64,000 nt of DNA from Bdellovibrio bacteriovorus HD100. GTDB taxonomy: Bacteria > Bdellovibrionota > Bdellovibrionia > Bdellovibrionales > Bdellovibrionaceae. Shown in pieces: positions 1 to 64,000 of this stretch. The translations under genes were made by a program, and so were the position numbers. Positions within the stretch are counted from its first letter, which is position 1; every line of letters begins with the position of its first letter. Location of the stretch: the NCBI RefSeq assembly GCF_000196175.1, contig NC_005363.1:1798001-1862000 (forward strand), written 5' to 3'. The notes beneath the pieces were generated by a model. The model searched no databases, had not been told where the DNA came from, and saw nothing but the letters and a program-made list of their open reading frames with translations.

Positions 1-960
1 GGACTGGGAAATATCGTTCATGGATGAAATCAGCATTGTGATTTCATTCTGACCTTGTTCTGCCGAGTCTTTGGAAGACTGTGACAGCGTTGCGGCTTGT
101 TTTGCGTTGTCCGAATTCATTTTCACCATCGAGGACATTTCTTCCAAAGAGGCGACGGTTTCTTCCAGGGACGCTGCGGCCTCGGTCGAGGACTGGGACA
201 GTGTTTGGCCTGCGGCCGTCAACTGGGTGATCGCGCCGGAAACCTGTTGACCAGCTTCAGAAAGACCTGTGGCAATCGCGCTGACGGTGTTGGAAACGCG
301 ATAAGCGATCCACATTAAAATACCGAACACCAAGGTGGCACAAAGAGCGGAGATCAGCATCAGCAATTGTGTCTGAAACTTGCGTTCCTCTTGTTGTAGC
401 TTGTCATTCGCAATCGAGATCTCGCGGTAAAGCTTCATGTTGGCGGCGATGGCGTCCTGGTAGGCGATGGCCATCACATGCCATTCACCACCGTTCATTG
501 CGGTGTGAACTTGTTTGTTGGCGACAGCATTATTTTGATCAAGCAGATAGATCATCTGTTCTGTTAACTTATAGAAGGAGTCTTTGATGGACTTGGGTTT
601 TTCCCAGTTTTTGGCTTCTTCTGGAGTGAACTTGGTGGAAGCATAAACTTCTTCGAACTTTTTAAACTCATCAAAGGCACTGCGCGCGCGTTTAATGAAA
701 CTTTCGCGGGACTTCTGGTCTTCATCATTGGCCAGGGCGGCCCAGATAAAGTAGCCAATACGCGCTCGCTGCATACCCAACTGACCCAAGGCATCCATAT
801 TTGGAACGACTTCTGTGTAGGCGCCTGTCAGCATGGTCCCAAGGCTGTTCATGGAACGCCAAGAAATGGTAGTGAGGACAGCGAATGCTATCACTGGCAA
901 GATTGCAGAGAACAACAAACGCCCGCGCAAACCGCGGAACCAAGATGAGGACGAATTCAT
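1..960 (-). CDS. methyl-accepting chemotaxis protein (partial, C-terminus off window)
   Basis: Membrane chemoreceptor that signals to CheA/CheW. The 320 codons present start at an ATG whose complement is at 958-960, preceded by a GGAG-type ribosome site, and run off the left edge. Residues about 10-30 form a first membrane segment. A predicted periplasmic helical ligand domain of about 160 residues follows, then a second membrane segment near residue 195. The cytoplasmic part begins with Ala/Ser/Glu/Gln-rich heptads including EETVASLEEMSSMVK, typical of a methylation helix. The signalling hairpin tip is outside the window. No canonical HAMP domain is obvious between TM2 and the methylation helix. 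The ligand cannot be inferred. Confidence 0.93.
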   Translation of the reverse strand, partial: MNSSSSWFRGLRGRLLFSAILPVIAFAVLTTISWRSMNSLGTMLTGAYTEVVPNMDALGQLGMQRARIGYFIWAALANDEDQKSRESFIKRARSAFDEFKKFEEVYASTKFTPEEAKNWEKPKSIKDSFYKLTEQMIYLLDQNNAVANKQVHTAMNGGEWHVMAIAYQDAIAANMKLYREISIANDKLQQEERKFQTQLLMLISALCATLVFGILMWIAYRVSNTVSAIATGLSEAGQQVSGAITQLTAAGQTLSQSSTEAAASLEETVASLEEMSSMVKMNSDNAKQAATLSQSSKDSAEQGQNEITMLISSMNDISQS

Positions 961-1150
961 GAACGACTCCTTAAATATGGAAAAACTATGCAGGATTCTG
1001 ATCGTCAAATTCATTGCGGTTCTTTAATCAAAAGAGCTTGTTGTAATGCAGGACTAAGGTGCAGTGCTTCATAACTTATTTAAATGTTTGAGTTTGTCCG
1101 CATCATGTTGATACGCTTTTTGAACGTCTAGACTCAAGGAGGGGAAAGTC

Positions 1151-2047
1151 ATGACAAAAACGACACTACGTCGTGCGTTAGCCGGTGTTGCATTGGTTGC
1201 AACTGTAGGCTTCACACACCAAACAGCGACTACGGAATCTGCGACACTATGCTCCGGATTCGTTCCAGAGAACAATTTGTACATCCCAGAAGGTGTTTTC
1301 ACCGTGGGTGGTATCACAGAACAACAATTCAACCAGGTTTTGGACCGTCTTGAAAGATTGTTCGCCAAGGACGTTGAAGCGATGGGGGATCGCTTGAAAA
1401 TCAACCGTCTGTGGAGCGACGGGACTGTTAATGCTTCTGCGCAAAGATCCGGCAACACGCAAGTGTTGAACATGTACGGTGGTTTGGCTCGTCACCCGGC
1501 GACAAACATCGAAGGCTTCGCTTTGGTGGCTTGTCATGAGTTCGGTCACCACAACGGTGGCGCTCCAAAAATGCAAAGCTGGTTCGGTGGCGCCTGGGCG
1601 ACCAACGAAGGTGGCTCTGACTACTACGCTTCTTTGAAGTGTTTGCGTCGTTTCTTTGCTGAAGACGACAACGCCGCGATCCTGAAGGATCTGCAATTGG
1701 ATCCAACAGCTGAAGCCGCTTGTACGGCTCAGTTCCCGGATGAACAAGATCGCCTGATCTGCCTAAGAACTTCTTTGGCTGGTCAATCTGTGGCGAACCT
1801 GTTCCAGGCTTTACGTAAAGAAACTTCCGCTCCAACATTCGGTACGCCGGATAAGAACGTGGTTTCCCGCACAGACGACAGACACCCAGCGACTCAGTGC
1901 CGTTTGGACACTTACTTCGCAGGTATGTTGTGTGTGGCTAAAGAAAGCGAAAAGCTAAGCAATTCTGATTATAAGTCAGGTTCTTGCTATGCTCCTCGCG
2001 ATACAGCGGGTGTGCGTCCTCGTTGCTGGTTTGCTCCAACCAACTAG
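1151..2047 (+). CDS. secreted HExxH metallopeptidase-like protein
   Basis: The 298-residue product begins with a signal peptide (about residues 1-27) after a strong AAGGAGG ribosome site. It contains CHEFGHH at residues 128-134 (His129, Glu130, His133), the zinc-binding HExxH motif, and NEGGSDYYA at 152-160. In that segment Glu153 could be the third zinc ligand and Asp157 the ExxxD partner, as in gluzincin/M48-like peptidases. Several cysteines suggest disulfides in an exported protein. Codon use is rich in major codons, which hints at high expression. The gene stands alone and ends at a strong terminator. Family placement beyond a gluzincin-type fold is inference; substrate unknown. Confidence 0.75.
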   Translation: MTKTTLRRALAGVALVATVGFTHQTATTESATLCSGFVPENNLYIPEGVFTVGGITEQQFNQVLDRLERLFAKDVEAMGDRLKINRLWSDGTVNASAQRSGNTQVLNMYGGLARHPATNIEGFALVACHEFGHHNGGAPKMQSWFGGAWATNEGGSDYYASLKCLRRFFAEDDNAAILKDLQLDPTAEAACTAQFPDEQDRLICLRTSLAGQSVANLFQALRKETSAPTFGTPDKNVVSRTDDRHPATQCRLDTYFAGMLCVAKESEKLSNSDYKSGSCYAPRDTAGVRPRCWFAPTN

Positions 2048-2072
2048 GATTTTCGACATTTCCTAAAAAACC

Positions 2073-2104
2073 AAAAAGGCCGGGGACTCCCGGCCTTTTT
2101 TTTA
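2073..2104 (+). terminator. rho-independent terminator after the HExxH gene
   Basis: GGCCGGG and CCCGGCC arms flank a GACT loop, with an A-run before and nine T after. It lies 26 bases after the stop of the metallopeptidase-like gene. Confidence 0.9.
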
Positions 2105-2170
2105 TTGTGTGTCAGCACGAAGCCCTGGCCAGATTTGCGCCGTTGGTCCCTGAGGCGATAGGCTTCGTTC

Positions 2171-2905
2171 ATGTCCCGAAAAAAGCTGGTCCCGCTTCTT
2201 ATTATCTGCGTTCTTCTGTTACTGGCTTATCTCATCAAAGCTTTTGTTTTTTCCCGTGAGTTTGCGTATGCCGGCACCGTGGAGGTCACCAAGGTGGATA
2301 TTCCGGCGCGGGTGTCCTCGGTGATCTCTGATTTTCCGGTGAAAGAGGGACAGATCGTGGCCCAAGGGCAGTCGGTAGTGACGCTGGACTGTGAAGAGAT
2401 CCGTCTGGGTTATGATCTGGCCCGCAAAAACTATGACCGGGCTGTGGCACTTTATCGCAGTGGCAGTATCGCTCAGGACAGTTACGATCAGATTAAAAAT
2501 AAAAAAGACGAAATTGAAACCCGTTTCAAGTGGTGTGAAGTGACTTCCCCCATTAAAGGGACGGTGCTGACCACTTACTTTGAACCCGGGGAAATGGTTT
2601 TGCCAGGGGCAAAACTTTTGACCGTGGGGGATTTGGATGAAGTTCATGCATACTTCTATCTGCCTCATGACCGCATCGCCCTTCTTAGAATGAATCAGAA
2701 AGTCACCGCACATCTTCCAGAAATGGATGACAAGGAATTTGAAGGAGTTGTGGCCTATATCAACCCCGAGGCCGAGTTCACTCCGAAGAATGTGCAAACC
2801 CGCGATGAACGGACGCGCCTGGTGTACGCCGTGAAGATTCGTTTTGCAAACAGCGAAGGCATTCTTAAGCCCGGAATGACCCTGGAGTGGATGGCGGAGG
2901 ACTGA
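2171..2905 (+). CDS. HlyD/YhiI-type membrane fusion protein of an ABC exporter
   Basis: Periplasmic adaptor that would link an inner-membrane ABC exporter to an outer-membrane channel. It is 244 residues: N-terminal anchor at about 6-26, first half of a biotinyl-lipoyl-like domain (about 37-73), a short helical hairpin (75-120), the second lipoyl half with GTVLTTYFEPGEMVLPG, then a beta-barrel domain. The short hairpin makes it smaller than AcrA-like adaptors and close to YhiI. It is the first gene of a tightly packed operon with two ATPases and two permeases; the next start overlaps this stop. No strong ribosome site precedes the ATG. Confidence 0.9.
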   Translation: MSRKKLVPLLIICVLLLLAYLIKAFVFSREFAYAGTVEVTKVDIPARVSSVISDFPVKEGQIVAQGQSVVTLDCEEIRLGYDLARKNYDRAVALYRSGSIAQDSYDQIKNKKDEIETRFKWCEVTSPIKGTVLTTYFEPGEMVLPGAKLLTVGDLDEVHAYFYLPHDRIALLRMNQKVTAHLPEMDDKEFEGVVAYINPEAEFTPKNVQTRDERTRLVYAVKIRFANSEGILKPGMTLEWMAED

Positions 2906-3657
2906 TGTCTGGCTCCATCTCCATCGAGGTTCGGGATCTCGTTAAAAAGTTGCGCACGACAGAGGCCCTGAAGGGATTGAGCATGAATTTTTCTGCCGGG
3001 GTGATTCACGGGGTGATCGGACCGGAGGGGGCTGGAAAGACCACATTTTTGCGGCATCTTATGGGGCTTCTTAAAGCTGACGGGGGGGCGATCCGTTTCA
3101 TCAGTGAAGGAAAGAAGACCGAGTTTTCCCAATTGCGTGAACGCATTGCCTATATGCCCCAGACTCAAAGCCTTTATCCAGAGCTGAGTGTTCATGAGCA
3201 CCTGGAATTTTTCCGGACGCTATTTCGTTTGCCTGACCAGGAATACAAAACCCGCAGGGAAAAGCTTTTGCGAATGGCCCGGCTGGAAGAATTCACCGAT
3301 CGCCTGGCCTCGCAGCTTTCCGGCGGGATGTACAAAAAGCTTGGCTTGATTTGTTCTTTGCTGGCTTCTCCGCAGGTTCTGCTGCTGGATGAACCCACCA
3401 ACGGGGTTGACCCCTTAAGTCGCCGTGACTTCTGGGAGCTGTTGTATGAACTGGTCAAGGGCGAGGATGTTCTGATTCTGGTCACGACCTCGTACATGGA
3501 TGAGGCGTTGAAGTGCGAAGTGGTTCATCTTTTGTTTGATGGGAAATCCCTGCTTGAAGGACCGCCGTCTGAAATACTGCGCCAGAAAAATTGCCGCACA
3601 TTTGATGAGGTCTTTTTGCAATACGATGCCCAGAGTGATCTTCAGGAGGCTCTGTGA
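2905..3657 (+). CDS. ABC transporter ATP-binding protein (first of two)
   Basis: A 250-residue nucleotide-binding subunit. I chose the ATG at 2905 (TGATG overlap with the upstream stop, GGCGGAGG just before it) over an in-frame GTG at 2887. Walker A is GPEGAGKTT (39-47), the signature LSGG is at 138-141 and Walker B LLLDEP at 159-164. The switch position, normally His, reads TTSYMDEA, so residue 196 is Ser. This domain may therefore hydrolyse ATP poorly and act as the degenerate half of a heterodimer. It pairs with the next gene and corresponds to the N-terminal half of an RbbA-like fused ATPase. Confidence 0.92.
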   Translation: MSGSISIEVRDLVKKLRTTEALKGLSMNFSAGVIHGVIGPEGAGKTTFLRHLMGLLKADGGAIRFISEGKKTEFSQLRERIAYMPQTQSLYPELSVHEHLEFFRTLFRLPDQEYKTRREKLLRMARLEEFTDRLASQLSGGMYKKLGLICSLLASPQVLLLDEPTNGVDPLSRRDFWELLYELVKGEDVLILVTTSYMDEALKCEVVHLLFDGKSLLEGPPSEILRQKNCRTFDEVFLQYDAQSDLQEAL

Positions 3658-4394
3658 ACAGCGTCGAGGTTCGGGATCTTTCCGTGAAGTTTGGAGACTA
3701 CTATGCGGTGAAGAATATTTCCTTCACCGTCCGGCGCGGGGAGATCTTTGGATTTCTGGGGGCCAATGGGGCGGGTAAGACCACCACCATCCGGGTGCTG
3801 TGCGGCTTGTTGTTGCCCAGTCATGGTGAAACCAGGGTCTGTGGACTGGATGTGCAGCAAAACTCTTTCGCGGTGAAAAAGAAGGTTGGCTATATGTCGC
3901 AGAAATTCACCTTGTATGATGATATGACCGTGGCCGAAAACTTTTCATTCACCGGTTCTTTGCGCAAGATTGCAGATGCGCGGTTGAAGGAACAAAAAGA
4001 CCGTCTGTTGCAGTTCATCCATTTTAGGGCTTCAGAAAACACCCTGGTAAAAGATCTGCCGGGTGGAATCAAACAGCAGGTCAGTCTGGTCTCGGCTCTC
4101 TTGCATGATCCCGAGATTGTTTTCCTGGATGAACCCACGGCGGGTGTCAGTCCCGCCTACCGCCAGCGCTTCTGGTCCCTGATTCAGGAGCTGGCCACCT
4201 CTGGAAAGACCGTGTTTGTGACCACTCACTATATGGACGAGGCGGAACGCTGTCAGCGCATTGCCTTGATGCGCTCCGGAGAGTTGATTGCCCTGGAAGC
4301 CCCGGAGGGTCTGAAAAGAAAGAACTTCCCGGATCGTGATCCCCGTGATGTCAGTCTGGAGGAGGTCTTTATCGCAGAGGTGGAGGGGCAATGA
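3654..4394 (+). CDS. ABC transporter ATP-binding protein (second of two)
   Basis: A 246-residue ATPase starting with GTG that overlaps the previous stop (GTGA), with AGGAGG just upstream. Walker A GANGAGKTT is at 36-44, the signature is LPGG (135-138) instead of LSGG, Walker B FLDEP at 157-161, and the switch histidine is present (His192 in TTHYMDEAE). With the preceding ATPase it forms a complementary pair: one has the canonical signature but no switch His, the other has the His but an altered signature. It corresponds to the second half of RbbA-type double ATPases and ends in an ATGA overlap with the permease. Confidence 0.93.
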   Translation: MNSVEVRDLSVKFGDYYAVKNISFTVRRGEIFGFLGANGAGKTTTIRVLCGLLLPSHGETRVCGLDVQQNSFAVKKKVGYMSQKFTLYDDMTVAENFSFTGSLRKIADARLKEQKDRLLQFIHFRASENTLVKDLPGGIKQQVSLVSALLHDPEIVFLDEPTAGVSPAYRQRFWSLIQELATSGKTVFVTTHYMDEAERCQRIALMRSGELIALEAPEGLKRKNFPDRDPRDVSLEEVFIAEVEGQ

Positions 4395-5497
4395 AACTTC
4401 GGGCGATAATGGCCATTGCACAAAAAGAGGTTTTTCACATTGTGCGCGACCCTTTCACATTGGCTTTGGCGCTGGGAATGCCGGTGATCATGGTTTTGTT
4501 TTTTGGATTTGCCATCGAATTCAATATGGAGCGGATTTCGCTGGCGGTGCATGATTCCAGCAAGACTCAGAACTCGTGGCTTTTGCAAAGGATCTTTACC
4601 AGTTCCGGGTACTTTCGTTCACACGCGGTGTTTAGTCCCGCTGAAGCCCAGCAGGCCTTGGATGAGGGGCGTGCGCATGCCGCCTTGTTGATTCCACCAG
4701 GCTATGCGCGGGATTTGAAACCGTTTCAGGAAAGTGCGGTGCAGATTCTGGTGGATGGAGCTGACAATTCATCGGCGGGCTCCATTCTGGGGTATCTGGG
4801 AGGCATTCAAAAAAGTGCGAACCGGGCCGAGTTTGGAGCCTTCCGTGAACCGATAGAACTTAAGACGCGTTTTTTGTTTAATCCGGAACTTAACAGCCGC
4901 TGGTTTGTGGTGCCGGGTCTGGCGGCGGCAATCATCGCGATTCTTTCCATTTTGCTGACGGCACTGACTGTGGCGCGGGAATGGGAAAATGGCTCGATGG
5001 AACTATTGCTTTCCACGCCGGTCAGTCCCGTGGAAATCATTCTGGGAAAACTTCTGCCTTATTCACTGATGGGCCTTGTGGCGGTGCTTTTTGTTTTCCT
5101 GATGTCGCAAGTGGTGTTTTCGGTGCCCTTTCGCGGGAATTTTCTGTTGTATCTGCTGGCGTGTTTGATTTTTCTTTCCACTTATCTGGCGCAGGGTTTG
5201 TTGATTTCAGTCATCACCCGCAAGCAGCAGATGAGCATGCAGTTTGCGATGCTTTCAGGGTTGCTGCCAACAATTCTGCTGTCGGGATTTATTTTTCCGG
5301 TCGAGCACATGCCGAAGTTTTTCTTTTATTTTACCATGCTTTTACCGGCCCGGTGGTTCATTGAAATCAGCCGGGCGTTGTTTTTACAAGGGGCCGGTTT
5401 CTTCAGCATCCTGCCATCATTTCTGGCCTTGTGCGGGTTGTTTGTTTTGATGATCACTCTGGCGACAAAAAAGTTTAAACGGGATGTGGAGCCTTGA
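4391..5497 (+). CDS. ABC-2 type permease (YhhJ-like), first
   Basis: A 368-residue inner-membrane permease. There is one membrane segment near residues 22-42, a large periplasmic domain to about residue 170, then five to six membrane segments, the usual DUF/ABC2_membrane_3 layout. The motif WENGSMELLLSTPVSPVEI in the cytoplasmic loop is the conserved coupling region of this family. It starts with an ATGA overlap with the ATPase gene and ends in a TTGA overlap with a second, similar permease, so the exporter is probably a permease heterodimer. Exported substrate not predictable; drugs or membrane-active compounds are usual for the family. Confidence 0.92.
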   Translation: MKLRAIMAIAQKEVFHIVRDPFTLALALGMPVIMVLFFGFAIEFNMERISLAVHDSSKTQNSWLLQRIFTSSGYFRSHAVFSPAEAQQALDEGRAHAALLIPPGYARDLKPFQESAVQILVDGADNSSAGSILGYLGGIQKSANRAEFGAFREPIELKTRFLFNPELNSRWFVVPGLAAAIIAILSILLTALTVAREWENGSMELLLSTPVSPVEIILGKLLPYSLMGLVAVLFVFLMSQVVFSVPFRGNFLLYLLACLIFLSTYLAQGLLISVITRKQQMSMQFAMLSGLLPTILLSGFIFPVEHMPKFFFYFTMLLPARWFIEISRALFLQGAGFFSILPSFLALCGLFVLMITLATKKFKRDVEP

Positions 5498-6570
5498 AGA
5501 CGCTGCTGGGTTTTATTAAAAAAGAATTTCGGCAAACCTTGCGTGACCCACGAATGCGCATTCTGCTTTTTCTGGCCCCTTGTGTGCAACTGACGATTTT
5601 TGGTGTGGCCTTATCCACAGAGGCCAATAACATCCGGCTGAGTCTGGTGGGGGCTCCGAACGATTCTTCGCTGCAGGAGTTGCATCGTAAAGCTCTGGCG
5701 TCGGGGTGGTTTGTTCCTGCAAAACCCAGCTTGAGTGATCCCTATGAACAGATTCAAAAAGGGCAGGCTGATGCTGTTTTGATTGCGCCCACAGGAGGTC
5801 TGGATCGGGCCTTGGGGCGTAAAGAGGGGGAAGTGCAGCTTTTGATCAACGCGACCAATGTCACCCGCGCGCAGGGCATTGAGCGCTATATGGGAAGTAT
5901 TTTGCGATCGTTGCATCCACAGGATCCGCCGCTGCAGTTTGATGTGCGTGTGCTTTATAATCCCGCAATGCGCTCGGCGCTGTTTTTGGTGCCGGGGGTG
6001 ATGAGCATGCTGGTGTGCCTGATCACAATTTTGCTGACCAGCATGTCTATCGCCAAGGAAAAGGAGCTGGGCACTTTTGAAACCTTGATTTCCGCCCCGG
6101 TGTCGCCTGAGGAAGTGATTCTGGGTAAGACGGTCCCTTTTGTGCTTTTGGGTTTAAGTAACATTCCGCTGATTGTGGGGGTGGCGGTGGTGTTGTTTGG
6201 TATGCCCATGCGCGGAAGTCTTTGGATGTTGCTGTTGGCGGCTGTCGCGTTTGTGTGTTGCACCGTGGGAATTGGGCTGTTCATATCGACCGTCGCAAAA
6301 AATCAGCAGCAGTCAATGATGGGCGGATTTTTGTATCTGTTTCCATCGGTGCTGCTGTCGGGAATGGTCTTTCCGGTTGAAAATATGCCCTGGGCGCTGC
6401 GGATTTTTTCTTATATCAATCCGCTGACTTATTTCATTGAACTCTTGCGAAACATAATGCTTAAGGGCGGGGACCTGCGCCTGATCGCGGTGAATGTTCT
6501 GATACTTGTGGCGATGGCTGTCCTGGCCATCACCGCAAGCTGGCGCCGGTTTAAAACGACGCTGTCATAG
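5494..6570 (+). CDS. ABC-2 type permease (YhhJ-like), second
   Basis: A 358-residue permease of the same layout as its neighbour: membrane segment near 25-42, periplasmic domain, C-terminal bundle from about residue 165. KELGTFETLISAPVSPEEV matches the coupling loop of the first permease, showing a tandem duplication. Translation appears to start at TTG in a TTGA overlap. It is the last gene of the five-gene exporter operon. Its last 20 bases overlap the 3' end of a convergent gene, and no clear terminator is visible between them. Confidence 0.92.
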   Translation: MKTLLGFIKKEFRQTLRDPRMRILLFLAPCVQLTIFGVALSTEANNIRLSLVGAPNDSSLQELHRKALASGWFVPAKPSLSDPYEQIQKGQADAVLIAPTGGLDRALGRKEGEVQLLINATNVTRAQGIERYMGSILRSLHPQDPPLQFDVRVLYNPAMRSALFLVPGVMSMLVCLITILLTSMSIAKEKELGTFETLISAPVSPEEVILGKTVPFVLLGLSNIPLIVGVAVVLFGMPMRGSLWMLLLAAVAFVCCTVGIGLFISTVAKNQQQSMMGGFLYLFPSVLLSGMVFPVENMPWALRIFSYINPLTYFIELLRNIMLKGGDLRLIAVNVLILVAMAVLAITASWRRFKTTLS

Positions 6571-7051
6571 GATGTTGTCCAGCGCCCGGCTGTGGCCGTG
6601 ACAGGGTCGACAGGCGCTCTAGATCCAACTCGATCACATCCAGCGTGCCGTAGCTGTCTGCGCGCAAGTGGATTGAAATGTGATAAAGATCATCCGAGGT
6701 GCGTTTCATGATCATGACTTCACCGTACCCATAAGAGTCGCGTTCGAATGCCGCGTAGACATCGCCTTTTTCGCAGTACCGGCTGTGGGGGTGGTTGCGG
6801 GTTGAAACAGGCAGGCCAAAGGATCGTACATATTCTTGTTGTCCCTCCCAGCGTGAGAAGTACAGGGCGGTGGCATCACTCATCGGATGCACGGTCATCT
6901 GCGAATATTCACACAGGGATTCGTGGGGTTTGGCCCCCAGGTTTTCGCAGGAAAGGACGCGGTAAGTTCCTTCCATGTTGGTGAAGAGAGACGCGCTTGC
7001 AGGCAGAGTTGCAACGAGGAAGGGCAGTGTCCAGATCCAAAGCTTGAGCAT
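6551..7051 (-). CDS. small secreted protein, unknown function
   Basis: A 166-residue product with a clear signal peptide (residues 1-20, cleavage likely after ASA). The mature part contains three cysteines, consistent with periplasmic or extracellular location. I recognise no family. The start has an AGGAG-like site (AGGAGACCCCCT on the coding strand). It is transcribed convergently with the ABC exporter and overlaps its last 20 bases. Confidence 0.75.
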   Translation of the reverse strand: MLKLWIWTLPFLVATLPASASLFTNMEGTYRVLSCENLGAKPHESLCEYSQMTVHPMSDATALYFSRWEGQQEYVRSFGLPVSTRNHPHSRYCEKGDVYAAFERDSYGYGEVMIMKRTSDDLYHISIHLRADSYGTLDVIELDLERLSTLSRPQPGAGQHPMTASF

Positions 7052-7146
7052 AGGGGGTCTCCTAAAATATGTTTAGGGCCCTTTTATGTGATTGAACGTC
7101 AGAGTCATCTTTTAAGCAGGCAACCTAGATGACGATTTCGACAGGT

Positions 7147-7293
7147 CTATTGAGGATTGCTCAACACTGGTGGTGGAGCCGGAGTCTTTTGTTTTTGATG
7201 CTGACCCCAAATATAGCCCGTAAAATAGGCAATGCAGCCTATGAGAGCAAAAATCATCCATTTTTTGATGCGACCAACCAATAAAGTTTTCAT
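7147..7293 (-). CDS. 48-residue single-pass membrane protein
   Basis: A short frame of 48 codons: a basic N-terminus (MKTLLVGRIKKW), one hydrophobic segment (about residues 13-29, ending in a GYIWG-type stretch), then a Gln/Lys/Pro-rich tail with APPPV. The layout positive-hydrophobic-polar argues for a real small membrane protein, N-terminus inside. The ribosome site is weak. It diverges from the tRNA-Gly promoter. A longer frame on the same strand in another register (7112-7318) lacks any such structure. Function unknown. Confidence 0.55.
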   Translation of the reverse strand: MKTLLVGRIKKWMIFALIGCIAYFTGYIWGQHQKQKTPAPPPVLSNPQ

Positions 7294-7311
7294 TTTTTTG
7301 ATTTTTACCCG

Positions 7312-7340
7312 TTGACAATAGGGTCAGGCAACAGTAATTT
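7312..7340 (+). promoter_or_regulatory. sigma-70 type promoter for tRNA-Gly
   Basis: TTGACA at 7312-7317, a 17-base spacer and TAATTT at 7335-7340. Initiation would fall about 12 bases before the mature tRNA 5' end. Confidence 0.7.
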
Positions 7341-7358
7341 TGTGTCTCTCGAAACGAT

Positions 7359-7434
7359 GCGGGAGTAGCTCAGTTGATAGAGCGATGCCTTGCCAAGGCA
7401 TAGGTCGCGGGTTTGAGCCCCGTCTCCCGCTCCA
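7359..7434 (+). tRNA. tRNA-Gly (GCC)
   Basis: 76 bases including an encoded CCA. Acceptor GCGGGAG pairs with CTCCCGC, anticodon loop TTGCCAA gives GCC, and the T arm is GCGGG/CCCGT with a TTTGAGC loop (TTTGAGC instead of the usual TTCRANY start). Confidence 0.96.
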
Positions 7435-7486
7435 ATTTTTCTTTAAATTGGAGTGACCGCATCCGAGACATTCAAAAAAAACTTTA

Positions 7487-7517
7487 AACCCCTGAAGAAA
7501 ACTTCAGGGGTTTTTTT
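7487..7517 (+). terminator. rho-independent terminator after tRNA-Gly
   Basis: AACCCCTGAAG and CTTCAGGGGTT arms with an AAAA loop and a T-run. It lies 53 bases beyond the tRNA. Confidence 0.9.
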
Positions 7518-7562
7518 ATTCCCAAAATCCCGTATTCTAAAAATCAACAAAGGAGCGTCCTG

Positions 7563-7871
7563 GTGGGGCTGTTGGAAATGATCTATGCAGTGATATTCAG
7601 TGTTGCGGTTGTGATCTATGTTGCATCCACTGTTCAGTATCGACGTCTGATGGGCGCAATGGAAAAGATCGCACAAAGATCCGGCCTGCGTCTGGAGGAG
7701 TCCCTGCAGGGGGTGAAAAGAGCTCGCGAGATTCACTCTGCCGTGGGGTCGGCTTCTTCCAAACAATTGCTGGATAAAATCGAAGCAATGATCCCGGCCT
7801 TCATGCTGCGTTTTCGCGTGGTCGTGGGGCTTGGGGTTGTCGGTTTGGTTCTGGTTCTATTTAAGATGTGA
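7563..7871 (+). CDS. small membrane protein, unknown function
   Basis: A 102-residue protein from a GTG start with AAGGAGC 7 bases upstream. An N-terminal membrane segment (about 6-24) and a C-terminal one (about 82-101) flank a basic, helical central part ([18 protein letters not shown]). It ends four bases into a possible GTG start of the next frame. No family recognised; both ends anchored in the membrane with a soluble loop between is the simplest reading. Confidence 0.7.
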
Positions 7872-7900
7872 AAAATAAATCACGTATCAAGGAGAGTTCC

Positions 7901-8380
7901 ATGACGGAGTTAGTAACTTGTGTTTGGTTCGATCACGGCGAGGCCAGCAAAGCCGCGGCTTTTTATGCAAAGACATTCCCGAATAGTGAAGTGGGGCGCG
8001 TAAATACAGCTCCCGGTGATTTTCCCGGCGGCAAGAAGGGCACGGAACTGACGGTGGAATTCACCGTGCTGGGCCGCAAGTTTGTGGGTCTGAATGGCGG
8101 CCCGGTTTTCAAGCCCAATGAGTCCGTCAGTTTTATGGTCATCACTGAAAGTCAGGAAGAGACCGATCGCTATTGGAACGCCATTCTGGAAAACGGCGGG
8201 ATTGAAAGTGCCTGTGGATGGTGCAAGGATCGCTGGGGCTTTTCATGGCAGATCACGCCCCGGATTCTGCTGGAGCTGACAACGAGTTCTGACAGTGCAA
8301 AGGCCCAGCGGGCTTTCGAGTCCATGATGACAATGACCAAGATCGACATCGCCACTCTTGAGGCGGCTGTGCGAAAGTGA
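7901..8380 (+). CDS. VOC/PhnB-like protein (3-demethylubiquinone methyltransferase-like fold)
   Basis: A 159-residue protein of the PhnB/3-dmu-9_3-mt group in the vicinal-oxygen-chelate superfamily. The opening [20 protein letters not shown], the central [22 protein letters not shown] and [16 protein letters not shown] are typical. The start at 7901 has AAGGAGAG directly upstream; an in-frame GTG at 7868 lacks one. These proteins are often misnamed methyltransferases; enzymatic activity is unproven. It ends at a strong bidirectional terminator shared with the convergent regulator gene. Confidence 0.9.
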
Positions 8381-8395
8381 ACCTTTAAGCTTGAT

Positions 8396-8428
8396 AAAAA
8401 AAGGCGCAGTCTCCTGCGCCTTTTTTTT
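8396..8428. terminator. bidirectional terminator between convergent genes
   Basis: GGCGCAG and CTGCGCC arms with a TCTC loop, an A-run on the left and eight T on the right. It serves both the VOC-type gene and the minus-strand TIGR02147 gene, whose stop codon touches it. Confidence 0.9.
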
Positions 8429-9230
8429 AGTGTGGTTGTACGTCGGTCATTTCAAAGAAGCTTGTTGAAAGTGCGAACAGAGAGTCTTTGTTTTCGCTGT
8501 TCTGAAGTTCCTGCATCACTTCCAGGCGGAACTGGCGAATTTTTCCAGCAATCTCTTTGGCCTTTTCGCGGCTGGTGGGAACCATGGTGCAGCCCATGTC
8601 CCAGCGGCGTTTGTTGTCAGCACTCATCGCCTCAGTGGCTTTGGTCTGCATCTGCATGAAATAGTTGCGGGCCGCCTCGGAAGATCCACCATAGCTGGAG
8701 GAATACTTGGCATCATTCGAAGTCCATTTTCCGTCAGCAGTCTTTTCAATCAGCTTCATGGCCTCAAGGCGCTCCAAAGCTTTTTCTGTGACATCGGTCA
8801 GAAGGCCCAGGCGCTGGGCAATATTTTGAATTGTCGGGTCAAAATCTTTCAATTTCAGGATTTGAGTGATGGCGGTATAGTACCAGTCAGAAATCACCGC
8901 AAATTGATCTTCACCAATTTTTTCAAAGACCTCTTCCCGGGCATTCACACGTTGTAACGCCATCTCGCGAAGCACGGCGCTGCGGGCGTGTTCAGACAAA
9001 GCCAGATCCACAAAGAATTCACGCTCGGAAGGGGATAAGTTCAGTTTTGTTGCAAGATTGACAGCGCGGCTTTCAGACAAGCCGACTTTTCCGTTTAAAA
9101 TCTCAGACAGGCGAGAACAAGGAACTTCCAGATCACGAGAGAAAGCGCGAAGGGAGTAGGAGGGATTTTTGCGCTGGCGTCGTTCCAGTTCTTTCAGGAT
9201 AAAGTCTCTGTAATGATGTTTTTTGGTCAT
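8427..9230 (-). CDS. TIGR02147 family regulator (first of four)
   Basis: A 267-residue protein of the TIGR02147/DUF4423 family. The N-terminus has the family layout: YRDFILKELERRQRKNPSYS, then a helix-turn-helix resembling a Cro/C1 motif (SLRAFSRDLEVPCSRLSEIL, about 25-45). An all-helical C-terminal domain contains an ISDWYYTAITQIL segment and the closing REKAKEIAGKIRQFRLEVM region. Proteins of this family are presumed DNA-binding; targets are unknown. The ATG has GGAG 6 bases upstream. A 9-base inverted repeat lies 82-117 bases upstream in the divergent intergenic region. Confidence 0.9.
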   Translation of the reverse strand: MTKKHHYRDFILKELERRQRKNPSYSLRAFSRDLEVPCSRLSEILNGKVGLSESRAVNLATKLNLSPSEREFFVDLALSEHARSAVLREMALQRVNAREEVFEKIGEDQFAVISDWYYTAITQILKLKDFDPTIQNIAQRLGLLTDVTEKALERLEAMKLIEKTADGKWTSNDAKYSSSYGGSSEAARNYFMQMQTKATEAMSADNKRRWDMGCTMVPTSREKAKEIAGKIRQFRLEVMQELQNSENKDSLFALSTSFFEMTDVQPH

Positions 9231-9311
9231 GAGAGCTCCTCTTTAGTGAGGCTCTTTATATATATGAATTTTGCTGTGTCCACTAGGGGAGCGACTCTAG
9301 TTCTGCATTTT

Positions 9312-9347
9312 GTTCCAAAAGTTTCCACGAGATTCCGGTTTTGGAAC
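9312..9347. promoter_or_regulatory. candidate operator, 9-bp inverted repeat
   Basis: GTTCCAAAA at 9312-9320 and TTTTGGAAC at 9339-9347 are perfect inverted arms separated by 18 bases. They lie between the divergent TIGR02147 gene and the small secreted gene at 9417. The spacing (27 bases between arm starts) could place a dimer on one face of the helix. Regulator identity is inference. Confidence 0.5.
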
Positions 9348-9416
9348 CTGTCGTGAATCTAGACACTTAAGTAAGAATTGCATGGAGAGCTCGGTTGCGT
9401 GTTGAGGACGCTTTAA

Positions 9417-9674
9417 ATGCGATACGAAGGTGCTTTCACATCGCAAGGGTGCCTTTTGAATTCATTGAAATCGACTGTTGCTGTTGCCGTGGTTTTGCTT
9501 TTGTCTTCGGTGGCTTTTGGTAAAGATTGCACAGTTTTGGTGTCGTCCCACTATCGCGATGAGCTTCGTGAAGTCATTCGCAGTGAACTTTCCGGTCAGG
9601 GTGTGACAGCGCTTTTTGCCGATGAGCTTCAGGTGCAATGTGGTGAAAAACTACTTCCTCTGAGGGGGGCTTAA
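9417..9674 (+). CDS. small secreted protein, unknown function
   Basis: An 85-residue frame. From the ATG at 9417 the first 14 residues are polar; an in-frame TTG at 9456 would give a cleaner signal peptide (NSLKSTVAVAVVLLLSSVA, cleavage after AFG). The mature part is about 50 residues with two cysteines. It reads like a short exported protein or the remnant of a longer one. It precedes the DASS transporter by 38 bases on the same strand and is divergent from a TIGR02147 gene. Confidence 0.5.
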   Translation: MRYEGAFTSQGCLLNSLKSTVAVAVVLLLSSVAFGKDCTVLVSSHYRDELREVIRSELSGQGVTALFADELQVQCGEKLLPLRGA

Positions 9675-9712
9675 AGCATATCCTGTTTGTAAATTCCAAA
9701 CCGGGGATATGA

Positions 9713-11179
9713 ATGAAGCTGCCTCATGTGAAGATTGTGCCGGCCGTTATCGCATTTTTTGTGACCTGTCTTTTTTGGTTCGTGATTTCCCCGCCGGAAG
9801 GGGTCGACCTCAACGCCTGGCGTTTGCTGGGGATCTTCGTCGGCACCATCACAGCTATCATTGGTAAAGCGCTTCCTATCGGTGGTGCTGCCATGATCGG
9901 GATCCTGCTGGTGGGTATCACTCAAGTGACCAGTCCCGGAAACCCGGGTAAAGCCATGGGCGATGCACTCAGTGGGTATTCAAACACTCTGATCTGGCTG
10001 ATTGGTATTTCGTTCTTTATTTCCCGCGCTTTCATTAAGACCGGCCTGGGTTCCCGCGTGGCTTATTACTTTGTTCGCGCCATTGGGAAAAAGACTCTGG
10101 GGATCAGCTATGGGCTGTCTTTTGCCGAGTTGGTGCTGTCGCCAGTCATGCCAAGCAACACCGCTCGCGGCGGTGGCGTGCTTTACCCAATCAATCGCTC
10201 CATCTCAGAATCCATGGGATCACGTCCGGATGAGGCGACAAGGTTGAAGGTCGGCGCCTTCCTGACTTTGGTGGCCTATCAGATCAACGTGATCACGTCT
10301 GCGATGTTCATCACGGCGACCGCGCCCAATCCTTTGGTGACGGCGGGGATTCGTGACATTGCCAAGATCGATGTGTCGTGGGCGCAGTGGGCGATGGCGG
10401 CCTTTGTTCCGGGCTTGCTGGCGATTCTGATCATCCCGTGGGTGTTGTTTAAGCTTTATCCTCCTCAGATCAAAGAAACTCCGGATGCTGCTGGTTATGC
10501 CAATAAAAAATTGCAGGAACTGGGGCCGCTCAGACTGGATGAAAAGATACTGATTGGCGTCTTCTTCCTGCTGCTGTTTATCTGGGCTGGGGGCCCTGAG
10601 TTGTTGTCGTCAGATCCGCTGTTTAAGGTGGATGCAACCGCTGGAGCGTTTGTGGGGCTTGGGGTGCTTCTGTTTAGCGGGGTCCTGACTTGGGATGACC
10701 TGCTGAAAGAAAAAGGCGCCTGGGACACGGTGACTTGGTTCTCGTCCCTGGTGATGTTGGCGACGTTCCTGAACAAGTTGGGCGTGGTGGCCTGGTTCTC
10801 TAAAACTGTCGAATCCTCGATCGCGCACTGGGGCCTGGGGTGGATGGAGGCGGCCGCTATTTTGGTTCTGCTTTATGTGTTCATCCATTACTTCTTTGCC
10901 AGCAACACGGCTCATATTTCGGCGCTGTTTGCTTCGTTCTTTGGGGTCGGGGTGGCCTTGGGGGCTCCGCCATTGATGTTTGGTCTGTTTCTGGGCTTTG
11001 CTTCCTCGTTGTGTGCCTCTTTAACTCACTACGGGACGGGGTCGGCTCCAGTGCTGTTTGGGTCTGGGTATGTGACAATGGGAGAGTGGTGGAAGTGGGG
11101 CTTTGTGGTGACACTTCTTAATCTGCTGATTTTCGCTGGTGGTTGTGCTGTTTGGTGGAAGGTTTTGGGGTATTGGTGA
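9713..11179 (+). CDS. DASS-family (SLC13/CitT) anion:sodium symporter
   Basis: A 488-residue inner-membrane transporter with 11-13 predicted membrane segments. Both family signatures are present: MPSNTARGGG around residue 144 and FASNTAHISALF around residue 398. These SNT motifs form the Na+ and carboxylate site in DASS proteins such as VcINDY and plant DiT1. Length matches the CitT/SodiT branch. Substrates are probably di- or tricarboxylates; which one cannot be told. It may be co-transcribed with the small secreted gene upstream. Confidence 0.93.
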   Translation: MKLPHVKIVPAVIAFFVTCLFWFVISPPEGVDLNAWRLLGIFVGTITAIIGKALPIGGAAMIGILLVGITQVTSPGNPGKAMGDALSGYSNTLIWLIGISFFISRAFIKTGLGSRVAYYFVRAIGKKTLGISYGLSFAELVLSPVMPSNTARGGGVLYPINRSISESMGSRPDEATRLKVGAFLTLVAYQINVITSAMFITATAPNPLVTAGIRDIAKIDVSWAQWAMAAFVPGLLAILIIPWVLFKLYPPQIKETPDAAGYANKKLQELGPLRLDEKILIGVFFLLLFIWAGGPELLSSDPLFKVDATAGAFVGLGVLLFSGVLTWDDLLKEKGAWDTVTWFSSLVMLATFLNKLGVVAWFSKTVESSIAHWGLGWMEAAAILVLLYVFIHYFFASNTAHISALFASFFGVGVALGAPPLMFGLFLGFASSLCASLTHYGTGSAPVLFGSGYVTMGEWWKWGFVVTLLNLLIFAGGCAVWWKVLGYW

Positions 11180-11284
11180 GTCTAAAAGCCTAAAACTTGG
11201 GCAACTTGCAAATCCTTTTATGACCTTCTGCGAAAACTGTTTTCAAAGCGGGGGAAAGCGTACAAGATGGTTCTTCATTCCAGC

Positions 11285-11371
11285 GCGCGGGTGGTGGAAT
11301 TGGTAGACACGCAGGTCTCAGAAGCCTGTGGGAGAAATCCTGTGGGGGTTCAAGTCCCCCCTCGCGCACCA
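11285..11371 (+). tRNA. tRNA-Leu (CAG)
   Basis: 87 bases with encoded CCA and the long variable arm of class II tRNAs. Acceptor GCGCGGG pairs with CTCGCGC (one G-U). The anticodon stem CAGGT/GCCTG carries loop CTCAGAA, giving anticodon CAG. The T arm is GGGGG/CCCCC with loop TTCAAGT. Confidence 0.95.
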
Positions 11372-11378
11372 AACAAAA

Positions 11379-11404
11379 TAAGCCGACTTTGTCGGCTTTT
11401 TTTT
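11379..11404 (+). terminator. rho-independent terminator after tRNA-Leu
   Basis: AAGCCGAC and GTCGGCTT arms with a TTT loop followed by a T-run, 8 bases after the CCA end. Confidence 0.9.
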
Positions 11405-11419
11405 GTTTTATCTGTCTGC

Positions 11420-11438
11420 ACTCCAGCTTTGCTGGAGT
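11420..11438. repeat. small perfect hairpin downstream of the delta-60 lipoprotein gene
   Basis: ACTCCAGC, TTT, GCTGGAGT. It lies about 95 bases past the stop of the minus-strand gene at 11533, with no T-run on either strand. A weaker hairpin around TGCCGACGGCA is at 11491-11501. Nothing else is evident in the 11405-11532 gap. Confidence 0.5.
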
Positions 11439-11532
11439 AGGTTCTGAAGTTTCCCGCCTTCGATGTTTGTTTTGGGGTTTGTCGTTTGCTGCCGACGGCA
11501 GAAAACTCCGTATGAGTCCTCTCCTGCGATCA

Positions 11533-14154
11533 TTATTTAAATATCGACAGTGAGGTTTCTGTTTTGCTAGGACTCCAATCGTTTTTTATGCAGTGGAGTC
11601 CGTGAACACTTGAGAAAGAGCAATTATTAAAATAAACGGGATTCGGCACCTCGGTCACAAATGTGGTCGATACTGGTGCTGAAGTGATATTTATTTTGCT
11701 GAAGGACATTAAGAAGTTCTCGTCTTCAGTTTCCGTGTAGTTAGCAGCAATAATGTTCTTACGGACTTCGTCGTAATAGAAATCGGCACTATGCCAGATT
11801 CTGTCTGTCAGATTTCCACCCGGGTGCACAAGGCCATCTTCTCCAAAACTCGTGTCCACCGCGCCTGTGTTCGTAAGCTTCACTAAAGCACTCACCCCAA
11901 AGTCTTCGTTTTGTTCATAGACCGAAACATAAAGATCGCCATTGAACAGATGCATTTTGTTGATCTCAACGAATTCTGTAAATTGTCCGGAAAATTCAGT
12001 TTCTGCAAGAGCTCCAGTTGAATTGAAGTCTGTGTCCGGAGAGAGGTCTAAATTATACCGTCGTATGATCATGGTCTCGCTTCCCGGTGCGTCGCCACTC
12101 ATAAGGTAAACCTTGTTATGGATATCATCCACTATGATCGTGGGCTCGTTACTGCGCCCATTGTCCGCGGGGGCAAGGATCTTAATCGTATTTGATGTTT
12201 GGGGATCTTCCCAGGGCGCTCCGGTCTGCGAGTGGACTTTCCAAAGGGCGGTATGAGGTTCTCCGTTAGCAATATCAAAGATATATGCTGTCACATAGAG
12301 ATGTAGATCAGGTCCCATCGCCATTTGACCGTTTCTGGTTGAGGTCTCGAAGTCCTCGTCCCAGGGCAATTCCATGATGCCTCCGACGCCAAAGTTCGAA
12401 TCCGGACTGCCATCAAGTGAGTACTTGAAGATTCTGAGATTTAATTCGTAAGAATTGCTGTCAAAGTACTCAGCCAACAAATAGATTCCATCACTGATGA
12501 TCATCTTTGCGGCGAGAACTCTTTTGACAACGAAGAATCCTGAGTCACCAAAATTAGTGTCTGAGTTTCCATTGGGAAGTGTTTTATGAATTACCAAAAT
12601 GGGGCCGTCATTGCCGGTCTGTGCAGAATAAACGGCATAAAATGCGCCATCGTGGAATTGTGAGTGCGTTGGCTCCAAGTTGACTATTTGCAGATACTTT
12701 TCAGAGTTTTCTTTGAATCCGTTCTCTCCATAGGTGTTGTCCATGGTTCCTGAGGTTAAAAGCTTTGCAGAAACCAGATTGCCTTTTTGGCTCGTCGATG
12801 CATCTCTGATGACGAAATTATTGAAAACTGTAATGGATTCGTCACTGTTGAAGACGGCAGCACGGGGATAGTCCCAGGCATCTCTTTCGAAATCTATAAA
12901 TGCGATTCCGGCGATTCCGTAAGATGCGTCAAGGCTTCCATTGGGTAAAAGCTTGGCGATAAAGGTGTAATTTGAATCGGCGGCATCCAGAGAGGTGCCG
13001 TGGATGAATATGTTTCCTGCAGAGTCGATAGCCAATATTCTCACATAGTCGGCTCCACCGCCAAATCCCGCGACGTCTTTTAACCTTTGTACGCCGTCGC
13101 CGTCAAAAGTGTTATCTAATGTGCCATTAAGATTGTATCGCAAGATAACTCCATCCAGATCTGGGAAATTGGGGCCTTCGCCTGCGATATAAATTTTATT
13201 GTCGTGAATTTTGATGTCGTGGAACGTGTCCCAGGCCTGGGCGGGGCTGTCATAGCGTACAAGGCCTGAATTACCCCAGGTACCGTCTATGGCACCCGTA
13301 GCTAGAACTTTATAGATTACGCCAGAGTATCCCGAAATGTCGCCATAGATCTGCCCGGTGATATAGAGTGAACTATCAGGAGCAATAGAGGCGGCACTCA
13401 AATGCATATCCCGAAAATTCTCCCCAACGACAACAGGAGGATTGAAAATCAGTCGGCCATTGTTAGCGTAGTTGGTGTCAAACGTACCGTCTTCTTTAAT
13501 TTTAAAGATATACCCTAGGTATCCAGTGCCATTAAAGTTGCCGGGACCTATTATGAAGTATCCTGAGGCATCTGCCAGAATTCCTCTGACATAGATCGGC
13601 TCGGTTAGCTCAAAAACGAAAAGTCCGCTGTTGCCAAAAGTGAGGTCAAGGCTTCCAGATGAACTAAATCTGGCTATCGCAATGGCGTAGTTACGTCCGT
13701 TGGCATTCCAGTCACCTTCCAGACTCCAGCCCACAAGAATGTTTTGATTGGAATCCTCACTGACATAGATCGCATTGAATCCGTTGTATGTTGGAACGGT
13801 TGGTAGCGAGATGAGACCATTGTTACCAAACGCCGTGTTGACACTGCCGTCAGGGCGAATTCGCATCACGACGGGGCCACTATTCACTACAGCAGCGACA
13901 ATTCTGTCGCCCGAGGCACTCAGGATGGCGCGTTCCACGGATTCAGTGGCGTCGAATTCATAACTCCAGTTTATTGCACTGGTTTTTGATAGTTGTCCTA
14001 AAAAGTTGCTTCCGGAGGGAGCGGAGGGGGCTTCGGCAGAACCTGTTAAATCGGTAAAGCTCGCGCTGAGAGTGCAGCCAGCAAAAACGAAGACTGTTAC
14101 AAAAAATAACAGAAAAGCACGCAAATAGGTGTGCAAAGTTCCAGATACGTCCAT
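11533..14154 (-). CDS. delta-60-repeat beta-propeller lipoprotein
   Basis: An 873-residue surface or periplasmic lipoprotein. The signal peptide ends in a lipobox (FAGC) and the mature N-terminus reads CTLSASFT. The body carries about eleven delta-60 repeats (TIGR02608), each with a core like DGSVNTAFGNNGL, SGSLDLTFGNSGL, NGTLDNTFDGDGV or TGAVDTSFGEDGL, spaced roughly 55-90 residues. This family forms beta-propeller-like structures in secreted bacterial proteins, usually of unknown role. The same mature N-terminus occurs in the RCC1-repeat lipoprotein at 35.3 kb. It appears monocistronic. Confidence 0.9.
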   Translation of the reverse strand: MDVSGTLHTYLRAFLLFFVTVFVFAGCTLSASFTDLTGSAEAPSAPSGSNFLGQLSKTSAINWSYEFDATESVERAILSASGDRIVAAVVNSGPVVMRIRPDGSVNTAFGNNGLISLPTVPTYNGFNAIYVSEDSNQNILVGWSLEGDWNANGRNYAIAIARFSSSGSLDLTFGNSGLFVFELTEPIYVRGILADASGYFIIGPGNFNGTGYLGYIFKIKEDGTFDTNYANNGRLIFNPPVVVGENFRDMHLSAASIAPDSSLYITGQIYGDISGYSGVIYKVLATGAIDGTWGNSGLVRYDSPAQAWDTFHDIKIHDNKIYIAGEGPNFPDLDGVILRYNLNGTLDNTFDGDGVQRLKDVAGFGGGADYVRILAIDSAGNIFIHGTSLDAADSNYTFIAKLLPNGSLDASYGIAGIAFIDFERDAWDYPRAAVFNSDESITVFNNFVIRDASTSQKGNLVSAKLLTSGTMDNTYGENGFKENSEKYLQIVNLEPTHSQFHDGAFYAVYSAQTGNDGPILVIHKTLPNGNSDTNFGDSGFFVVKRVLAAKMIISDGIYLLAEYFDSNSYELNLRIFKYSLDGSPDSNFGVGGIMELPWDEDFETSTRNGQMAMGPDLHLYVTAYIFDIANGEPHTALWKVHSQTGAPWEDPQTSNTIKILAPADNGRSNEPTIIVDDIHNKVYLMSGDAPGSETMIIRRYNLDLSPDTDFNSTGALAETEFSGQFTEFVEINKMHLFNGDLYVSVYEQNEDFGVSALVKLTNTGAVDTSFGEDGLVHPGGNLTDRIWHSADFYYDEVRKNIIAANYTETEDENFLMSFSKINITSAPVSTTFVTEVPNPVYFNNCSFSSVHGLHCIKNDWSPSKTETSLSIFK

Positions 14155-14263
14155 GCTTGCTTTTCGGCTTTTTATTCGGCTTTCATTATTTATTAAGGAT
14201 TTATTGAGTTTTTCTCATTGTACTGTCTCAGGTTGGGACGGAGGGGTTTGTGTACCTTTGGAG

Positions 14264-14302
14264 GCAAGTTTCTGGGTCGCAGAACATGACCCAGAAACTT
14301 GC
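14264..14302. repeat. perfect 15-bp stem hairpin without T-run
   Basis: GCAAGTTTCTGGGTC at 14264-14278 and GACCCAGAAACTTGC at 14288-14302 are perfectly complementary around a 9-base loop. It lies 41 bases beyond the stop of the minus-strand gene at 14343 and 110 bases before the start of the minus-strand delta-60 gene. No U-tract follows on either strand, so it may be a processing, stability or rho-type end signal rather than an intrinsic terminator. Confidence 0.6.
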
Positions 14303-14342
14303 TGAGGACCAAAACAATTTAATCAATTAGACCGGCGCGGAC

Positions 14343-14759
14343 TTATTTTTTCTCGATGGCTAAGACCAATCCTAAGATTCTGCTTTCGTCGTTATAGCGA
14401 AGGATGATGTTCGACTTTGGAGACGAGAATTCATTCAGTAGATCTCCCATGGACATACCCAGGCGAAGAGCGCTTTCTTTGGTCAGGACTATTTTGCCTT
14501 TTTCAGTGACGACGACGATCGCAGGGGAAGCATTTATCAGATCCCCTGACTTGTTGTAAAAGTCGGCGTTGCTAACCAGCGTGGCGCTTTTGACTTTTCC
14601 GTTCAAATACCCAGAATTAGGTTTCTTTGCCTGCTCCAGACAAAAAACATCCGAAACGGAGGGTTCGCAATTAAACCCCAGATCCATGACCTTCACCGTA
14701 GAGGCCAGGGATGTAGAAGAAATAGCCAATAGACAAAAAGCGGCAATCGACGCTCTCAT
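14343..14759 (-). CDS. secreted protein, unknown function
   Basis: A 138-residue exported protein: signal peptide about 1-19 (cleavage after SLA). The mature part has two cysteines near residues 31 and 40 and a C-terminal segment with KESALRLGMSMGDLLNEF. No family recognised. It is followed on the same strand by a long perfect hairpin. The start lacks a strong ribosome site (AAAGGTTG on the coding strand). Confidence 0.7.
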   Translation of the reverse strand: MRASIAAFCLLAISSTSLASTVKVMDLGFNCEPSVSDVFCLEQAKKPNSGYLNGKVKSATLVSNADFYNKSGDLINASPAIVVVTEKGKIVLTKESALRLGMSMGDLLNEFSSPKSNIILRYNDESRILGLVLAIEKK

Positions 14760-14820
14760 AAGACAACCTTTGTTTTAATTTAAACTCAATCAGTCGTCTA
14801 AAGTGCATGAACCGTGCTCA

Positions 14821-15003
14821 TTACTTGGCCTCAAGAGCGGTCAGAAACTGCTTCTGTTTTTTGTAGGCTTTGAACAGTTCATAGTACTGCTTCAGCTTTC
14901 TTTCCTTGATGCTTTGTACGGTTTCTTCGTGGGCTTCCTGCCACAGGAATCTTAGTTCACGGTCCATGCGATCAAGTTGTTGGGGAACGTTGTCTTTGTT
15001 CAT
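14821..15003 (-). CDS. small charged coiled-coil protein
   Basis: A 60-residue cytoplasmic protein. The ATG at 15003 has AAGGAT 5 bases upstream; an in-frame start at 15036 lacks one. Composition is strongly charged and helical (RMDRELRFLWQEAHEETVQS, then KQYYELFKAYKKQKQ), suggesting a short coiled coil. No family recognised. It is divergent from the enhancer-binding protein gene at 15126. Confidence 0.65.
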   Translation of the reverse strand: MNKDNVPQQLDRMDRELRFLWQEAHEETVQSIKERKLKQYYELFKAYKKQKQFLTALEAK

Positions 15004-15125
15004 ATTTAATCCTTTTGTTTGTTTCCAAAGTTTCATGAACTTAAGTTGCGAATCCCGGGCCTAAGCGTAAGGGCTTGAAAACTTTTAGGTCTTAAAATGG
15101 AACGCCCACAATCGGTGGCTTAAAT

Positions 15126-16718
15126 GTGGAAAGTGTTGTTGGCAGCCTACTTTGGTTGGCAGGATCTGCCGATAACAAGAACATGTCAAAATCACATGAG
15201 CTTCTTAAGTTTATAGGGGACTCCGCGCAAATTTTCTTTGAACAACAGGCAGGGGAAAGTCTCATTTCGCGAATTTTGGATCTGTGTATTCAGGCCACCG
15301 GCGCCGATCGCGGGACGATCTTCTTTGACTCGCAAATAAACCTGGAACAGCACTTCAAATACCTGAATAGTTATATTGCCACCGGCATCCGCAATCAGAC
15401 GATCGTGATCAACACAGATCAGGGTATTGCCGGGAAGGTGTTCCGTACGCGCAAAAGTTATTTCTCAAACTGTGTGGCCCAGGACAAGGATTTCTATCTT
15501 GGCGTCGACAGCAAGACCGGATATCAGACGGAAAAAGTTCTGGCGGTTCCGTTGCACTGGAAAGACGGGAAAGTCATCGGTGTGATCGAGGTTCTGAATA
15601 AGGCCGATGGTGACTTTGATGAAACCGACCAGCACGCCTTGGAAGCTTTATCCATGCTGGCGGCGGTGGCTTTTGAAAACTATGAAGTCCATCAGAAGAA
15701 CGAAGAATCCGAATCGGCCATTGAACACCGCAAGAACATCTGGCGCAAAAGTATTTCTTCTGTCAGCTTGCACTCCAAAGCTCCCGAATTGCAAAAGATC
15801 TATGATCACATCGGGGACTTCGGTAAGTCGGACTCAAATATCCTGATCACCGGGGAAAGTGGTGTCGGTAAAGAGGTGATCGCAAGACTTGCGCATCACC
15901 ATTCCAGTCGTCGGGACGGACCTTTTATCGCCATCAACTGCGCGGCGATCCCAGAGTCCCTGTTTGAGGCCGAACTTTTTGGTGTGGTCAAAGGGGCGGC
16001 GACGGGGACCGTGGCTCGCCAGGGGCAGATTGAGCTGGCGCACCGGGGAACTTTGTTCCTGGATGAAATCGGCGAAATGCCGGTGGAGATGCAGGCCAAG
16101 CTCTTGCGGGTTTTGCAGGAAAGAAAAGTGCAAAGGCTTGGTTCCACTGAGTCACCGAAGGCTGTGGACTTCCGTTTGATCTGCGCGACCAACAAACATA
16201 TTGAAGCGCAAATTCAGCAGGAAAAATTCCGCGAGGATCTTTTCTATCGTATCAATGTGGTGAATCTGCAGATCCCGTCGTTGCGTGATCGCAAAGGCGA
16301 TATTCCAGAGCTGGCTCAGGCCATTTTGGAACAGCTTCATAACAAGCGTGGTTGGAAGCTCAAAAGAATCAGTCCCGAAGCATTGGACCGCTTGATTGAC
16401 TATCACTGGCCCGGAAACATCCGGGAGCTGGAAAATAAAATTGAAAGTGCCTGCCTGTCTGCGGGGGATCGCGCGGTTTTGTTGCCGGATGATTTCCAGT
16501 TTAAAGCCCGACCACAGTTAAGTGTGGTGCCGGACGCCCAAGAAGATTCACTGAAGCGGTTTGAGAATTTAAGCTTGCGTGAGGCCCGCGAGGCCTTCGA
16601 AGCTGAGTTTGTTCAGCGGGCTATTCAGGGTTCATTGGGAAATAAATCTGAAGCGGCCCGCCGCCTGGGTGTTTCCCGTGAAGGTCTCAGAAAGATACTT
16701 ATTAAGAAACCCGCCTAG
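15126..16718 (+). CDS. GAF / AAA+ sigma-54-interaction / Fis-HTH regulator
   Basis: A 530-residue cytoplasmic NtrC-family activator. An N-terminal GAF domain (about 45-185) would bind a small ligand. The AAA+ domain has Walker A GESGVGKE (243-250), Walker B LFLDEI (310-315) and FREDLFYRIN. The C-terminus (about 490-525) is a Fis-type HTH with KSEAARRLGVSREGL. The sigma-54-contacting GAFTGA loop reads GAATGT (290-295): the Thr is kept but Phe and the last Ala are changed. An alternative ATG at 15183 would remove the first 19 residues; neither has a strong ribosome site. A sigma-54-like promoter lies just downstream, before a lipoprotein gene. Confidence 0.92.
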   Translation: MESVVGSLLWLAGSADNKNMSKSHELLKFIGDSAQIFFEQQAGESLISRILDLCIQATGADRGTIFFDSQINLEQHFKYLNSYIATGIRNQTIVINTDQGIAGKVFRTRKSYFSNCVAQDKDFYLGVDSKTGYQTEKVLAVPLHWKDGKVIGVIEVLNKADGDFDETDQHALEALSMLAAVAFENYEVHQKNEESESAIEHRKNIWRKSISSVSLHSKAPELQKIYDHIGDFGKSDSNILITGESGVGKEVIARLAHHHSSRRDGPFIAINCAAIPESLFEAELFGVVKGAATGTVARQGQIELAHRGTLFLDEIGEMPVEMQAKLLRVLQERKVQRLGSTESPKAVDFRLICATNKHIEAQIQQEKFREDLFYRINVVNLQIPSLRDRKGDIPELAQAILEQLHNKRGWKLKRISPEALDRLIDYHWPGNIRELENKIESACLSAGDRAVLLPDDFQFKARPQLSVVPDAQEDSLKRFENLSLREAREAFEAEFVQRAIQGSLGNKSEAARRLGVSREGLRKILIKKPA

Positions 16719-16730
16719 ATTCCACCGGCA

Positions 16731-16742
16731 GTTGGCGCCAAC
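16731..16742. promoter_or_regulatory. candidate upstream activator site (perfect palindrome)
   Basis: GTTGGCGCCAAC is a perfect 12-base palindrome 60 bases upstream of the -24/-12 element at 16802, a plausible position for a Fis-type HTH dimer of the adjacent regulator. Binding is inference. Confidence 0.4.
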
Positions 16743-16801
16743 CTGGCAACCACGGTGGGCGTCTTGATTTAAGATTGTAGTGAAATTGTGGACTTAGCCG
16801 T

Positions 16802-16817
16802 TGGCCGGATCCTTGCC
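16802..16817 (+). promoter_or_regulatory. sigma-54-like -24/-12 promoter
   Basis: TGGCCGGATCCTTGC matches TGGCACGNNNNTTGC at all but two bases, with the exact GG-to-GC spacing. Initiation near 16828 would leave a 45-base leader before the lipoprotein GTG at 16873. Confidence 0.55.
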
Positions 16818-16872
16818 TTAAGGAAAGTAGCGCAGACGAAATTGCGTGAAACTTTAAACAAGGAGAGAGTTC

Positions 16873-18090
16873 GTGTTATTCAATAAAGAAATCAGAAAAG
16901 TCCTGTCCGTAGCAGTTCTGTTCCACGTCGCAACCCTGGTGGCCTGCCAAGGTAAAGTCGATGAAGTCGTTGAATCCCCATCCATCACAGTTTCTTCGGA
17001 CAAGCCCTCCACAGTTGTTGGCGCGGTCCAGGGAGTGATTGTTGAGGTCGGTAACGGTCTGGTCAGTGACGGGTCATCTCAAAGTGTGCAAGGTAAAATT
17101 CAAGCGCAGAATGTAAATGCCTTGTGTAACGAGCACGCCATGCCTTTGGATGAACAAGGTGGCTATATGGACAGTCAGGGGCCGGATTATCCTTCGCGTT
17201 TGTTTTACTGTAAACTTGCGCAAAACAGCGGATCTCCGGACTCCATTCCGGGTTCGTTCCAGCAGATCAAAGCCATTTCCTGTATGCTTGAAAAAGTGGG
17301 CATCGTTTACGACGATCAGGAACGTCAGGTCAGTGTGACTCCGGACACCTCCTGCTTCACGGCGCAGCAGCTGGAGAATATGCAGATCCAGGCCATGACT
17401 ATCTCTGTGCGGGCTTCAAAGCCGGCCTTCTTTAATACCTACTATGACTCTGGGATTTCCATGACGATTCCGGGAATGGGTTTTTATCGAGTCGCAGCGA
17501 AGCTCAGTGGTACTAAGATGGAGTTCTTGACTCATGAAGATCAGACTTCTGTTCAACCGGATAAAACCGGGACTTTTGCTGCCAGCTTTGATTTGCTGAC
17601 AGGTGAGTTGAAGTACGAAAGTCGCGGCGACCGTTTCCAGTGTACGGAACAAGGTGGTAATTGCGGTTGGTCCCGTCACGAGCGTTTGTTGGCTCAGGTG
17701 GGTATGACCAATGGTGAAATCACGTCTGTGTCTAAAATCGAAGCCATTGCCGGTGAAATCTATGGTGACGGCAACTGGTACTCGGCCCGCGTTTCCACGA
17801 TCAAGGGCAGTCTTGCAAATGGTTTGAAGGCCCGTTATTTCATGGTGAACTCCAACACCAGTGCAGATCTGGGGGATGCGACGAAGTACTCTGAAGTTGT
17901 GAACAACCGTTGCTACACTCATTCTTCAGATCAGGCGGATTGCAGCGCGAATCCAGGTATTGAATTGCCACAGGAGGCCAGTTTCAAATTCAACCTGCAT
18001 CCAAGCACGCAGTACACTTCGACTCAAGCCTGGGTTTCCCAGCTGACGGGCTTAAGCTTCACGGGTGTTAATTTCAATGATGTTCAGTAA
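16873..18090 (+). CDS. lipoprotein, unknown function
   Basis: A 405-residue exported lipoprotein from a GTG start with AAGGAG 7 bases upstream. The signal peptide ends in LVAC; the lipidated Cys is followed by an acidic, Ser/Thr-rich linker (to about residue 60). The rest is rich in beta-type segments with several cysteines in pairs, e.g. CTEQGGNCGW and CYTHSSDQADC. No family recognised. A sigma-54-like promoter and palindrome upstream suggest control by the preceding activator. It ends at a UUCG-capped terminator. Confidence 0.8.
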   Translation: MLFNKEIRKVLSVAVLFHVATLVACQGKVDEVVESPSITVSSDKPSTVVGAVQGVIVEVGNGLVSDGSSQSVQGKIQAQNVNALCNEHAMPLDEQGGYMDSQGPDYPSRLFYCKLAQNSGSPDSIPGSFQQIKAISCMLEKVGIVYDDQERQVSVTPDTSCFTAQQLENMQIQAMTISVRASKPAFFNTYYDSGISMTIPGMGFYRVAAKLSGTKMEFLTHEDQTSVQPDKTGTFAASFDLLTGELKYESRGDRFQCTEQGGNCGWSRHERLLAQVGMTNGEITSVSKIEAIAGEIYGDGNWYSARVSTIKGSLANGLKARYFMVNSNTSADLGDATKYSEVVNNRCYTHSSDQADCSANPGIELPQEASFKFNLHPSTQYTSTQAWVSQLTGLSFTGVNFNDVQ

Positions 18091-18100
18091 TTTACATTCC

Positions 18101-18124
18101 AAAGGGGGCTTCGGCCCCCTTTTT
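18101..18124 (+). terminator. rho-independent terminator with UUCG loop
   Basis: AAAGGGGGC, TTCG, GCCCCCTTTTT. It lies 10 bases after the lipoprotein stop. Confidence 0.93.
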
Positions 18125-18158
18125 CTGGTCTTTTGGGTTCTTGGAAGGAGCTGATAGC

Positions 18159-18464
18159 ATGGAGTCTATGAAAAATTCATTGATGCAGTTTTTTGTCTTT
18201 TGCAGTTTGCTTTCAGGATGTGGTCTTAAGGTGATCAATCCCGCCGATCAAAATCCCAACAAGGGAACTCTGGCTCTGGATATGTCTGGCGATGGACCCA
18301 AGCTGGTGGAAACATTCACGTGCAAACTGGTTTCGCAAGGCAGCCGATTCTTTGGCTTTGGCAAGAGCGAAGAAGAGGCCCGCAAGGATGCCATGGGCAA
18401 GTGTCAAGGCCGGACACTTTTGTCTTTCTGTGAGAAGGAAAAGATCACCTGCGAAAAGAACTAA
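18159..18464 (+). CDS. small lipoprotein, unknown function
   Basis: A 101-residue product. The ATG at 18159 has GGAAGGAG 10 bases upstream, better than an in-frame TTG at 18141. The signal peptide ends in LLSGC (lipobox). The mature part carries FFGFGKSEEEARKDAMGKCQ, with a Cys-containing helix and two more cysteines near the C-terminus, so a small disulfide-stabilised domain is likely. No family recognised. Short hairpin terminator downstream. Confidence 0.75.
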   Translation: MESMKNSLMQFFVFCSLLSGCGLKVINPADQNPNKGTLALDMSGDGPKLVETFTCKLVSQGSRFFGFGKSEEEARKDAMGKCQGRTLLSFCEKEKITCEKN

Positions 18465-18506
18465 AAGTGTTGCAGGCCGCTTAGTTTGCAACGACATTAT
18501 TACCTG

Positions 18507-18530
18507 AACCTGCCGAATGGCAGGTTTTTT
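18507..18530 (+). terminator. rho-independent terminator
   Basis: AACCTGCC, GAAT, GGCAGGTT followed by four T. It lies 43 bases past the small lipoprotein stop. Confidence 0.8.
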
Positions 18531-18585
18531 CTTTATTCGGGTCTGAAACGTGGTTATTCCTCCATTCACATTCTTGGAGGAAACT

Positions 18586-19053
18586 ATGCGTGTTCTTGTA
18601 TTGCCTTTCATCGCTTTGTTTGCTTTTGCGGCCCAGGCCCAGACAATGTCTTTGGATGCCCCTGAATATGCCAAGCACTTTTGTGTAAAGCAGGGCGATG
18701 TGCAGAATCTTGTGGTACCCTCTGTTCGCGCCGTCATCAGAAAGGCCTACACCACCCAAGTCCTTCTGGATGTGCTGGACGCGGATTGCAAAGGCCACAA
18801 AGTGATGCCAAAGTCCTCCAATCGTTTTTCCAAACCTTCTTTGATGGACTTCAGTGAGGTGCGCGCGATCGCAGCATCACCTCGTATCTTCCGGGCCAAT
18901 GAGTTCTCTTATCAGGTAGTTTTGGAGTTCTATTCCGACGTTCTGGCCATGGGCGAGCGCAACTTTCTTTTGAAGCTGTACGCTCACGATGGCAGTGTTT
19001 ATCAGATTACTGTGACGACCCGTGATGGGGGAACATTTCTTCAGGCTTACTAG
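18586..19053 (+). CDS. secreted protein, unknown function
   Basis: A 155-residue exported protein. The ATG at 18586 follows TGGAGG, whereas an in-frame GTG at 18550 has no such site. Signal peptide about 1-16 (AAQA). The mature part has two cysteines (about residues 28 and 65). No family recognised. Its last 47 bases overlap the 3' end of the convergent gene at 19007. Confidence 0.75.
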   Translation: MRVLVLPFIALFAFAAQAQTMSLDAPEYAKHFCVKQGDVQNLVVPSVRAVIRKAYTTQVLLDVLDADCKGHKVMPKSSNRFSKPSLMDFSEVRAIAASPRIFRANEFSYQVVLEFYSDVLAMGERNFLLKLYAHDGSVYQITVTTRDGGTFLQAY

Positions 19054-20092
19054 GTACGGGGCCGCTGTACTCCGGGCTTTCAATAATCCCGGTGTGCAGT
19101 TGACCATCGGGGCAGAAGGTCACAGCCCCATTCAGATTGGACAGCAAGACTGTTTTGCCGTTCAGGATGAACGGGGTTTTGCTTTTTACAGAGCCTGACA
19201 TAAGGTTTCCGTTGGGGTGGAACTTTAAAAGGAGCGTTCGTGACAAGGGGCCATCGTGGGATATCGGCAGGGACTGGCCATTGAAGGTGAAGACATAGTT
19301 GTCGACACTTGTATACAGGAAGGACTCAATCTTTCCATTGGGGTGGAAGTTCACATATTTGCCTTTGATATTCTGACCGTGCAGTTCGCCGCTCCAGACC
19401 ATCGCCGTTTTTAGATTTCCATCTTCATGGTATTGAGCCGCTTCCAGTCCCACGGCATATCCGTGATAGTCGACGTGTTTCAGACCGGCCGTACGCACCA
19501 GATCCAGCATCATGCGGCTGTCGAAATTCTTCATCAGACTGGAACTGACCACCTGATTGAAATAGCGCACGCCCGGGGACGAGGTAAATCCTGACTCTAT
19601 AGCTTCGCGATAAATCAGCTCATGCAGAATCAGTCCGGCTTTGTCAGCTTCGCTGAGTCTTTCAAAAAGACGCACATCAATCACATAGCGCTGGTCACCC
19701 GGCATGATCAAGGCGGTGGGACGCTGGATGGCGATTTGTTGAATATTGCACACCTCCGGGATGATCACCACACCGGAGTCCCGGATCGGCAGGAATTTGC
19801 CGATAAAGAACCACTGGGTTTCAGCATCAAAGGTGTGGAACCACTTTTTGTACATCTTGGCTCGGGTCGGGTTTACGTTTTCCAGGCGATGCAGGACGTA
19901 GTAAACCTTTTGCTGGAAGCTCATCGAATCATTGCCAAGATCCAGGGCAATGCCTCGTTGTTCTTCGGCTTCATAGTAGTCCAGCAGGCGCAGTGAATCC
20001 CCGCAGGAGATCACATTACCTCCATTGCCGACCCAGTCGCCGCCAGCCACGGACATCAAAGAATAAAAAAGAAGATGAATCAATGCCGCCAT
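19007..20092 (-). CDS. secreted protein with MORN/YwqK-like repeats
   Basis: A 361-residue exported protein: short signal peptide, then GNGGNVISC, an N-terminal signature I associate with secreted Bdellovibrio proteins. The middle contains LHELIYREA, a conserved helix with His-Glu, in a domain of unknown role. The C-terminal third carries about four YwqK/MORN-like units, such as YHEDGNLKTAMVWSG, FHPNGKIESFLY, FHPNGNLMSG and FCPDGQLHTG. It starts 10 bases after the stop of a TIGR02147 gene on the same strand, so the two are probably one transcript. 3' overlap of 47 bases with a convergent gene. Confidence 0.75.
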   Translation of the reverse strand: MAALIHLLFYSLMSVAGGDWVGNGGNVISCGDSLRLLDYYEAEEQRGIALDLGNDSMSFQQKVYYVLHRLENVNPTRAKMYKKWFHTFDAETQWFFIGKFLPIRDSGVVIIPEVCNIQQIAIQRPTALIMPGDQRYVIDVRLFERLSEADKAGLILHELIYREAIESGFTSSPGVRYFNQVVSSSLMKNFDSRMMLDLVRTAGLKHVDYHGYAVGLEAAQYHEDGNLKTAMVWSGELHGQNIKGKYVNFHPNGKIESFLYTSVDNYVFTFNGQSLPISHDGPLSRTLLLKFHPNGNLMSGSVKSKTPFILNGKTVLLSNLNGAVTFCPDGQLHTGIIESPEYSGPVPSKPEEMFPHHGSSQ

Positions 20093-20102
20093 GATGAAAC
20101 TC

Positions 20103-20906
20103 CTATTTTGCTTTCGGGGGAAGAAGAGGGAAACACTGCAGGTTCACGCGATAAAGCTCGCCCTTTCTGGATTGTTCGTCCAGTTCGAACACATCATCGC
20201 GAAATTTCAAAGTCAGTTTCTTAAGTTTTTTATAGCGCTTGTCATCCAGAGCCACAGTAAGAAAGGAGTAGTCCCGTTCCTGTACCGGCACCCGCGCAAT
20301 CATCTGTCTGGCAAGCTCCAGAGAGTTCAAGTGCGCCTGCTGCAGCGAGCGGGAGGGGATGTCGTGCGGCGAATACAGGTTTTTGTGAGTGCGTTCCCAC
20401 ACGGGGCCCTTTCGGGTGATGACCTGAAGGTCTTGCAGTGTTTGCAGACACGCGTTCACGCGCTCTGCCGGGATTCCGGTTTTATTGGCAATCCATGTCG
20501 TGTTGCTTTTGAAGTCTGCCAGCCGAAACACCGCCAGAATCACAAAGTGCTCCCATTCGTCAAAGAGCACGGCATACTGGCTGGGATCCAGTTTGAACGA
20601 GGATTCGGCGGGTGGTTTGTTGACCCCGAGACTTAAGAGAAACTGTTCCTGATCTTTGGGGGTCAGCGAAAGTTTTTGCATGACTTTCGCAGCTTCCTGC
20701 AGCGGAACCAGGCGTTTTCCTTTGATGATTGAGGACAGGGTGCCGGGATTCATCTCCAGAAACTGCGCATAGGAGCGCAGGGAATAGCGTTTGTTTCTGG
20801 TTCTCTTGGCCAGAAACTGCTCCTGAAGTTTGAGTGCAAAATAAGGCAGATTCTCAAGTCCCGACATAAGGGTCGCAGAACTAACAGCCTCTTTAAGTTC
20901 GATCAA
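20103..20906 (-). CDS. TIGR02147 family regulator (second of four)
   Basis: A 267-residue TIGR02147 protein: KLQEQFLAKRTRNKRYSLRS leads into the HTH with FLEMNPGTLSSIIKGKRLVP (about 50-70). The all-helical C-terminal domain has FDEWEHFVILAVFRLADFKS, then the family's DIPSRSLQQAHLNSLELARQ region, RDYSFLTVALDDKRY, and FRDDVFELDEQSRKGELYRV near the end. The longest frame starts at a TTG; an ATG at 20867 is the alternative, with no strong ribosome site for either. The next gene downstream is a secreted protein 10 bases away, a likely co-transcribed target or partner. Confidence 0.9.
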   Translation of the reverse strand: MIELKEAVSSATLMSGLENLPYFALKLQEQFLAKRTRNKRYSLRSYAQFLEMNPGTLSSIIKGKRLVPLQEAAKVMQKLSLTPKDQEQFLLSLGVNKPPAESSFKLDPSQYAVLFDEWEHFVILAVFRLADFKSNTTWIANKTGIPAERVNACLQTLQDLQVITRKGPVWERTHKNLYSPHDIPSRSLQQAHLNSLELARQMIARVPVQERDYSFLTVALDDKRYKKLKKLTLKFRDDVFELDEQSRKGELYRVNLQCFPLLPPKAK

Positions 20907-20914
20907 GATTACAT

Positions 20915-20930
20915 TGGAACTCGGTCCAAA
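20915..20930. promoter_or_regulatory. candidate operator upstream of second TIGR02147 gene
   Basis: TTGGA at 20915-20919 and TCCAA at 20926-20930 form an inverted repeat around ACTCGG. A further TTTGGAA is at 20941. The word TTGGAA also forms the operator-like repeat upstream of the first TIGR02147 gene. Short arms, so weak evidence alone. Confidence 0.3.
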
Positions 20931-21014
20931 TCACCATAGCTTTGGAATTATTTGCCACTCACTATTGAAAAGATGATGTGAAACTCAATATTTCGCAAAT
21001 GTAAGGAACTAAGT

Positions 21015-21773
21015 TCAGCGAGGGAGGATGCTTTCAATCCATGGTTTTAAAGTGGCTGTGCTCAGGTAAAGCCCGCGATAAAAGCACGGGTCTATGTCAG
21101 GTTGATTTTTTGGGAATTGCACCAAAGAGGCAATTCCCACTTGAAGCCATTCGTTTTCACCGCCAATGAAAGCGGGCCCTCCGGAGTCTCCTGAGCAGAT
21201 TCCTCCGGTTGTGGATTGGTCCACAGTGAAAGTGAGCTGATCCGAAGAGATTTCGTAGATGGACAGTCGGGACTTTCTTAAGGTGCCCATCTTGCCAAGG
21301 CTATTGTTGATTCCTTTGTGTAATCCAAAACCGACGGCCAGGACTTCGGTAAAATCCAAGGTTTGATCGGGAATTTTGGTGATTTTCACTTCCGTCGGCA
21401 ATGCGTCTTCCAGAAGCAAGATTGCAGCATCCAAAGTGGGATGAAAAAGAACTTCCTTAACATAATGTTTCGAGGTCTTTGTTTCATCTTTATAGACCAC
21501 CGTGCGTGTAATATCGAAGATGTTCATGCAGTGGGCCGCAGTTAAAACGGCCAGATGATTCAGGGCTGTCCCTGAGCATTTGAAGAGACTGACGCCTGTG
21601 TCGGTATTGCGAATAGTTTTGATCTGCACGAGATGTCTGTACAGCCCTTCGGTGCTGGCTACGGCTTCACCGTCTATAATGGCGCTTTCAGTAGAAGGGA
21701 GGGCGCGACTGGGGGTCGGTCTTTGGCAGCCCAGGACGACTAGGCAGACTGCAATTAAAACGATGTGATTCAT
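21015..21773 (-). CDS. trypsin-like serine protease lipoprotein (S1 family)
   Basis: A 252-residue chymotrypsin-fold protease. The ATG at 21773 follows AGGGGATC; a longer frame from 21815 lacks a ribosome site. The signal peptide ends in VVLGC (lipobox, Cys16), so it is lipid-anchored. IIDGEAV (about 32-38) resembles the activation N-terminus. The catalytic triad is His81 (LTAAHC), Asp115 (LDAAILLLE) and Ser197 (GDSGGP). All three are intact, so it is predicted active at the cell surface or in the periplasm. It stands alone. Confidence 0.93.
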   Translation of the reverse strand: MNHIVLIAVCLVVLGCQRPTPSRALPSTESAIIDGEAVASTEGLYRHLVQIKTIRNTDTGVSLFKCSGTALNHLAVLTAAHCMNIFDITRTVVYKDETKTSKHYVKEVLFHPTLDAAILLLEDALPTEVKITKIPDQTLDFTEVLAVGFGLHKGINNSLGKMGTLRKSRLSIYEISSDQLTFTVDQSTTGGICSGDSGGPAFIGGENEWLQVGIASLVQFPKNQPDIDPCFYRGLYLSTATLKPWIESILPR

Positions 21774-21882
21774 AAGATCCCCTTTTTTTTCTTGAGGGGA
21801 CATTACTGCAAACAATTTCTAATTTGAACGCCAAGTCGGCAAGTGTGCAAATTTTATTGGTCGTACAGGTTGTGCGTCCGAT

Positions 21883-23013
21883 TTACCCGCCGAGAGTGAA
21901 GGTGAAAGTGGAGCCCATTCCTGGCGTCGAATCCGCCCGGATTTTGCCATGGTGTAGTTCTACGATTCTTTTGCAGGTGGCAAGTCCGATGCCGGAGCCC
22001 TGATACTCTGAAGGTGCGTGAAGTTTTTTGTAAAGATCAAATATTTCTTCCTTTTTGGCGGGATCGAAGCCAATCCCGTTGTCTTTGACGATGAATTCCC
22101 AGTTTCTTCCAGTGAAGTTGGCACTGATTCTGATGTCCGGTGGTTTGGGGCTTCGAAATTTCAGCGCATTAGCAATCAAGTTTTGAAACAGTTGTGTAAC
22201 CAGCGGAGCATCACAGAGCAGGACCGGCAGCGGTTCTATTGTGATGCGGGCCTCAGTCGCCTCGATCTGGTCATGAAGGTTCTCGACGGCCGCTTTGGCC
22301 AGCTGATCTACGGGAATGGATTCAAACACGCGTTCTGACGACCCGAGACGGGCGTACTCAAGCATGGTATCAATCAGGGTGTTCATGCGATGGGCGGCGG
22401 CGCTGACTCGACTGAGCATTTGCCCCCCTTCCGGGCCCAGTTTTTCTTGGAATTCCTCGTCCTGAAGGGAATCCACAAAACCAATGATAGTCGCAAGAGG
22501 GGACTTTAGATCGTGAGCCGCGACAGCCGCAAAGTGGGTCAAAGCGACATTGCTGGATTCTGCGCTGGAGAGGGCATTGTTCATTTCTGCATTTTGTGCC
22601 AGTACAAACTCTTTGGCGGCGGCGGTGATGGCGGCGTCGATAGCCTGATCCAGCAGGGTGCGATCTTCGTGGGACAGTTGACCTGTGCTGAGCAGAACTT
22701 CCACGACCACCTCCCGCAAAACACTGAACTCCTTCAGCAGAGCGGCAAGATGGTAACCTTGCTGAGCGGCTCGCTCTTTATCCTGCTGGTGGGCGAGATG
22801 GGCGGCCTCCTTCGCTGCAATCGAGGGGTCTTTGCGGGCCAAGACGGCACTAAGGTGGTCCACGAAGTTTCCAAGCGACTGCTGCAGGATGGGGGCTGTT
22901 GTTGAGTCAGGAGCAGAAGAATCTGCCCAAACCCGGGCCGTCCATATTTTTTCGATGGATTGTTTGTTTTGTCGAAGCAGTTCAGCCGAGGATGCAGAGT
23001 GCGGCTCAATCAT
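21883..23013 (-). CDS. soluble sensor histidine kinase
   Basis: A 376-residue kinase without membrane segments. The N-terminal helical domain (about 1-145) resembles the RsbRD/RsbU-type N-terminal module. The HisKA H-box is AAHDLKSPLATI with His167. The catalytic domain follows with the N-box LIANALKF, G1 DNGIGFD and G2 GSGIGLA. No receiver domain is attached and no response regulator gene is adjacent, so it is an orphan kinase. The family relation of the N-terminal domain is inference. Confidence 0.9.
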   Translation of the reverse strand: MIEPHSASSAELLRQNKQSIEKIWTARVWADSSAPDSTTAPILQQSLGNFVDHLSAVLARKDPSIAAKEAAHLAHQQDKERAAQQGYHLAALLKEFSVLREVVVEVLLSTGQLSHEDRTLLDQAIDAAITAAAKEFVLAQNAEMNNALSSAESSNVALTHFAAVAAHDLKSPLATIIGFVDSLQDEEFQEKLGPEGGQMLSRVSAAAHRMNTLIDTMLEYARLGSSERVFESIPVDQLAKAAVENLHDQIEATEARITIEPLPVLLCDAPLVTQLFQNLIANALKFRSPKPPDIRISANFTGRNWEFIVKDNGIGFDPAKKEEIFDLYKKLHAPSEYQGSGIGLATCKRIVELHHGKIRADSTPGMGSTFTFTLGG

Positions 23014-23092
23014 GGGCTCACCTATAGGCCAGATGTTTCCCTGAATAATCCGCTATTTTCCGAAGATTCCCAATGTGTTTGTTGGCATTGAG

Positions 23093-23533
23093 TTAGGGGC
23101 TTTCTGGGTGGCAGTCCTTGAAGCTCAGGTTGTGGTTTCGGGTTCCTGACTGATAGTAAGAGTTGACGATGTAGTAGCCATCTTTTTTCTCTTGATCATA
23201 GCGGAAGTCCACGGTCAGGTAGTCAAAGCCGTGAGCTTCTTTGTCCAGCTGGCAGGTGGTCAGAATCTGATGGATGCCTTTGAATTCAAAAACACTCTGG
23301 TCGCATCTGTCGGTTTTTGGATGGATGGTGATCCCGCCAGTCAGATTTTCTCCTTGCAGCTCCTCCGATTTGAAGATGTTGCCGCTTTCATCATAGATAT
23401 CATGGCGGAGTTTCTGAAAATCTTCTGATAAAACGACTTTTTCGTTGTCCCAGTTTTCGGAAGTGCAGACGATGTTTGCGGCCCCGGTTGCAGGGCTCGC
23501 GGCTATTATCAATGCAAACAGTGTTATTTTCAT
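23093..23533 (-). CDS. small secreted protein, unknown function
   Basis: A 146-residue exported protein with a signal peptide of about 18 residues (cleavage after TGA or GAA). The mature part has four cysteines (IVCTSE, DRCDQS, TTCQLDK, KDCHPE), probably two disulfides. No family recognised; single-gene unit on the minus strand. Confidence 0.72.
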   Translation of the reverse strand: MKITLFALIIAASPATGAANIVCTSENWDNEKVVLSEDFQKLRHDIYDESGNIFKSEELQGENLTGGITIHPKTDRCDQSVFEFKGIHQILTTCQLDKEAHGFDYLTVDFRYDQEKKDGYYIVNSYYQSGTRNHNLSFKDCHPESP

Positions 23534-23670
23534 GGGACCCGCCTATTTTGAAACGTGCCTCTATCGTTGTAGGGCGTGTGTTGAGAGTCAATGCTGAGAT
23601 CTGGCGAGTGACATGGTGTCATGGGATATTACCAGCAATTTGCAATAAAAACTGTTTCTGCGTTTGATGT

Positions 23671-23685
23671 GAACATGTACTGTTC
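23671..23685. promoter_or_regulatory. candidate operator, GAACA/TGTTC inverted repeat
   Basis: GAACATGTACTGTTC: perfect 5-base arms with a 5-base spacer, 124-138 bases upstream of the third TIGR02147 gene. Confidence 0.4.
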
Positions 23686-23711
23686 CGTGAATATCGTTGA
23701 ATGAAAGTATT

Positions 23712-23736
23712 GTTCCCTGACCGGGAGGCGAGGAAC
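23712..23736. promoter_or_regulatory. candidate operator, GTTCC/GGAAC inverted repeat
   Basis: GTTCC at 23712-23716 and GGAAC at 23732-23736, with 15 bases between. The same words build the larger repeat at 9312-9347. Confidence 0.35.
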
Positions 23737-23808
23737 TAAACGATCACATAAGACTTGCAACTGGTGCCAAAAAAGTTAAAAAAATCTCAAGGTATTTTTT
23801 GGAGTTGT

Positions 23809-24552
23809 ATGTCGAATCCGTTCGGTAATTTTTTGAAAAGCAAGCTCGATGAAATTCAAAAACGAAATCCACGTTTTTCTTTCCGTTCCCTGGCAAAAAA
23901 AGTGGCGATATCTCCAGGATGTCTGAACGAACTTATGCATGGCAAAAGACCTTTGAGTGAGTTTTATGCCAGTAAAATTGTTCTGGGCCTGGAGCTGGGA
24001 GTGGAAGAGCGAAATCAGGTTTATGCAATGATAGCCACCCGTTCCCGTAAATTTGGAGTGCAGAAGCGCCTGACAGAGCAGCAGTTGGAGTTGATCTCCA
24101 GCTGGGAGCACTTTGCGATTTTAAACCTGATGCGTATTCGCCAGTTTCAATCCAATGAAAAATGGATCAGTCAACGGCTGGCCATCCCTCTGGAGAAAGT
24201 GCAGCACAGTCTGGATCTGTTGATGAATCTGGGATTTATCAAAATGCAAGGGACCACATTCGTGCGCACCGTGGCCAGTCTGGGGACGACGTCAGACATT
24301 CCCAGCCATGCGCTGGTGCAGGCGCACGTTTCAGATATGCAAAAAGCCATTGAGGTGCTCAAAGTCACCACGCCGGATCGCCGGGACTATTCTGCGATCA
24401 CCATGGCTTTTAATCCTGACAAGATGACCGAAGTCAAAGCTCTGATTAAAAAATTTCGTCAGCGTCTTTCCCTGCTGGCGGAAGAAGGCGAGCCTTCGGA
24501 AGTCTATAATCTGAACATTCAGTTCTTTCCGTTGACCGTTCCTGTTCGCTAA
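23809..24552 (+). CDS. TIGR02147 family regulator (third of four)
   Basis: A 247-residue TIGR02147 protein. The ATG at 23809 follows TTGGAG; an in-frame TTG at 23755 has no ribosome site. FLKSKLDEIQKRNPRFSFRS leads into an HTH (LAKKVAISPGCLNELMHGKR). The C-terminal domain shows SSWEHFAILNLMRIRQF, DIPSHALVQAHVSDMQKAIE, RRDYSAITMAFNPDKM and a final VYNLNIQFFPL that closely parallels the second copy's YRVNLQCFPL. These two copies are therefore closest to each other. The SRAP gene follows after 58 bases. Confidence 0.9.
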   Translation: MSNPFGNFLKSKLDEIQKRNPRFSFRSLAKKVAISPGCLNELMHGKRPLSEFYASKIVLGLELGVEERNQVYAMIATRSRKFGVQKRLTEQQLELISSWEHFAILNLMRIRQFQSNEKWISQRLAIPLEKVQHSLDLLMNLGFIKMQGTTFVRTVASLGTTSDIPSHALVQAHVSDMQKAIEVLKVTTPDRRDYSAITMAFNPDKMTEVKALIKKFRQRLSLLAEEGEPSEVYNLNIQFFPLTVPVR

Positions 24553-24610
24553 CCTGCGCTTGACTTGATGTTGGTGTCTTTTGGTGTCAGAATCATGTTC
24601 GAGGTGGGTG

Positions 24611-25282
24611 ATGTGCGCCAGGTATGGATCTGCGGATGAATTCAATTTGTTGATACGGACTTATCATCTGAAGTTGCCAGAGGTGATGGTTCTGCCTCAG
24701 GAAATCATTTATCCCCACACTCCGGCCCCGGTCATAGTGAAAGGCCGGGAGGGGATGGGGGTAAGGATGATGAATTACTCCCTGATACCCTCGTGGTCTG
24801 ACGTGCGAAAACCCAAATTTGCCACTTATAATGCCCGCATTGAAGAAGTCCTGAACAAGCCCTCCTGGCGTGAGCCATTCAAAAGCCGCCACTGCCTGGT
24901 GCCGGTGAAATTCTTTATTGAGTCTGTCTATGAAGGTCCCTACGCCGGTCATAATATTGCCATTGCCGCCAAAGATCAGCATCTGCTCAGTGCGGCTGGT
25001 ATCTGGGATTCTTGGACGGATCGAAGAACCGGAGAAGTGGTCGAGTCTGTGGCCATACTGACGGGCCCTCCTCCAGAGGATGTGTTGGCTGCCGGCCATG
25101 ACCGCTGTCCCATTTTTCTGGCTGACGCTCATTGGGAGGAGTGGCTTTCCGCGCACAAGACCGCTCAGCAATCCGTGGACTTTTTAAAGAACACCCGCGA
25201 AGTGATAGAGTTTTCTTTCACAGAGCGGGAGGTCCTGAAGAATCACTCCCGTCAGATGTCTCTGTTTGAGGATGGCGAGTAA
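24611..25282 (+). CDS. SRAP-domain (YedK/HMCES) abasic-site protein
   Basis: A 223-residue protein that would crosslink to abasic sites in single-stranded DNA through a thiazolidine at Cys2. The start at 24611 makes Cys2 follow Met, as required; upstream in-frame codons would block it. Conserved active-site residues are at expected places: Cys2 (MCARYG), Asn74 (ATYNARIE), Glu104 (FFIES, where most homologues have FYEW) and His163 (AGHDRCPIFL). In YedK these are Cys2, Asn75, Glu105 and His160. A GGTGG-type ribosome site precedes it. Confidence 0.92.
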   Translation: MCARYGSADEFNLLIRTYHLKLPEVMVLPQEIIYPHTPAPVIVKGREGMGVRMMNYSLIPSWSDVRKPKFATYNARIEEVLNKPSWREPFKSRHCLVPVKFFIESVYEGPYAGHNIAIAAKDQHLLSAAGIWDSWTDRRTGEVVESVAILTGPPPEDVLAAGHDRCPIFLADAHWEEWLSAHKTAQQSVDFLKNTREVIEFSFTEREVLKNHSRQMSLFEDGE

Positions 25283-25287
25283 AACGC

Positions 25288-25635
25288 TTATTCGCGCGGA
25301 CGGGCCTCGATCAGCTCGACATGAAAAATAAGATTGGAATGGGGCTTGATGAATTTTCCGATCTGACGTTCGCCATAGGCCAGGTGGGCTGGCACATAGA
25401 TGGTGCGTTTACCACCTTCTTTCATACCCAGAAATCCGAGGCTCCAGCCGGCGATGACTTTCTTGGAACCCACGACAAATTCAAAAGGACGTCCATGATC
25501 ATAGCTGGAGTCAAACTTGGTTCCGTCCTCCAGAAATCCTTCATAGTGGCAAAACACCAGGGCGCCTTTGCTGGCGGTCTGGCCGGTTCCAATAACGGTG
25601 TCAGTGATTTTTACTTCAGGCAGTTCCGATGTCAT
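25288..25635 (-). CDS. FKBP-type peptidyl-prolyl isomerase
   Basis: A 115-residue single-domain FKBP. The opening pattern KITDTVIGTGQTASKGALV, YEGFLEDGTKFDSSYDHGRP, VIAGWSLGFLGMKEGGKRTI and HLAYGERQIG are family hallmarks. No signal peptide is seen from the ATG at 25635 (AGGAT upstream), so it is probably cytoplasmic. Convergent with the SRAP gene, 5 bases between their stops. Confidence 0.93.
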   Translation of the reverse strand: MTSELPEVKITDTVIGTGQTASKGALVFCHYEGFLEDGTKFDSSYDHGRPFEFVVGSKKVIAGWSLGFLGMKEGGKRTIYVPAHLAYGERQIGKFIKPHSNLIFHVELIEARPRE

Positions 25636-25681
25636 GGGGGACATCCTACGAAAAGTGCGGGTCCGGGGCAATCGTGAAAAT

Positions 25682-25712
25682 AAAAAAAGGCGCTGACTTT
25701 TCAGCCAGCGCC
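25682..25712 (-). terminator. rho-independent terminator for the gene at 25739
   Basis: On the minus strand GGCGCTG pairs with CAGCGCC, followed by seven T, 27 bases beyond the stop at 25739. Confidence 0.85.
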
Positions 25713-25738
25713 CAGCATAAGACCTTGTTTAAAAAGTC

Positions 25739-26215
25739 CTATTTGCAGGTTTCGATGTATTTGTTTACGGAAGAAACCGGACGCTCACGTCTCCAGTCAG
25801 CCTGCTCGTATTTGTACTGAGTGTAAGAAGTGGAGTACATGGTGTCTTTCATGACAGAGCTCACGCAGCGTGGGTAAGCAGAGTCATTGCGGTTCCATTT
25901 TTGGCAAACTTCTTTTTTGGTGAAAGCAGAAACAATTTTGGTCGTCGCAGGAACGGTAACCATTTTGCGGCCGACACATACTTTTTTAGGACGAGTGGAG
26001 TCAGAGTAGTCTGTTTTTACAGAGTCGCAAGTTTCAACAGTGTGCTGAGCCACGAAGATTTTGAAAGAATCCTTGTTTGCATTCAGGCAGATTTGCTGAG
26101 CTGTAACATAGCCACGAGCTGGGATGTAGGGGTTGGAAGAGCTGTTGTAAACGATTTCAGTGGCAGCAGTAGCCAAAGTCGGCAACATCATAAGCATAGC
26201 GATCATCAGTTTCAT
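25739..26215 (-). CDS. cysteine-containing secreted protein
   Basis: A 158-residue exported protein. The ATG at 26215 follows AAAGGAG; signal peptide about 1-17 (ATA). The mature part has six or so cysteines (QICLNA, VETCDS, KVCVGR, EVCQKW, RCVSS, ETCK), suggesting three disulfides, and many Lys/Thr/Tyr. No family recognised. Divergent from the fourth TIGR02147 gene; the palindrome at 26305 lies between them and could control both. Confidence 0.78.
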   Translation of the reverse strand: MKLMIAMLMMLPTLATAATEIVYNSSSNPYIPARGYVTAQQICLNANKDSFKIFVAQHTVETCDSVKTDYSDSTRPKKVCVGRKMVTVPATTKIVSAFTKKEVCQKWNRNDSAYPRCVSSVMKDTMYSTSYTQYKYEQADWRRERPVSSVNKYIETCK

Positions 26216-26304
26216 AAAAACTCCTTTTGTTTTGATGTCGAGATGTTTGACATAGATAAATTTCCCAGACAAGCCGTGCTCCATGAAAACCTTTCACTGC
26301 CCTT

Positions 26305-26333
26305 GTGAACGTTCACTAAACCTGTGAACGGTT
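26305..26333. promoter_or_regulatory. candidate operator, GTGAACGTTCAC palindrome plus half-site
   Basis: A perfect 12-base palindrome at 26305-26316 and a second GTGAACG copy at 26324-26330, 19 bases apart, in the divergent promoter region of a secreted gene and a TIGR02147 gene. Confidence 0.5.
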
Positions 26334-26363
26334 GGTGGGACCTTGAGGTATAAGGGTCCCACG

Positions 26364-27113
26364 ATGAACAAGTCTGATATTCTGAACTACAAGGATTATC
26401 GCGCCTTTCTGGCGGACTATAACAGCTGGCGCAGTGAAAACCGCGCAGGCTGGAGTCTGTCCGTGTGGACTCGTCATCTGGGTCTTTCCTATCCGTCCGC
26501 TCTGTCGATGATTCTGAATCGCAAGCGCCATATCGGCGACAAGCTGCTGGAAACCATGTGCCAGTACTTTGAGTTCACCGAGCTTGAAAAGAATCACTTC
26601 GCCAATCTGGTAAAGTACGAAAAATCCATCGAAAGCAGCACACTTCGTATCATGGTCCTGAATCATCTCGACGGGGATAAGAAAAACTCTCTCGCCCGCT
26701 ATATCGTGCGCGAAGGTCTTCGTATGCCTCGCTTTGAGGACGCCGAAAGTCTGGCCGAGTTGCTGGGGCCGATTCTGGGGATGAAGACTTCGGAGGTTCT
26801 GGCTTTGGAGCCCGGTGTTCCGGAAAAGCCCGATCCCAAGTCTATGCACCAGGAAGTTCTGGGTCTGCTGGAACGATCCTTTGATTTGGTTCCCAAAGAG
26901 TCCCGCCAGTATTCGACCAACTTCATCCGCATGGAACGTTCGCGCCTGCCAGAGGCTATTGCACGCCTGCGGGCCTTCCAGCGCGAGTTCATCGCAGAGT
27001 TTGACTCGGAGGCGGGGGAGTCCCTGGTGTGCTTCCAGAACGCCGTTTTTGCAATGCTGAAAGAGTCTGCTCCGGGCGAAGAGACTTTGCCTTCTTCCAA
27101 GAAACTGACCTGA
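26364..27113 (+). CDS. TIGR02147 family regulator (fourth of four)
   Basis: A 249-residue TIGR02147 protein. DILNYKDYRAFLADYNSWRS is the family opening, followed by a HTH (WTRHLGLSYPSALSMILNRK). The C-terminal half differs more from the other copies but keeps SMHQEVLGLLERSFDLVPKE and a closing amphipathic helix region with LRAFQREFIAEFDSEAGES. The ATG at 26364 is preferred over an in-frame TTG at 26343. A small secreted gene follows 126 bases downstream. Confidence 0.88.
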   Translation: MNKSDILNYKDYRAFLADYNSWRSENRAGWSLSVWTRHLGLSYPSALSMILNRKRHIGDKLLETMCQYFEFTELEKNHFANLVKYEKSIESSTLRIMVLNHLDGDKKNSLARYIVREGLRMPRFEDAESLAELLGPILGMKTSEVLALEPGVPEKPDPKSMHQEVLGLLERSFDLVPKESRQYSTNFIRMERSRLPEAIARLRAFQREFIAEFDSEAGESLVCFQNAVFAMLKESAPGEETLPSSKKLT

Positions 27114-27239
27114 TCGTTCCGCGAATTTCCGCCTATATTGCGCTTTTCAGAGCTGCGGCATCTATTGAGCCGGGCATCTATTGTTCGTATAGTTTTTGGC
27201 GTGAATAGAGAATTGGAAATTTTAACGAAAGGTTTTCCT

Positions 27240-27623
27240 GTGAAAATGCTTCTGACTGCTTTTGTTTCTTTGTTGTCTTTGTCTGTGACGGCGCAAGCCG
27301 CTGTTATGCAGGTGGACTGTGTTGGTGGTGACACCCAGATTACTGCCAACCTGATTGTTGAAGGTCGCAAGGTGACAGGTTTTGTGGCTGCGGCAGGTGC
27401 CGGCGTTGAAGCTTTCCAGGCAGATGCCCATGGCTCCTACATCTTCTACAAAGCGGGTGAGTACTACACAGATTTCGATCTTGAGATCATCGAGTTCTGG
27501 GGCATTTCCGGTGATCAGTCTGTAGGCTACAAGTCCTACACCGATAAAAACGGCAAATTTGTTCAAACTGTTCTTGTGAATAAAAAAGCCGTTAATGCCC
27601 AGTGCATGATCGGTAAGCAATAG
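27240..27623 (+). CDS. small secreted protein, unknown function
   Basis: A 127-residue exported protein. The GTG at 27240 follows AAAGG; an ATG two codons later is equally possible. Signal peptide about 1-20 (AQA). The mature part has two cysteines (near the N- and C-terminus) and beta-rich sequence with GSYIFYKAGEYYTDFDLEII. No family recognised. Terminator 28 bases after the stop. Confidence 0.78.
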   Translation: MKMLLTAFVSLLSLSVTAQAAVMQVDCVGGDTQITANLIVEGRKVTGFVAAAGAGVEAFQADAHGSYIFYKAGEYYTDFDLEIIEFWGISGDQSVGYKSYTDKNGKFVQTVLVNKKAVNAQCMIGKQ

Positions 27624-27651
27624 TCCTTCGAATGCAAGGATGACTTTAATT

Positions 27652-27682
27652 AAGGCGTGGGGGACCCCTCTGCGCCTTTTTT
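27652..27682 (+). terminator. rho-independent terminator
   Basis: AAGGCG ... CGCCTT arms with an inner GGGG/CCCC pairing, followed by a T-run. Confidence 0.8.
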
Positions 27683-27797
27683 ATTGGTTTTCAGTCATGC
27701 AAAACACGCATATCTGGATTCCGACTATGCAGTCGCTAGGCGAGGCCCTTTTTGTTATCTTGCTTTCAAGAAGCAATTACAAAAAAAGGAGGCTTCC

Positions 27798-27875
27798 ATG
27801 ATGGGATTTATTGAATCTCTAAAAGTGAAACTGTTCGGACCATCCGTACTAGAATGCCTGGCACATTTAGACTAG
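27798..27875 (+). CDS. candidate 25-residue small protein
   Basis: MMGFIESLKVKLFGPSVLEC begins a 25-residue frame preceded by AAAAAAAGGAGG seven bases from the ATG, one of the strongest ribosome sites in the window. The peptide is amphipathic. It is followed 32 bases later by an intrinsic terminator, so a short independent transcript is plausible. It could equally be the start of a truncated gene. The frame stays open upstream to 27657 but shows no start signal there. Confidence 0.45.
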   Translation: MMGFIESLKVKLFGPSVLECLAHLD

Positions 27876-27907
27876 GCCCACTTTGGCCGTAGACTGTGGC
27901 CGTGAAC

Positions 27908-27935
27908 AAGCCCGCTAAAAACAGCGGGCTTTTTT
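27908..27935 (+). terminator. rho-independent terminator after the 25-residue frame
   Basis: AAGCCCGCT, AAAAAC, AGCGGGCTT and a T-run. Confidence 0.9.
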
Positions 27936-28039
27936 ATTTTCTGGATACTGGACCTTTGATATCGCTGCTTTTGTACACCGGTCCAGCACCATCTGACTCT
28001 CCGGGGCTTATCATAGGGTAGGTTTAAAGGGAGGTCTTT

Positions 28040-28231
28040 ATGGCAACCAATAAAAACTTTAACGAAAGAAACGCGGAAAAAACCGGCAGCACAAAACAGC
28101 CTGCCAGCAAACCCGCAGAACGAACCGAAAGAACTGAAAGAACACAACAGCCTTCCCATAAAGAAGGCGATAACAGAAGTTCCCGCTCAACCACAGAAAG
28201 ATACTCACGCGATGAGGAATCGGAAGAGTAG
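28040..28231 (+). CDS. small disordered hydrophilic protein
   Basis: A 63-residue protein made almost only of Lys, Arg, Glu, Asn, Ser, Thr, Gln and Pro, with a short repeat ERTERTERTQ and an acidic end (RDEESEE). AGGGAGG lies 7 bases before the ATG. It is predicted to be disordered and highly soluble, like small stress-related or nucleic-acid-associated proteins, but no family is recognised. First of three small genes in a row. Confidence 0.65.
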   Translation: MATNKNFNERNAEKTGSTKQPASKPAERTERTERTQQPSHKEGDNRSSRSTTERYSRDEESEE

Positions 28232-28294
28232 TGACTTTTAGTTTAAGGCAATAGAGAGGCACCCATAGCCTCTCTTTTGTTGTGGAGGTGTCTT

Positions 28295-28534
28295 ATGAAA
28301 GAAGCAATGTCTGTGGCGCCAGCATCGCGCCGCCTGCCTCTGACCGCACTGTTGGGTATTTTTGGCGGAGCTGCGCTGGGGTATTATGCCTATCGCAAAT
28401 ACAAACCCTCGGGCCGGCAAGAGCAAGAGCATCCTCATGAAGAGCACGAGGTCGACACTTCTTCCGAGGATTCATTTCCGGCCAGTGATCCGCCATCGTG
28501 GAACAGTGGGCATGCGACCCGCTGGGAGGATTAG
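28295..28534 (+). CDS. small membrane protein with SFPASDPPSW motif
   Basis: A 79-residue protein. The ATG at 28295 follows TGGAGGTG. A membrane segment (about residues 16-36, LLGIFGGAALGYYAY) is followed by a His/Glu-rich linker and the C-terminal EDSFPASDPPSWN. That short motif recurs in many small bacterial proteins, often near stress genes; its role is unknown. The upstream 63-residue gene ends 63 bases earlier, so co-transcription is possible. Confidence 0.7.
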   Translation: MKEAMSVAPASRRLPLTALLGIFGGAALGYYAYRKYKPSGRQEQEHPHEEHEVDTSSEDSFPASDPPSWNSGHATRWED

Positions 28535-28589
28535 AGGGCTTGCGTCTTTTACGGTGAGATGAGAAGCTTTTGCTTTTGGAGGCGTTCTT

Positions 28590-28898
28590 ATGCGGATCCG
28601 GCAAGTGGGTTTTTCATCACGTCTGAAGGCTCATCGCAAACTTCTGACTCTGGAAACTTTGAAATTTATTGTCGAGTTCTTCAAGGACCGCGATGCCCGG
28701 ATGGCGGCGTTGCGGTCGGGTGTGCCTGAAAGCTACGCCTCCCGGCAGGGGCAGTGGCTTAAAAAGCATCCCATCGTACTTGCTGCGATGGAGGCGGATC
28801 TGGATGAACGTGACATGCTGAAGCTGGAAAAAGCCCTGGCAGAGATCGACCGCCAGATGGAAATCTGCAAAGAGATTCTGGGCCTGCAGGACTTTTAG
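28590..28898 (+). CDS. small helical protein resembling phage terminase small-subunit HTH
   Basis: A 102-residue cytoplasmic protein with TGGAGG upstream. The segment MAALRSGVPESYASRQGQWL followed by KKHPIV fits the pattern of terminase small-subunit DNA-binding domains (small-residue helix, Gly, aromatic, Ala-Ser, then LLxxPxV). The C-terminal part is a long charged helix (LEKALAEIDRQMEICKEILG) suited to oligomerisation. No other phage gene is near, so it may be a domesticated DNA-binding protein. The homology is by pattern only. Confidence 0.5.
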   Translation: MRIRQVGFSSRLKAHRKLLTLETLKFIVEFFKDRDARMAALRSGVPESYASRQGQWLKKHPIVLAAMEADLDERDMLKLEKALAEIDRQMEICKEILGLQDF

Positions 28899-28972
28899 TT
28901 GTTATTGTATTTTCCCCGACAGGCTACCGCCTGATTATAATGTCACTAAACTGAGGGCAAAAGAGGTGACCT

Positions 28973-29638
28973 ATGGCGCACGGCTTTTTCTTTTCAACGA
29001 CCCTCGGTGTTCTTCTTTTCAGTTTGCAACTTTTCGCCGCCACTCCCAAGGAAGCAGAGCTGGTTCTGGATCAGGCTCATCAAAAGATGATTCTGCTGGT
29101 AGAGGGCCTGTTTAATTCCGGGCAGATAACAGAGATCGACAAGCTGCTTCTGGTTTCGGATTTGAATGGCTATAAGACTGCTTACAAAACCTATTCCAGC
29201 GCAGCGGCGCAGGCTCACACCTATCTGAAAAACAAAAAACAGCGCGAGGACCATTACGCCAATAAGATTCTGTACATTGCCTCTAGGCTGGAGAATCTGG
29301 CTGCGAATCCCGCCGGAAATATCACAGACGTCACCGAAGAGGTGACTGACTTTGTGCCAGCGGACAGCAAGTGTGGCGTGCCGGTGGATCTTCCCTGCGT
29401 GGCCCACGAAGTGGAGCTGCGCATGGACACGATCTATTTGAATATCAACAAGCGGAATTCCAAGGTGCGGGCCAAATTTAAAAGTGTTGCAGATCGTGGA
29501 TTGCATGCCGCTGAACTTTATGCGCGCATACTGGCTTCGCTGCGCACTGATGGCGGGGCTATGTATCCAACCGAGTATATCTACGGTAAAGACCGTCTGG
29601 TCATGAGCGTGAAGCAGGAAATTGAAGAGGGTTACTAG
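28973..29638 (+). CDS. secreted protein, unknown function
   Basis: A 221-residue exported protein with AGAGGTG upstream and a signal peptide of about 22 residues (LFAA). The mature part is mainly helical, with one cysteine pair (SKCGVPVDLPC), and ends in an acidic tail. The next gene (permease) starts directly after its stop codon, so both are translated from one message. Confidence 0.72.
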   Translation: MAHGFFFSTTLGVLLFSLQLFAATPKEAELVLDQAHQKMILLVEGLFNSGQITEIDKLLLVSDLNGYKTAYKTYSSAAAQAHTYLKNKKQREDHYANKILYIASRLENLAANPAGNITDVTEEVTDFVPADSKCGVPVDLPCVAHEVELRMDTIYLNINKRNSKVRAKFKSVADRGLHAAELYARILASLRTDGGAMYPTEYIYGKDRLVMSVKQEIEEGY

Positions 29639-30901
29639 GTGAAAAGAACTCTGGGACTTGTGATGTTGGTTTTTTATGCCACGGGCATGATCCTTGGGGC
29701 GGGGGTGTATTCGGTGATCGGTAAGGCTGCCGGGGTAGCTCAAGAGGGATTGTGGCTGAGTTTTATTTTGGCGGCGCTGGCGGCTGTGTTGACGGCTCTG
29801 TCCTATGCTGAACTTGCGACACTTTTTCCCAAGGCGGGGGCGGAATATGTTTATATGAAAGAGATCTTTCCGCAAAGAAAGATCCTTTCTTTTCTTTGTG
29901 GTTGTCTGATGATCTTTGCCGCTATCATCACGGCTTCGACGGTGTCGCTGTCATTTGCCGCTTATACTCAGGACTTTTTCAAGGCCCCGGAAATGCTGGT
30001 CGCCATAGTCTTGCTGGGTTTTTTCACTCTGGTGAACATCTGGGGGGTGCGCGAATCCGGATGGGTGAACATTGTGTTCACCCTGGTTGAGCTATCGGGG
30101 CTGGTGATATTTATTTTTGTCGGTTTACGGCAGCCCGATTTCGGCAAAGTCCTGTCAGTTCCAGTTTCCTGGGGCGTGGTGACCGGAGCGTCTTTGATTT
30201 TTTTTGCTTACCTGGGGTTCGAGAGCATGGTGAATCTGGCTGAAGAGGCAAAAAAGCCTGATAAGAACATTCCCCGCGCGATTTTGCTCAGTCTTTCGCT
30301 GACCACGGTCGTCTATGTGGCGGTCAGTCTGGCGGCGCTGGCGATGATGAGCCCCGGGGATTTGCAAAAGTCGGATGCTGTCTTAAGTGCAGCCCTGCAA
30401 AAACATTCTCCAGAGGCGGCAAGGGCCTTGGCGGGGATTGCGTTGTTTGCCACAGCCAACACGGTGATGATCGCCTTGCTGGGGGCCAGTCGAATCAGTC
30501 TGGGGATGGCGCGGGGAAGGGATTTGCCGAAGGTTTTTTCCAAAATATTACCCCAACGGCAAAGTCCGTGGCTTTCTTCGTTGTTGGTTTTTTTGCTGGC
30601 ATTGTTGTTCTTGCCATTAAAGAAAATCGAAGTGCTTGCCAGTGTTTCTTCGTTTGTGACGATCGTGGTTTTTATCATCATCAACGGAGCGGTGGTGTAT
30701 CTGCGCCGGAAAGAGCCTCAGCGAAAGCGCCCTTTTCGGGTGCCAGGGGCCGTGGCTGGATGGCCGGTGCTTCCCATACTGGCGGCAGGTATGGCGTTAT
30801 TCTTTTTGTTTAACTTTGAAGAGCAGGTGTACTACGTCGGGGTGGGGATTGTGATCTTTGTGCTTGTGGTTTATCAGGCGCTGCATTTTCGCCGCGCCTG
30901 A
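29639..30901 (+). CDS. APC-family amino-acid permease
   Basis: A 420-residue inner-membrane transporter with about 12 membrane segments. The first segment carries GMILGAGVYSVIG (the unwound TM1 substrate site in APC proteins), TM2-3 region has ELATLFPKAGAEYVYMKE, and FFAYLGFESMVNLAEEAKKP is the family's TM6 region. It begins with GTG directly after the stop of the secreted gene upstream. Substrate specificity (probably amino acids) cannot be set from sequence alone. Confidence 0.93.
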   Translation: MKRTLGLVMLVFYATGMILGAGVYSVIGKAAGVAQEGLWLSFILAALAAVLTALSYAELATLFPKAGAEYVYMKEIFPQRKILSFLCGCLMIFAAIITASTVSLSFAAYTQDFFKAPEMLVAIVLLGFFTLVNIWGVRESGWVNIVFTLVELSGLVIFIFVGLRQPDFGKVLSVPVSWGVVTGASLIFFAYLGFESMVNLAEEAKKPDKNIPRAILLSLSLTTVVYVAVSLAALAMMSPGDLQKSDAVLSAALQKHSPEAARALAGIALFATANTVMIALLGASRISLGMARGRDLPKVFSKILPQRQSPWLSSLLVFLLALLFLPLKKIEVLASVSSFVTIVVFIIINGAVVYLRRKEPQRKRPFRVPGAVAGWPVLPILAAGMALFFLFNFEEQVYYVGVGIVIFVLVVYQALHFRRA

Positions 30902-30909
30902 AGGGGGCC

Positions 30910-31281
30910 TTACTTGGCTTTTTCTTTTTTGCAGGTTGGATAAATCGCCTGGCCTGACCAAGTTCCATCTTTGCAGGTTAAAGTGTCAGAAATGCAGATT
31001 TCATCTGCTGGTACAGAAGGCTTAAGCCAGCCGGTGGCTTTTCCGCCGTCAGGAATCGTACCCAGTGGAGTGTCGCAGCTTCGTTTTTCGCTGATCACGG
31101 GGGCTGATTTTGAAGGTGACGCTTCAATGGCTGTGGGCGCCGCGCCCTCATACAAGCGTGTACCGCCGCCAGGAGGCGGTGAGGCTTTTGGCAGCTCTGT
31201 TTCAGATGCAGACGGGGCCTTGGGTTGGCTGGAGCAGCCGGCAACTAGAATCATTGTGGCAATCATGATGAGTGTTTTCAT
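30910..31281 (-). CDS. small lipoprotein, unknown function
   Basis: A 123-residue lipoprotein: signal peptide ending in LVAGC (Cys16), then a Ser/Pro/Ala-rich linker with PPPGGG. A small C-terminal domain has five cysteines (RSCDTP, EICISD, LTCKDG, PTCKKE), probably disulfide-knotted. No family recognised. Convergent with the permease gene. Confidence 0.75.
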   Translation of the reverse strand: MKTLIMIATMILVAGCSSQPKAPSASETELPKASPPPGGGTRLYEGAAPTAIEASPSKSAPVISEKRSCDTPLGTIPDGGKATGWLKPSVPADEICISDTLTCKDGTWSGQAIYPTCKKEKAK

Positions 31282-31446
31282 ATTCTTAGTGTGCTTTCAA
31301 TCATGGCAAATTAACAAGTTCCAATTTGTGTTTTCACGTTGTTCGCAGGTCCAAAGTTTGAGTCCGGCGCAGATGTTTGCGTGCGAGCTGACAAAGGGAT
31401 TTCTTGGCTCTTGGTCTTCACTGGAAAATGACTTGTACTCAAGGGC

Positions 31447-32760
31447 ATGCGCCATAGGTACTTTTTTAAAGCCCTTGTTATATTTTTGTTGGGAGTCCCG
31501 GTCCGGACTCAGGCTGCGGGACTCTATCTGCAGGATGCTGTGAATGAAGCCCTTTTAAATTCACCCAAAGTGCAAAAATCCGAATCTCAGTTCCGCGAAT
31601 CCAGCTGGAAAAAGACCGAGTCCTATTCTGGCTTTTTGCCGACACTCTCGGCTCAGGCCAGTTACCTCTTTGACAAGAAATATGCGCTGATCGATGTGAA
31701 TATGAACGGGGTCCCTTTGGAAATCCCCCAGGTGGTCCCGACCACGAATCTCTATTTGACTGCGCAGTGGTCCGTCTTTGATGGGTTTGCCAGCACCAAC
31801 CGCTATCTCAGTGCCGAGGCGTTTCAGGAGTCGGCAAAAAATGAATTTGACTGGGTCCGCTTTCAGATCCAGCGCGAAGTGACGATGCTTTTCTATAAGG
31901 CTCTGGCTGCCAAAGAACTGCAAACCGTGGCCGAGCAGAACGTGCGGGCTTTGGAGGATCATTTGAAAGATGTGCGCCTGTTTAAGAAAGTGGGCTCATC
32001 CACCGACTATGATGTTTTGCGCGTTGAAGTTCAGATGAGTGAGGCGCAGTCCGAACTTTTGCATGCCACAGACAATGTTGAACTTTCCCGGGGACGCCTG
32101 AGTGAAGCTTTGGGCCGGGAGCAGGATGTCGCATGGGTGGAGGGCACTTTGCCGCGCTTAAGTCCGGAGTTGGTGGCGAAGCTGGATAAGGCCACGCTTG
32201 AAGACCGCAAAGACTTGCAGGCTTTGCGCCAGCGCGCCGAGGGCTTTAAGTACCAGGAAGATTCAGCGGAAAAGTTCTGGGTTCCGCGCATTGCTCTGAT
32301 GGGGCAATACCAGTACTACAACAACCGCGATGAACGTTTTGATGACTATGACCAGTTTCGGGATGCCTATCAGGTTGGTGTGACTTTGAACTGGAATCTG
32401 TTTGATGGAATGACCTCGATTTCACGTTCAAAGCAGAGTATCGAGCAGAAGTATCAGGCTGAAAAGACCCTTCGTCAGGCGCAGTTAAAAAGCCAGCGGG
32501 ATTTTGCTATGTGGAAGAAGCGGTTTCTGTATTTCTGTAAAGTGTATGAAGCCCGGCTGAATGACGTTTCCAAATCAGAGGAAAGTGTCCGTCTGGCGCG
32601 GGAAGGGCGCAAGGCGGGGGCCCGAACCAACACGGATGTGCTGGATGCAGAGGCGGAACTTTATCGGGCCCGGGCGGGGGCGGTGAATGCCCAGGTGGGC
32701 GCCATTGAGGCGATCGTCAGCCTGGAGCTTAGTACCGGTCAGCAACTGGTGAATTTTTAG
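31447..32760 (+). CDS. TolC-family outer-membrane efflux channel
   Basis: A 437-residue outer-membrane channel subunit with a signal peptide (about 1-23). Two tandem OEP repeats are visible: DAVNEALLNSPKVQKSES opens the first and the second begins near WNLFDGMTSISRSKQSIEQK. The NTDVLDAEAELYRARAGAVN helix is the typical second-repeat C-terminal signature. It is not adjacent to the ABC exporter genes but could serve HlyD-type systems such as the one at 2.2 kb. Confidence 0.92.
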   Translation: MRHRYFFKALVIFLLGVPVRTQAAGLYLQDAVNEALLNSPKVQKSESQFRESSWKKTESYSGFLPTLSAQASYLFDKKYALIDVNMNGVPLEIPQVVPTTNLYLTAQWSVFDGFASTNRYLSAEAFQESAKNEFDWVRFQIQREVTMLFYKALAAKELQTVAEQNVRALEDHLKDVRLFKKVGSSTDYDVLRVEVQMSEAQSELLHATDNVELSRGRLSEALGREQDVAWVEGTLPRLSPELVAKLDKATLEDRKDLQALRQRAEGFKYQEDSAEKFWVPRIALMGQYQYYNNRDERFDDYDQFRDAYQVGVTLNWNLFDGMTSISRSKQSIEQKYQAEKTLRQAQLKSQRDFAMWKKRFLYFCKVYEARLNDVSKSEESVRLAREGRKAGARTNTDVLDAEAELYRARAGAVNAQVGAIEAIVSLELSTGQQLVNF

Positions 32761-32897
32761 CGAATGGCAGAAATAATTGTGGCGCTGGCGAATTGGATCG
32801 GGCTTTGCGGCTTACCGGAAGACAGCTTCACCCAGCTGCATAGAAGCAAAGCCAGGAAAATGAAGAACCAGTTACTTGGGGTTAGCTGCAAAAGCAT
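32757..32897 (-). CDS. candidate 46-residue hydrophobic protein downstream of pgsA
   Basis: A 46-codon frame starting 9 bases after the pgsA stop: MLLQLTPSNWFFIFLALLLC gives one membrane segment, then a polar tail. It ends within the last bases of the convergent TolC gene. No clear ribosome site; translation could depend on pgsA. Uncertain. Confidence 0.3.
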   Translation of the reverse strand: MLLQLTPSNWFFIFLALLLCSWVKLSSGKPQSPIQFASATIISAIR

Positions 32898-32906
32898 ATA
32901 AGTCCA

Positions 32907-33467
32907 TTAGTCTTTACGACTTTTTAGATAGCCTAAATAGTACTCAACTCCGCTTGTTATACTCAAAATGACGCTCACCCACAAGACTCCGTACCCGATT
33001 TTGTCCAAATACGGGATATGGGGCTCTAGGTTTCCAATAATTACAATAGGGATGGCCACCATCTGCATGGCGGTCTTCCATTTGCCCGCGGGTTTGGCCG
33101 CAATAATGATTTGATCTGCCGCAGCAACGGAGCGGATGCCCCCGATAAAGTTGTCCCGGGCCAGGATGATGATCACCATCCAGGCGTCAATTTTGCCCTG
33201 AGCCAGTAACATGGCCAGAACGCTGGTGACCAGGATTTTGTCGGCAATTGGGTCCATGAATTTGCCGAAATTACTGACGGCGTTGTATTTGCGGGCATAG
33301 TAACCATCATAGTAATCGGTGATGGAGGCCAGAATGAAAAAGCAGGCAGCAGCGACATTCCATCCAAGAGTGTTGGGCCACATCAGTGCCACAATAACAG
33401 GCACAAAGAACACCCGGCTCAGGGTGATTCTTGTTGGAAGATTCTTCTGAAATTCTGTTACTGCCAC
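32907..33467 (-). CDS. pgsA: CDP-diacylglycerol-glycerol-3-phosphate phosphatidyltransferase
   Basis: Makes phosphatidylglycerol phosphate from CDP-diacylglycerol and glycerol 3-phosphate in the inner membrane. The CDP-alcohol phosphotransferase motif D-x2-D-G-x2-A-R-x8-G-x3-D-x3-D is complete (from DYYDGYYAR to GKFMDPIAD, about residues 48-73). The GTG at 33467 has GGAG 5 bases upstream; the longer frame to 33506 begins at TTG without one. 186 residues with five or six membrane segments, as usual for the family. Confidence 0.93.
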   Translation of the reverse strand: MAVTEFQKNLPTRITLSRVFFVPVIVALMWPNTLGWNVAAACFFILASITDYYDGYYARKYNAVSNFGKFMDPIADKILVTSVLAMLLAQGKIDAWMVIIILARDNFIGGIRSVAAADQIIIAAKPAGKWKTAMQMVAIPIVIIGNLEPHIPYLDKIGYGVLWVSVILSITSGVEYYLGYLKSRKD

Positions 33468-33525
33468 AAACTCTCCAATCGCTTCGCGCTGGACTAAAGG
33501 TAGCAATTTAGACTAGAAAGAATCA

Positions 33526-33948
33526 ATGTTTATTCATCGCCACAAAGTGCAGTTTTACGAAACCGATCTTATGGGTATTGTTCATCACAGCAATTACCTC
33601 AGATTTTATGAGGAAGCCCGCGTTGCCTGGGCCCATGCTCACGGTTTGTTGGATTACCAAAAGCCGGGTTCGGCGAGTCATTTTGCGGTCTATGAAACTC
33701 AGGTAAAACATATGAAACCCACTTTCTTTGGGGACGACCTGGAGATTGAAGTGCAGGCGCGCTGCGAAGGCAACCGACTGGTATTCCAGTACCGTCTGCA
33801 TGGACGCGGTAATGAAGTGTGTTCTGTTGCAAAGACGGTTCACGTCCCCCTGGGGTTGGATTTAAAACTACTAAGATTCCCGGCAGATATGAAAGCCATT
33901 GTGAATAAAGAATTGGAGAAAGAAGCATGGATCGAAACCTGGCTTTAG
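33526..33948 (+). CDS. YbgC-type acyl-CoA thioesterase
   Basis: A 140-residue hotdog-fold protein of the 4-hydroxybenzoyl-CoA thioesterase group. VQFYETDLMGIVHHSNYLRF matches the active-site segment, with the catalytic Asp in YETDLMG and the conserved HHSNYLR stretch. It overlaps the first 22 bases of glpX and diverges from pgsA. Substrate unknown; YbgC homologues act on short acyl-CoA or acyl-ACP and phospholipid metabolism, which suits the pgsA neighbourhood. Confidence 0.9.
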   Translation: MFIHRHKVQFYETDLMGIVHHSNYLRFYEEARVAWAHAHGLLDYQKPGSASHFAVYETQVKHMKPTFFGDDLEIEVQARCEGNRLVFQYRLHGRGNEVCSVAKTVHVPLGLDLKLLRFPADMKAIVNKELEKEAWIETWL

Positions 33949-34889
33949 AATTCGTACGTGTGACCGAAGCAGCTGCTCTGGCTTCCGCCCGCTGGGTGGG
34001 ACGCGGCGAGGAAAAACCTGCGGACGCAGCAGCCGTGGACGCCATGAGAAAAGCTTTCGACATCATCAACATGGATGGCACCGTGGTGATCGGTGAAGGA
34101 GAGCGCGACGAAGCTCCCATGCTTTATATCGGCGAAAAAGTCGGCACCAATTCAGGGGACGCTCCGGCGTTGGACATTGCTTTGGATCCATTGGAAGGAA
34201 CCACGATCTGTGCCACCGGTGGTGTGGGTTCTATTTCTGTGATCGCGGTCGCTGAAAAAGGAAAATTCCTGCACGCTCCGGACACCTACATGGATAAAAT
34301 CGCCTGTGGTCCCGCCGCCAAGGGCGTGATCGACATTGATAAATCTGCGACTGAAAACATCCATGCTGTTGCCAAGGCTTTGGATAAAGCGGTGAATGAC
34401 CTGACTGTTGTAATTCTGAACCGCCCTCGTCACGAGGCTTTGATTGCTGAAGTGCGCAGAACTGGAGCCCGTATTCATTTGATCGGGGACGGAGATGTTT
34501 CCGCGGCAGTGGGTGCGGCGTGGCCTGATTCCGGCATCGATCTTTTGATGGGTGTTGGTGGTGCGCCGGAAGGTGTGATCTCTGCGGCTGCCATGCAGTG
34601 CCTTGGGGGGGACTTCCAGGGCCGCCTGAAGTTCCGCAATGAAGAAGAACGTGCTCGTGCGACTCGCATGGGGTTGAAAGATCTGGACAAAAAATTCACC
34701 GTGGACGAACTGGCTTCCGGTTCTGTGATGTTTGTGGCGACTGGTGTGACAGACGGGCCTTTCCTGAAAGGTGTTCGCTTCCTTCCGGATGGTAAAGCCA
34801 AAAGCCATTCTGTGGTGATGCGTTCGCAGACCGGCACCATCCGCACCATTGAAGCCTTCCACGATCTGTCCCGCAAGCCGAGCAAATAG
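33927..34889 (+). CDS. glpX: class II fructose-1,6-bisphosphatase
   Basis: Gluconeogenic hydrolysis of fructose 1,6-bisphosphate in the cytoplasm. The 320-residue length and blocks are those of GlpX: GTVVIGEGERDEAPMLYIGE (metal-binding Glu/Asp), ALDIALDPLEGTT, ILNRPRHEALIAEVR, GVGGAPEGVISAAAMQCLGG. GGAGAAAG lies before the ATG, inside the thioesterase gene. It is followed 15 bases later by a small Cys-rich gene in the same direction. Confidence 0.97.
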   Translation: MDRNLALEFVRVTEAAALASARWVGRGEEKPADAAAVDAMRKAFDIINMDGTVVIGEGERDEAPMLYIGEKVGTNSGDAPALDIALDPLEGTTICATGGVGSISVIAVAEKGKFLHAPDTYMDKIACGPAAKGVIDIDKSATENIHAVAKALDKAVNDLTVVILNRPRHEALIAEVRRTGARIHLIGDGDVSAAVGAAWPDSGIDLLMGVGGAPEGVISAAAMQCLGGDFQGRLKFRNEEERARATRMGLKDLDKKFTVDELASGSVMFVATGVTDGPFLKGVRFLPDGKAKSHSVVMRSQTGTIRTIEAFHDLSRKPSK

Positions 34890-34904
34890 GCAGGGTTTTT
34901 AGAG

Positions 34905-35198
34905 ATGGCGACGTCGCTTCACTGTTTTAACTGCAATAAAGAGCTGACATTCCCCGGGAATGTCGGCCGTCGCGATGAATGCCCTCATTGTCGTTCGGAT
35001 GTTCATGTTTGCAAAAACTGCGAACACTACGACGTAAAAGTTTATAACGAATGCCGCGAAACTCAGGCTGACGTGGTCCGCGAAAAAGACCGCGCCAACT
35101 TCTGCGATTATTTCACGCCTCGCAAAGGGGCGAATTCTGCGGAAGATAAAAAAGCAGCCTTAAGAGCCGCGGCTGAAGCGTTGTTTAAGAAAAAGTAG
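34905..35198 (+). CDS. small zinc-ribbon-like protein
   Basis: A 97-residue cytoplasmic protein with eight cysteines in CxxC pairs: Cys7/10, Cys26/29, Cys36/39, plus Cys50 and Cys67, a pattern for one or two zinc sites (rubredoxin-like knuckles CFNC, CPHC, CKNC). The C-terminal 30 residues are a charged Lys/Ala helix. It is probably co-transcribed with glpX. Function unknown; zinc binding is inference from the spacing. Confidence 0.8.
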   Translation: MATSLHCFNCNKELTFPGNVGRRDECPHCRSDVHVCKNCEHYDVKVYNECRETQADVVREKDRANFCDYFTPRKGANSAEDKKAALRAAAEALFKKK

Positions 35199-35324
35199 CC
35201 GATTCAGGTTCCATTGAAAAACGTCTCAAAGTGATTCAGTTTTTTTATGGCCTGGAGCCCATGCAACAGTACTTCTGTCATTTAATGCTCCAGAAATCCA
35301 GTTTGTCGTTCAATATGCCGAAAT

Positions 35325-38030
35325 GTGAGTATGGGCCTATTTTGTACGTGCAGGACTCACCTTTACGGCGCTATTCTTTTTTTCATCTCATTCTGGCTGA
35401 TGGGTTGCACCCTCTCGGCGTCGTTGACCTCTGAAGGTGTATTTTCATCGCCCCAGGATATTCAAATCGTTGAACAGGCCGGCACCCAGTCCTTTTCCAA
35501 ACTGGACAGTTTTAAGAAATTCAAACTGATTTCTCAGAAACCGATTGAGGCCTCGACCCTGGATGCCTCGGACCTCATTCAAAGTGGTACGGCCAAGGGG
35601 CTGGTGATTGTGGTGGAGCCTTCAGATTCTCCACTGGAGTATGATGTGTTTGTTTCAGTGTCTTCTCAGGAGGGCACTGTGGTTTTGGAGTTGCAGGAAG
35701 GGGCTGTTGATTTTCAGGATGGCACCCAAAACACCGCCACTCAGTCCGAAGTGTCGGTGAGCACCTTTGCTTCCAAACAGTCCCGCCTGGCTTTGGGTGA
35801 AGAGTACCTTTGTTATGTTGATAAAGATAAAAAGATCCGCTGCCAGGGAAGTTACTACGGTGGACAAACCGGCATCGGTGACAGCAGCTATGGTGAGATG
35901 TACACGGGCCAGTTGGTGAACACCTCTTTGATCACGGGCTCTGGGAATTTCGTCAAAGCTTCCGGGGCCAGTTATTCCAGTTGTGCGCTTTCGCAAGAAG
36001 GCCTGCTTTATTGCTGGGGGGATAATTACGCGGATGAGCTGGGGGTTGGTACCGGAACGATAGAGGTGCTGCAGCCGACACCTGCTTTGATGACGAATGT
36101 AACCGGAGAGGCGAAGTTTGTAGATTTTGCGATGGGATATGAATCCGTGTGTGCGATTTCTGCGGCGGGGGATTTGTATTGTTCAGGGGCTGTTTCCCCG
36201 GCCTTCCTGGGTCTTTTGACCAAAGTGGATCTGGCGGGGTTGGGAGCTTCCCTGGGCAAAGTGGTTCAGGTGGCCGTGGGTGAAGGTTTTGTCTGCGGTC
36301 TTTCAGAGTACGGCAAAGTCTTTTGCTGGGGAAAAAATGATTTGGGGCAATTGGGGAATGGGACCTTGGTGGACAGCGCACTTCCAGTGTCACCAGACTA
36401 CTCGGGGCTTTCCGGTGTTCCTAAGTTTATCCATCTGGCTTCTGGCGGCAGTCATGTCTGTGCGGTGGCTGTCGAGGGGCAGATGTATTGCTGGGGAGCA
36501 AATGCTCATGGGCAGCTTGGAGATGGAACCAAGACCGATCGCTCCACCCCAGTCTTGGTGGCCAATGGCGCCTTGCCTGTAAATGAAAAGTTTCAGGCTG
36601 TGACAGCCAGTCATGAGGGGTCTTGTGGCACCTCTGCGCAAGGGCAGATTTACTGCTTCGGTCAGAATTGGCACTTCCTTTCCGGGAATGGCAGCTCTGC
36701 TGAAATCTTAACCCCCACGCTGGTAGACAATTCGAACCTTCCTGGAGGAGTGAACTTCCGGGAGGTCTTTATGCATGAAGGGCGCACCTGCGCTAGCTCC
36801 AGTGAAAATAAGCTTTACTGCTGGGGAAGTCCCTACAATGAGGCGTCGTTCCGGGATCACGAGGCCTTTGCTCCGGTTGAGATAAGTACGGAGGTGTTGC
36901 CGTCGGGTCAGTATTGGGCCGATGTCAGTTCCGCCGAACTGGAGTTGGGTTTGGTCCTGCGTTCTTCAGATGGGACCGCTTATGTGTGGGGACGCGGCCG
37001 TCCTGGCACTACAGATACGGACTTCGTTCCAAAACCGTTGGACACGTCCACGATGAGCGGCAGCACTAAATTTAAGAAACTGGCCATGGGTAATTGGGCA
37101 ATCTGCGGTATTTCAAATGACGACATTCTTCATTGCATGGGCAATGGAACGAGTGTGGGGCAGGGCGGGACGGCGACCAGTCAGGCGACCCTGGATCCGG
37201 TGGACACGACTGGGATGACTGGGGCGACCACTTTTGCTGATGTTGATATGGGCAAGTACACCGCCTGTGGCGTGGCGACAGATGGTGTGGGCTATTGTTG
37301 GGGAGGCGCCGGTTTTTCTCCGTCCTTGTACAACTCGATCCTGGGGAATGGTTCTTCGACCATTAGATACCGACCTCATCCTGTCAATGTGACGGCGATT
37401 CCAGGCTCCAAACTTTTCACAAAGATTGTTGCCGGAGAATATCATGCCTGTGGTTTGATGACAGACCAAAAGGTGTATTGCTGGGGGAACTCGGTTTATA
37501 GCCGGTCCGGGCACAGCAGTGCGTTTTCCGTCTATACACCTCAGGCCTTGGATACGTCAGGAATGACGGGGTCGACTTTGTTTGCAGATATCCACGGGGA
37601 CGATGAATCTTTTTGTGGTATTTCCACAGACGGAATCACTTATTGCTGGGGTGATTCCAGCGGTGGGCAGTTGGGAAATAACAGTCTGGTCACTTCAAAC
37701 ACACCGGTACCCGTTTCTGTCGCGGGGCTGGCTTCAGCACCGGCTCCTCTGATGGTGAAATCCTTCGCTCGTTTTAGTTGTGGAATTTTGGACTCGGCGA
37801 TCAATATTTACTGCTGGGGCGAAAGTGTGCCGGCGGGTTTGTCGCCCGCGACCAGCGCTGTGCCCGTACTGATCAACAAGGGTTCGATGGCAGGCACTCC
37901 CGTCAGTATCACCGGAGGCAAAAATCTTTACGTGAAAACTTCAGCCAATAAAATTTACTGCATTGGCCGAGATTGCAATCAAGGCGTGGAAAGAATCATT
38001 CCCACCCGCCAGTATTTCGAAAACTACTAA
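35325..38030 (+). CDS. RCC1-repeat double beta-propeller lipoprotein
   Basis: A 901-residue exported lipoprotein. Signal peptide ends in LMGC and the mature N-terminus is CTLSASLT, like the delta-60 lipoprotein at 11.5 kb. A beta-rich N-terminal module (to about residue 150) is followed by about 14 RCC1-type units, e.g. CALSQEGLLYCWGDN, CAVAVEGQMYCWGAN and CGISTDGITYCWGDS with GQLGNGT-type turns. Fourteen units fit two seven-bladed propellers. Most blades carry two cysteines about ten residues apart, consistent with a disulfide per blade. The GTG at 35325 and ATG at 35331 are both possible starts. Role unknown; adhesion or protein binding is a guess. Confidence 0.9.
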   Translation: MSMGLFCTCRTHLYGAILFFISFWLMGCTLSASLTSEGVFSSPQDIQIVEQAGTQSFSKLDSFKKFKLISQKPIEASTLDASDLIQSGTAKGLVIVVEPSDSPLEYDVFVSVSSQEGTVVLELQEGAVDFQDGTQNTATQSEVSVSTFASKQSRLALGEEYLCYVDKDKKIRCQGSYYGGQTGIGDSSYGEMYTGQLVNTSLITGSGNFVKASGASYSSCALSQEGLLYCWGDNYADELGVGTGTIEVLQPTPALMTNVTGEAKFVDFAMGYESVCAISAAGDLYCSGAVSPAFLGLLTKVDLAGLGASLGKVVQVAVGEGFVCGLSEYGKVFCWGKNDLGQLGNGTLVDSALPVSPDYSGLSGVPKFIHLASGGSHVCAVAVEGQMYCWGANAHGQLGDGTKTDRSTPVLVANGALPVNEKFQAVTASHEGSCGTSAQGQIYCFGQNWHFLSGNGSSAEILTPTLVDNSNLPGGVNFREVFMHEGRTCASSSENKLYCWGSPYNEASFRDHEAFAPVEISTEVLPSGQYWADVSSAELELGLVLRSSDGTAYVWGRGRPGTTDTDFVPKPLDTSTMSGSTKFKKLAMGNWAICGISNDDILHCMGNGTSVGQGGTATSQATLDPVDTTGMTGATTFADVDMGKYTACGVATDGVGYCWGGAGFSPSLYNSILGNGSSTIRYRPHPVNVTAIPGSKLFTKIVAGEYHACGLMTDQKVYCWGNSVYSRSGHSSAFSVYTPQALDTSGMTGSTLFADIHGDDESFCGISTDGITYCWGDSSGGQLGNNSLVTSNTPVPVSVAGLASAPAPLMVKSFARFSCGILDSAINIYCWGESVPAGLSPATSAVPVLINKGSMAGTPVSITGGKNLYVKTSANKIYCIGRDCNQGVERIIPTRQYFENY

Positions 38031-38117
38031 AAAGGTTCCTGGTTCTTTTTTAGGCCCACACTGCGTTAACTATTTTTGGTTCTTTAGTCTGTTCGTTTTT
38101 TGGATATGCTTTAAGGC

Positions 38118-38603
38118 ATGAAAAAACTGATCGCATCCATTTTTGTTTCTGTTCTGATGTTGGGTTCCACGGTCTTTGCATCGGCCTCCCAGTGGGAAAA
38201 ACTAAATCAAATCATCAAAGACTCGGGCACGGTTTCAGAAACCCAGTTTGGGATTTATCTGACCTTGTCCAGCATTGTTCCTATCGGCAGTGAGGGCGCG
38301 CGCCAAGCAGATTATCTGAGTGCCGTGGGCGGATATGATGAGCAGGGTCAGTTTCATGCGGGTCATTTGGAAGGCGTTTCCGAACAATGGCTGATCAATG
38401 GTGATGGCAATTGGTCTATCGATCAATGGTTGTTCCGCGTTTCAGTGGATGGCGAGATTGACTGGATCGCGCATTATCACATGTTGCAAAAGCCCAACGG
38501 CACGATGATCAGCCATGATTCATTGATCGTGGACGATGGCCAGGGTGAATCCAAGTGGCATTCCTGGGTCGAGGATTGGTACGCACGCACAGGTGCGATG
38601 TAA
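38118..38603 (+). CDS. secreted protein, unknown function
   Basis: A 161-residue exported protein with a signal peptide of about 23 residues (VFASA). The mature part is Trp- and Gly-rich without cysteines (QWLINGDGNWSIDQWLF). No family recognised. The next gene lies 65 bases downstream on the same strand. Confidence 0.75.
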   Translation: MKKLIASIFVSVLMLGSTVFASASQWEKLNQIIKDSGTVSETQFGIYLTLSSIVPIGSEGARQADYLSAVGGYDEQGQFHAGHLEGVSEQWLINGDGNWSIDQWLFRVSVDGEIDWIAHYHMLQKPNGTMISHDSLIVDDGQGESKWHSWVEDWYARTGAM

Positions 38604-38668
38604 CATAATCGTTTTTGGTCTAGGCCTGCTGTTGACTCGATGCTTTGAAATCGACACACTAAAGGCCT

Positions 38669-39100
38669 ATGGCAAAAGCATCCACAACCGAAGTTTTCAA
38701 CTGCAGCGTCGAGCAATTCTTCAATATCATCTCTGATTACGGCAAGTATCATGAGTTTCTGCCGGAAGTGAAAAAGTGCACGGTTCTTAAAACCGAAGGC
38801 AATCGCAAATTGGTGGAATACAATGTTTCCGTCGTAAAAAGTTTCAAATATTCTTTGTGGATGACGGAGTCCGCGCCCAAAAGCATTTCCTGGGAATTTG
38901 CATCTGGCGATGTGTTCAAAACATCTGTAGGCTCATGGAAGCTGGAAGACGAAGCTGGTAAAACCCGTGCAACATACACAGTGGAAGCCACCTTCAGCAT
39001 GTTTGTTCCGGGTCCGATTGCCAATGCCCTGGTCAGTGTGAATCTTCCGAATATGATCAGCAGCTATCACAAGCGAGTGAAACAACTTTATGGCAACTGA
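38669..39100 (+). CDS. SRPBCC/RatA-like (COQ10-type) lipid-binding protein
   Basis: A 143-residue START-like protein. The pattern STTEVFNCSVEQFFNIISDY then EFLPEVKKCTVLKTE is that of the polyketide-cyclase/COQ10/RatA group, which bind ubiquinone or other hydrophobic ligands. AAAGG precedes the ATG. RatA toxin activity is not implied. Overlaps the next gene by 11 bases, so the two are translationally linked. Confidence 0.88.
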   Translation: MAKASTTEVFNCSVEQFFNIISDYGKYHEFLPEVKKCTVLKTEGNRKLVEYNVSVVKSFKYSLWMTESAPKSISWEFASGDVFKTSVGSWKLEDEAGKTRATYTVEATFSMFVPGPIANALVSVNLPNMISSYHKRVKQLYGN

Positions 39101-39467
39101 TGGAAGCAAAAAAGACGACAAGGACAATTCGGGGGACCTGAAAGGTCTTCTGGGTGACACGGTAAAAAAGGTTTTCACCGCCGGTGTCAGCGCGGCGTTC
39201 ATGACCGAAGAAAGCCTGCGGGCCTATGTCTCTGAGTTGAAGCTTCCCAAAGAAGCCTTGAATTTGCTGATTCAAGGGGCGCAAAAATCCAAGGACGAAG
39301 TCACTCAACGGGTGACCAAAGAGATCGTCGGGATCATACAGAAAATTGACTTTGTCAAAGAGGCCTCCAAATTCGCAGAGACCCACAAATTCAAAATCAC
39401 TGCCGAAATCGATATCATCAAAAAGGATGCATCGTCCTCCAAAGACGAATCCGACGAAAAAGCCTAA
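39090..39467 (+). CDS. conserved-type charged helical protein
   Basis: A 125-residue cytoplasmic protein. Acidic/Lys-rich N-terminus, amphipathic central helices (LGDTVKKVFTAGVSAAFMTE, LLIQGAQKSKDEVTQRVTKE) and a Lys/Asp/Glu/Ser tail. The layout (helical, no Cys, charged tail) recalls phasin-like or membrane-associated helical proteins, but no family is recognised. Starts inside the RatA-like gene. Confidence 0.7.
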   Translation: MATDGSKKDDKDNSGDLKGLLGDTVKKVFTAGVSAAFMTEESLRAYVSELKLPKEALNLLIQGAQKSKDEVTQRVTKEIVGIIQKIDFVKEASKFAETHKFKITAEIDIIKKDASSSKDESDEKA

Positions 39468-39523
39468 AATACAAGCCCAAGGTCTGTCTCAAGTTGAGAC
39501 GGACTTCTGCCGAAGAGTTCAGC

Positions 39524-39754
39524 ATGGAACAACTTATTCTTAGTCTGATCTCTGTCGTTTTATTCTGCCTTTGCTGTCACCAGTTCATTCGCACGATGGT
39601 AAAGCCCATTCCCATGCTGGCGTCGGAAAGACCCTATGCCCGGGGTGCCATGCAGCTTGGCAAGTTCTATAAGTCAGTGGCCTGGGGGACGATGACCATG
39701 GCGTTTCTGGGCGGCCTTGTGGTTTCCTTCCAGCAGGTTTTTCTGACTTTGTAG
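39524..39754 (+). CDS. small two-pass membrane protein
   Basis: A 76-residue protein from the ATG at 39524: membrane segment about 3-22 with CLCC, a basic loop (KPIPMLASERPYARGAMQLG), and a second segment about 53-73. No family recognised. It lies between the helical gene and the dehydrogenase on the same strand. Confidence 0.7.
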   Translation: MEQLILSLISVVLFCLCCHQFIRTMVKPIPMLASERPYARGAMQLGKFYKSVAWGTMTMAFLGGLVVSFQQVFLTL

Positions 39755-39826
39755 TTTGCACCTTTGATGCGCCGAGAGAGGCGCATCTTTCACTCTTGTG
39801 GCAGCCTTGAATTTTCGGAGGTTGTC

Positions 39827-41176
39827 ATGAGCGCTTTTAAAACCGTCAATCCCGCCACAGGCGATGTTCTTAAATCCTACAATCATCTTTCCTGGCCAGA
39901 GACAGAAAAAAATATCGAGCAAGCCGCCAAAGACTTTCAAATCTGGCGCAAGGTTTCGTTTAAAGATCGCGCGGAAGTGCTGCTGAAGCTGGCGCAATCC
40001 CTGCGCACTCATAAGTCTGAACTGGCGCAAATGATGAATCAGGAGATGGGAAAGCTCATCGCCGAAGGGAAAGCTGAAGTCGAAAAGTGCGCCGTGACTT
40101 GTGAATACTATGCCAAAGAGGCTGAATCCATGCTTAAAAATCAGCTGGCGGCCTCGTCCCCTTACAAACATGCCGAAGTCAGCTTTCAGCCGGTTGGGGT
40201 GGTTTTCAGTGTCATGCCGTGGAATTTTCCTCTGTGGCAGGTGATTCGTTTTGCCGCTCCCGCATTGATGGCCGGCAATGTGATTCTGCTGAAGCACGCG
40301 GATTTGACGGCGGGCACTTCAGAGTTGATTGGCAGAATCTTCAATGATCTGACTTCAGAATATAAACTATTGCGAAATATTCAGGTCAATCATGAGGTGG
40401 CCGCCCAGGTGATTGCTCATCCCGTTGTGCACGGGGTGACCTTTACCGGCAGCAGTCAGGGCGGCCGGTCTGTCGCTGTCGAAGCTGCCAAGAATTTGAA
40501 AAAAATAGTCCTGGAGCTGGGGGGCAGCGATGCTTATCTGGTTTTGGAAGACGCGGATGTTGAGGCCGCCGCCAAGGCGTGTGCGAAAGTGCGTCTGGTG
40601 AACTGCGGGCAAAGCTGCGTGGCGGGGAAAAGGTTTATCGTGAACGAAAAAGTTGCCAAAGACTTTATCCATCACTTCACTAAAGAGATGAAAGAGGCGG
40701 AACTGGCGCCGTTGGCTTCCGTGAAGTTTCAAAAATCCATCGTTGATCAGGTGGAAAAACTGAAAAAATGGGGCGGCAAAGTGGTTCTGGGTGGTTCTGC
40801 TCCGCAAGGGGCGGGGGCGTTTTATCCGGCCACGGTGGTGGTTTTTGAAAAAGATCATCCCGAAGTGCACCGGGAAGAAATCTTCGGTCCGGTGGCATCT
40901 GTGTTTATTGTGAAAAACACGGAAGAGGCTTTGGCAGTGGCCAACTCATCGCCTTACGGTCTGGGGGGTGGAGTCTTTACTCGAGACGTAAAAAAGGGCA
41001 AAGAGCTGATTGAAAAAGAGTTGCAGGCCGGTTTTGTCGTGGTGAATGATTATGTGAAGTCGGACCCGAGGATCCCGTTTGGCGGAATCAAAGAATCTGG
41101 CTACGGCCGCGAATTGGGTCATTTTGGAATCATGGAATTTGTGAATATCAAAACCGTCGCGGTAGCGGGGGAGTAG
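39827..41176 (+). CDS. NAD(P)-dependent succinate-semialdehyde-type aldehyde dehydrogenase
   Basis: A 449-residue aldehyde dehydrogenase, close in length to Sad/YneI. The ATG at 39827 follows CGGAGGT; a longer frame from 39764 does not. Cofactor region VMPWNFPLWQVIRFAAPALM, catalytic Glu in LELGGSDAYLVLEDAD, catalytic Cys in NCGQSCVAGKRF, and FGPVASVF. YneI-type SSADHs carry this layout. Substrate (succinate semialdehyde) is inferred from overall similarity, not proven. tilS starts 1 base after its stop. Confidence 0.9.
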   Translation: MSAFKTVNPATGDVLKSYNHLSWPETEKNIEQAAKDFQIWRKVSFKDRAEVLLKLAQSLRTHKSELAQMMNQEMGKLIAEGKAEVEKCAVTCEYYAKEAESMLKNQLAASSPYKHAEVSFQPVGVVFSVMPWNFPLWQVIRFAAPALMAGNVILLKHADLTAGTSELIGRIFNDLTSEYKLLRNIQVNHEVAAQVIAHPVVHGVTFTGSSQGGRSVAVEAAKNLKKIVLELGGSDAYLVLEDADVEAAAKACAKVRLVNCGQSCVAGKRFIVNEKVAKDFIHHFTKEMKEAELAPLASVKFQKSIVDQVEKLKKWGGKVVLGGSAPQGAGAFYPATVVVFEKDHPEVHREEIFGPVASVFIVKNTEEALAVANSSPYGLGGGVFTRDVKKGKELIEKELQAGFVVVNDYVKSDPRIPFGGIKESGYGRELGHFGIMEFVNIKTVAVAGE

Positions 41177-41177
41177 A

Positions 41178-42128
41178 GTGAAACTGTCAAAGGCCAAGCA
41201 GGATCTGGATCATCATGTATGGAAGCTGATCAAACTTCATTCGCTTCAGGATAAAAAGATTCTGGTGGCGCTTTCCGGTGGCACCGATTCGGTGGCTTTG
41301 CTTCGCAGTTTGACGAAGGTGCACAAAAAGAATCTGCTCGGGGCCTGTTATTTTCATCATGGAGAGGACTCGAACCAGGAATACCGCAAAGAAGCCCAAG
41401 AGTTTTGTGAAAAGCTTTGTAAGAAGCTCGAAATTGAATTCTACCCATTGCGCGCCTCGCAATTGGCTAAATCCGAAGCTGAATATCGCGAGCTGCGTTA
41501 TGAGGCCTTGGATCGCCTGAAAAAGGAGCAAGGGTTCGAACTTGTGGCCACGGGGCACCATCGGGATGACCTGCTAGAGACGCGTCTGATTCGTTTGATT
41601 CGCGGCACAGGGGCTCAGGGGTTTGCGGCAATGCATGTTTTGCGGGATGGTCTGTTTCGTCCACTTTTGGAGATTTCCAAGAAAGAGCTTAAAAAGTATC
41701 TGCGCGAAGAGCGTCTGCGAAGCTTTGAGGACCCAACTAACAAGGCCCTGGACCCTTTGCGTAATTGGCTGCGGGAGGAGTGGCTGAAATCCCTTGAAAG
41801 GCGCGCCAGAGGCTCGACTGCGGCCTTAGCCCGGTCTTTGGAGACCATTGCTCAAGAGATTGAAAATCGCCCCTGGGGAGATTTGCTGGGGCAGAATGAG
41901 GCTTATAAGACACAGGGGTTGCGCAGGTCTTTTTACCTCACATTGAGTCCGTTTGAGCAAAAAAGATTGCTGGCTCAGTACCTGTTTTCCCTCGGGAAAC
42001 GAGATTTTTCGCAATCTCACCTTGAAGAAATTCAAAAGCGCCTGGACAAGTCGCAAAAAGTGATCACATTCAAAGTCGCTGGGTGCCAATGGGAAGTTAA
42101 CGCAGAGCAAATCAAGGTCCAGTCCTGA
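41178..42128 (+). CDS. tilS: tRNA(Ile)-lysidine synthase
   Basis: Converts C34 of tRNA-Ile(CAU) to lysidine. PP-loop LVALSGGTDSVALL (about 29-42), GHHRDDLLETRLIRLIRGTG and the DPTN motif (FEDPTNKALDPLRNWLREEW) are the family's diagnostic blocks. At 316 residues it lacks the long C-terminal tRNA-binding extension of E. coli TilS, as many short homologues do. Starts with GTG directly after the dehydrogenase stop, and precedes ftsH as in many bacteria. Confidence 0.95.
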   Translation: MKLSKAKQDLDHHVWKLIKLHSLQDKKILVALSGGTDSVALLRSLTKVHKKNLLGACYFHHGEDSNQEYRKEAQEFCEKLCKKLEIEFYPLRASQLAKSEAEYRELRYEALDRLKKEQGFELVATGHHRDDLLETRLIRLIRGTGAQGFAAMHVLRDGLFRPLLEISKKELKKYLREERLRSFEDPTNKALDPLRNWLREEWLKSLERRARGSTAALARSLETIAQEIENRPWGDLLGQNEAYKTQGLRRSFYLTLSPFEQKRLLAQYLFSLGKRDFSQSHLEEIQKRLDKSQKVITFKVAGCQWEVNAEQIKVQS

Positions 42129-42147
42129 TTTGAGAGGACTGGTTTCT
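42119..42147 (+). terminator. hairpin at the end of tilS
   Basis: CCAGTCCT and AGGACTGG arms with an 8-base loop, overlapping the tilS stop, followed by TTTCTC. A weak T-tract, so termination may be partial. Confidence 0.5.
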
Positions 42148-42224
42148 CACTCTAAAGTTTCTTTTTTTGAGAGGGCATTCATGCTACCCTTTGGGGGTAT
42201 TACCTTCGACTGAAAGGAACTGAA

Positions 42225-44162
42225 ATGCGATCAACCCAGAAAACGCTGGCTCTATGGTTCTTCCTGATCATCATGGCTGTGTTTCTATTTCAAGCCTATG
42301 AGAGCAAGCAACAAAAAGCGATTGCTGACTTTAATTTTTCCAAATTCACTGAAGCCGTAAAGGCCGGTGAGGTGGCGACGGTCACCTTCCGTCAGGACAC
42401 CAGCGAAGTTGTTGGTGAAATGAAGCCGGAGTTTGAAAAGAAATACAACGGCACTCACTTTTCCATCGTCGGGAACACCCAGGATGAGGGTTATAAATTC
42501 CTGCAACAACATGGCATTACGCCCAACTATGAGCGCGCTGACAATGGTGGCTTCTTCCAGTCATTGCTTGTGAACTGGCTTCCATTGATTCTGATCGTAG
42601 CGATGTTCCTGTTCATCATGCGCCAGATTCAGGCCGGTGGCGGCAAAGCCATGTCCTTTGGTAAATCCCGCGCCCGTCTTCTGACGGAGCATAAAAACCG
42701 TGTGACCTTCAAAGAGGTTGCCGGAGTGGATGAAGCCAAAGAAGACTTGCAAGAGATCGTGAGCTTCCTGAAAGACCCTAAAAAATACACCAAGCTGGGT
42801 GGCCGCATCCCTAAAGGGGTTTTGCTGGTGGGTTCTCCAGGGACTGGTAAGACCTTGCTGGCTCGCGCCGTTGCGGGTGAGGCGGGCGTTCCATTCTTCA
42901 CAATTTCCGGTTCTGACTTCGTCGAAATGTTCGTCGGTGTCGGTGCCAGCCGTGTTCGTGATTTGTTCGAACAGGGTAAAAAGAATGCTCCATGTTTGAT
43001 CTTTATTGATGAGATCGATGCTGTCGGTCGCCATCGTGGTGCTGGTATGGGTGGTGGTCACGATGAGCGTGAGCAGACTCTGAATCAGTTGCTGGTCGAG
43101 ATGGATGGTTTTGAATCTTCTGAAGGTGTCATCATGATCGCGGCAACCAACCGTCCTGACGTTCTGGACCCTGCGTTGCTTCGTCCAGGTCGTTTCGACC
43201 GTCGTGTGATCGTGAACAAACCGGACCTTAAAGGCCGTGAGCAGATCCTTGCGGTTCACATGCGCAAGACTCCACTGGGGCCTGATGTGGATGCTTCCAA
43301 AATCGCACGTGGTACGCCGGGCTTCTCGGGTGCGGATCTTGAGAACCTTGTGAATGAAGCTGCTCTGGTGGCCGCTCGTTCTGACAAGAAGTATCTGGAA
43401 ATGGAAGATTTCGAAAAAGCGAAAGACAAAGTCACAATGGGTGCGGAAAGACGCTCTATGGTGATTTCTGATGAAGATAAAAAAGTCACTGCGTACCATG
43501 AAGCCGGCCACACGCTGGTGGGTAAAAAGCTTGTTGGCTTGGATCCAATCCACAAAGTGACCATCATCCCTCGTGGTATGGCTCTGGGTGTGACTCAGAC
43601 GTTGCCTGAAAAAGAAAGCGTGTCTTTGTCCAAATCCAAAGCTGAAAACATGATCGCCTTCCTGTTTGGTGGTCGTGCGGCTGAAGAACTGATCTTTAAG
43701 GACATCACCACTGGCGCCGGCAACGACATCGAACGTGCGACTGAAATCGCCCGTCGTATGGTGTGTGAATGGGGTATGAGCAAGCTGGGTCCTTTGGCTT
43801 ATGAAACCCGCGACAATCCGGTGTTCATGGGTATGGGCTATGGCAACAAGTCCAAAGAGTACTCTGATGCAAAAGCGCAAGAGATCGACACTGAAGTCGA
43901 AAAGATCATCAAGCACGGTTACGATATTTCTATCCAGATTCTGCGTGACCACCAGGATGCTCTGGAGCGCCTGACTCAGGCTTTGCTGGAGTACGAAACC
44001 ATCGATGGTCATGAAGTCGATATGCTTGTGAATGGCGCGGCAGTTGCGGAAATTGAAAAATACCGCAATGCCAAAAAAGATTCCAACGCGGCCATTATGA
44101 ACGCGGCGGAAAAGAAAGGATCTGGAGATCCGGTGGGTAACACCGGCCCGGTGACGATCTAA
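42225..44162 (+). CDS. ftsH: ATP-dependent zinc metalloprotease
   Basis: Membrane-anchored AAA+ protease for membrane and regulatory proteins. Two N-terminal membrane segments (about 7-25 and 108-127) flank a periplasmic domain. Walker A GSPGTGKT starts at residue 203, Walker [11 protein letters not shown] follows, then the second region of homology, and HEAGH at about 425-429 binds zinc. 645 residues is the usual length. AAAGGAAC precedes the ATG. Codon use suggests high expression. Confidence 0.98.
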
Positions 44163-44179
44163 AAATTCTGAAACCCAAT

Positions 44180-44209
44180 CTGCCGACACTCCGTCGGCAG
44201 AGCCTTTTT
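44180..44209 (+). terminator. terminator between ftsH and cdaA
   Basis: CTGCCGAC, ACTCC, GTCGGCAG, then AGCCTTTTTG. It lies 17 bases past the ftsH stop and 29 bases before cdaA, so some cdaA expression probably comes from read-through or a promoter within this gap. Confidence 0.7.
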
Positions 44210-44238
44210 GACGACAACATTTTTACAAAGGCATCTTG

Positions 44239-45048
44239 ATGTTGCAGCAGTTTGTCGACAACCTCGTGTTTATAGTTCAGCACTTGCGGGTGCAGGATGC
44301 TATCGACATGCTCCTGGTTTGGATGGTTGTTTATCGCATTCTGGTTCTGATCAAACGAACCGGGACGATCCAAATGCTTTCCGGCCTGGGGGTTCTGGCG
44401 ATCGGATACATCCTCAGTATCTGGCTGGAGCTTTTCACCTTTAATTGGATTCTTGAAAAATTCTTCTCCAATCTGTTTGTGATCGTGGTTGTCCTGTTCC
44501 AGGGCGAGATTCGTCGTGCGCTGGCTCATATCGGCAGCAACCCGTTCTTCAGTGATGCGTCTACAATCCAGGAAACTCAGGTGATTGAAGAGATCGCCAA
44601 GGGTATTATCCTGACTGCTCAAAAGGGCTTCGGCGCATTGGTGGTGGTGGAACGTGAAATCGTCATCGATTATCACATTGAATTCGGAACCGAGATGGAT
44701 TCCAAGGTGTCCGCGGAATTGCTGGCTTCGATTTTCCACCCGGAAAGTCCGATGCACGACGGAGCTGTTTTAATTCGCAATGGTAAAATTCATTCTGCCG
44801 GTTGCTTCCTGCCACTCAGTAAAAATCCGGCTCTGGATAAAAACCTGGGGACCCGTCACCGCGCGGCTATTGGTTTGACTGAAGAAACTGATGCTTTGGT
44901 GTTCGTGGTTTCTGAAGAAAACAAATCCATTGGTATCGTTCAAGGGGGGCACTTGAGTCCCAACGTGGAATTGGGTGACATCCGTAAAGCTCTTTATGAA
45001 ACCTTCGGTCTTAAGTACAAGGCCTTCTCTCAGCAAGGGGAGGTCTAA
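44239..45048 (+). CDS. cdaA: diadenylate cyclase (c-di-AMP synthase)
   Basis: Makes cyclic di-AMP from two ATP at the inner membrane. Three N-terminal membrane segments (to about residue 85) precede a DisA_N/DAC domain with the catalytic motifs MHDGAVLI (DGA) and GTRHRAAIG (RHR). 269 residues matches the CdaA class. ATG at 44239 with AAAGG upstream. Overlaps the cdaR-like gene by one base, the typical cdaA-cdaR-glmM order. Confidence 0.95.
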   Translation: MLQQFVDNLVFIVQHLRVQDAIDMLLVWMVVYRILVLIKRTGTIQMLSGLGVLAIGYILSIWLELFTFNWILEKFFSNLFVIVVVLFQGEIRRALAHIGSNPFFSDASTIQETQVIEEIAKGIILTAQKGFGALVVVEREIVIDYHIEFGTEMDSKVSAELLASIFHPESPMHDGAVLIRNGKIHSAGCFLPLSKNPALDKNLGTRHRAAIGLTEETDALVFVVSEENKSIGIVQGGHLSPNVELGDIRKALYETFGLKYKAFSQQGEV

Positions 45049-45470
45049 TGAGACGTCGTTGGTCGAATGTTATCACCGAGAACTTCAGCTACAAAGTTGT
45101 GGCGTTGTTTATTTCGTTGATCCTGTGGCTGACCATTTTGGGTCGCCGTGATTTTGTTCTAAGTAAAAATATTGATATTGAGCTGATCACCGCTCCGGGC
45201 ACCCATGTGGTGGCTCAGACAACGGATCATATCAAGGTGAAGGTTTCAGGTCCTCGTTCTTCATTGAAAAAGTTCCTGGAAAGTTCCCTGGCTCAAAGTA
45301 TCACACTGGACATCTCGCAAAGAGGTGAAGGTGTGGTGAACGTGGACATCCCACTCAGCAAAATTGAAGTGCCGCTGGGTGTGCGAATTCTGGGTGTCCG
45401 TCCAAATCAAATTCAAGCTGAAGTGTTGCAGATAAAGGAAAAGCCCCGTGACGAACAAGAAAGCCGATAA
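45048..45470 (+). CDS. YbbR-domain protein (CdaR-like)
   Basis: A 140-residue membrane-anchored protein: one segment near residues 15-32 (ALFISLILWLTILG), then a single YbbR domain outside the membrane. CdaR of Gram-positives modulates CdaA and has several YbbR repeats; here only about one is present. TAATG overlap with cdaA and a 23-base overlap with glmM show tight coupling. Confidence 0.85.
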   Translation: MRRRWSNVITENFSYKVVALFISLILWLTILGRRDFVLSKNIDIELITAPGTHVVAQTTDHIKVKVSGPRSSLKKFLESSLAQSITLDISQRGEGVVNVDIPLSKIEVPLGVRILGVRPNQIQAEVLQIKEKPRDEQESR

Positions 45471-46845
45471 AGTGGAAAAGAAAACAAGACTGTTTGGAAC
45501 TGATGGTATTCGCGGGACTGCGAATCAGTATCCGATGACTCCGGATATGGTTGTGAAGATCGGTCAAGCCATTGGTTATCTTTTGCGTAAAGAAGCTGAA
45601 GAAAAATCCTCCAGCGTGCGCAAAGTGGTTATTGGAAAAGACACGCGTTTGTCCGGTTATATGATCGAGCAGGCCTTGGCTTCTGGTTTGAACTCCATGG
45701 GTGTGTTCGTGCAACTGGTGGGACCACTGCCGACTCCGGGTATCGGTTACTTGACCAGAACGATGCGTGCGGCGGCGGGGATCGTGATCTCGGCGTCTCA
45801 CAATCCATTCCATGATAATGGGATCAAAGTGTTTGGTTCTGATGGTTTTAAAATCTCTGAAGAGATGGAGCGTGAAATCGAGCGTCTGGTGCTTGAAGAA
45901 GACCTGACGCCACTTCTGCCTCCAAGCAAAGAAATCGGCCGCACTCGCCGTATCGAAGACTCCCAGGGTCGTTATATCGTTTACGTGAAAGGCACATTCC
46001 CTCTGGAGTATACTCTGGATGGTATGCGTATCGTATTGGATACGGCCAACGGGGCTTCATACAAAGTTGCTCCATCCATCTTCCAGGAGCTGGGTGCGGA
46101 AGTCATCCAGCTGGGTGATGATCCCAATGGCACAAACATCAATGACAAAGTCGGTGCTTTGTATCCACAAAAGCTGGCTGAATCCGTTTTGCACTATCGT
46201 GCGGACGTGGGCATCAGTTTGGATGGGGATGCGGACCGTGTGATCATGGTGGATGAAAAGGGCGAGATCGTAAACGGAGACCGTATTTTGGCGATCTGTG
46301 CTTTGCACATGAAAGAGCGTGGCTTGCTGAAAGGTGACACTCTGGTGGCAACTCAGATGTCAAACTTCGGTCTTGAAAAGCGCATGAATGAAGCGGGCAT
46401 CAAGCTTGTGAAAACCGGCGTAGGTGACAAGTACGTGGTCGAAGAAATGCGTAAACACGGTTACAACCTGGGTGGCGAGCAGTCTGGCCACATCATCTTC
46501 CTGGATCACACCACAACGGGGGATGGCTGTATCGCGGCGTTGAGTGTTCTGGCGGTGATGAAACAAACTGGCAAGAAGATGAGCGATCTGAATCACGTCT
46601 TTGAGGACGTTCCGCAAATCCTGATCAACTGCCGTGTAAAACGCCGTGCCGAGCTTTCTGAGCTTGCCGGCTACAATGACATGATTCGCAATATTGAAAA
46701 GAAACTGGCTGGCAATGGCCGCGTCTTCGTTCGTTTCTCTGGCACCGAGCCGGTGATTCGTGTGTTGGTCGAGGGAACTGAAAAAGCTCAGATCACTCAA
46801 TTCGCGGAAGAAATCGCCTCTTTCCTGGAAAAAGAACTGTCTTAA
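45448..46845 (+). CDS. glmM: phosphoglucosamine mutase
   Basis: Interconverts glucosamine 6- and 1-phosphate for UDP-GlcNAc and peptidoglycan synthesis. 465 residues; RLFGTDGIRGTAN at the start, phosphoserine loop GIVISASHNPFHDNGIK, metal loop DGDADR, sugar-binding GGEQSGHI and phosphate loop RFSGTEPVIRV are all intact. It starts with GTG inside the YbbR gene. In Gram-positives GlmM binds and restrains CdaA; the conserved order suggests the same control loop here. Confidence 0.97.
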   Translation: MTNKKADKVEKKTRLFGTDGIRGTANQYPMTPDMVVKIGQAIGYLLRKEAEEKSSSVRKVVIGKDTRLSGYMIEQALASGLNSMGVFVQLVGPLPTPGIGYLTRTMRAAAGIVISASHNPFHDNGIKVFGSDGFKISEEMEREIERLVLEEDLTPLLPPSKEIGRTRRIEDSQGRYIVYVKGTFPLEYTLDGMRIVLDTANGASYKVAPSIFQELGAEVIQLGDDPNGTNINDKVGALYPQKLAESVLHYRADVGISLDGDADRVIMVDEKGEIVNGDRILAICALHMKERGLLKGDTLVATQMSNFGLEKRMNEAGIKLVKTGVGDKYVVEEMRKHGYNLGGEQSGHIIFLDHTTTGDGCIAALSVLAVMKQTGKKMSDLNHVFEDVPQILINCRVKRRAELSELAGYNDMIRNIEKKLAGNGRVFVRFSGTEPVIRVLVEGTEKAQITQFAEEIASFLEKELS

Positions 46846-46853
46846 TTAAAGGG

Positions 46854-46873
46854 GGATGGCAGTTCTGCCATCC
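46854..46873 (+). repeat. 9-bp hairpin in the pdxJ leader
   Basis: GGATGGCAG and CTGCCATCC with a two-base centre, between the glmM stop and the pdxJ ATG. No T-run. The only Shine-Dalgarno-like bases (AAGGGGG) are on its 5' side. Confidence 0.5.
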
Positions 46874-46882
46874 TAAAAATCT

Positions 46883-47608
46883 ATGAAACATAAAATTCGT
46901 TTGGGTGTAAATGTGGACCACGTGGCGACGCTTCGTCAGGTGCGTGGTGGGACAACGGCTTATCCTAATTTGCTGGATATGGTGAAAAAGTCCGTCAAAG
47001 GTGGCGCGGAACAAATCACGATTCATCTTCGTGAAGACCGCCGTCATATTCAATTGGAAGATCTTAAAGTGCTTTCCAAGCATTGTTCAGTGCCGCTGAA
47101 TCTGGAGATGGCAGCGACCTCTCAGATGGTGACTTACGCCAAGAAATACCGTCCAGACTGGGTGTGCTTCGTCCCGGAAAAGCGTGCTGAGCTGACAACT
47201 GAAGGCGGCCTGGATGTAAAGAAAGGCTTTAAGAAAATGTTCCCGATGGTTGAAAAGCTTCAGCGCATCGGTATTGAAATTTCCATGTTTATTGAGCCTT
47301 CCCTTGAGCAGGTTGAAGCTTCTTATGAGATTGGTGCGGATGCCGTTGAATTCCACACCGGCAAATGGGTGATGCTAAAAGGCGCTCGGAAAGCCGCTGA
47401 ATGGAAGCGTCTTTGTGATGCCGCTGAATGGGCGCACTATCTGGGTTTGAATGTGCACGCAGGCCACGGGCTTGATTATGAGCACTCCAAGCTTATCAAT
47501 AAGTTGCCGCATCTTCAGGAAGTGAATATTGGGCATTCTCTGGTGTGTTATGCACTAGAGCATGGTATGGAAGAATCTGTTCGTAAGATGAGAAAAATCC
47601 TGAAATAA
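46883..47608 (+). CDS. pdxJ: pyridoxine 5'-phosphate synthase
   Basis: Condenses 3-amino-2-oxopropyl phosphate with deoxyxylulose 5-phosphate in vitamin B6 synthesis. 241-residue TIM barrel. The opening RLGVNVDHVATLRQVRGGT, EQITIHLREDRRHI, LNLEMAATSQM, VCFVPEKRAELTTEGGLD and the C-terminal NVHAGHGLDYEH are diagnostic. It is preceded by a stable hairpin and no direct ribosome site. It is followed by tsaE after one base. Confidence 0.97.
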   Translation: MKHKIRLGVNVDHVATLRQVRGGTTAYPNLLDMVKKSVKGGAEQITIHLREDRRHIQLEDLKVLSKHCSVPLNLEMAATSQMVTYAKKYRPDWVCFVPEKRAELTTEGGLDVKKGFKKMFPMVEKLQRIGIEISMFIEPSLEQVEASYEIGADAVEFHTGKWVMLKGARKAAEWKRLCDAAEWAHYLGLNVHAGHGLDYEHSKLINKLPHLQEVNIGHSLVCYALEHGMEESVRKMRKILK

Positions 47609-47609
47609 T

Positions 47610-48053
47610 ATGACCATTCTGAATTCCCAACACATCCTAAAAAACCTCCAGGAGCTGAAAAGCTTCTGGCAGGATTTTTTGCCGCACCTGAATGACCGCT
47701 GTATTTTGCTGATGAGCGGGGATGTCGGTGCGGGTAAAACGACGTCGGTGCAAATGATTGCCGGCGAGTTGGGAATGCGCGATGTTCAGTCACCAAGCTT
47801 TGCCATTCATCTGCGCTATGAAAACGCGGAAGGCAAAGCCATGGATCACCTGGATCTGTATCGCCTGAAAGATGATGATGATCTGGAAAGTTCCGGTTTC
47901 TGGGACCTGTTTGCCCAGAAAAATTCACTGATTATTATCGAATGGGCGAACCGCCTGGATTTCGATTATCTGCCACTCAACTGGCAGCGCATCGAGGTGC
48001 GCTTCGAAAAACTCAGCGACACCGAAAGAAAAATCACCACCCGCCAAGTCTAA
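47610..48053 (+). CDS. tsaE: tRNA t6A synthesis ATPase
   Basis: Essential ATPase of the t6A37 pathway, partner of TsaB/TsaD. 147 residues with Walker A SGDVGAGKTT (about 36-45), VQSPSFAIHLRYEN and HLDLYRL, then a Walker-B-like IIIEWANRL. Starts one base after pdxJ. The ms2t6A enzyme mtaB lies 7 kb downstream, so both t6A formation and its thiomethylation are encoded here. Confidence 0.95.
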   Translation: MTILNSQHILKNLQELKSFWQDFLPHLNDRCILLMSGDVGAGKTTSVQMIAGELGMRDVQSPSFAIHLRYENAEGKAMDHLDLYRLKDDDDLESSGFWDLFAQKNSLIIIEWANRLDFDYLPLNWQRIEVRFEKLSDTERKITTRQV

Positions 48054-48064
48054 TAGGTGATGCG

Positions 48065-48712
48065 TTAGTTGTAGCCGTTTTGATAGGCCATTTCATAGTT
48101 CGGGAAGAAGACTCGTTTCCAGACGGGGATCTTGTTGATCTCTTCTGGTGGGACGACCTTTTTTAGTTCCAGATCGCCGACTGGATTTCTGCCCACTTGC
48201 TTTTGCACACGCATGCGGAACTGATAAGGCTCTTGGGTGTCGCGATAGTCGTTCGAGAAGATGCCCAGACGGTTGTCGTAAGCTTCTTTGGAAGCTTTGC
48301 TGTAATCACTCACCACACGTTTTTCAAACGGGTAGATGAAGTAAATCATACCCCAGCCGTTTTTAAGCATTTCGATATTAAGTTCAGTTTTACCATTCAG
48401 CAAGCGACCCAGGATGCGCCCGTGTTTGTCGATCTGGCTGTCTTCGCTTAAGGTGATGATGCCGTCGGCCGGAATCAGGGATCGCAGGAAATCGCGCGCG
48501 GCCAGAGCTACATCGCCTTGGGTTTCTTTCATAAAGTCCACTTCCGGAGTGTCCACGCCCATCAAGCGCACTTTAACTCGGGTGTTGCTTGAAACATCCA
48601 CCGCTGTCAGAGTGTCGCCGTCATGGACACTCAGAACTTTAATGCGTGTGCCTTGGGCCCAAAGAAGAGAAGGAAGAAGCAGGACAATGAAAAGAACTGA
48701 AAGGTTTTTCAT
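48065..48712 (-). CDS. secreted thermonuclease-type nuclease
   Basis: A 215-residue exported nuclease with a signal peptide (about 1-19, WAQ). The SNase domain keeps the three active-site positions of staphylococcal nuclease: the Arg and Glu in VRLMGVDTPEV and the Arg in KHGRILGRL. A C-terminal extension of about 60 residues is unassigned. For a predator a secreted nuclease fits prey nucleic-acid digestion (inference). Confidence 0.92.
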   Translation of the reverse strand: MKNLSVLFIVLLLPSLLWAQGTRIKVLSVHDGDTLTAVDVSSNTRVKVRLMGVDTPEVDFMKETQGDVALAARDFLRSLIPADGIITLSEDSQIDKHGRILGRLLNGKTELNIEMLKNGWGMIYFIYPFEKRVVSDYSKASKEAYDNRLGIFSNDYRDTQEPYQFRMRVQKQVGRNPVGDLELKKVVPPEEINKIPVWKRVFFPNYEMAYQNGYN

Positions 48713-48801
48713 GGCCCTGAAAAGTAGCGGATTTAAGGTGAAAACTCAATAGTGGCAGGGGGATAACGTATTAATTTCCCGGCCTATTTTGTGAGACGGG
48801 C

Positions 48802-49299
48802 TTATCTTGTTCCTGAGCCGTTTTTAGAGGCTGCCGCTGGAGGATGGAACTTATTTCCAATTCCGTGGCTCTTCAGGTTGTTGACGGTTTCTTTGCACTC
48901 TGAACGAGCCCCGCGGTGACGCCAGGACAGTTGGGCTGATCCTTTGGCATCTGGATGAGCATCAACAAACAGTTCTACGCGACGGCGCAGGTTGCGATGA
49001 AAAAGCTTTTCCTGAGGCGAGCATCCTGCCGGTGTCATGCTGAAGATGATCCTTGCGATGCGACTGCGAGAGGCATCCTGAACCGTTTCAACGGCCATCG
49101 GGCACACCACGGTTTCAGATTCAGACTTGATGGTGATTGTGGCGTGGTCCAGGTCCTCGATATTAATTCCTGCAGAAAGGTTTTTAGCTTGCAGCCACTC
49201 GTCCTGCAGCTGACAGGAATACATCAGTTTTTTGCTCTGAGCTTCAGCGGTAAAAATGAATCCGAAAACGAACGTGGCCATCAGAATGGAGCGGATCAT
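48802..49299 (-). CDS. small secreted protein coupled to the PAD-like gene
   Basis: A 165-residue exported protein from the ATG at 49299, in an ATGA overlap with the stop of the PAD-like gene and with GGAGGC inside that gene. Signal peptide about 1-21 (AEA). The mature part has four cysteines (YSCQL, VCPMA, GCSPQ, SECKE) and a basic C-terminus. No family recognised. Strict coupling suggests it acts together with the deiminase-like enzyme, e.g. as partner or regulator. Confidence 0.75.
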   Translation of the reverse strand: MIRSILMATFVFGFIFTAEAQSKKLMYSCQLQDEWLQAKNLSAGINIEDLDHATITIKSESETVVCPMAVETVQDASRSRIARIIFSMTPAGCSPQEKLFHRNLRRRVELFVDAHPDAKGSAQLSWRHRGARSECKETVNNLKSHGIGNKFHPPAAASKNGSGTR

Positions 49300-50975
49300 T
49301 TGGTGCCTCCTTGAGGGCGGCAATAGCGCATGGTGTGGCTGGAACAGTGCAGATTTCCATTCATGGAATGGGCAAAATGCGTGTCGATATAGTCAGTTTT
49401 AAGACCGAGACCTTTGATCGACGAATCGATCTCCGCTTTAAATGCCGGGTTTACAGGTTCCGGCAAAATGAAGGTGTCTTCCACAATATCCCCATTGGTG
49501 GGGTTGGGGAAAATAGAGTCCGCGGATCCATTCACATATTTCGGCGTATTGCTGTCATAGTCCATCTCCCCAATGAAAAGATCGGGAAGCTCCACGGTTT
49601 TGGGGCTGCATTGCGGATAGGATTTTTTAACCTTTGCCAGCAGTTCTTTTTTGAATTTCTGAGTCGCTTCTTCAATGGAAGCATTGAATTCTTTAAATTC
49701 AAAATCCTCTTCGATCAGGTCGGCCAGGTCCTTGTTGGTCATATTATAGCAGTCCATGGCATCCTGGATGCTGGAAGAACTCTTGATCATCCCGGATTGG
49801 CGCATCAGCGCACGGCGACGGTTTAGGCGAGCGTATTTTTCTTCACGGCGGCTGCGCTCCAGGGCAGGATCGTCTATGCCACCTTCAGAAATTCTTTCCA
49901 GATATTCCTGCATACGACGGGATTCAGCATCTTTTAGTGGTTGAACCGTGGCACCAGCAGAAACGGGTGGCAGAATGATTTCAAACAAGAACTGACTGAC
50001 TCCGCGGGAACGTTTTTCGCGGGATTTTTCCGGATTGCCACCATTGTTTTTCAGGGCTTTGCTGTAAGAAAATTCCTGACAAATATAGGTGTACGGGGTC
50101 TGACTCATTCGCGCCAGGGCTTCATCCGGAGTCAGGTGCGAAAAATCAAAGGCTCGGCCTTGCGGGTTTTTCTTAAGCAGGTCCAGTCCCTTTTTGGGGC
50201 TGGCAAAGGCCAGACTGAAATCGCAAGGGGCTTTTTGTGTTGGATCTTTCAGGGTTTTGAAGAACTCATCAGTGTGCCCGACACTTAAAAAATCAGACGG
50301 AGTCAGTACGGCCATGGCGGGGTTTTCGCAAGTGACTTTGGCGTATCTGTCCCATTCGTCACCCTCGAAGTGATCAGATCCAATCAGGCAAAGTCCATTG
50401 ACGGCTTCGATATTGCCGCCACTGTGCCCGGATTTGTACGGGTTGTTGGTCAGCTTTTGCCCCTCCTGAAAAGAGCAATCCTTGCTGGATTGTTTTATCA
50501 AGTCAGCAAAGGCGTTGCCGTGGCGGCCATAGCCTTGGACTTCGCGCAAGACGGGCTTTCCGGTCTTGGCATCAAAGAAGCTTTCAAAGTAATCCTGCTG
50601 CCAGTTCCAGCGACTGTTGGTTTTCACGCGGCTCAGGCCGGAAATCCATTGCTGGGCGGTGGCCTGATTCGGAGCCTGTTTTTTGATCTCCCGCACGACT
50701 TCATCCCAGGTTTCATCAGTCACGGCCAGAAAGAATTGCGGTGGCTTTTGAGATTGGGCTTTTAAAACTTTGGTGACGTATTCTTTGACGTAGCGGGGGC
50801 CACCCATATCGTCAGACACGGTGGCGGCCATTATCGGAAAATTTTCAGAAAGCAGTTTGCTGCCGCCAGCAGGACACAGTGGAACATCGGCGGCCATCGG
50901 GTTGTGCTGGGAGCAGGAATTTGCAGAAGCCTCAGTCAGAAAGAAACTCAGGAGGATCTGCAGGAAAATGGTCAT
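49296..50975 (-). CDS. secreted peptidylarginine-deiminase-like (PAD) enzyme
   Basis: A 559-residue exported protein (signal peptide about 1-19) with the PAD_C catalytic pattern: Asp128 in NWQQDYFESFF (PAD4 Asp350 in IQDEMEIGY), GHSGGNIE at 183-190 (PAD FGGNLE), His234/Asp236 in VGHTDEF (PAD VGHVDEF), and Cys544 in NGNLHCSSHTMR (PAD HGEVHCGTN). All four catalytic residues and the order agree. Residues about 260-465 form an insertion rich in charged helices, absent from the short PAD core. PADs convert peptidyl-arginine to citrulline; activity here is inferred. The downstream secreted gene overlaps its stop. Confidence 0.75.
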   Translation of the reverse strand: MTIFLQILLSFFLTEASANSCSQHNPMAADVPLCPAGGSKLLSENFPIMAATVSDDMGGPRYVKEYVTKVLKAQSQKPPQFFLAVTDETWDEVVREIKKQAPNQATAQQWISGLSRVKTNSRWNWQQDYFESFFDAKTGKPVLREVQGYGRHGNAFADLIKQSSKDCSFQEGQKLTNNPYKSGHSGGNIEAVNGLCLIGSDHFEGDEWDRYAKVTCENPAMAVLTPSDFLSVGHTDEFFKTLKDPTQKAPCDFSLAFASPKKGLDLLKKNPQGRAFDFSHLTPDEALARMSQTPYTYICQEFSYSKALKNNGGNPEKSREKRSRGVSQFLFEIILPPVSAGATVQPLKDAESRRMQEYLERISEGGIDDPALERSRREEKYARLNRRRALMRQSGMIKSSSSIQDAMDCYNMTNKDLADLIEEDFEFKEFNASIEEATQKFKKELLAKVKKSYPQCSPKTVELPDLFIGEMDYDSNTPKYVNGSADSIFPNPTNGDIVEDTFILPEPVNPAFKAEIDSSIKGLGLKTDYIDTHFAHSMNGNLHCSSHTMRYCRPQGGTK

Positions 50976-50977
50976 GA

Positions 50978-52432
50978 TTATGCCGCCTGCAGACCTTTTG
51001 TGAATTCACCGGAAAGCTTTTCAGCCAGAGTCAAAGAGACCTTGTTGTAAGCCGCTTTTTCTGCAAAGCCCATCAGCATGCCCACCAGTTTCTCATTGAT
51101 AATGATGGGAGTGACAGTCACGTGATCGGGGATGCGACCCTGATTCCAGCCATCAAAGAACTTCTCGTTGATCGCATTCAGGGAGATATAGCCGTGATAC
51201 GGTTTTTGAGTTGTCGCCACGATATTGAAAATACTTGGAGTTTGCAGTGGGAAGCGCATGGAAGTGTCCTTCATGCCCTGGAAATTTTCATCCCAGGCAA
51301 AGGCGGTCATCTGCGTTTCCTGTTCGTCCAAAGTCAGGATCATGGACTTTTCAAAGTGCACTTTCATCTGGCTTAAGATCGTTTTGATTTTTTCATTCAG
51401 CAAAGCGGCATTTTTCTTTTTGATTTTTTCCAAAGCAAAATGACCACTGGCCACCGGATTGATGGTTGGCTTGGCCACACCCGCCGGACGTGGAGTGATT
51501 GCAATGGGTTTGTTGCTGAAGCTGTCCTCAAATGGCGGTGGCATTTCAGCTTTAGGCGGAGGCGGTGGAGGCGTTGCGCGTTTTGGCGCAGAGCTTTCCA
51601 CGGCGGTCGCCGCAACGACTGGCGCTGATTCCGTCGGTACTGTCGCAGCAGGCGCCGGCGTTAGCGGAGTCAGCGGAGACAGAGGAGAGATCACAGTTTT
51701 AAGCTCAGTCTCGGGAGTTTCAGAGGAAACGGCCACCGGCTCAAGAACCGGAGCAACTTGCGCAGGTGCTTCCGCGGATGGACTCAAAGCCTCAAGACGA
51801 ATCACGGTCGGACCGTCAAACAGGCCATCGAGTTTTTCGCCACCAGTTTCGCCCAATTGAAGCTCATCCTCACTTAGAGGCTGGAATTCCGGAGCTGCTT
51901 TGGAGTCGGTTTTTACGCCCAGATCCTCGAAAGAGAAGCTGTCGGAAGCTTGTTTGGTCGTGGTAACAACGGAAAGATCGATACCCTCTGGGGCTTCTTC
52001 GGCCACCGGGGTTGCCGCAGGGGCTTGGTGTCTTTCCGGGTGCAGCAGGTTCCAGGTGGCTTCCAGATTTTCATAGGTCGCCAGAACCAGAATACTGGAA
52101 GGCATGGAAGGAAAATCCTGCGGCGGCTGAAGACATGCTACGATGAGGGATCCATCCCACTCCGCCACAGGCAGACACTCCGCAGACCACGGATAATGGG
52201 TCGCCCACTTCGCGAACATTTCCTGGGACACGGGAGTTTCTGTAAAAAATCGTGACTGAAGCAAAGGCAGTTTATGGTGAGTCATTGCCCAACGAAGATA
52301 GTCTTCAGAGCTCAGGCGTTGCTCCTTGATTGCGTAAGCCAAGAGGCTCAGAGGCGTAGCGCTTTGTTCAAAGGCTTCGGTAAGTCCTTGAAGTTGCTCT
52401 TTAAAATGTTCAAACCATAAATGATGACTCAT
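50978..52432 (-). CDS. two-domain cytoplasmic protein with Pro/Ala linker
   Basis: A 484-residue protein from the ATG at 52432; the frame continues open to 52609 without a ribosome site. The N-terminal 130 residues (e.g. AIKEQRLSSEDYLRWAMTHH, then LPVAEWDGSLIVACLQPP) resemble the MshEN/GspE N-terminal type fold seen in secretion ATPases. A long Ala/Pro/Thr/Glu linker (about 145-330, including TPPPPPPKAEMPP) leads to a C-terminal 130-residue domain with GAF-like features (TVTPIIINEKLVGMLMGFAE). No ATPase domain. Possible regulator of secretion or motility; inference. Confidence 0.65.
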   Translation of the reverse strand: MSHHLWFEHFKEQLQGLTEAFEQSATPLSLLAYAIKEQRLSSEDYLRWAMTHHKLPLLQSRFFTETPVSQEMFAKWATHYPWSAECLPVAEWDGSLIVACLQPPQDFPSMPSSILVLATYENLEATWNLLHPERHQAPAATPVAEEAPEGIDLSVVTTTKQASDSFSFEDLGVKTDSKAAPEFQPLSEDELQLGETGGEKLDGLFDGPTVIRLEALSPSAEAPAQVAPVLEPVAVSSETPETELKTVISPLSPLTPLTPAPAATVPTESAPVVAATAVESSAPKRATPPPPPPKAEMPPPFEDSFSNKPIAITPRPAGVAKPTINPVASGHFALEKIKKKNAALLNEKIKTILSQMKVHFEKSMILTLDEQETQMTAFAWDENFQGMKDTSMRFPLQTPSIFNIVATTQKPYHGYISLNAINEKFFDGWNQGRIPDHVTVTPIIINEKLVGMLMGFAEKAAYNKVSLTLAEKLSGEFTKGLQAA

Positions 52433-52641
52433 CCCTGTGTTTATCGGAATTCCTGTTAAAAACCTGAGTGAAAACTGAGGTCTAGTCCAGTTAAGCCCCG
52501 AAAAATCCTCGGTCGGCCCGGAAAACAGGCAGAATCGGGGTGTAGAAATTTCCCGATCTGTTAACGCAGTGGACACCCTAAAAGGGCAAATTATCTTAGA
52601 GGTTCTCAATACTTAAGAACTGTGATAGGTTCCGGCAGCTT

Positions 52642-53847
52642 ATGATACAGACCAAGGTCCTTCATTATTTCGATCACAACGCCACGACTCCGGCGTGCAA
52701 AGAGGTTTTGGAATCTCTGCCCGAGTTCGCGCAAGCTTGGGGGAACCCAAGTTCCATCCATTGGGGTGGTCGGCAGCCGAAGAATATTCTGCGTGACGCG
52801 CGCAAGGCTGTGGCAGAAATGGTGAATGCAAGTCCGCTGGAAATCATTTTCACTTCCGGTGGCAGTGAAGCCAACAACACCGTTTTGAAAGGTCTGCTGG
52901 AATACTACCAGACAGCACAGTTCCTGACTCCGGAACAGCGCAAACGCACTCACTTCATGAGTTCTGAAGTGGAGCACCCAAGCATCATGAAAACCATGCA
53001 GCACCTGAAAGATCTGGGCGCACGCGTGGATTTCATTCCGGTGAATCGTCAGGGGCAGATCGATCTGAAATTCTATGAAGAACATCTGAGCGAAGAGACC
53101 GCCCTGGTGTCCGTGATGTTTGCCAATAACGAAACCGGCACATTGTTCCCGATCAAAGAGATGGCCGAGATGGCACATAAAAAAGGCGCGCTCTTCCACA
53201 CGGATGCAGTTCAGGCCTTCGGTAAAGTGCCGGTGAACCTGAAAGAACTGAATGTCGACTTCGCTTCTTTCTCTGGTCATAAATTCTATTCCGTCAAAGG
53301 AACTGGGGTTTTGTATGCGAAGAAGGGTAACAACGTCACACCTTTGATTCACGGTGGAGCGCAGGAAAGACATCGTCGTGGTGGCACTGAAAACACACTG
53401 GGCATTGGTGCTCTGGGTGTGGTGGCCAAACGTGCGCCGATGATTGCGGAAAAAGCCAAAGCCTTGGCTGTTCTTCGCGATCACATGGAAGCGCGCATTC
53501 TTTCTGAAATTTCCGAAGTGACGGTGACTGCCGGGGAAACTCCGCGTTTGCCGAACACAAGTTCATTGGTACTGAAGGGGGCTGACGGGGAAACCATGTT
53601 GATGTCTTTGGATATCAAGGGCTATGCGGTTTCCACCGGGGCTGCTTGTTCTTCCGGGAATCCCGAGCCAAGCCCGGTGCTTCTGGCCATGGGTCTGACC
53701 CGCGATGAAGCGCAGAACAGCCTGCGTGTCAGTCTTGGCTGGGACAGCACTCTGGAGCAGGTGGATTCGTTTGTAGATACATTGAAAACAGTAGTGGATC
53801 GCTTGCGATCCTTGAACGACGACAAAGGAGAGACTTGTCATGTCTAA
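52642..53847 (+). CDS. cysteine desulfurase (NifS/IscS type)
   Basis: Pyridoxal-phosphate enzyme that takes sulfur from cysteine and passes it as persulfide. 401 residues; PLP lysine in [26 protein letters not shown] and catalytic Cys336 in [13 protein letters not shown]. It overlaps mnmA by 8 bases, so its sulfur most likely goes to tRNA 2-thiouridine; no iron-sulfur scaffold gene is adjacent. It diverges from the gene at 50978; the 209-base gap should hold both promoters. Confidence 0.95.
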
Positions 53848-54922
53848 AGGGAGAGTCCTTGTTGCTATGAGCGGAGGCGTGGACAGTTCCGCCGCGGCTG
53901 CGCTCTTGGTCGAACAGGGTTATGAAGTTATTGGAGCCACGATGCAGGTCTGGGATTATTCCACCTGCGATATCGAGGAAGGAAACGGCACATGCTGTTC
54001 CAGTATCGACGTGGATGACGCTCGTGCCGTGGCCGACCGTCTGGGTATTCCGTTTTATGTGATCAACTGCGAAGCAAAATTCCGTGCCGCGGTTATTGAT
54101 CCTTTCTTGAAAGCCTACCTGGAAGGGCAAACACCGCTTCCATGTGTGAACTGCAACACCTATTTGAAATTTGATCACTTGGTTAAAAAAATGCGTGAGC
54201 TAGAGTGCGACTATATCGCCACTGGCCACTATGCCAAAATCGTTTATGACGACAAAGGCAAAGCCTCTATCCACACATCCACGGATGACTGGAAAGATCA
54301 GACTTACTTCCTGTTCACGATTGATCCAGAGCTGGTGCCGAAACTTTTGTTCCCGGTGGGCGACATGAAAAAGCCGCAGGTGCGTGAGTATTCTGAAAGC
54401 CGTGGACTGGTGACTGCGCGCAAGAAAGATTCTCAAGGAATCTGCTTTGTCGGTAATCAAGGGTATCAGAACTTTATCAAAGACCACGTGAAGTCCGAAA
54501 TTCTGGCCAGCAAAAAAGGTCTGATCAAGCGCTTCCCGGAAGGTCAGGTGATGGCTTCTCATGAAGGCATTCACAACTACACCTATGGTCAATCCAAAGG
54601 CCTGGGCATGGATTACCACGAAAAGCTGTTCGTGATTAAAATAGATGCCTCTGACAACACGGTCTGGGTGGGCGAAGAAAAACATCTTTTCGCCAACGAA
54701 GTCGATGTGGTGGATCCAAAGCTGCTGGATGAAATCCAGGACGGCGAAATCATGAATGTGAAGATTCGCTATCAGCACAAAGGGGCTCCGGCTCAGGTTA
54801 TTAAAACGGCCAGCGGCTTCAAATTGAAATTCACAGAGCCTCAGCGTGCGGTGACTCCGGGTCAGGCTGCCGTGTTCTATCGTGACAGACAGCTCGTGGG
54901 GGGCGGATGGATCACTCTATGA
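53840..54922 (+). CDS. mnmA: tRNA-specific 2-thiouridylase
   Basis: Installs 2-thiouridine at U34 of tRNA-Lys, -Glu and -Gln. 360 residues: PP-loop [14 protein letters not shown] (about 10-23), [13 protein letters not shown] with the first catalytic Cys, [17 protein letters not shown] with the second, and [18 protein letters not shown] precedes its ATG within the desulfurase gene. Ends in an ATGA overlap with mtaB, giving a three-gene tRNA-thiolation cassette. Confidence 0.97.
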
Positions 54923-56250
54923 AGTATCAGGTCCACACTTTCGGCTGTAAGGTGAACACTTATGACGCCGGCCTGATCCAGAAAAACCTGAACGCCAGTG
55001 GCTTCATGCCGGTGGTGTCCGGCCAGAAAGACGCGCGCATTCACGTGCTGAATACCTGTGCCGTGACTGCGGAAGCCACGAAAGAGGCCGTTCGCTACAT
55101 CCGTCGTTTGAAAGTGAAAGATCCTTTCTGCACGATCGTGGTGACAGGCTGTGCGGCGCAAGTTGATACCGGGTCATTCTCGAGTCTTCCAGGGGCTGAT
55201 CTTATTGTGGCCAATTCCCACAAAAGCAGTCTGCCGGATCTTTTGAACAAGCATTTCCGTGGTGAACTGACTGAAAAAGTCTTTAAATCCAACATCTTCA
55301 AAAAAGAAGATCTGGAAGCCGGCGGTGGTATTGAAAAACAACACACCCGCACCTTCCTGAAAATTCAGGATGGCTGTAACAGCTTCTGCACCTATTGCAT
55401 TATCCCGTATGCTCGTGGGAAAAGCCGTTCTATCCCGGTGGCGGATCTGGTGAATCGTATCAATGATCTGTATGCGGAAGGCTCACGCGAAGTGGTGCTG
55501 ACCGGTGTGCATATTGGGGATTACGAAGACCAGATCGGGGACCGCAAATACGTGATGGAAGATCTGCTGGAAAATCTTCTGGCAAAAACCAAAATGCCAC
55601 GTTTCCGTCTTTCAAGCCTTGAGCCGGTGGAAGTGTCTGAGCGCCTGCTGGATCTTTATCAGGACTCACGTCTGTGTCCGCATTTCCACATGAGCATTCA
55701 AAGTGCCAACACGGATGTGCTTTTCCATATGAAGCGCAAATACACGCAAGAAGACGTGCAAAAATCTCTGCGCGCGATTGCGGACCGTGTTCCAGGCAGC
55801 TTTGTTGGGATGGACGTGATCACGGGTTTCCCAACTGAAACCGAAGAGCAATTCCAGGACACTTATAACTGCCTGAAGGATCTGCCGTGGACCAAGCTGC
55901 ACGTATTCCCGTACAGCGAACGTCAGGGCACTCGTGCGGCGGCCATGGATGTTTCTGTGTATCCGCATGTGCGCGCGGAAAGAGCGGCCCGTCTGCGCGA
56001 ACTGAGCATCGCCCGTTACACGGAGCAAGCCCAGAATCAGATCGGCAGCACCAAGCGTGTACTGGTCCTGAAAAATGCCGCCAAAGGCGGACAGGGTCTC
56101 AGTCATGATTACTGGCCAGTGGATATCGCAGGTGCGGAAAGCTTCCTGGATCACTGGGCAGGGCAGGAAGTTGATGTGAAAGTCACAGGCTATGATCATT
56201 CCAACAAACAACACATGGAAGGTCATCTGATCGGCGAGGTGCTCTCATGA
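54919..56250 (+). CDS. mtaB: tRNA t6A37 methylthiotransferase (MtaB)
   Basis: Radical-SAM enzyme that converts t6A37 to ms2t6A37. 443 residues from the ATG overlapping the mnmA stop; an in-frame ATG at 54907 is the alternative. N-terminal UPF0004 domain with three cluster cysteines (TFGCKVN, NTCAVT, TGCAAQV) and radical-SAM [15 protein letters not shown]. The lack of a clear extended TRAM domain and the CKVN motif favour MtaB over MiaB. Overlaps rnc by four bases. Confidence 0.92.
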
Positions 56251-56951
56251 TCGATCAGGGGCGAAAGAGTCTGGAAGAGCGTGTAGGACATCAATTTAAA
56301 AACCCGGCACTGCTGGAAAGAGCGTTGACCCACAAGAGTTTTGCCAACGAGCTGAGAAACACCGTTGAGCACAATGAAAAGCTGGAATTTTTGGGTGACG
56401 CTGTTTTGGATCTGGTGGTGGGAGAGTTTTTGTATGAAAAATTCCCGACCGACACCGAAGGTGGTTTGTCAAAGAAACGAGCCAGTATTGTTAATGAAGA
56501 GGTTCTGTCCGAACTGGCATTGGAAATGGGTTTAAATAAACTCATGCAACTGGGAAAGGGTGAAGCCCTGACCGGGGGCGCGCAGAAGCCGCGCCTGATA
56601 GCCTCTTCGTTTGAAGCCATTGTCGGGGCGTTGTACCTGGATGGTGGGTTTGAAGTGGCTCGCAGCTTTATTCGCCAGGAGTTTGTTCCTTTGGCGGACC
56701 GGGTCTGCGGGCATGAGGACTTCGAGCGGGATTATAAAACCCGTCTGCAGGAACTGGTGCAGAAGTCCTCGAAAGAAACGCCACGCTATGAAGTGCTGGC
56801 GGAAGAAGGACCTCCGCATGATCGTGAGTTCCTGGTTTGTGTAAAAGTAAAAGAAGATGTCTGGGCTCAAGGGCGGGGCCGCAGTAAGAAAAACGCCGAA
56901 CAAATGGCGGCAAAGAATGCCCTTGAGATGAAGTACAAGGAGACGAATTAA
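56247..56951 (+). CDS. rnc: ribonuclease III
   Basis: Double-strand-specific endoribonuclease for rRNA and mRNA processing. 234 residues: NEKLEFLGDAVLDLVVGEFL signature with the metal-binding acidic residues, second acidic pair in SSFEAIVGALYLDGG, and a C-terminal dsRNA-binding domain (from DYKTRLQELVQK to AEQMAAKNAL). Start overlaps mtaB. Directly followed by era, as in most bacteria. Confidence 0.97.
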   Translation: MIDQGRKSLEERVGHQFKNPALLERALTHKSFANELRNTVEHNEKLEFLGDAVLDLVVGEFLYEKFPTDTEGGLSKKRASIVNEEVLSELALEMGLNKLMQLGKGEALTGGAQKPRLIASSFEAIVGALYLDGGFEVARSFIRQEFVPLADRVCGHEDFERDYKTRLQELVQKSSKETPRYEVLAEEGPPHDREFLVCVKVKEDVWAQGRGRSKKNAEQMAAKNALEMKYKETN

Positions 56952-56952
56952 G

Positions 56953-57864
56953 ATGAGTTACAAAGCTGGATTTTTAGGTCTGATCGGACAGCCGAACGCG
57001 GGGAAGAGCACATTGATGAACTTCCTTGTGGACGAAAAGGTCTCTATCGTCTCTTCAAAACCTCAGACAACCCGCCGCCGCATTCTGGGCATCTGGAGCA
57101 CAGAAAAAGGTCAGGTGATCTTTGTTGATGCACCGGGTTTGATCAAAGCTGATGAAGGTTTGAATGGTTTCCTGGCACAGGAAGCCCATGATGTTATCAA
57201 CAGCTCTGATGCTTTGCTGGCGATCATTGCCGTGGATGAGGAAAAACCGGAAAACGCAGAAAAGGTCATCGACCTGGTTTCCAAAAGCGGCAAACCATGG
57301 ATCGCCGTGATCACCAAAACGGATATCGAGGAAAAAGCCCACCGTGTGATGATTCTTCGCAAGATGGTCGAGGACAAGGGCGGCAAAGCCTTCTCTGTGT
57401 CCGTGAAAGATTCCAAAAACGACCAGGAAGAGCGTGAAGCACTTCTGATTGAGTTCATGGAATTGCTGCCAGAATCTCCGGCGCCTTTGTATGACACTGA
57501 GTTGTTTACAAATGAAAACGTGCGTGAAATGGCCGCGGAAATCGTCCGTGAGCAGTGCTTTGAGGCCCTTCACCACGAAATCCCGTATTCTATCGCGGTT
57601 CGTATCGTGAAGTTTGAAGAGGACGCGAAGCCGGTTCCAAAGATCTATGCAGAGATCGTGGTGTCCAAAGACAGCCACAAGGCGATCGTGATCGGAAAAG
57701 GCGCCAGCGTGATCAAACAGATCGGTATGGAAGCCCGCAAGGAAATTGAAAAACTGATGGGAGAGAAAATCTTCCTGGACCTGAACGTGGCATCCAAGCC
57801 CGAGTGGTTCTCCAATAAACGCATGATGAAGGAGCTTGGATATGTCGTCGACTCTAAAGACTGA
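56953..57864 (+). CDS. era: GTPase Era (16S rRNA/30S assembly)
   Basis: 303-residue Era with G1 GQPNAGKST (about 12-20), G2 region QTTRRRILG, G3 DAPG, G4 TKTD and the C-terminal KH domain (VIGKGASVIKQIGMEARKEI). ATG is two bases after the rnc stop. The 3' end overlaps der by 23 bases. Confidence 0.97.
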   Translation: MSYKAGFLGLIGQPNAGKSTLMNFLVDEKVSIVSSKPQTTRRRILGIWSTEKGQVIFVDAPGLIKADEGLNGFLAQEAHDVINSSDALLAIIAVDEEKPENAEKVIDLVSKSGKPWIAVITKTDIEEKAHRVMILRKMVEDKGGKAFSVSVKDSKNDQEEREALLIEFMELLPESPAPLYDTELFTNENVREMAAEIVREQCFEALHHEIPYSIAVRIVKFEEDAKPVPKIYAEIVVSKDSHKAIVIGKGASVIKQIGMEARKEIEKLMGEKIFLDLNVASKPEWFSNKRMMKELGYVVDSKD

Positions 57865-59191
57865 TTTCTCGCCGAAAGTGGCGATCATCGGTCGCCCGAA
57901 TGTCGGTAAATCAACACTGTTTAATATCATCACTGAAACCCGCAAAGCCGTGGTGAAAAACCAGGCGGGGGTTACTCGTGATATCATGATCGAACCTGTC
58001 GATATCTGGGGCAAACAATTTGACCTGATCGACACGGGCGGTATCACCGAAGCTGGCGACATTTTCTCCAAGCTGATCAAAGAACAGGTGACTGAGTTCC
58101 TGCACTCTGTGGATTTGATCGTGGCGGTGATGGATGGTCGTGTGGGCCTGGTGCCTGAAGACCGTGACATCATTCGCGTCGCCAAACAAACCGGCAAACC
58201 GTTCCTTCTGGTGATCAACAAGGTCGACAGTGACCAGGATCAGGACATGGCCAAAGCTGACTTCTATGAATTCGGTGTGGACGTGGTTGCCGCTTCTTTC
58301 GAGCAGCGTCGTGGTCTGGCTGAAATCCTTGAGTGGGTGGTAAAACAGATCCCTGAAAATCCAGGGACTGTGAAAGAGGGCATGAATATCGCCATCGTCG
58401 GTAAACCGAACGTGGGAAAAAGCTCTATCTGTAATGCGATCCTGGGCTACAACCGCATGATCGTTTCTGATATCGCGGGCACCACAATTGATTCTGTCGA
58501 TTCCCCCTTCGTTTATAACGACAAAAAATACACCCTGGTTGATACCGCGGGTCTGCGTCGTTCGGCAAAGCGTGAAGAGGATCTGGAGATCATTTCCGCC
58601 TTCAAATCCCAGGAAGCCATTCGTCGCGCGGACATCGTGCTGTTGATGGTGGATGGAACTGTCGGCCCGACAGACCAGGATGCGCGCATCATGCAGGCGA
58701 TTCTGGAGGATCACAAAGGTGTGATCGTCGTGGCGAATAAATCAGACTTGGGTGGGAAGGAAGTTCCTGAATACCGCAAGACTTTCCGTGAACAGGTGGA
58801 GCGTGTGTTCCACTTCTTCACTGACGTGCACATTGTCTTCACCAGCGCCAAAACCGGTTACGGTCTGGAAGACCTGTTTGAGATGATTGAAAAAGTCGCT
58901 CATCAGATGACCTTCCGTGTTCCAACGGCAGAGCTGAATGACTTCTTCTTCGAAACCATCCGTAAAGCTCCGGCTCCGGTTTGGGGTACGACGAACGTGA
59001 AGTTCTATTATCTGACTCAGACCTATCAGCAGCCTCCGGCATTTATCGCGTTTGCGAATCATCCGGATGGTGTGACGAACTCCTATCGCCGCTTCCTGAT
59101 TAAGCACATTAAAACGAACTGGGACCTTCACGGGATGCCGATTCGTATCTTCTGTATGAAATCACGCCGTGGTGGATCGGATAATGGCTAG
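57842..59191 (+). CDS. der: GTPase Der/EngA (50S assembly)
   Basis: 449 residues with two GTPase domains: G1 GRPNVGKSTLFN with DTGG, and a second with GKPNVGKSSICN, DTAG and NKSD, plus the C-terminal KH-like domain. The ATG at 57842 follows AAGGAG; a TTG two codons upstream is less likely. Together with rnc and era it forms an RNA-processing and ribosome-assembly unit. Confidence 0.97.
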   Translation: MSSTLKTDFSPKVAIIGRPNVGKSTLFNIITETRKAVVKNQAGVTRDIMIEPVDIWGKQFDLIDTGGITEAGDIFSKLIKEQVTEFLHSVDLIVAVMDGRVGLVPEDRDIIRVAKQTGKPFLLVINKVDSDQDQDMAKADFYEFGVDVVAASFEQRRGLAEILEWVVKQIPENPGTVKEGMNIAIVGKPNVGKSSICNAILGYNRMIVSDIAGTTIDSVDSPFVYNDKKYTLVDTAGLRRSAKREEDLEIISAFKSQEAIRRADIVLLMVDGTVGPTDQDARIMQAILEDHKGVIVVANKSDLGGKEVPEYRKTFREQVERVFHFFTDVHIVFTSAKTGYGLEDLFEMIEKVAHQMTFRVPTAELNDFFFETIRKAPAPVWGTTNVKFYYLTQTYQQPPAFIAFANHPDGVTNSYRRFLIKHIKTNWDLHGMPIRIFCMKSRRGGSDNG

Positions 59192-60551
59192 TAAACGCGG
59201 CTCATGGAAAACACGCTATGGATTCTATCTTCTGGCCATCGGCTCTGCCTGTGGTTTGGGGAATCTGTGGCGTTTTCCCTATGTCGTGGGCGAAAATGGG
59301 GGCGGTGCCTTCATTTTGCTTTATGGTCTGCTGGCTTTGGCCATCGGCGCTCCGCTGTTGATTGCCGAGCTGATGCTGGGTAAAGGCACGCGCCGTTCGG
59401 TGATCGTCGCTACCCAGCAGATGAGTGCCAAGACCGGCGTGAATTTCCGCTGGGTCGGGCGACTGGCCGTGATGGTCAGTATTGTCGTCTTGTCTTATTA
59501 CTCAGTGATCAGTGGCTGGGTTTTGCACTTCTTAACCCAATTCCTGGTGTCTTTATTTTCCAGCCCCGAACAACTGACTGACAAAACCAATCTGGCAGCT
59601 TTGATGTCTAACGGCTGGCTGCAGTTGATGCTGGCCAGTGCGCACATCCTGATCACGGTGGTTGTGGTCGTCAAAGGGGTGCAGCAGGGGTTGGAGCGCT
59701 GGATCGGGTACACCATGCCGTTATTTGCGGTGCTGGTTATTATTCTGGTCATGCGTTCTTTCTCGCTGCCTTCAACTCCGGAAGTGTTGCGCTTCCTGTT
59801 TTATCCGGACTTTTCAAAGCTGAGCTGGGATTCCATCAATCACGCTCTGGGGCATGTGTTCTTCACGCTTTCAGTGGGCTTTGGCACGATGGTGACCTTT
59901 GGTTCTTACATGCGTGAAGAAGACCACGTTCCGACCGCGGGTTTCCGTGTGACGATCGTGGATACAGTGATTTCCTTGGTGGCCGTGGTGATGATTTTCC
60001 CGGTGGCGTTCCAGGCGTCCAATGTGCCGCTGACGGATCCGGCGTTGATGTTTGAGGTCTTGCCGAAGTATCTGTTGGGAATCCGTGGGGGCACGCTGTT
60101 TGGTCTGGCGTTCTTTGCGTGTCTTTATATGGCAGCGCTGAATGCCAGCATTGGTTTGCTGGAAGTTGTCGTGTCCAATTGGGTGGATGCCAAGAAAGAA
60201 ATGGAGCGTGGCAAGGCGACCTGGTATTCCGGGGCGATTGCTTTGATGCTGACGGTTCTGCCGGCGCTTTCAAGTTCGATCTTTAAAGACATCCGCGTGG
60301 GTGGCCGTTCGTTGATCGAAAATCTGGATTCATTGCTGATCAACTGGCTGCTGCCGTTGGTGGCGCTGGGTATTTTGATCGCCTTCAATCGCGGGGTTTC
60401 AGACAAGGAAAAAGAGCTGGGCTTTGTCGACAAGGACAAGTTCGTCAGCTATTCAATGTATCCGCATTGGATGTTTGTTTTGAAGTGGGCAGGCCCGGTG
60501 GTGATTATCGTGGGCCTTTTGCTGCAAGTTATTGGGGTTTTTGTCAGTTAG
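59184..60551 (+). CDS. NSS-family sodium:neurotransmitter-type symporter
   Basis: A 455-residue LeuT-fold transporter. TM1 carries IGSACGLGNLWRFPYVVGEN, the signature with the Na+ and substrate sites, followed by GGGAFILLYGLLALAIGAPL. About 11-12 membrane segments. The ATG overlaps the der stop (ATGGCTAG), so it is translated with der although functionally unrelated. Bacterial members take amino acids; substrate unknown. Confidence 0.93.
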   Translation: MASKRGSWKTRYGFYLLAIGSACGLGNLWRFPYVVGENGGGAFILLYGLLALAIGAPLLIAELMLGKGTRRSVIVATQQMSAKTGVNFRWVGRLAVMVSIVVLSYYSVISGWVLHFLTQFLVSLFSSPEQLTDKTNLAALMSNGWLQLMLASAHILITVVVVVKGVQQGLERWIGYTMPLFAVLVIILVMRSFSLPSTPEVLRFLFYPDFSKLSWDSINHALGHVFFTLSVGFGTMVTFGSYMREEDHVPTAGFRVTIVDTVISLVAVVMIFPVAFQASNVPLTDPALMFEVLPKYLLGIRGGTLFGLAFFACLYMAALNASIGLLEVVVSNWVDAKKEMERGKATWYSGAIALMLTVLPALSSSIFKDIRVGGRSLIENLDSLLINWLLPLVALGILIAFNRGVSDKEKELGFVDKDKFVSYSMYPHWMFVLKWAGPVVIIVGLLLQVIGVFVS

Positions 60552-60561
60552 ACGGGGATGA

Positions 60562-61332
60562 TTAGAAGTTCATCCCCAGGATCACCAGGAAGTTATAGAA
60601 GTCACCGGTCAGATTCTTATCCAGCTTTTCAGTTCCATCCACGTAGGACTTGTTCTCGTCGCTGAAGTTCACATAGTGATAAGTCCCTTGCAAGCCCAGG
60701 TAGGCTTTTTTGCGCATCAAAGGGATCTCCAGACCCGCACCGATATCAAAACCCATTGTTGAGTCACGGCTGAAGCCATCAAGGCCCGCAATCGTGTAAG
60801 TGCGATAGAACTGACCCAAACCGCCCAGGATGTACGGATTCAGATCCGCAAGGCCTCGGGTCACGTTCTGGGTGTTCATGTAGTATTTCAAATCAAAGTT
60901 CACGGCGGTGATGGACACGTTTCCTTCGTAAGTTTTGGATTGGTTATTTACGGAGAATTTCACCGCGTGATCACCCGTCTGGAAGCCCAGGCTCATCGCC
61001 AGACGCAGATCAAAGAAGTAAGTCAGGAAAATACCAAAAGTCGGAGCCGAGGAATACGCATCAGCAAAGTTGCCGGTAAAGCCGCGCATACCGCCGGCAA
61101 GACCAATTGTAAAGAAGCGGCCGTTACGGAAGAAATTGATGTCAGCTTCTTCGTCGGATTCTTCTTCAAATTCAGAATAATCAGTGAATGGATCGTAAGC
61201 TTCGTCCGCGTCAACTTGGGAAATCAGATAGGATTTGTGATCAGACTGGGCCAGGGATTTTGAGGGTAGGCTAAGCCCCAAAGCAAGTAAAATCAGAAGG
61301 CTGTATGTAAGTGATCGAGCTGTGGTTTTCAC
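60562..61332 (-). CDS. outer-membrane beta-barrel protein
   Basis: A 256-residue exported protein: signal peptide (about 1-28, LAQS), then an acidic stretch (FTDYSEFEEESDEEADINFF) and alternating hydrophobic strands with Tyr/Phe caps to a C-terminal Phe (VILGMNF). That gives about eight strands, an OmpA/OMP_b-brl type barrel. The terminal Phe is the usual BAM recognition end. Convergent with the NSS gene. Exact family not recognised. Confidence 0.82.
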   Translation of the reverse strand: MKTTARSLTYSLLILLALGLSLPSKSLAQSDHKSYLISQVDADEAYDPFTDYSEFEEESDEEADINFFRNGRFFTIGLAGGMRGFTGNFADAYSSAPTFGIFLTYFFDLRLAMSLGFQTGDHAVKFSVNNQSKTYEGNVSITAVNFDLKYYMNTQNVTRGLADLNPYILGGLGQFYRTYTIAGLDGFSRDSTMGFDIGAGLEIPLMRKKAYLGLQGTYHYVNFSDENKSYVDGTEKLDKNLTGDFYNFLVILGMNF

Positions 61333-61442
61333 AAGGTCCCCCTCTTGATATTATCGAATCAAAAGGGGCAAAACTTCAAAGCAAAGTATCAAAACGGAGT
61401 CCAGAAATCTGCGGATTGTCTCGCTTTGGGACACCGGCCTTT

Positions 61443-61997
61443 TTAGAGGGGTTCGTTCAGGGCTTTTTCCACGGATTTTGTGATGGAGTCCGAGGATGGT
61501 TTGGTGATGGAACTCCAGCGTTCGACCACCTGACCTTTGCGGTTGATTAGGAACTTTTCAAAGTTCCAGGCCACGTCTTTAAAAATCAAACCCGGTTTTT
61601 GTGTCGTCAGGAATTGATAAACCGGCTGGATGTCTTTACCGCTGACCGGTGCTTTATCAAACAACGGGAAGGTCACGCCAAATTCCTTGGCGGCAAAAGT
61701 CTGAACTTCGTCGTTCGTTCCTTTTTCCTGTTTGAAATCGTTGGAAGGAAAACCCAGAACCACGAAACCGCGGTCTGCGTATTTTTTGTACATTTCTTCC
61801 AGCTCTTTCAGTTGGGGAGTGAACCCGCATTGTGAGGCGGTGTTGACCACCAAAACGACCTTGCCCCGGTACGTGGAGAAGTTGACCTTTTTGCCGGAAA
61901 GCGAGTTCGCGGAAAGATCAAAGAAGCTCGATGGTGTGTCCTTGGCCCAAGCAAAGGAAGTGCACAAAATTAGGGCGATAAGAGTAAAAATACGCAT
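61443..61997 (-). CDS. exported glutathione peroxidase (Cys type)
   Basis: A 184-residue thioredoxin-fold peroxidase. The ATG at 61997 has AGGGGGA upstream and gives a clean signal peptide (about 1-18, AWA); a longer frame to 62099 does not. Active site NTASQCGFT has Cys57 instead of selenocysteine, followed by the family blocks LGFPSNDF and DVAWNFEKFLI. Exported, so likely acts on periplasmic or membrane hydroperoxides, relevant to oxidative stress during predation (inference). Confidence 0.94.
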   Translation of the reverse strand: MRIFTLIALILCTSFAWAKDTPSSFFDLSANSLSGKKVNFSTYRGKVVLVVNTASQCGFTPQLKELEEMYKKYADRGFVVLGFPSNDFKQEKGTNDEVQTFAAKEFGVTFPLFDKAPVSGKDIQPVYQFLTTQKPGLIFKDVAWNFEKFLINRKGQVVERWSSITKPSSDSITKSVEKALNEPL

Positions 61998-62170
61998 GGT
62001 TTCCCCCTGATGAGCGTATTCTAGAGGGGGCGGGGGTAAATCACAAGAAAAAGCCCTGGGAAAGCCTTTGGATGCAGTGCGCACCTTTGACTTTATCAAT
62101 TCGTGATTTTCTAATCATTAAGAGCCTTTAGGATTCTAATTCAATTCAAAAACAGGAGATTATCTCGGCG

Positions 62171-63475
62171 ATGGAACTGGGCAGTCCCGTTATCTTGATT
62201 TCAGCATTTGGTCGCGGTCATTGGCTGGCGGCGGCCTTGGCGAAAGAAGGTATCAAAACAACTCTTGTTGATGTGTCTTCAAAGCTGGGCGTGTGGCCCT
62301 CTGAAGATGTTGAAGGTCCTTTTGGATTTCTGCGCAACGAACGCGTTTCTGAGTCCCAGCTCGAGCGTCTGTATGCGGATGATCCTTACGATGAAGTTTC
62401 CAACGGTTTTACGTTGTGGCTGAAGGAGGGTCCTTTTGAATTTAAAGGTCCGGTCAGCAAGTACAAACTGGATCAGTCTTCATTGGCAGCACCAGTCAAA
62501 GAAATCATCGCCGGTAGCAGTGCGGATAAAGCTGCGAAAAATCTTTACAAGCATCTTGAAGCTTTGAGTTTTGATCAGAGCTGGATTTTGCATCTGGCAC
62601 ATCAGTGGGCGGGCACCACTTATGCCCCGAATGCGCGCGGCGCTTCTGTGGGGGCGGCAGTTCCATTGTCATCTTCGTTCCTGGTTCGTCAGGCGACTCG
62701 CAATGGTCTTGAAAAATCCCTGACCTGGCTTGCCAGCAAAGGGGTTGAAGTCATGCGCCCGCACCAGATCATGGACGTGTCCTTTGGGGGTGGCAAGTCC
62801 ATCACCGGGCTTGAGCTGTCCGGTGAAAAGCAGGGCTTGTTCCGTCTGGAGCAGATCATCTGGATGCTCTCCAGTGAAGAGACTTACTTCCTGAATGAAC
62901 GCCTGGGGAAATACTTCTTCCCGGAAGGGGCTTTAGAGCCTGAATGGTGCTGGGTTCGTTACCGCGTGGGTCTGCAACAATGCTTTGAGCGCGATCGCCT
63001 GCCACTGCACACACTGGTGGTGGATGATCTGTCTTCGCCATGGACTCATGAAAACATGATGGTCCTGCAAAGAACCTCTTTGGCAGACCAGTTTGATGTG
63101 TGGATGCGAATTCCGACCGTGCAGCGATTCAATAAAGAATATCTGACTGTGCGCAGTGACCGCATGAAGAAACTTCTGACAGCGCGCATGTCGTTGTCGG
63201 AACCGCAGATCCTGAGCTTCCCGCAGGAATATTATTATACCTATGCTCAGCTGGGGGCTTCCCGCTTCCCGGTGTTCGGTGAAAAGCAGACGTCCCGTCG
63301 TGGACGGGCGGGTTTTGGCAATCTTCATCTGGACGGGCCCGAAGTGTGGCCCCATTACAGTTGGGGCGCATACTTTGACAATCATGAGCGCATCCAGTTG
63401 CAAATTGTGAACTGGTGGAAAGAAAAACTTCTGAAAGAGCAAAAAGAGAAGAAGCGAAAGGAACAAAATCCGTGA
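62171..63475 (+). CDS. unrecognised protein with Rossmann-like N-terminus
   Basis: A 434-residue cytoplasmic protein. Residues 6-36 (ILISAFGRGHWLAAALAKEG then TTLVDVS) look like a beta-alpha-beta dinucleotide fold with a degenerate glycine motif (AFGRGHW instead of GxGxxG), as in FAD/NAD-binding proteins. The rest has many Trp, Tyr and Arg and ends in a Lys/Glu-rich tail. It overlaps purB (GTGA), so the pair is co-translated. Function unknown; a redox role is only a guess. Confidence 0.75.
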   Translation: MELGSPVILISAFGRGHWLAAALAKEGIKTTLVDVSSKLGVWPSEDVEGPFGFLRNERVSESQLERLYADDPYDEVSNGFTLWLKEGPFEFKGPVSKYKLDQSSLAAPVKEIIAGSSADKAAKNLYKHLEALSFDQSWILHLAHQWAGTTYAPNARGASVGAAVPLSSSFLVRQATRNGLEKSLTWLASKGVEVMRPHQIMDVSFGGGKSITGLELSGEKQGLFRLEQIIWMLSSEETYFLNERLGKYFFPEGALEPEWCWVRYRVGLQQCFERDRLPLHTLVVDDLSSPWTHENMMVLQRTSLADQFDVWMRIPTVQRFNKEYLTVRSDRMKKLLTARMSLSEPQILSFPQEYYYTYAQLGASRFPVFGEKQTSRRGRAGFGNLHLDGPEVWPHYSWGAYFDNHERIQLQIVNWWKEKLLKEQKEKKRKEQNP

Positions 63476-64000
63476 TTGAGAGATACACCCGCCCGGAAAT
63501 GGGCCTTCTTTGGGACGCCGACCACAAGTTCGGAAAAATGATGGAAGTTGAAATTGCGGTGGCGCAGGTTCAATCCCAGCTTGGCATCATCCCCAAGAAC
63601 GCAGCCAAGATCATCGCTCAAAAAGCTCGCTTCAACGTAAAAAGAATCTCTGAAATCGAACGCGAAACCAAACATGACGTGATCGCCTTTGTTTCAAATC
63701 TGGCAGAAAACGTCGGCCCGCAGGGAAAATTCATCCACTACGGCATGACGTCTTCGGATGTTCTGGATACGGCCTTCAGCTTGCAGGTGCGCGAAGCCGG
63801 AGTCGTTCTGATGAAATCCATCGTCGCTCTGGAAAAATCCCTGAAAACCCTGGTGACCAAGCATGCGGAAACCCTGTGTGCCGGACGCACCCACGGCATG
63901 TTTGCCGAGCCGACCACTTTCGGATTCAAGATGGCGGGCTTCCTGGCTGAAGCCCAGCGCAATAAAAAACGTGTGAAAGCCGCTCTTGATAATATGATGA
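63472..64000 (+). CDS. purB: adenylosuccinate lyase (5' part, continues beyond window)
   Basis: Two steps of purine synthesis (SAICAR to AICAR, adenylosuccinate to AMP). 176 codons are present from a GTG overlapping the upstream stop, with GAAAGGAAC before it. The opening IERYTRPEMGLLWDADHKFG, ETKHDVIAFV, HYGMTSSDVLDTAF and CAGRTHGMFAEPTTFGFKMA are typical fumarase/aspartase-superfamily PurB blocks. The signature loop near the C-terminus is beyond the window. Confidence 0.96.
   Translation, partial: MIERYTRPEMGLLWDADHKFGKMMEVEIAVAQVQSQLGIIPKNAAKIIAQKARFNVKRISEIERETKHDVIAFVSNLAENVGPQGKFIHYGMTSSDVLDTAFSLQVREAGVVLMKSIVALEKSLKTLVTKHAETLCAGRTHGMFAEPTTFGFKMAGFLAEAQRNKKRVKAALDNMM

Follow-up and report, generated by a model that had tools for sequence, protein, structure and literature searches.

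Does the exported enzyme of the peptidylarginine deiminase (PAD) type encoded by the predator Bdellovibrio bacteriovorus HD100 have the chemistry of a deiminase, and does it act alone? An earlier note on the window (the whole 64,000-nucleotide stretch of HD100 DNA analysed here) had treated it as a lone enzyme, missing a small partner gene as well as the neighbouring genes Bd1937 and Bd1934. The locus is instead a two-gene module in a predation-linked cluster.

A two-gene module in a predation-linked cluster

The cluster comprises the following genes:

48065..48712, minus strand: exported SNase-type nuclease Bd1934, placed by two exact primer matches
48802..49299, minus strand: PAD partner, 165 aa, exported, with cysteines 29, 66, 93 and 135; Bd1935 by gene count
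49296..50975, minus strand: exported PAD-type (PF03068) predicted deiminase, 559 aa; Bd1936 by gene count
50978..52609, minus strand: upstream gene, numbered Bd1937 by the gene count; 2 nt separate its stop codon from the PAD start
52642-53847: cysteine desulphurase that fits Bd1938 (Aminotran_5 match; PMC2797640)

Since the interval from Bd1934 to Bd1938 spans three genes, we infer the numbers Bd1935 (partner), Bd1936 (PAD) and Bd1937 (upstream gene) from the gene count between these two anchors. The primers published for Bd1934 (PMC3593177) match exactly at 48265-48284 and 48180-48199, and the expression of this nuclease is induced by prey contact, with an early peak (PMC3593177, PMC7925074). 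At the other end, Bd1937, for which a later start near 52432 (MSHH...) agrees better with its homologues, is reported to be a partner of RomR at the invasive pole (PMC11025332); Tn-seq is reported to show that predation requires it, and it has been described as putatively binding c-di-GMP (PMC6561027). A transposon inserted in Bd1937 could have polar effects on the PAD and its partner. Bd1937 has been called exclusive to B. bacteriovorus (PMC11025332); homologues occur here in all 24 Bdellovibrio genomes and in 58 of the 66 genomes of the family.

The PAD gene (49296-50975) starts with ATG, and the N-terminus of its product, MTIFLQILLSFFLTEASA followed by NS, reads by eye as a Sec signal peptide, in agreement with the earlier note. 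The partner adjoins the 3' end of the PAD gene through an ATGA overlap (...AAATGATCC...) in which its ATG occupies 49299-49297 and the PAD stop TGA 49298-49296; the automatic open reading frame of the partner runs to 49323, and we adopted the start at 49299, which overlaps the PAD stop. Bd1935 also carries an apparent signal peptide, judged by eye, and has no Pfam, NCBIfam, PHROGs or PDB sequence match. Both genes have the GC content of the window. No relative was found among viral contigs or plasmids, and we do not argue for an origin in a mobile element. The main texts of the open-access literature, taken without supplementary tables, contained no study of Bd1935 or Bd1936.

A PAD-type enzyme with an intact catalytic set

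The claim of an exported PAD with a full catalytic set is borne out by an HMM search, in which Bd1936 matches PF03068 at 44.3 bits (E=1.5e-11, Pfam cut-off 25), and by the presence, in order, of D128, H234, D236 and C544. Among the full-length homologues of the order, D128 is kept in 28/28 and H234, D236 and C544 in 27/28, while W125, D128, G187, N188 and E237 are invariant in all 28. PF03068 is the sole Pfam family detected in Bd1936 even at E<=10, a threshold at which PAD_C alone appears and neither PAD_M nor PAD_N does; the protein has no further Pfam or NCBIfam match. It is also the only PF03068 protein of the complete HD100 genome (3,782,950 bases, one contig), and the family is absent from 14 of 14 control genomes. 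Bd1936 evolves under purifying selection (dN/dS 0.04-0.09). Its AlphaFold model, computed from an input of three sequences, has a pLDDT of 41 and was set aside. The single exception to the conservation of H234, D236 and C544 is the PAD homologue of genome G106 (L073, 6251-7762), which retains WVQD and GGN and has M, N, Q and S at the His, Asp, His and Cys places; judging from its sequence, it is likely a pseudoenzyme.

In a PDB sequence search, a family profile hits human PAD4 (E=6.4e-26); the alignment pairs GHTDEF with GHVDEF of PAD4 and NLHCSS with its HC motif, which gives the His/Asp pair and the nucleophilic Cys. Human PAD1-4 and PAD6 are matched as well, with the His-x-Asp-Glu and His-Cys motifs aligned, and protein-arginine deiminases are the only solved structures that the profile matches. 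Deiminase catalysis by Bd1936 is a well-supported prediction, because the protein belongs to the PAD family and possesses its catalytic residues. One might still imagine a PAD-like enzyme that acts for nutrition on free arginine, agmatine or small guanidines, proteins not being its substrate: the guanidine-modifying superfamily includes such enzymes (PMC8826395), and the predator digests prey peptides. We consider this very unlikely, given that the best and only Pfam match is to the protein-arginine deiminase family, that the solved structures matched are exclusively of this kind, and that a dedicated exported partner would be left without a reason.

The stretches WQQDYFE and GGNIE match PAD4 stretches, the first of them only weakly aligned by the HMM, that we take to contain D350 together with the Ca1 ligands Q349, E353 and E411. 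By motif position, the HMM alignment being weak there, the putative Ca1 ligands of Bd1936 are Q127, E131 and E190. In the main clade described below, all 31 PADs that have a partner show WQQD, together with E/D/Q at 131 and E/D at 190. Calcium site 1 is reported to be conserved in all PADs, and sites 1 and 3 are both described as conserved; bacterial PADs, except the cyanobacterial ones nearest to those of animals, have PAD_C alone annotated (Cummings et al., PMC8826395).

The earlier note had also placed an insertion at residues 260-465. An insertion does exist and is smaller, about 125 residues (about 283-408), with PAD homology reaching to ~270 and resuming from ~411. It varies between clades and is the fastest-evolving segment of Bd1936 outside the signal peptide. 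Insertion length and presence of the partner are not strictly linked, since G014, G061 and G062 have insertions and no partner.

A variable site shared by PAD and partner

The slot between Bd1937 and TsaE/PdxJ contains both the PAD and the partner in 6 of the 24 Bdellovibrio genomes and neither in the other 18. As the locus thus holds both or neither in 24/24 genomes, PAD and partner come and go as one unit in Bdellovibrio, and since most species of the genus are devoid of it, predation in general can do without the module. Bd1937 and the nuclease Bd1934 enclose a small variable site, which measures only about 150-175 bases in G010 and G016. By inspection, slots without a PAD (L163, L164, L165, L166, L168) are either empty or contain unrelated genes, for an isochorismatase-like hydrolase, an acetyltransferase-like protein or a phosphodiesterase-like lipoprotein. 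One further genome, G014, has a PAD at another locus, without partner and with two Ca1 positions altered.

These data bear on the possibility that the PAD modifies the predator's own pole or surface proteins (e.g. adhesins), the partner confining it to particular sites, and is no weapon against prey. Its position 2 nt after Bd1937, a RomR-associated protein of the invasive pole of attack-phase cells, is in line with this, and so is a related clade of PADs whose N-terminal anchors or lipoprotein signals, read by eye, would suit an action on the own envelope. However, the gene that follows downstream encodes an exported nuclease induced by prey, and the occupation of the variable slot by unrelated genes in other species means that the link with Bd1937 may be positional only. 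A plain PAD-Bd1937 association is likewise weakened by the presence of Bd1937 in 24/24 Bdellovibrio genomes and of the PAD at the locus in 6. We regard self-modification as unlikely.

Recurrent partners across the order and the phylum

Iterated searches found the partner beside 12 PADs of the order, and inspection added two divergent cases. All four partner cysteines are kept in 16/16 aligned members. On the PAD tree of the order the partner marks one clade, being present in 14/15 rows within it and 0/13 outside. A held-out homologue, G122, has the partner adjoining the PAD on the upstream side; with G122 added, the partner label needs two changes on the tree, and 0 of 500 shuffles were as low. 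The partner of G311 is also upstream of its PAD and overlaps it.

The notion that bacterial PADs are rare does not hold for this phylum, as 61 of 369 Bdellovibrionota genomes, many of them incomplete assemblies, encode PF03068. In the flanks of 40 further PAD places many small exported genes adjoin the PAD, often with the same overlap. By a crude automatic count, a small exported open reading frame adjoins 35/69 PADs versus 15/173 control long open reading frames (p=4e-12), a count that overlooks the two tandem PAD-partner pairs of G089. In that genome (L068, 1513-6311) two PADs lie in tandem, each followed downstream by its own divergent partner. Profile comparison links several adjacent subfamilies to the HD100 partner (B8 at 95.7%, B1 at 90.6%, B7 at 80.8% and B9 at 52%, with column-shuffled controls at <=7.4%) and connects B4 and B5 to it through B1; for B2, B3, B6 and B10 it revealed no homology.

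In a quick tree of 62 rows, a fully supported clade covering two classes of Bdellovibrionota has an adjoining partner in 31/37 rows, 26 of these partners being recognised by sequence homology and 5 by position only. A clade of 12 short PADs, many of which begin with a membrane anchor or lipoprotein signal (by eye), has a partner in none. Partner detection was seeded from HD100, such that very divergent partners may escape and these absence counts are upper bounds; a partner match in G066 (E=3e-4) was left out of the counts. Metal ligands are degraded in 3 of the 6 partner losses versus 0/31 PADs with a partner (p=0.003, phylogeny ignored), and G061 and G062 have intact PADs and no partner. Elsewhere, the PAD homologue of G040 (L057, G040:C85, about 2046-3244) contains several in-frame stops and is likely a pseudogene, and G204 has several PF03068 proteins on different contigs (L221, L222, L223).

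The role of the partner

Bd1935 is a previously unclassified exported protein that, to judge from the genes, probably controls or neutralises the PAD. Its model (pLDDT 64) resembles small beta-barrels; Foldseek gave no match at E<=0.001 and we do not claim this fold. In 13/13 pairs the partner has diverged faster than its PAD. A homologue of the partner also occurs as an orphan, beside an unrelated upstream gene and with no adjoining PAD, in G078 (L128, G078:C135, 1086-1589), an assembly that is 84% complete.

We favour an inhibitor because of the gene order, the faster divergence, the G078 orphan, the loss of the partner together with degraded ligands, and the precedent of Bd3460, which inhibits Bdellovibrio's own endopeptidases as self-protection (PMC4686830). 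A real rival is that the partner is a periplasmic chaperone, a folding factor or an obligate subunit required for folding, activity or outer-membrane crossing of the PAD. The same coupling and co-inheritance would be expected of it, a translational overlap is suited to the assembly of a complex, and the partner-bearing PADs of the order have long, fast-evolving insertions, with 116-182 residues between two motifs, which a chaperone of their own might assist. Against this role speak the partnerless PADs of G061 and G062, which have a comparable insertion of 121 residues and an unimpaired site, the orphan in G078, and the faster divergence of the partner; we find it somewhat unlikely. Nevertheless, a chaperone or subunit might also diverge faster than its enzyme and be lost along with the decay of that enzyme. 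The inhibitor must in addition contend with the partnerless PADs of G061, G062 and the short membrane or lipoprotein clade, with the lack of support for homology in subfamilies B2, B3, B6 and B10 and an uncertain fold (pLDDT 64), with the incompleteness of the assembly that yielded the orphan, and with the many Bdellovibrio species devoid of the module.

A possible mode of action

In the model to which we give about even chances, an exported deiminase is activated by Ca2+, modifies prey or envelope proteins and is restrained in its producer by the partner. The PAD encoded by the first gene would be exported, would probably be activated by calcium and would turn arginines in proteins of the prey or the envelope into citrulline; Asp128 and Asp236 would grip the guanidinium, Cys544 would attack it and His234 would help, in a pocket ordered by one Ca2+ site (Q127/E131/E190). 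Because the cytoplasm is poor in Ca2+, the enzyme would be off there and would switch on after export, by whatever route it may be secreted, to a Ca2+-rich space. The second gene would encode a small disulfide-bonded exported protein that may bind the PAD directly and keep it inactive in the predator's own periplasm, thereby providing self-protection. More tentatively, and short of an even chance, the module may represent a conserved citrullination weapon of the Bdellovibrionota, in which a Ca2+-triggered exported PAD alters arginines of prey proteins and a new family of four-cysteine inhibitors confers immunity.

Comparison with known systems

Bd1936 shares with the animal, cyanobacterial, fungal and actinobacterial PADI/PAD enzymes the PAD_C domain, the Asp/His/Asp/Cys set and a Ca1-type ligand motif. 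Animal enzymes and those of cyanobacterial clade Ai have PAD_M (and PAD_N), whereas PAD_C only was detected in Bd1936, which differs further in having an export signal, an insertion of ~125 residues and additional conserved cysteines, and in being encoded together with a partner. Porphyromonas gingivalis PPAD is, as predicted for Bd1936, an exported bacterial enzyme that citrullinates proteins, but it belongs to a different pentein family as an extended agmatine deiminase (PMC8826395), and Bd1936 has no such match in Pfam or NCBIfam. Bd3460 with Bd3459/Bd0816 offers an analogy in the way of working, an exported enzyme being combined with a protein that protects the predator; that system involves an ankyrin fold, peptidoglycan endopeptidases and unrelated sequences, and binding was shown for Bd3460, whereas here the likeness comes from the genes. 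As in effector-immunity pairs, the two genes are adjacent and coupled, and the partner is small, exported, co-inherited, fast-evolving and occasionally orphan; this resemblance, again read from the genes, concerns a protein that matches no known immunity family.

Significance

Little is understood of what PADs do in bacteria. Bd1936 is an example from a predator that is amenable to genetics; its gene cluster is connected with prey invasion, and the dedicated partner encoded beside it recurs among relatives and represents a family not described before. If this partner inhibits the enzyme, it would be a naturally occurring protein scaffold for the inhibition of an enzyme of the PAD type, and predatory bacteria would have a new means of protecting themselves. 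Should the module be a weapon, it would combine a PAD with an inhibitor protein of its own and bring citrullination into inter-bacterial killing.
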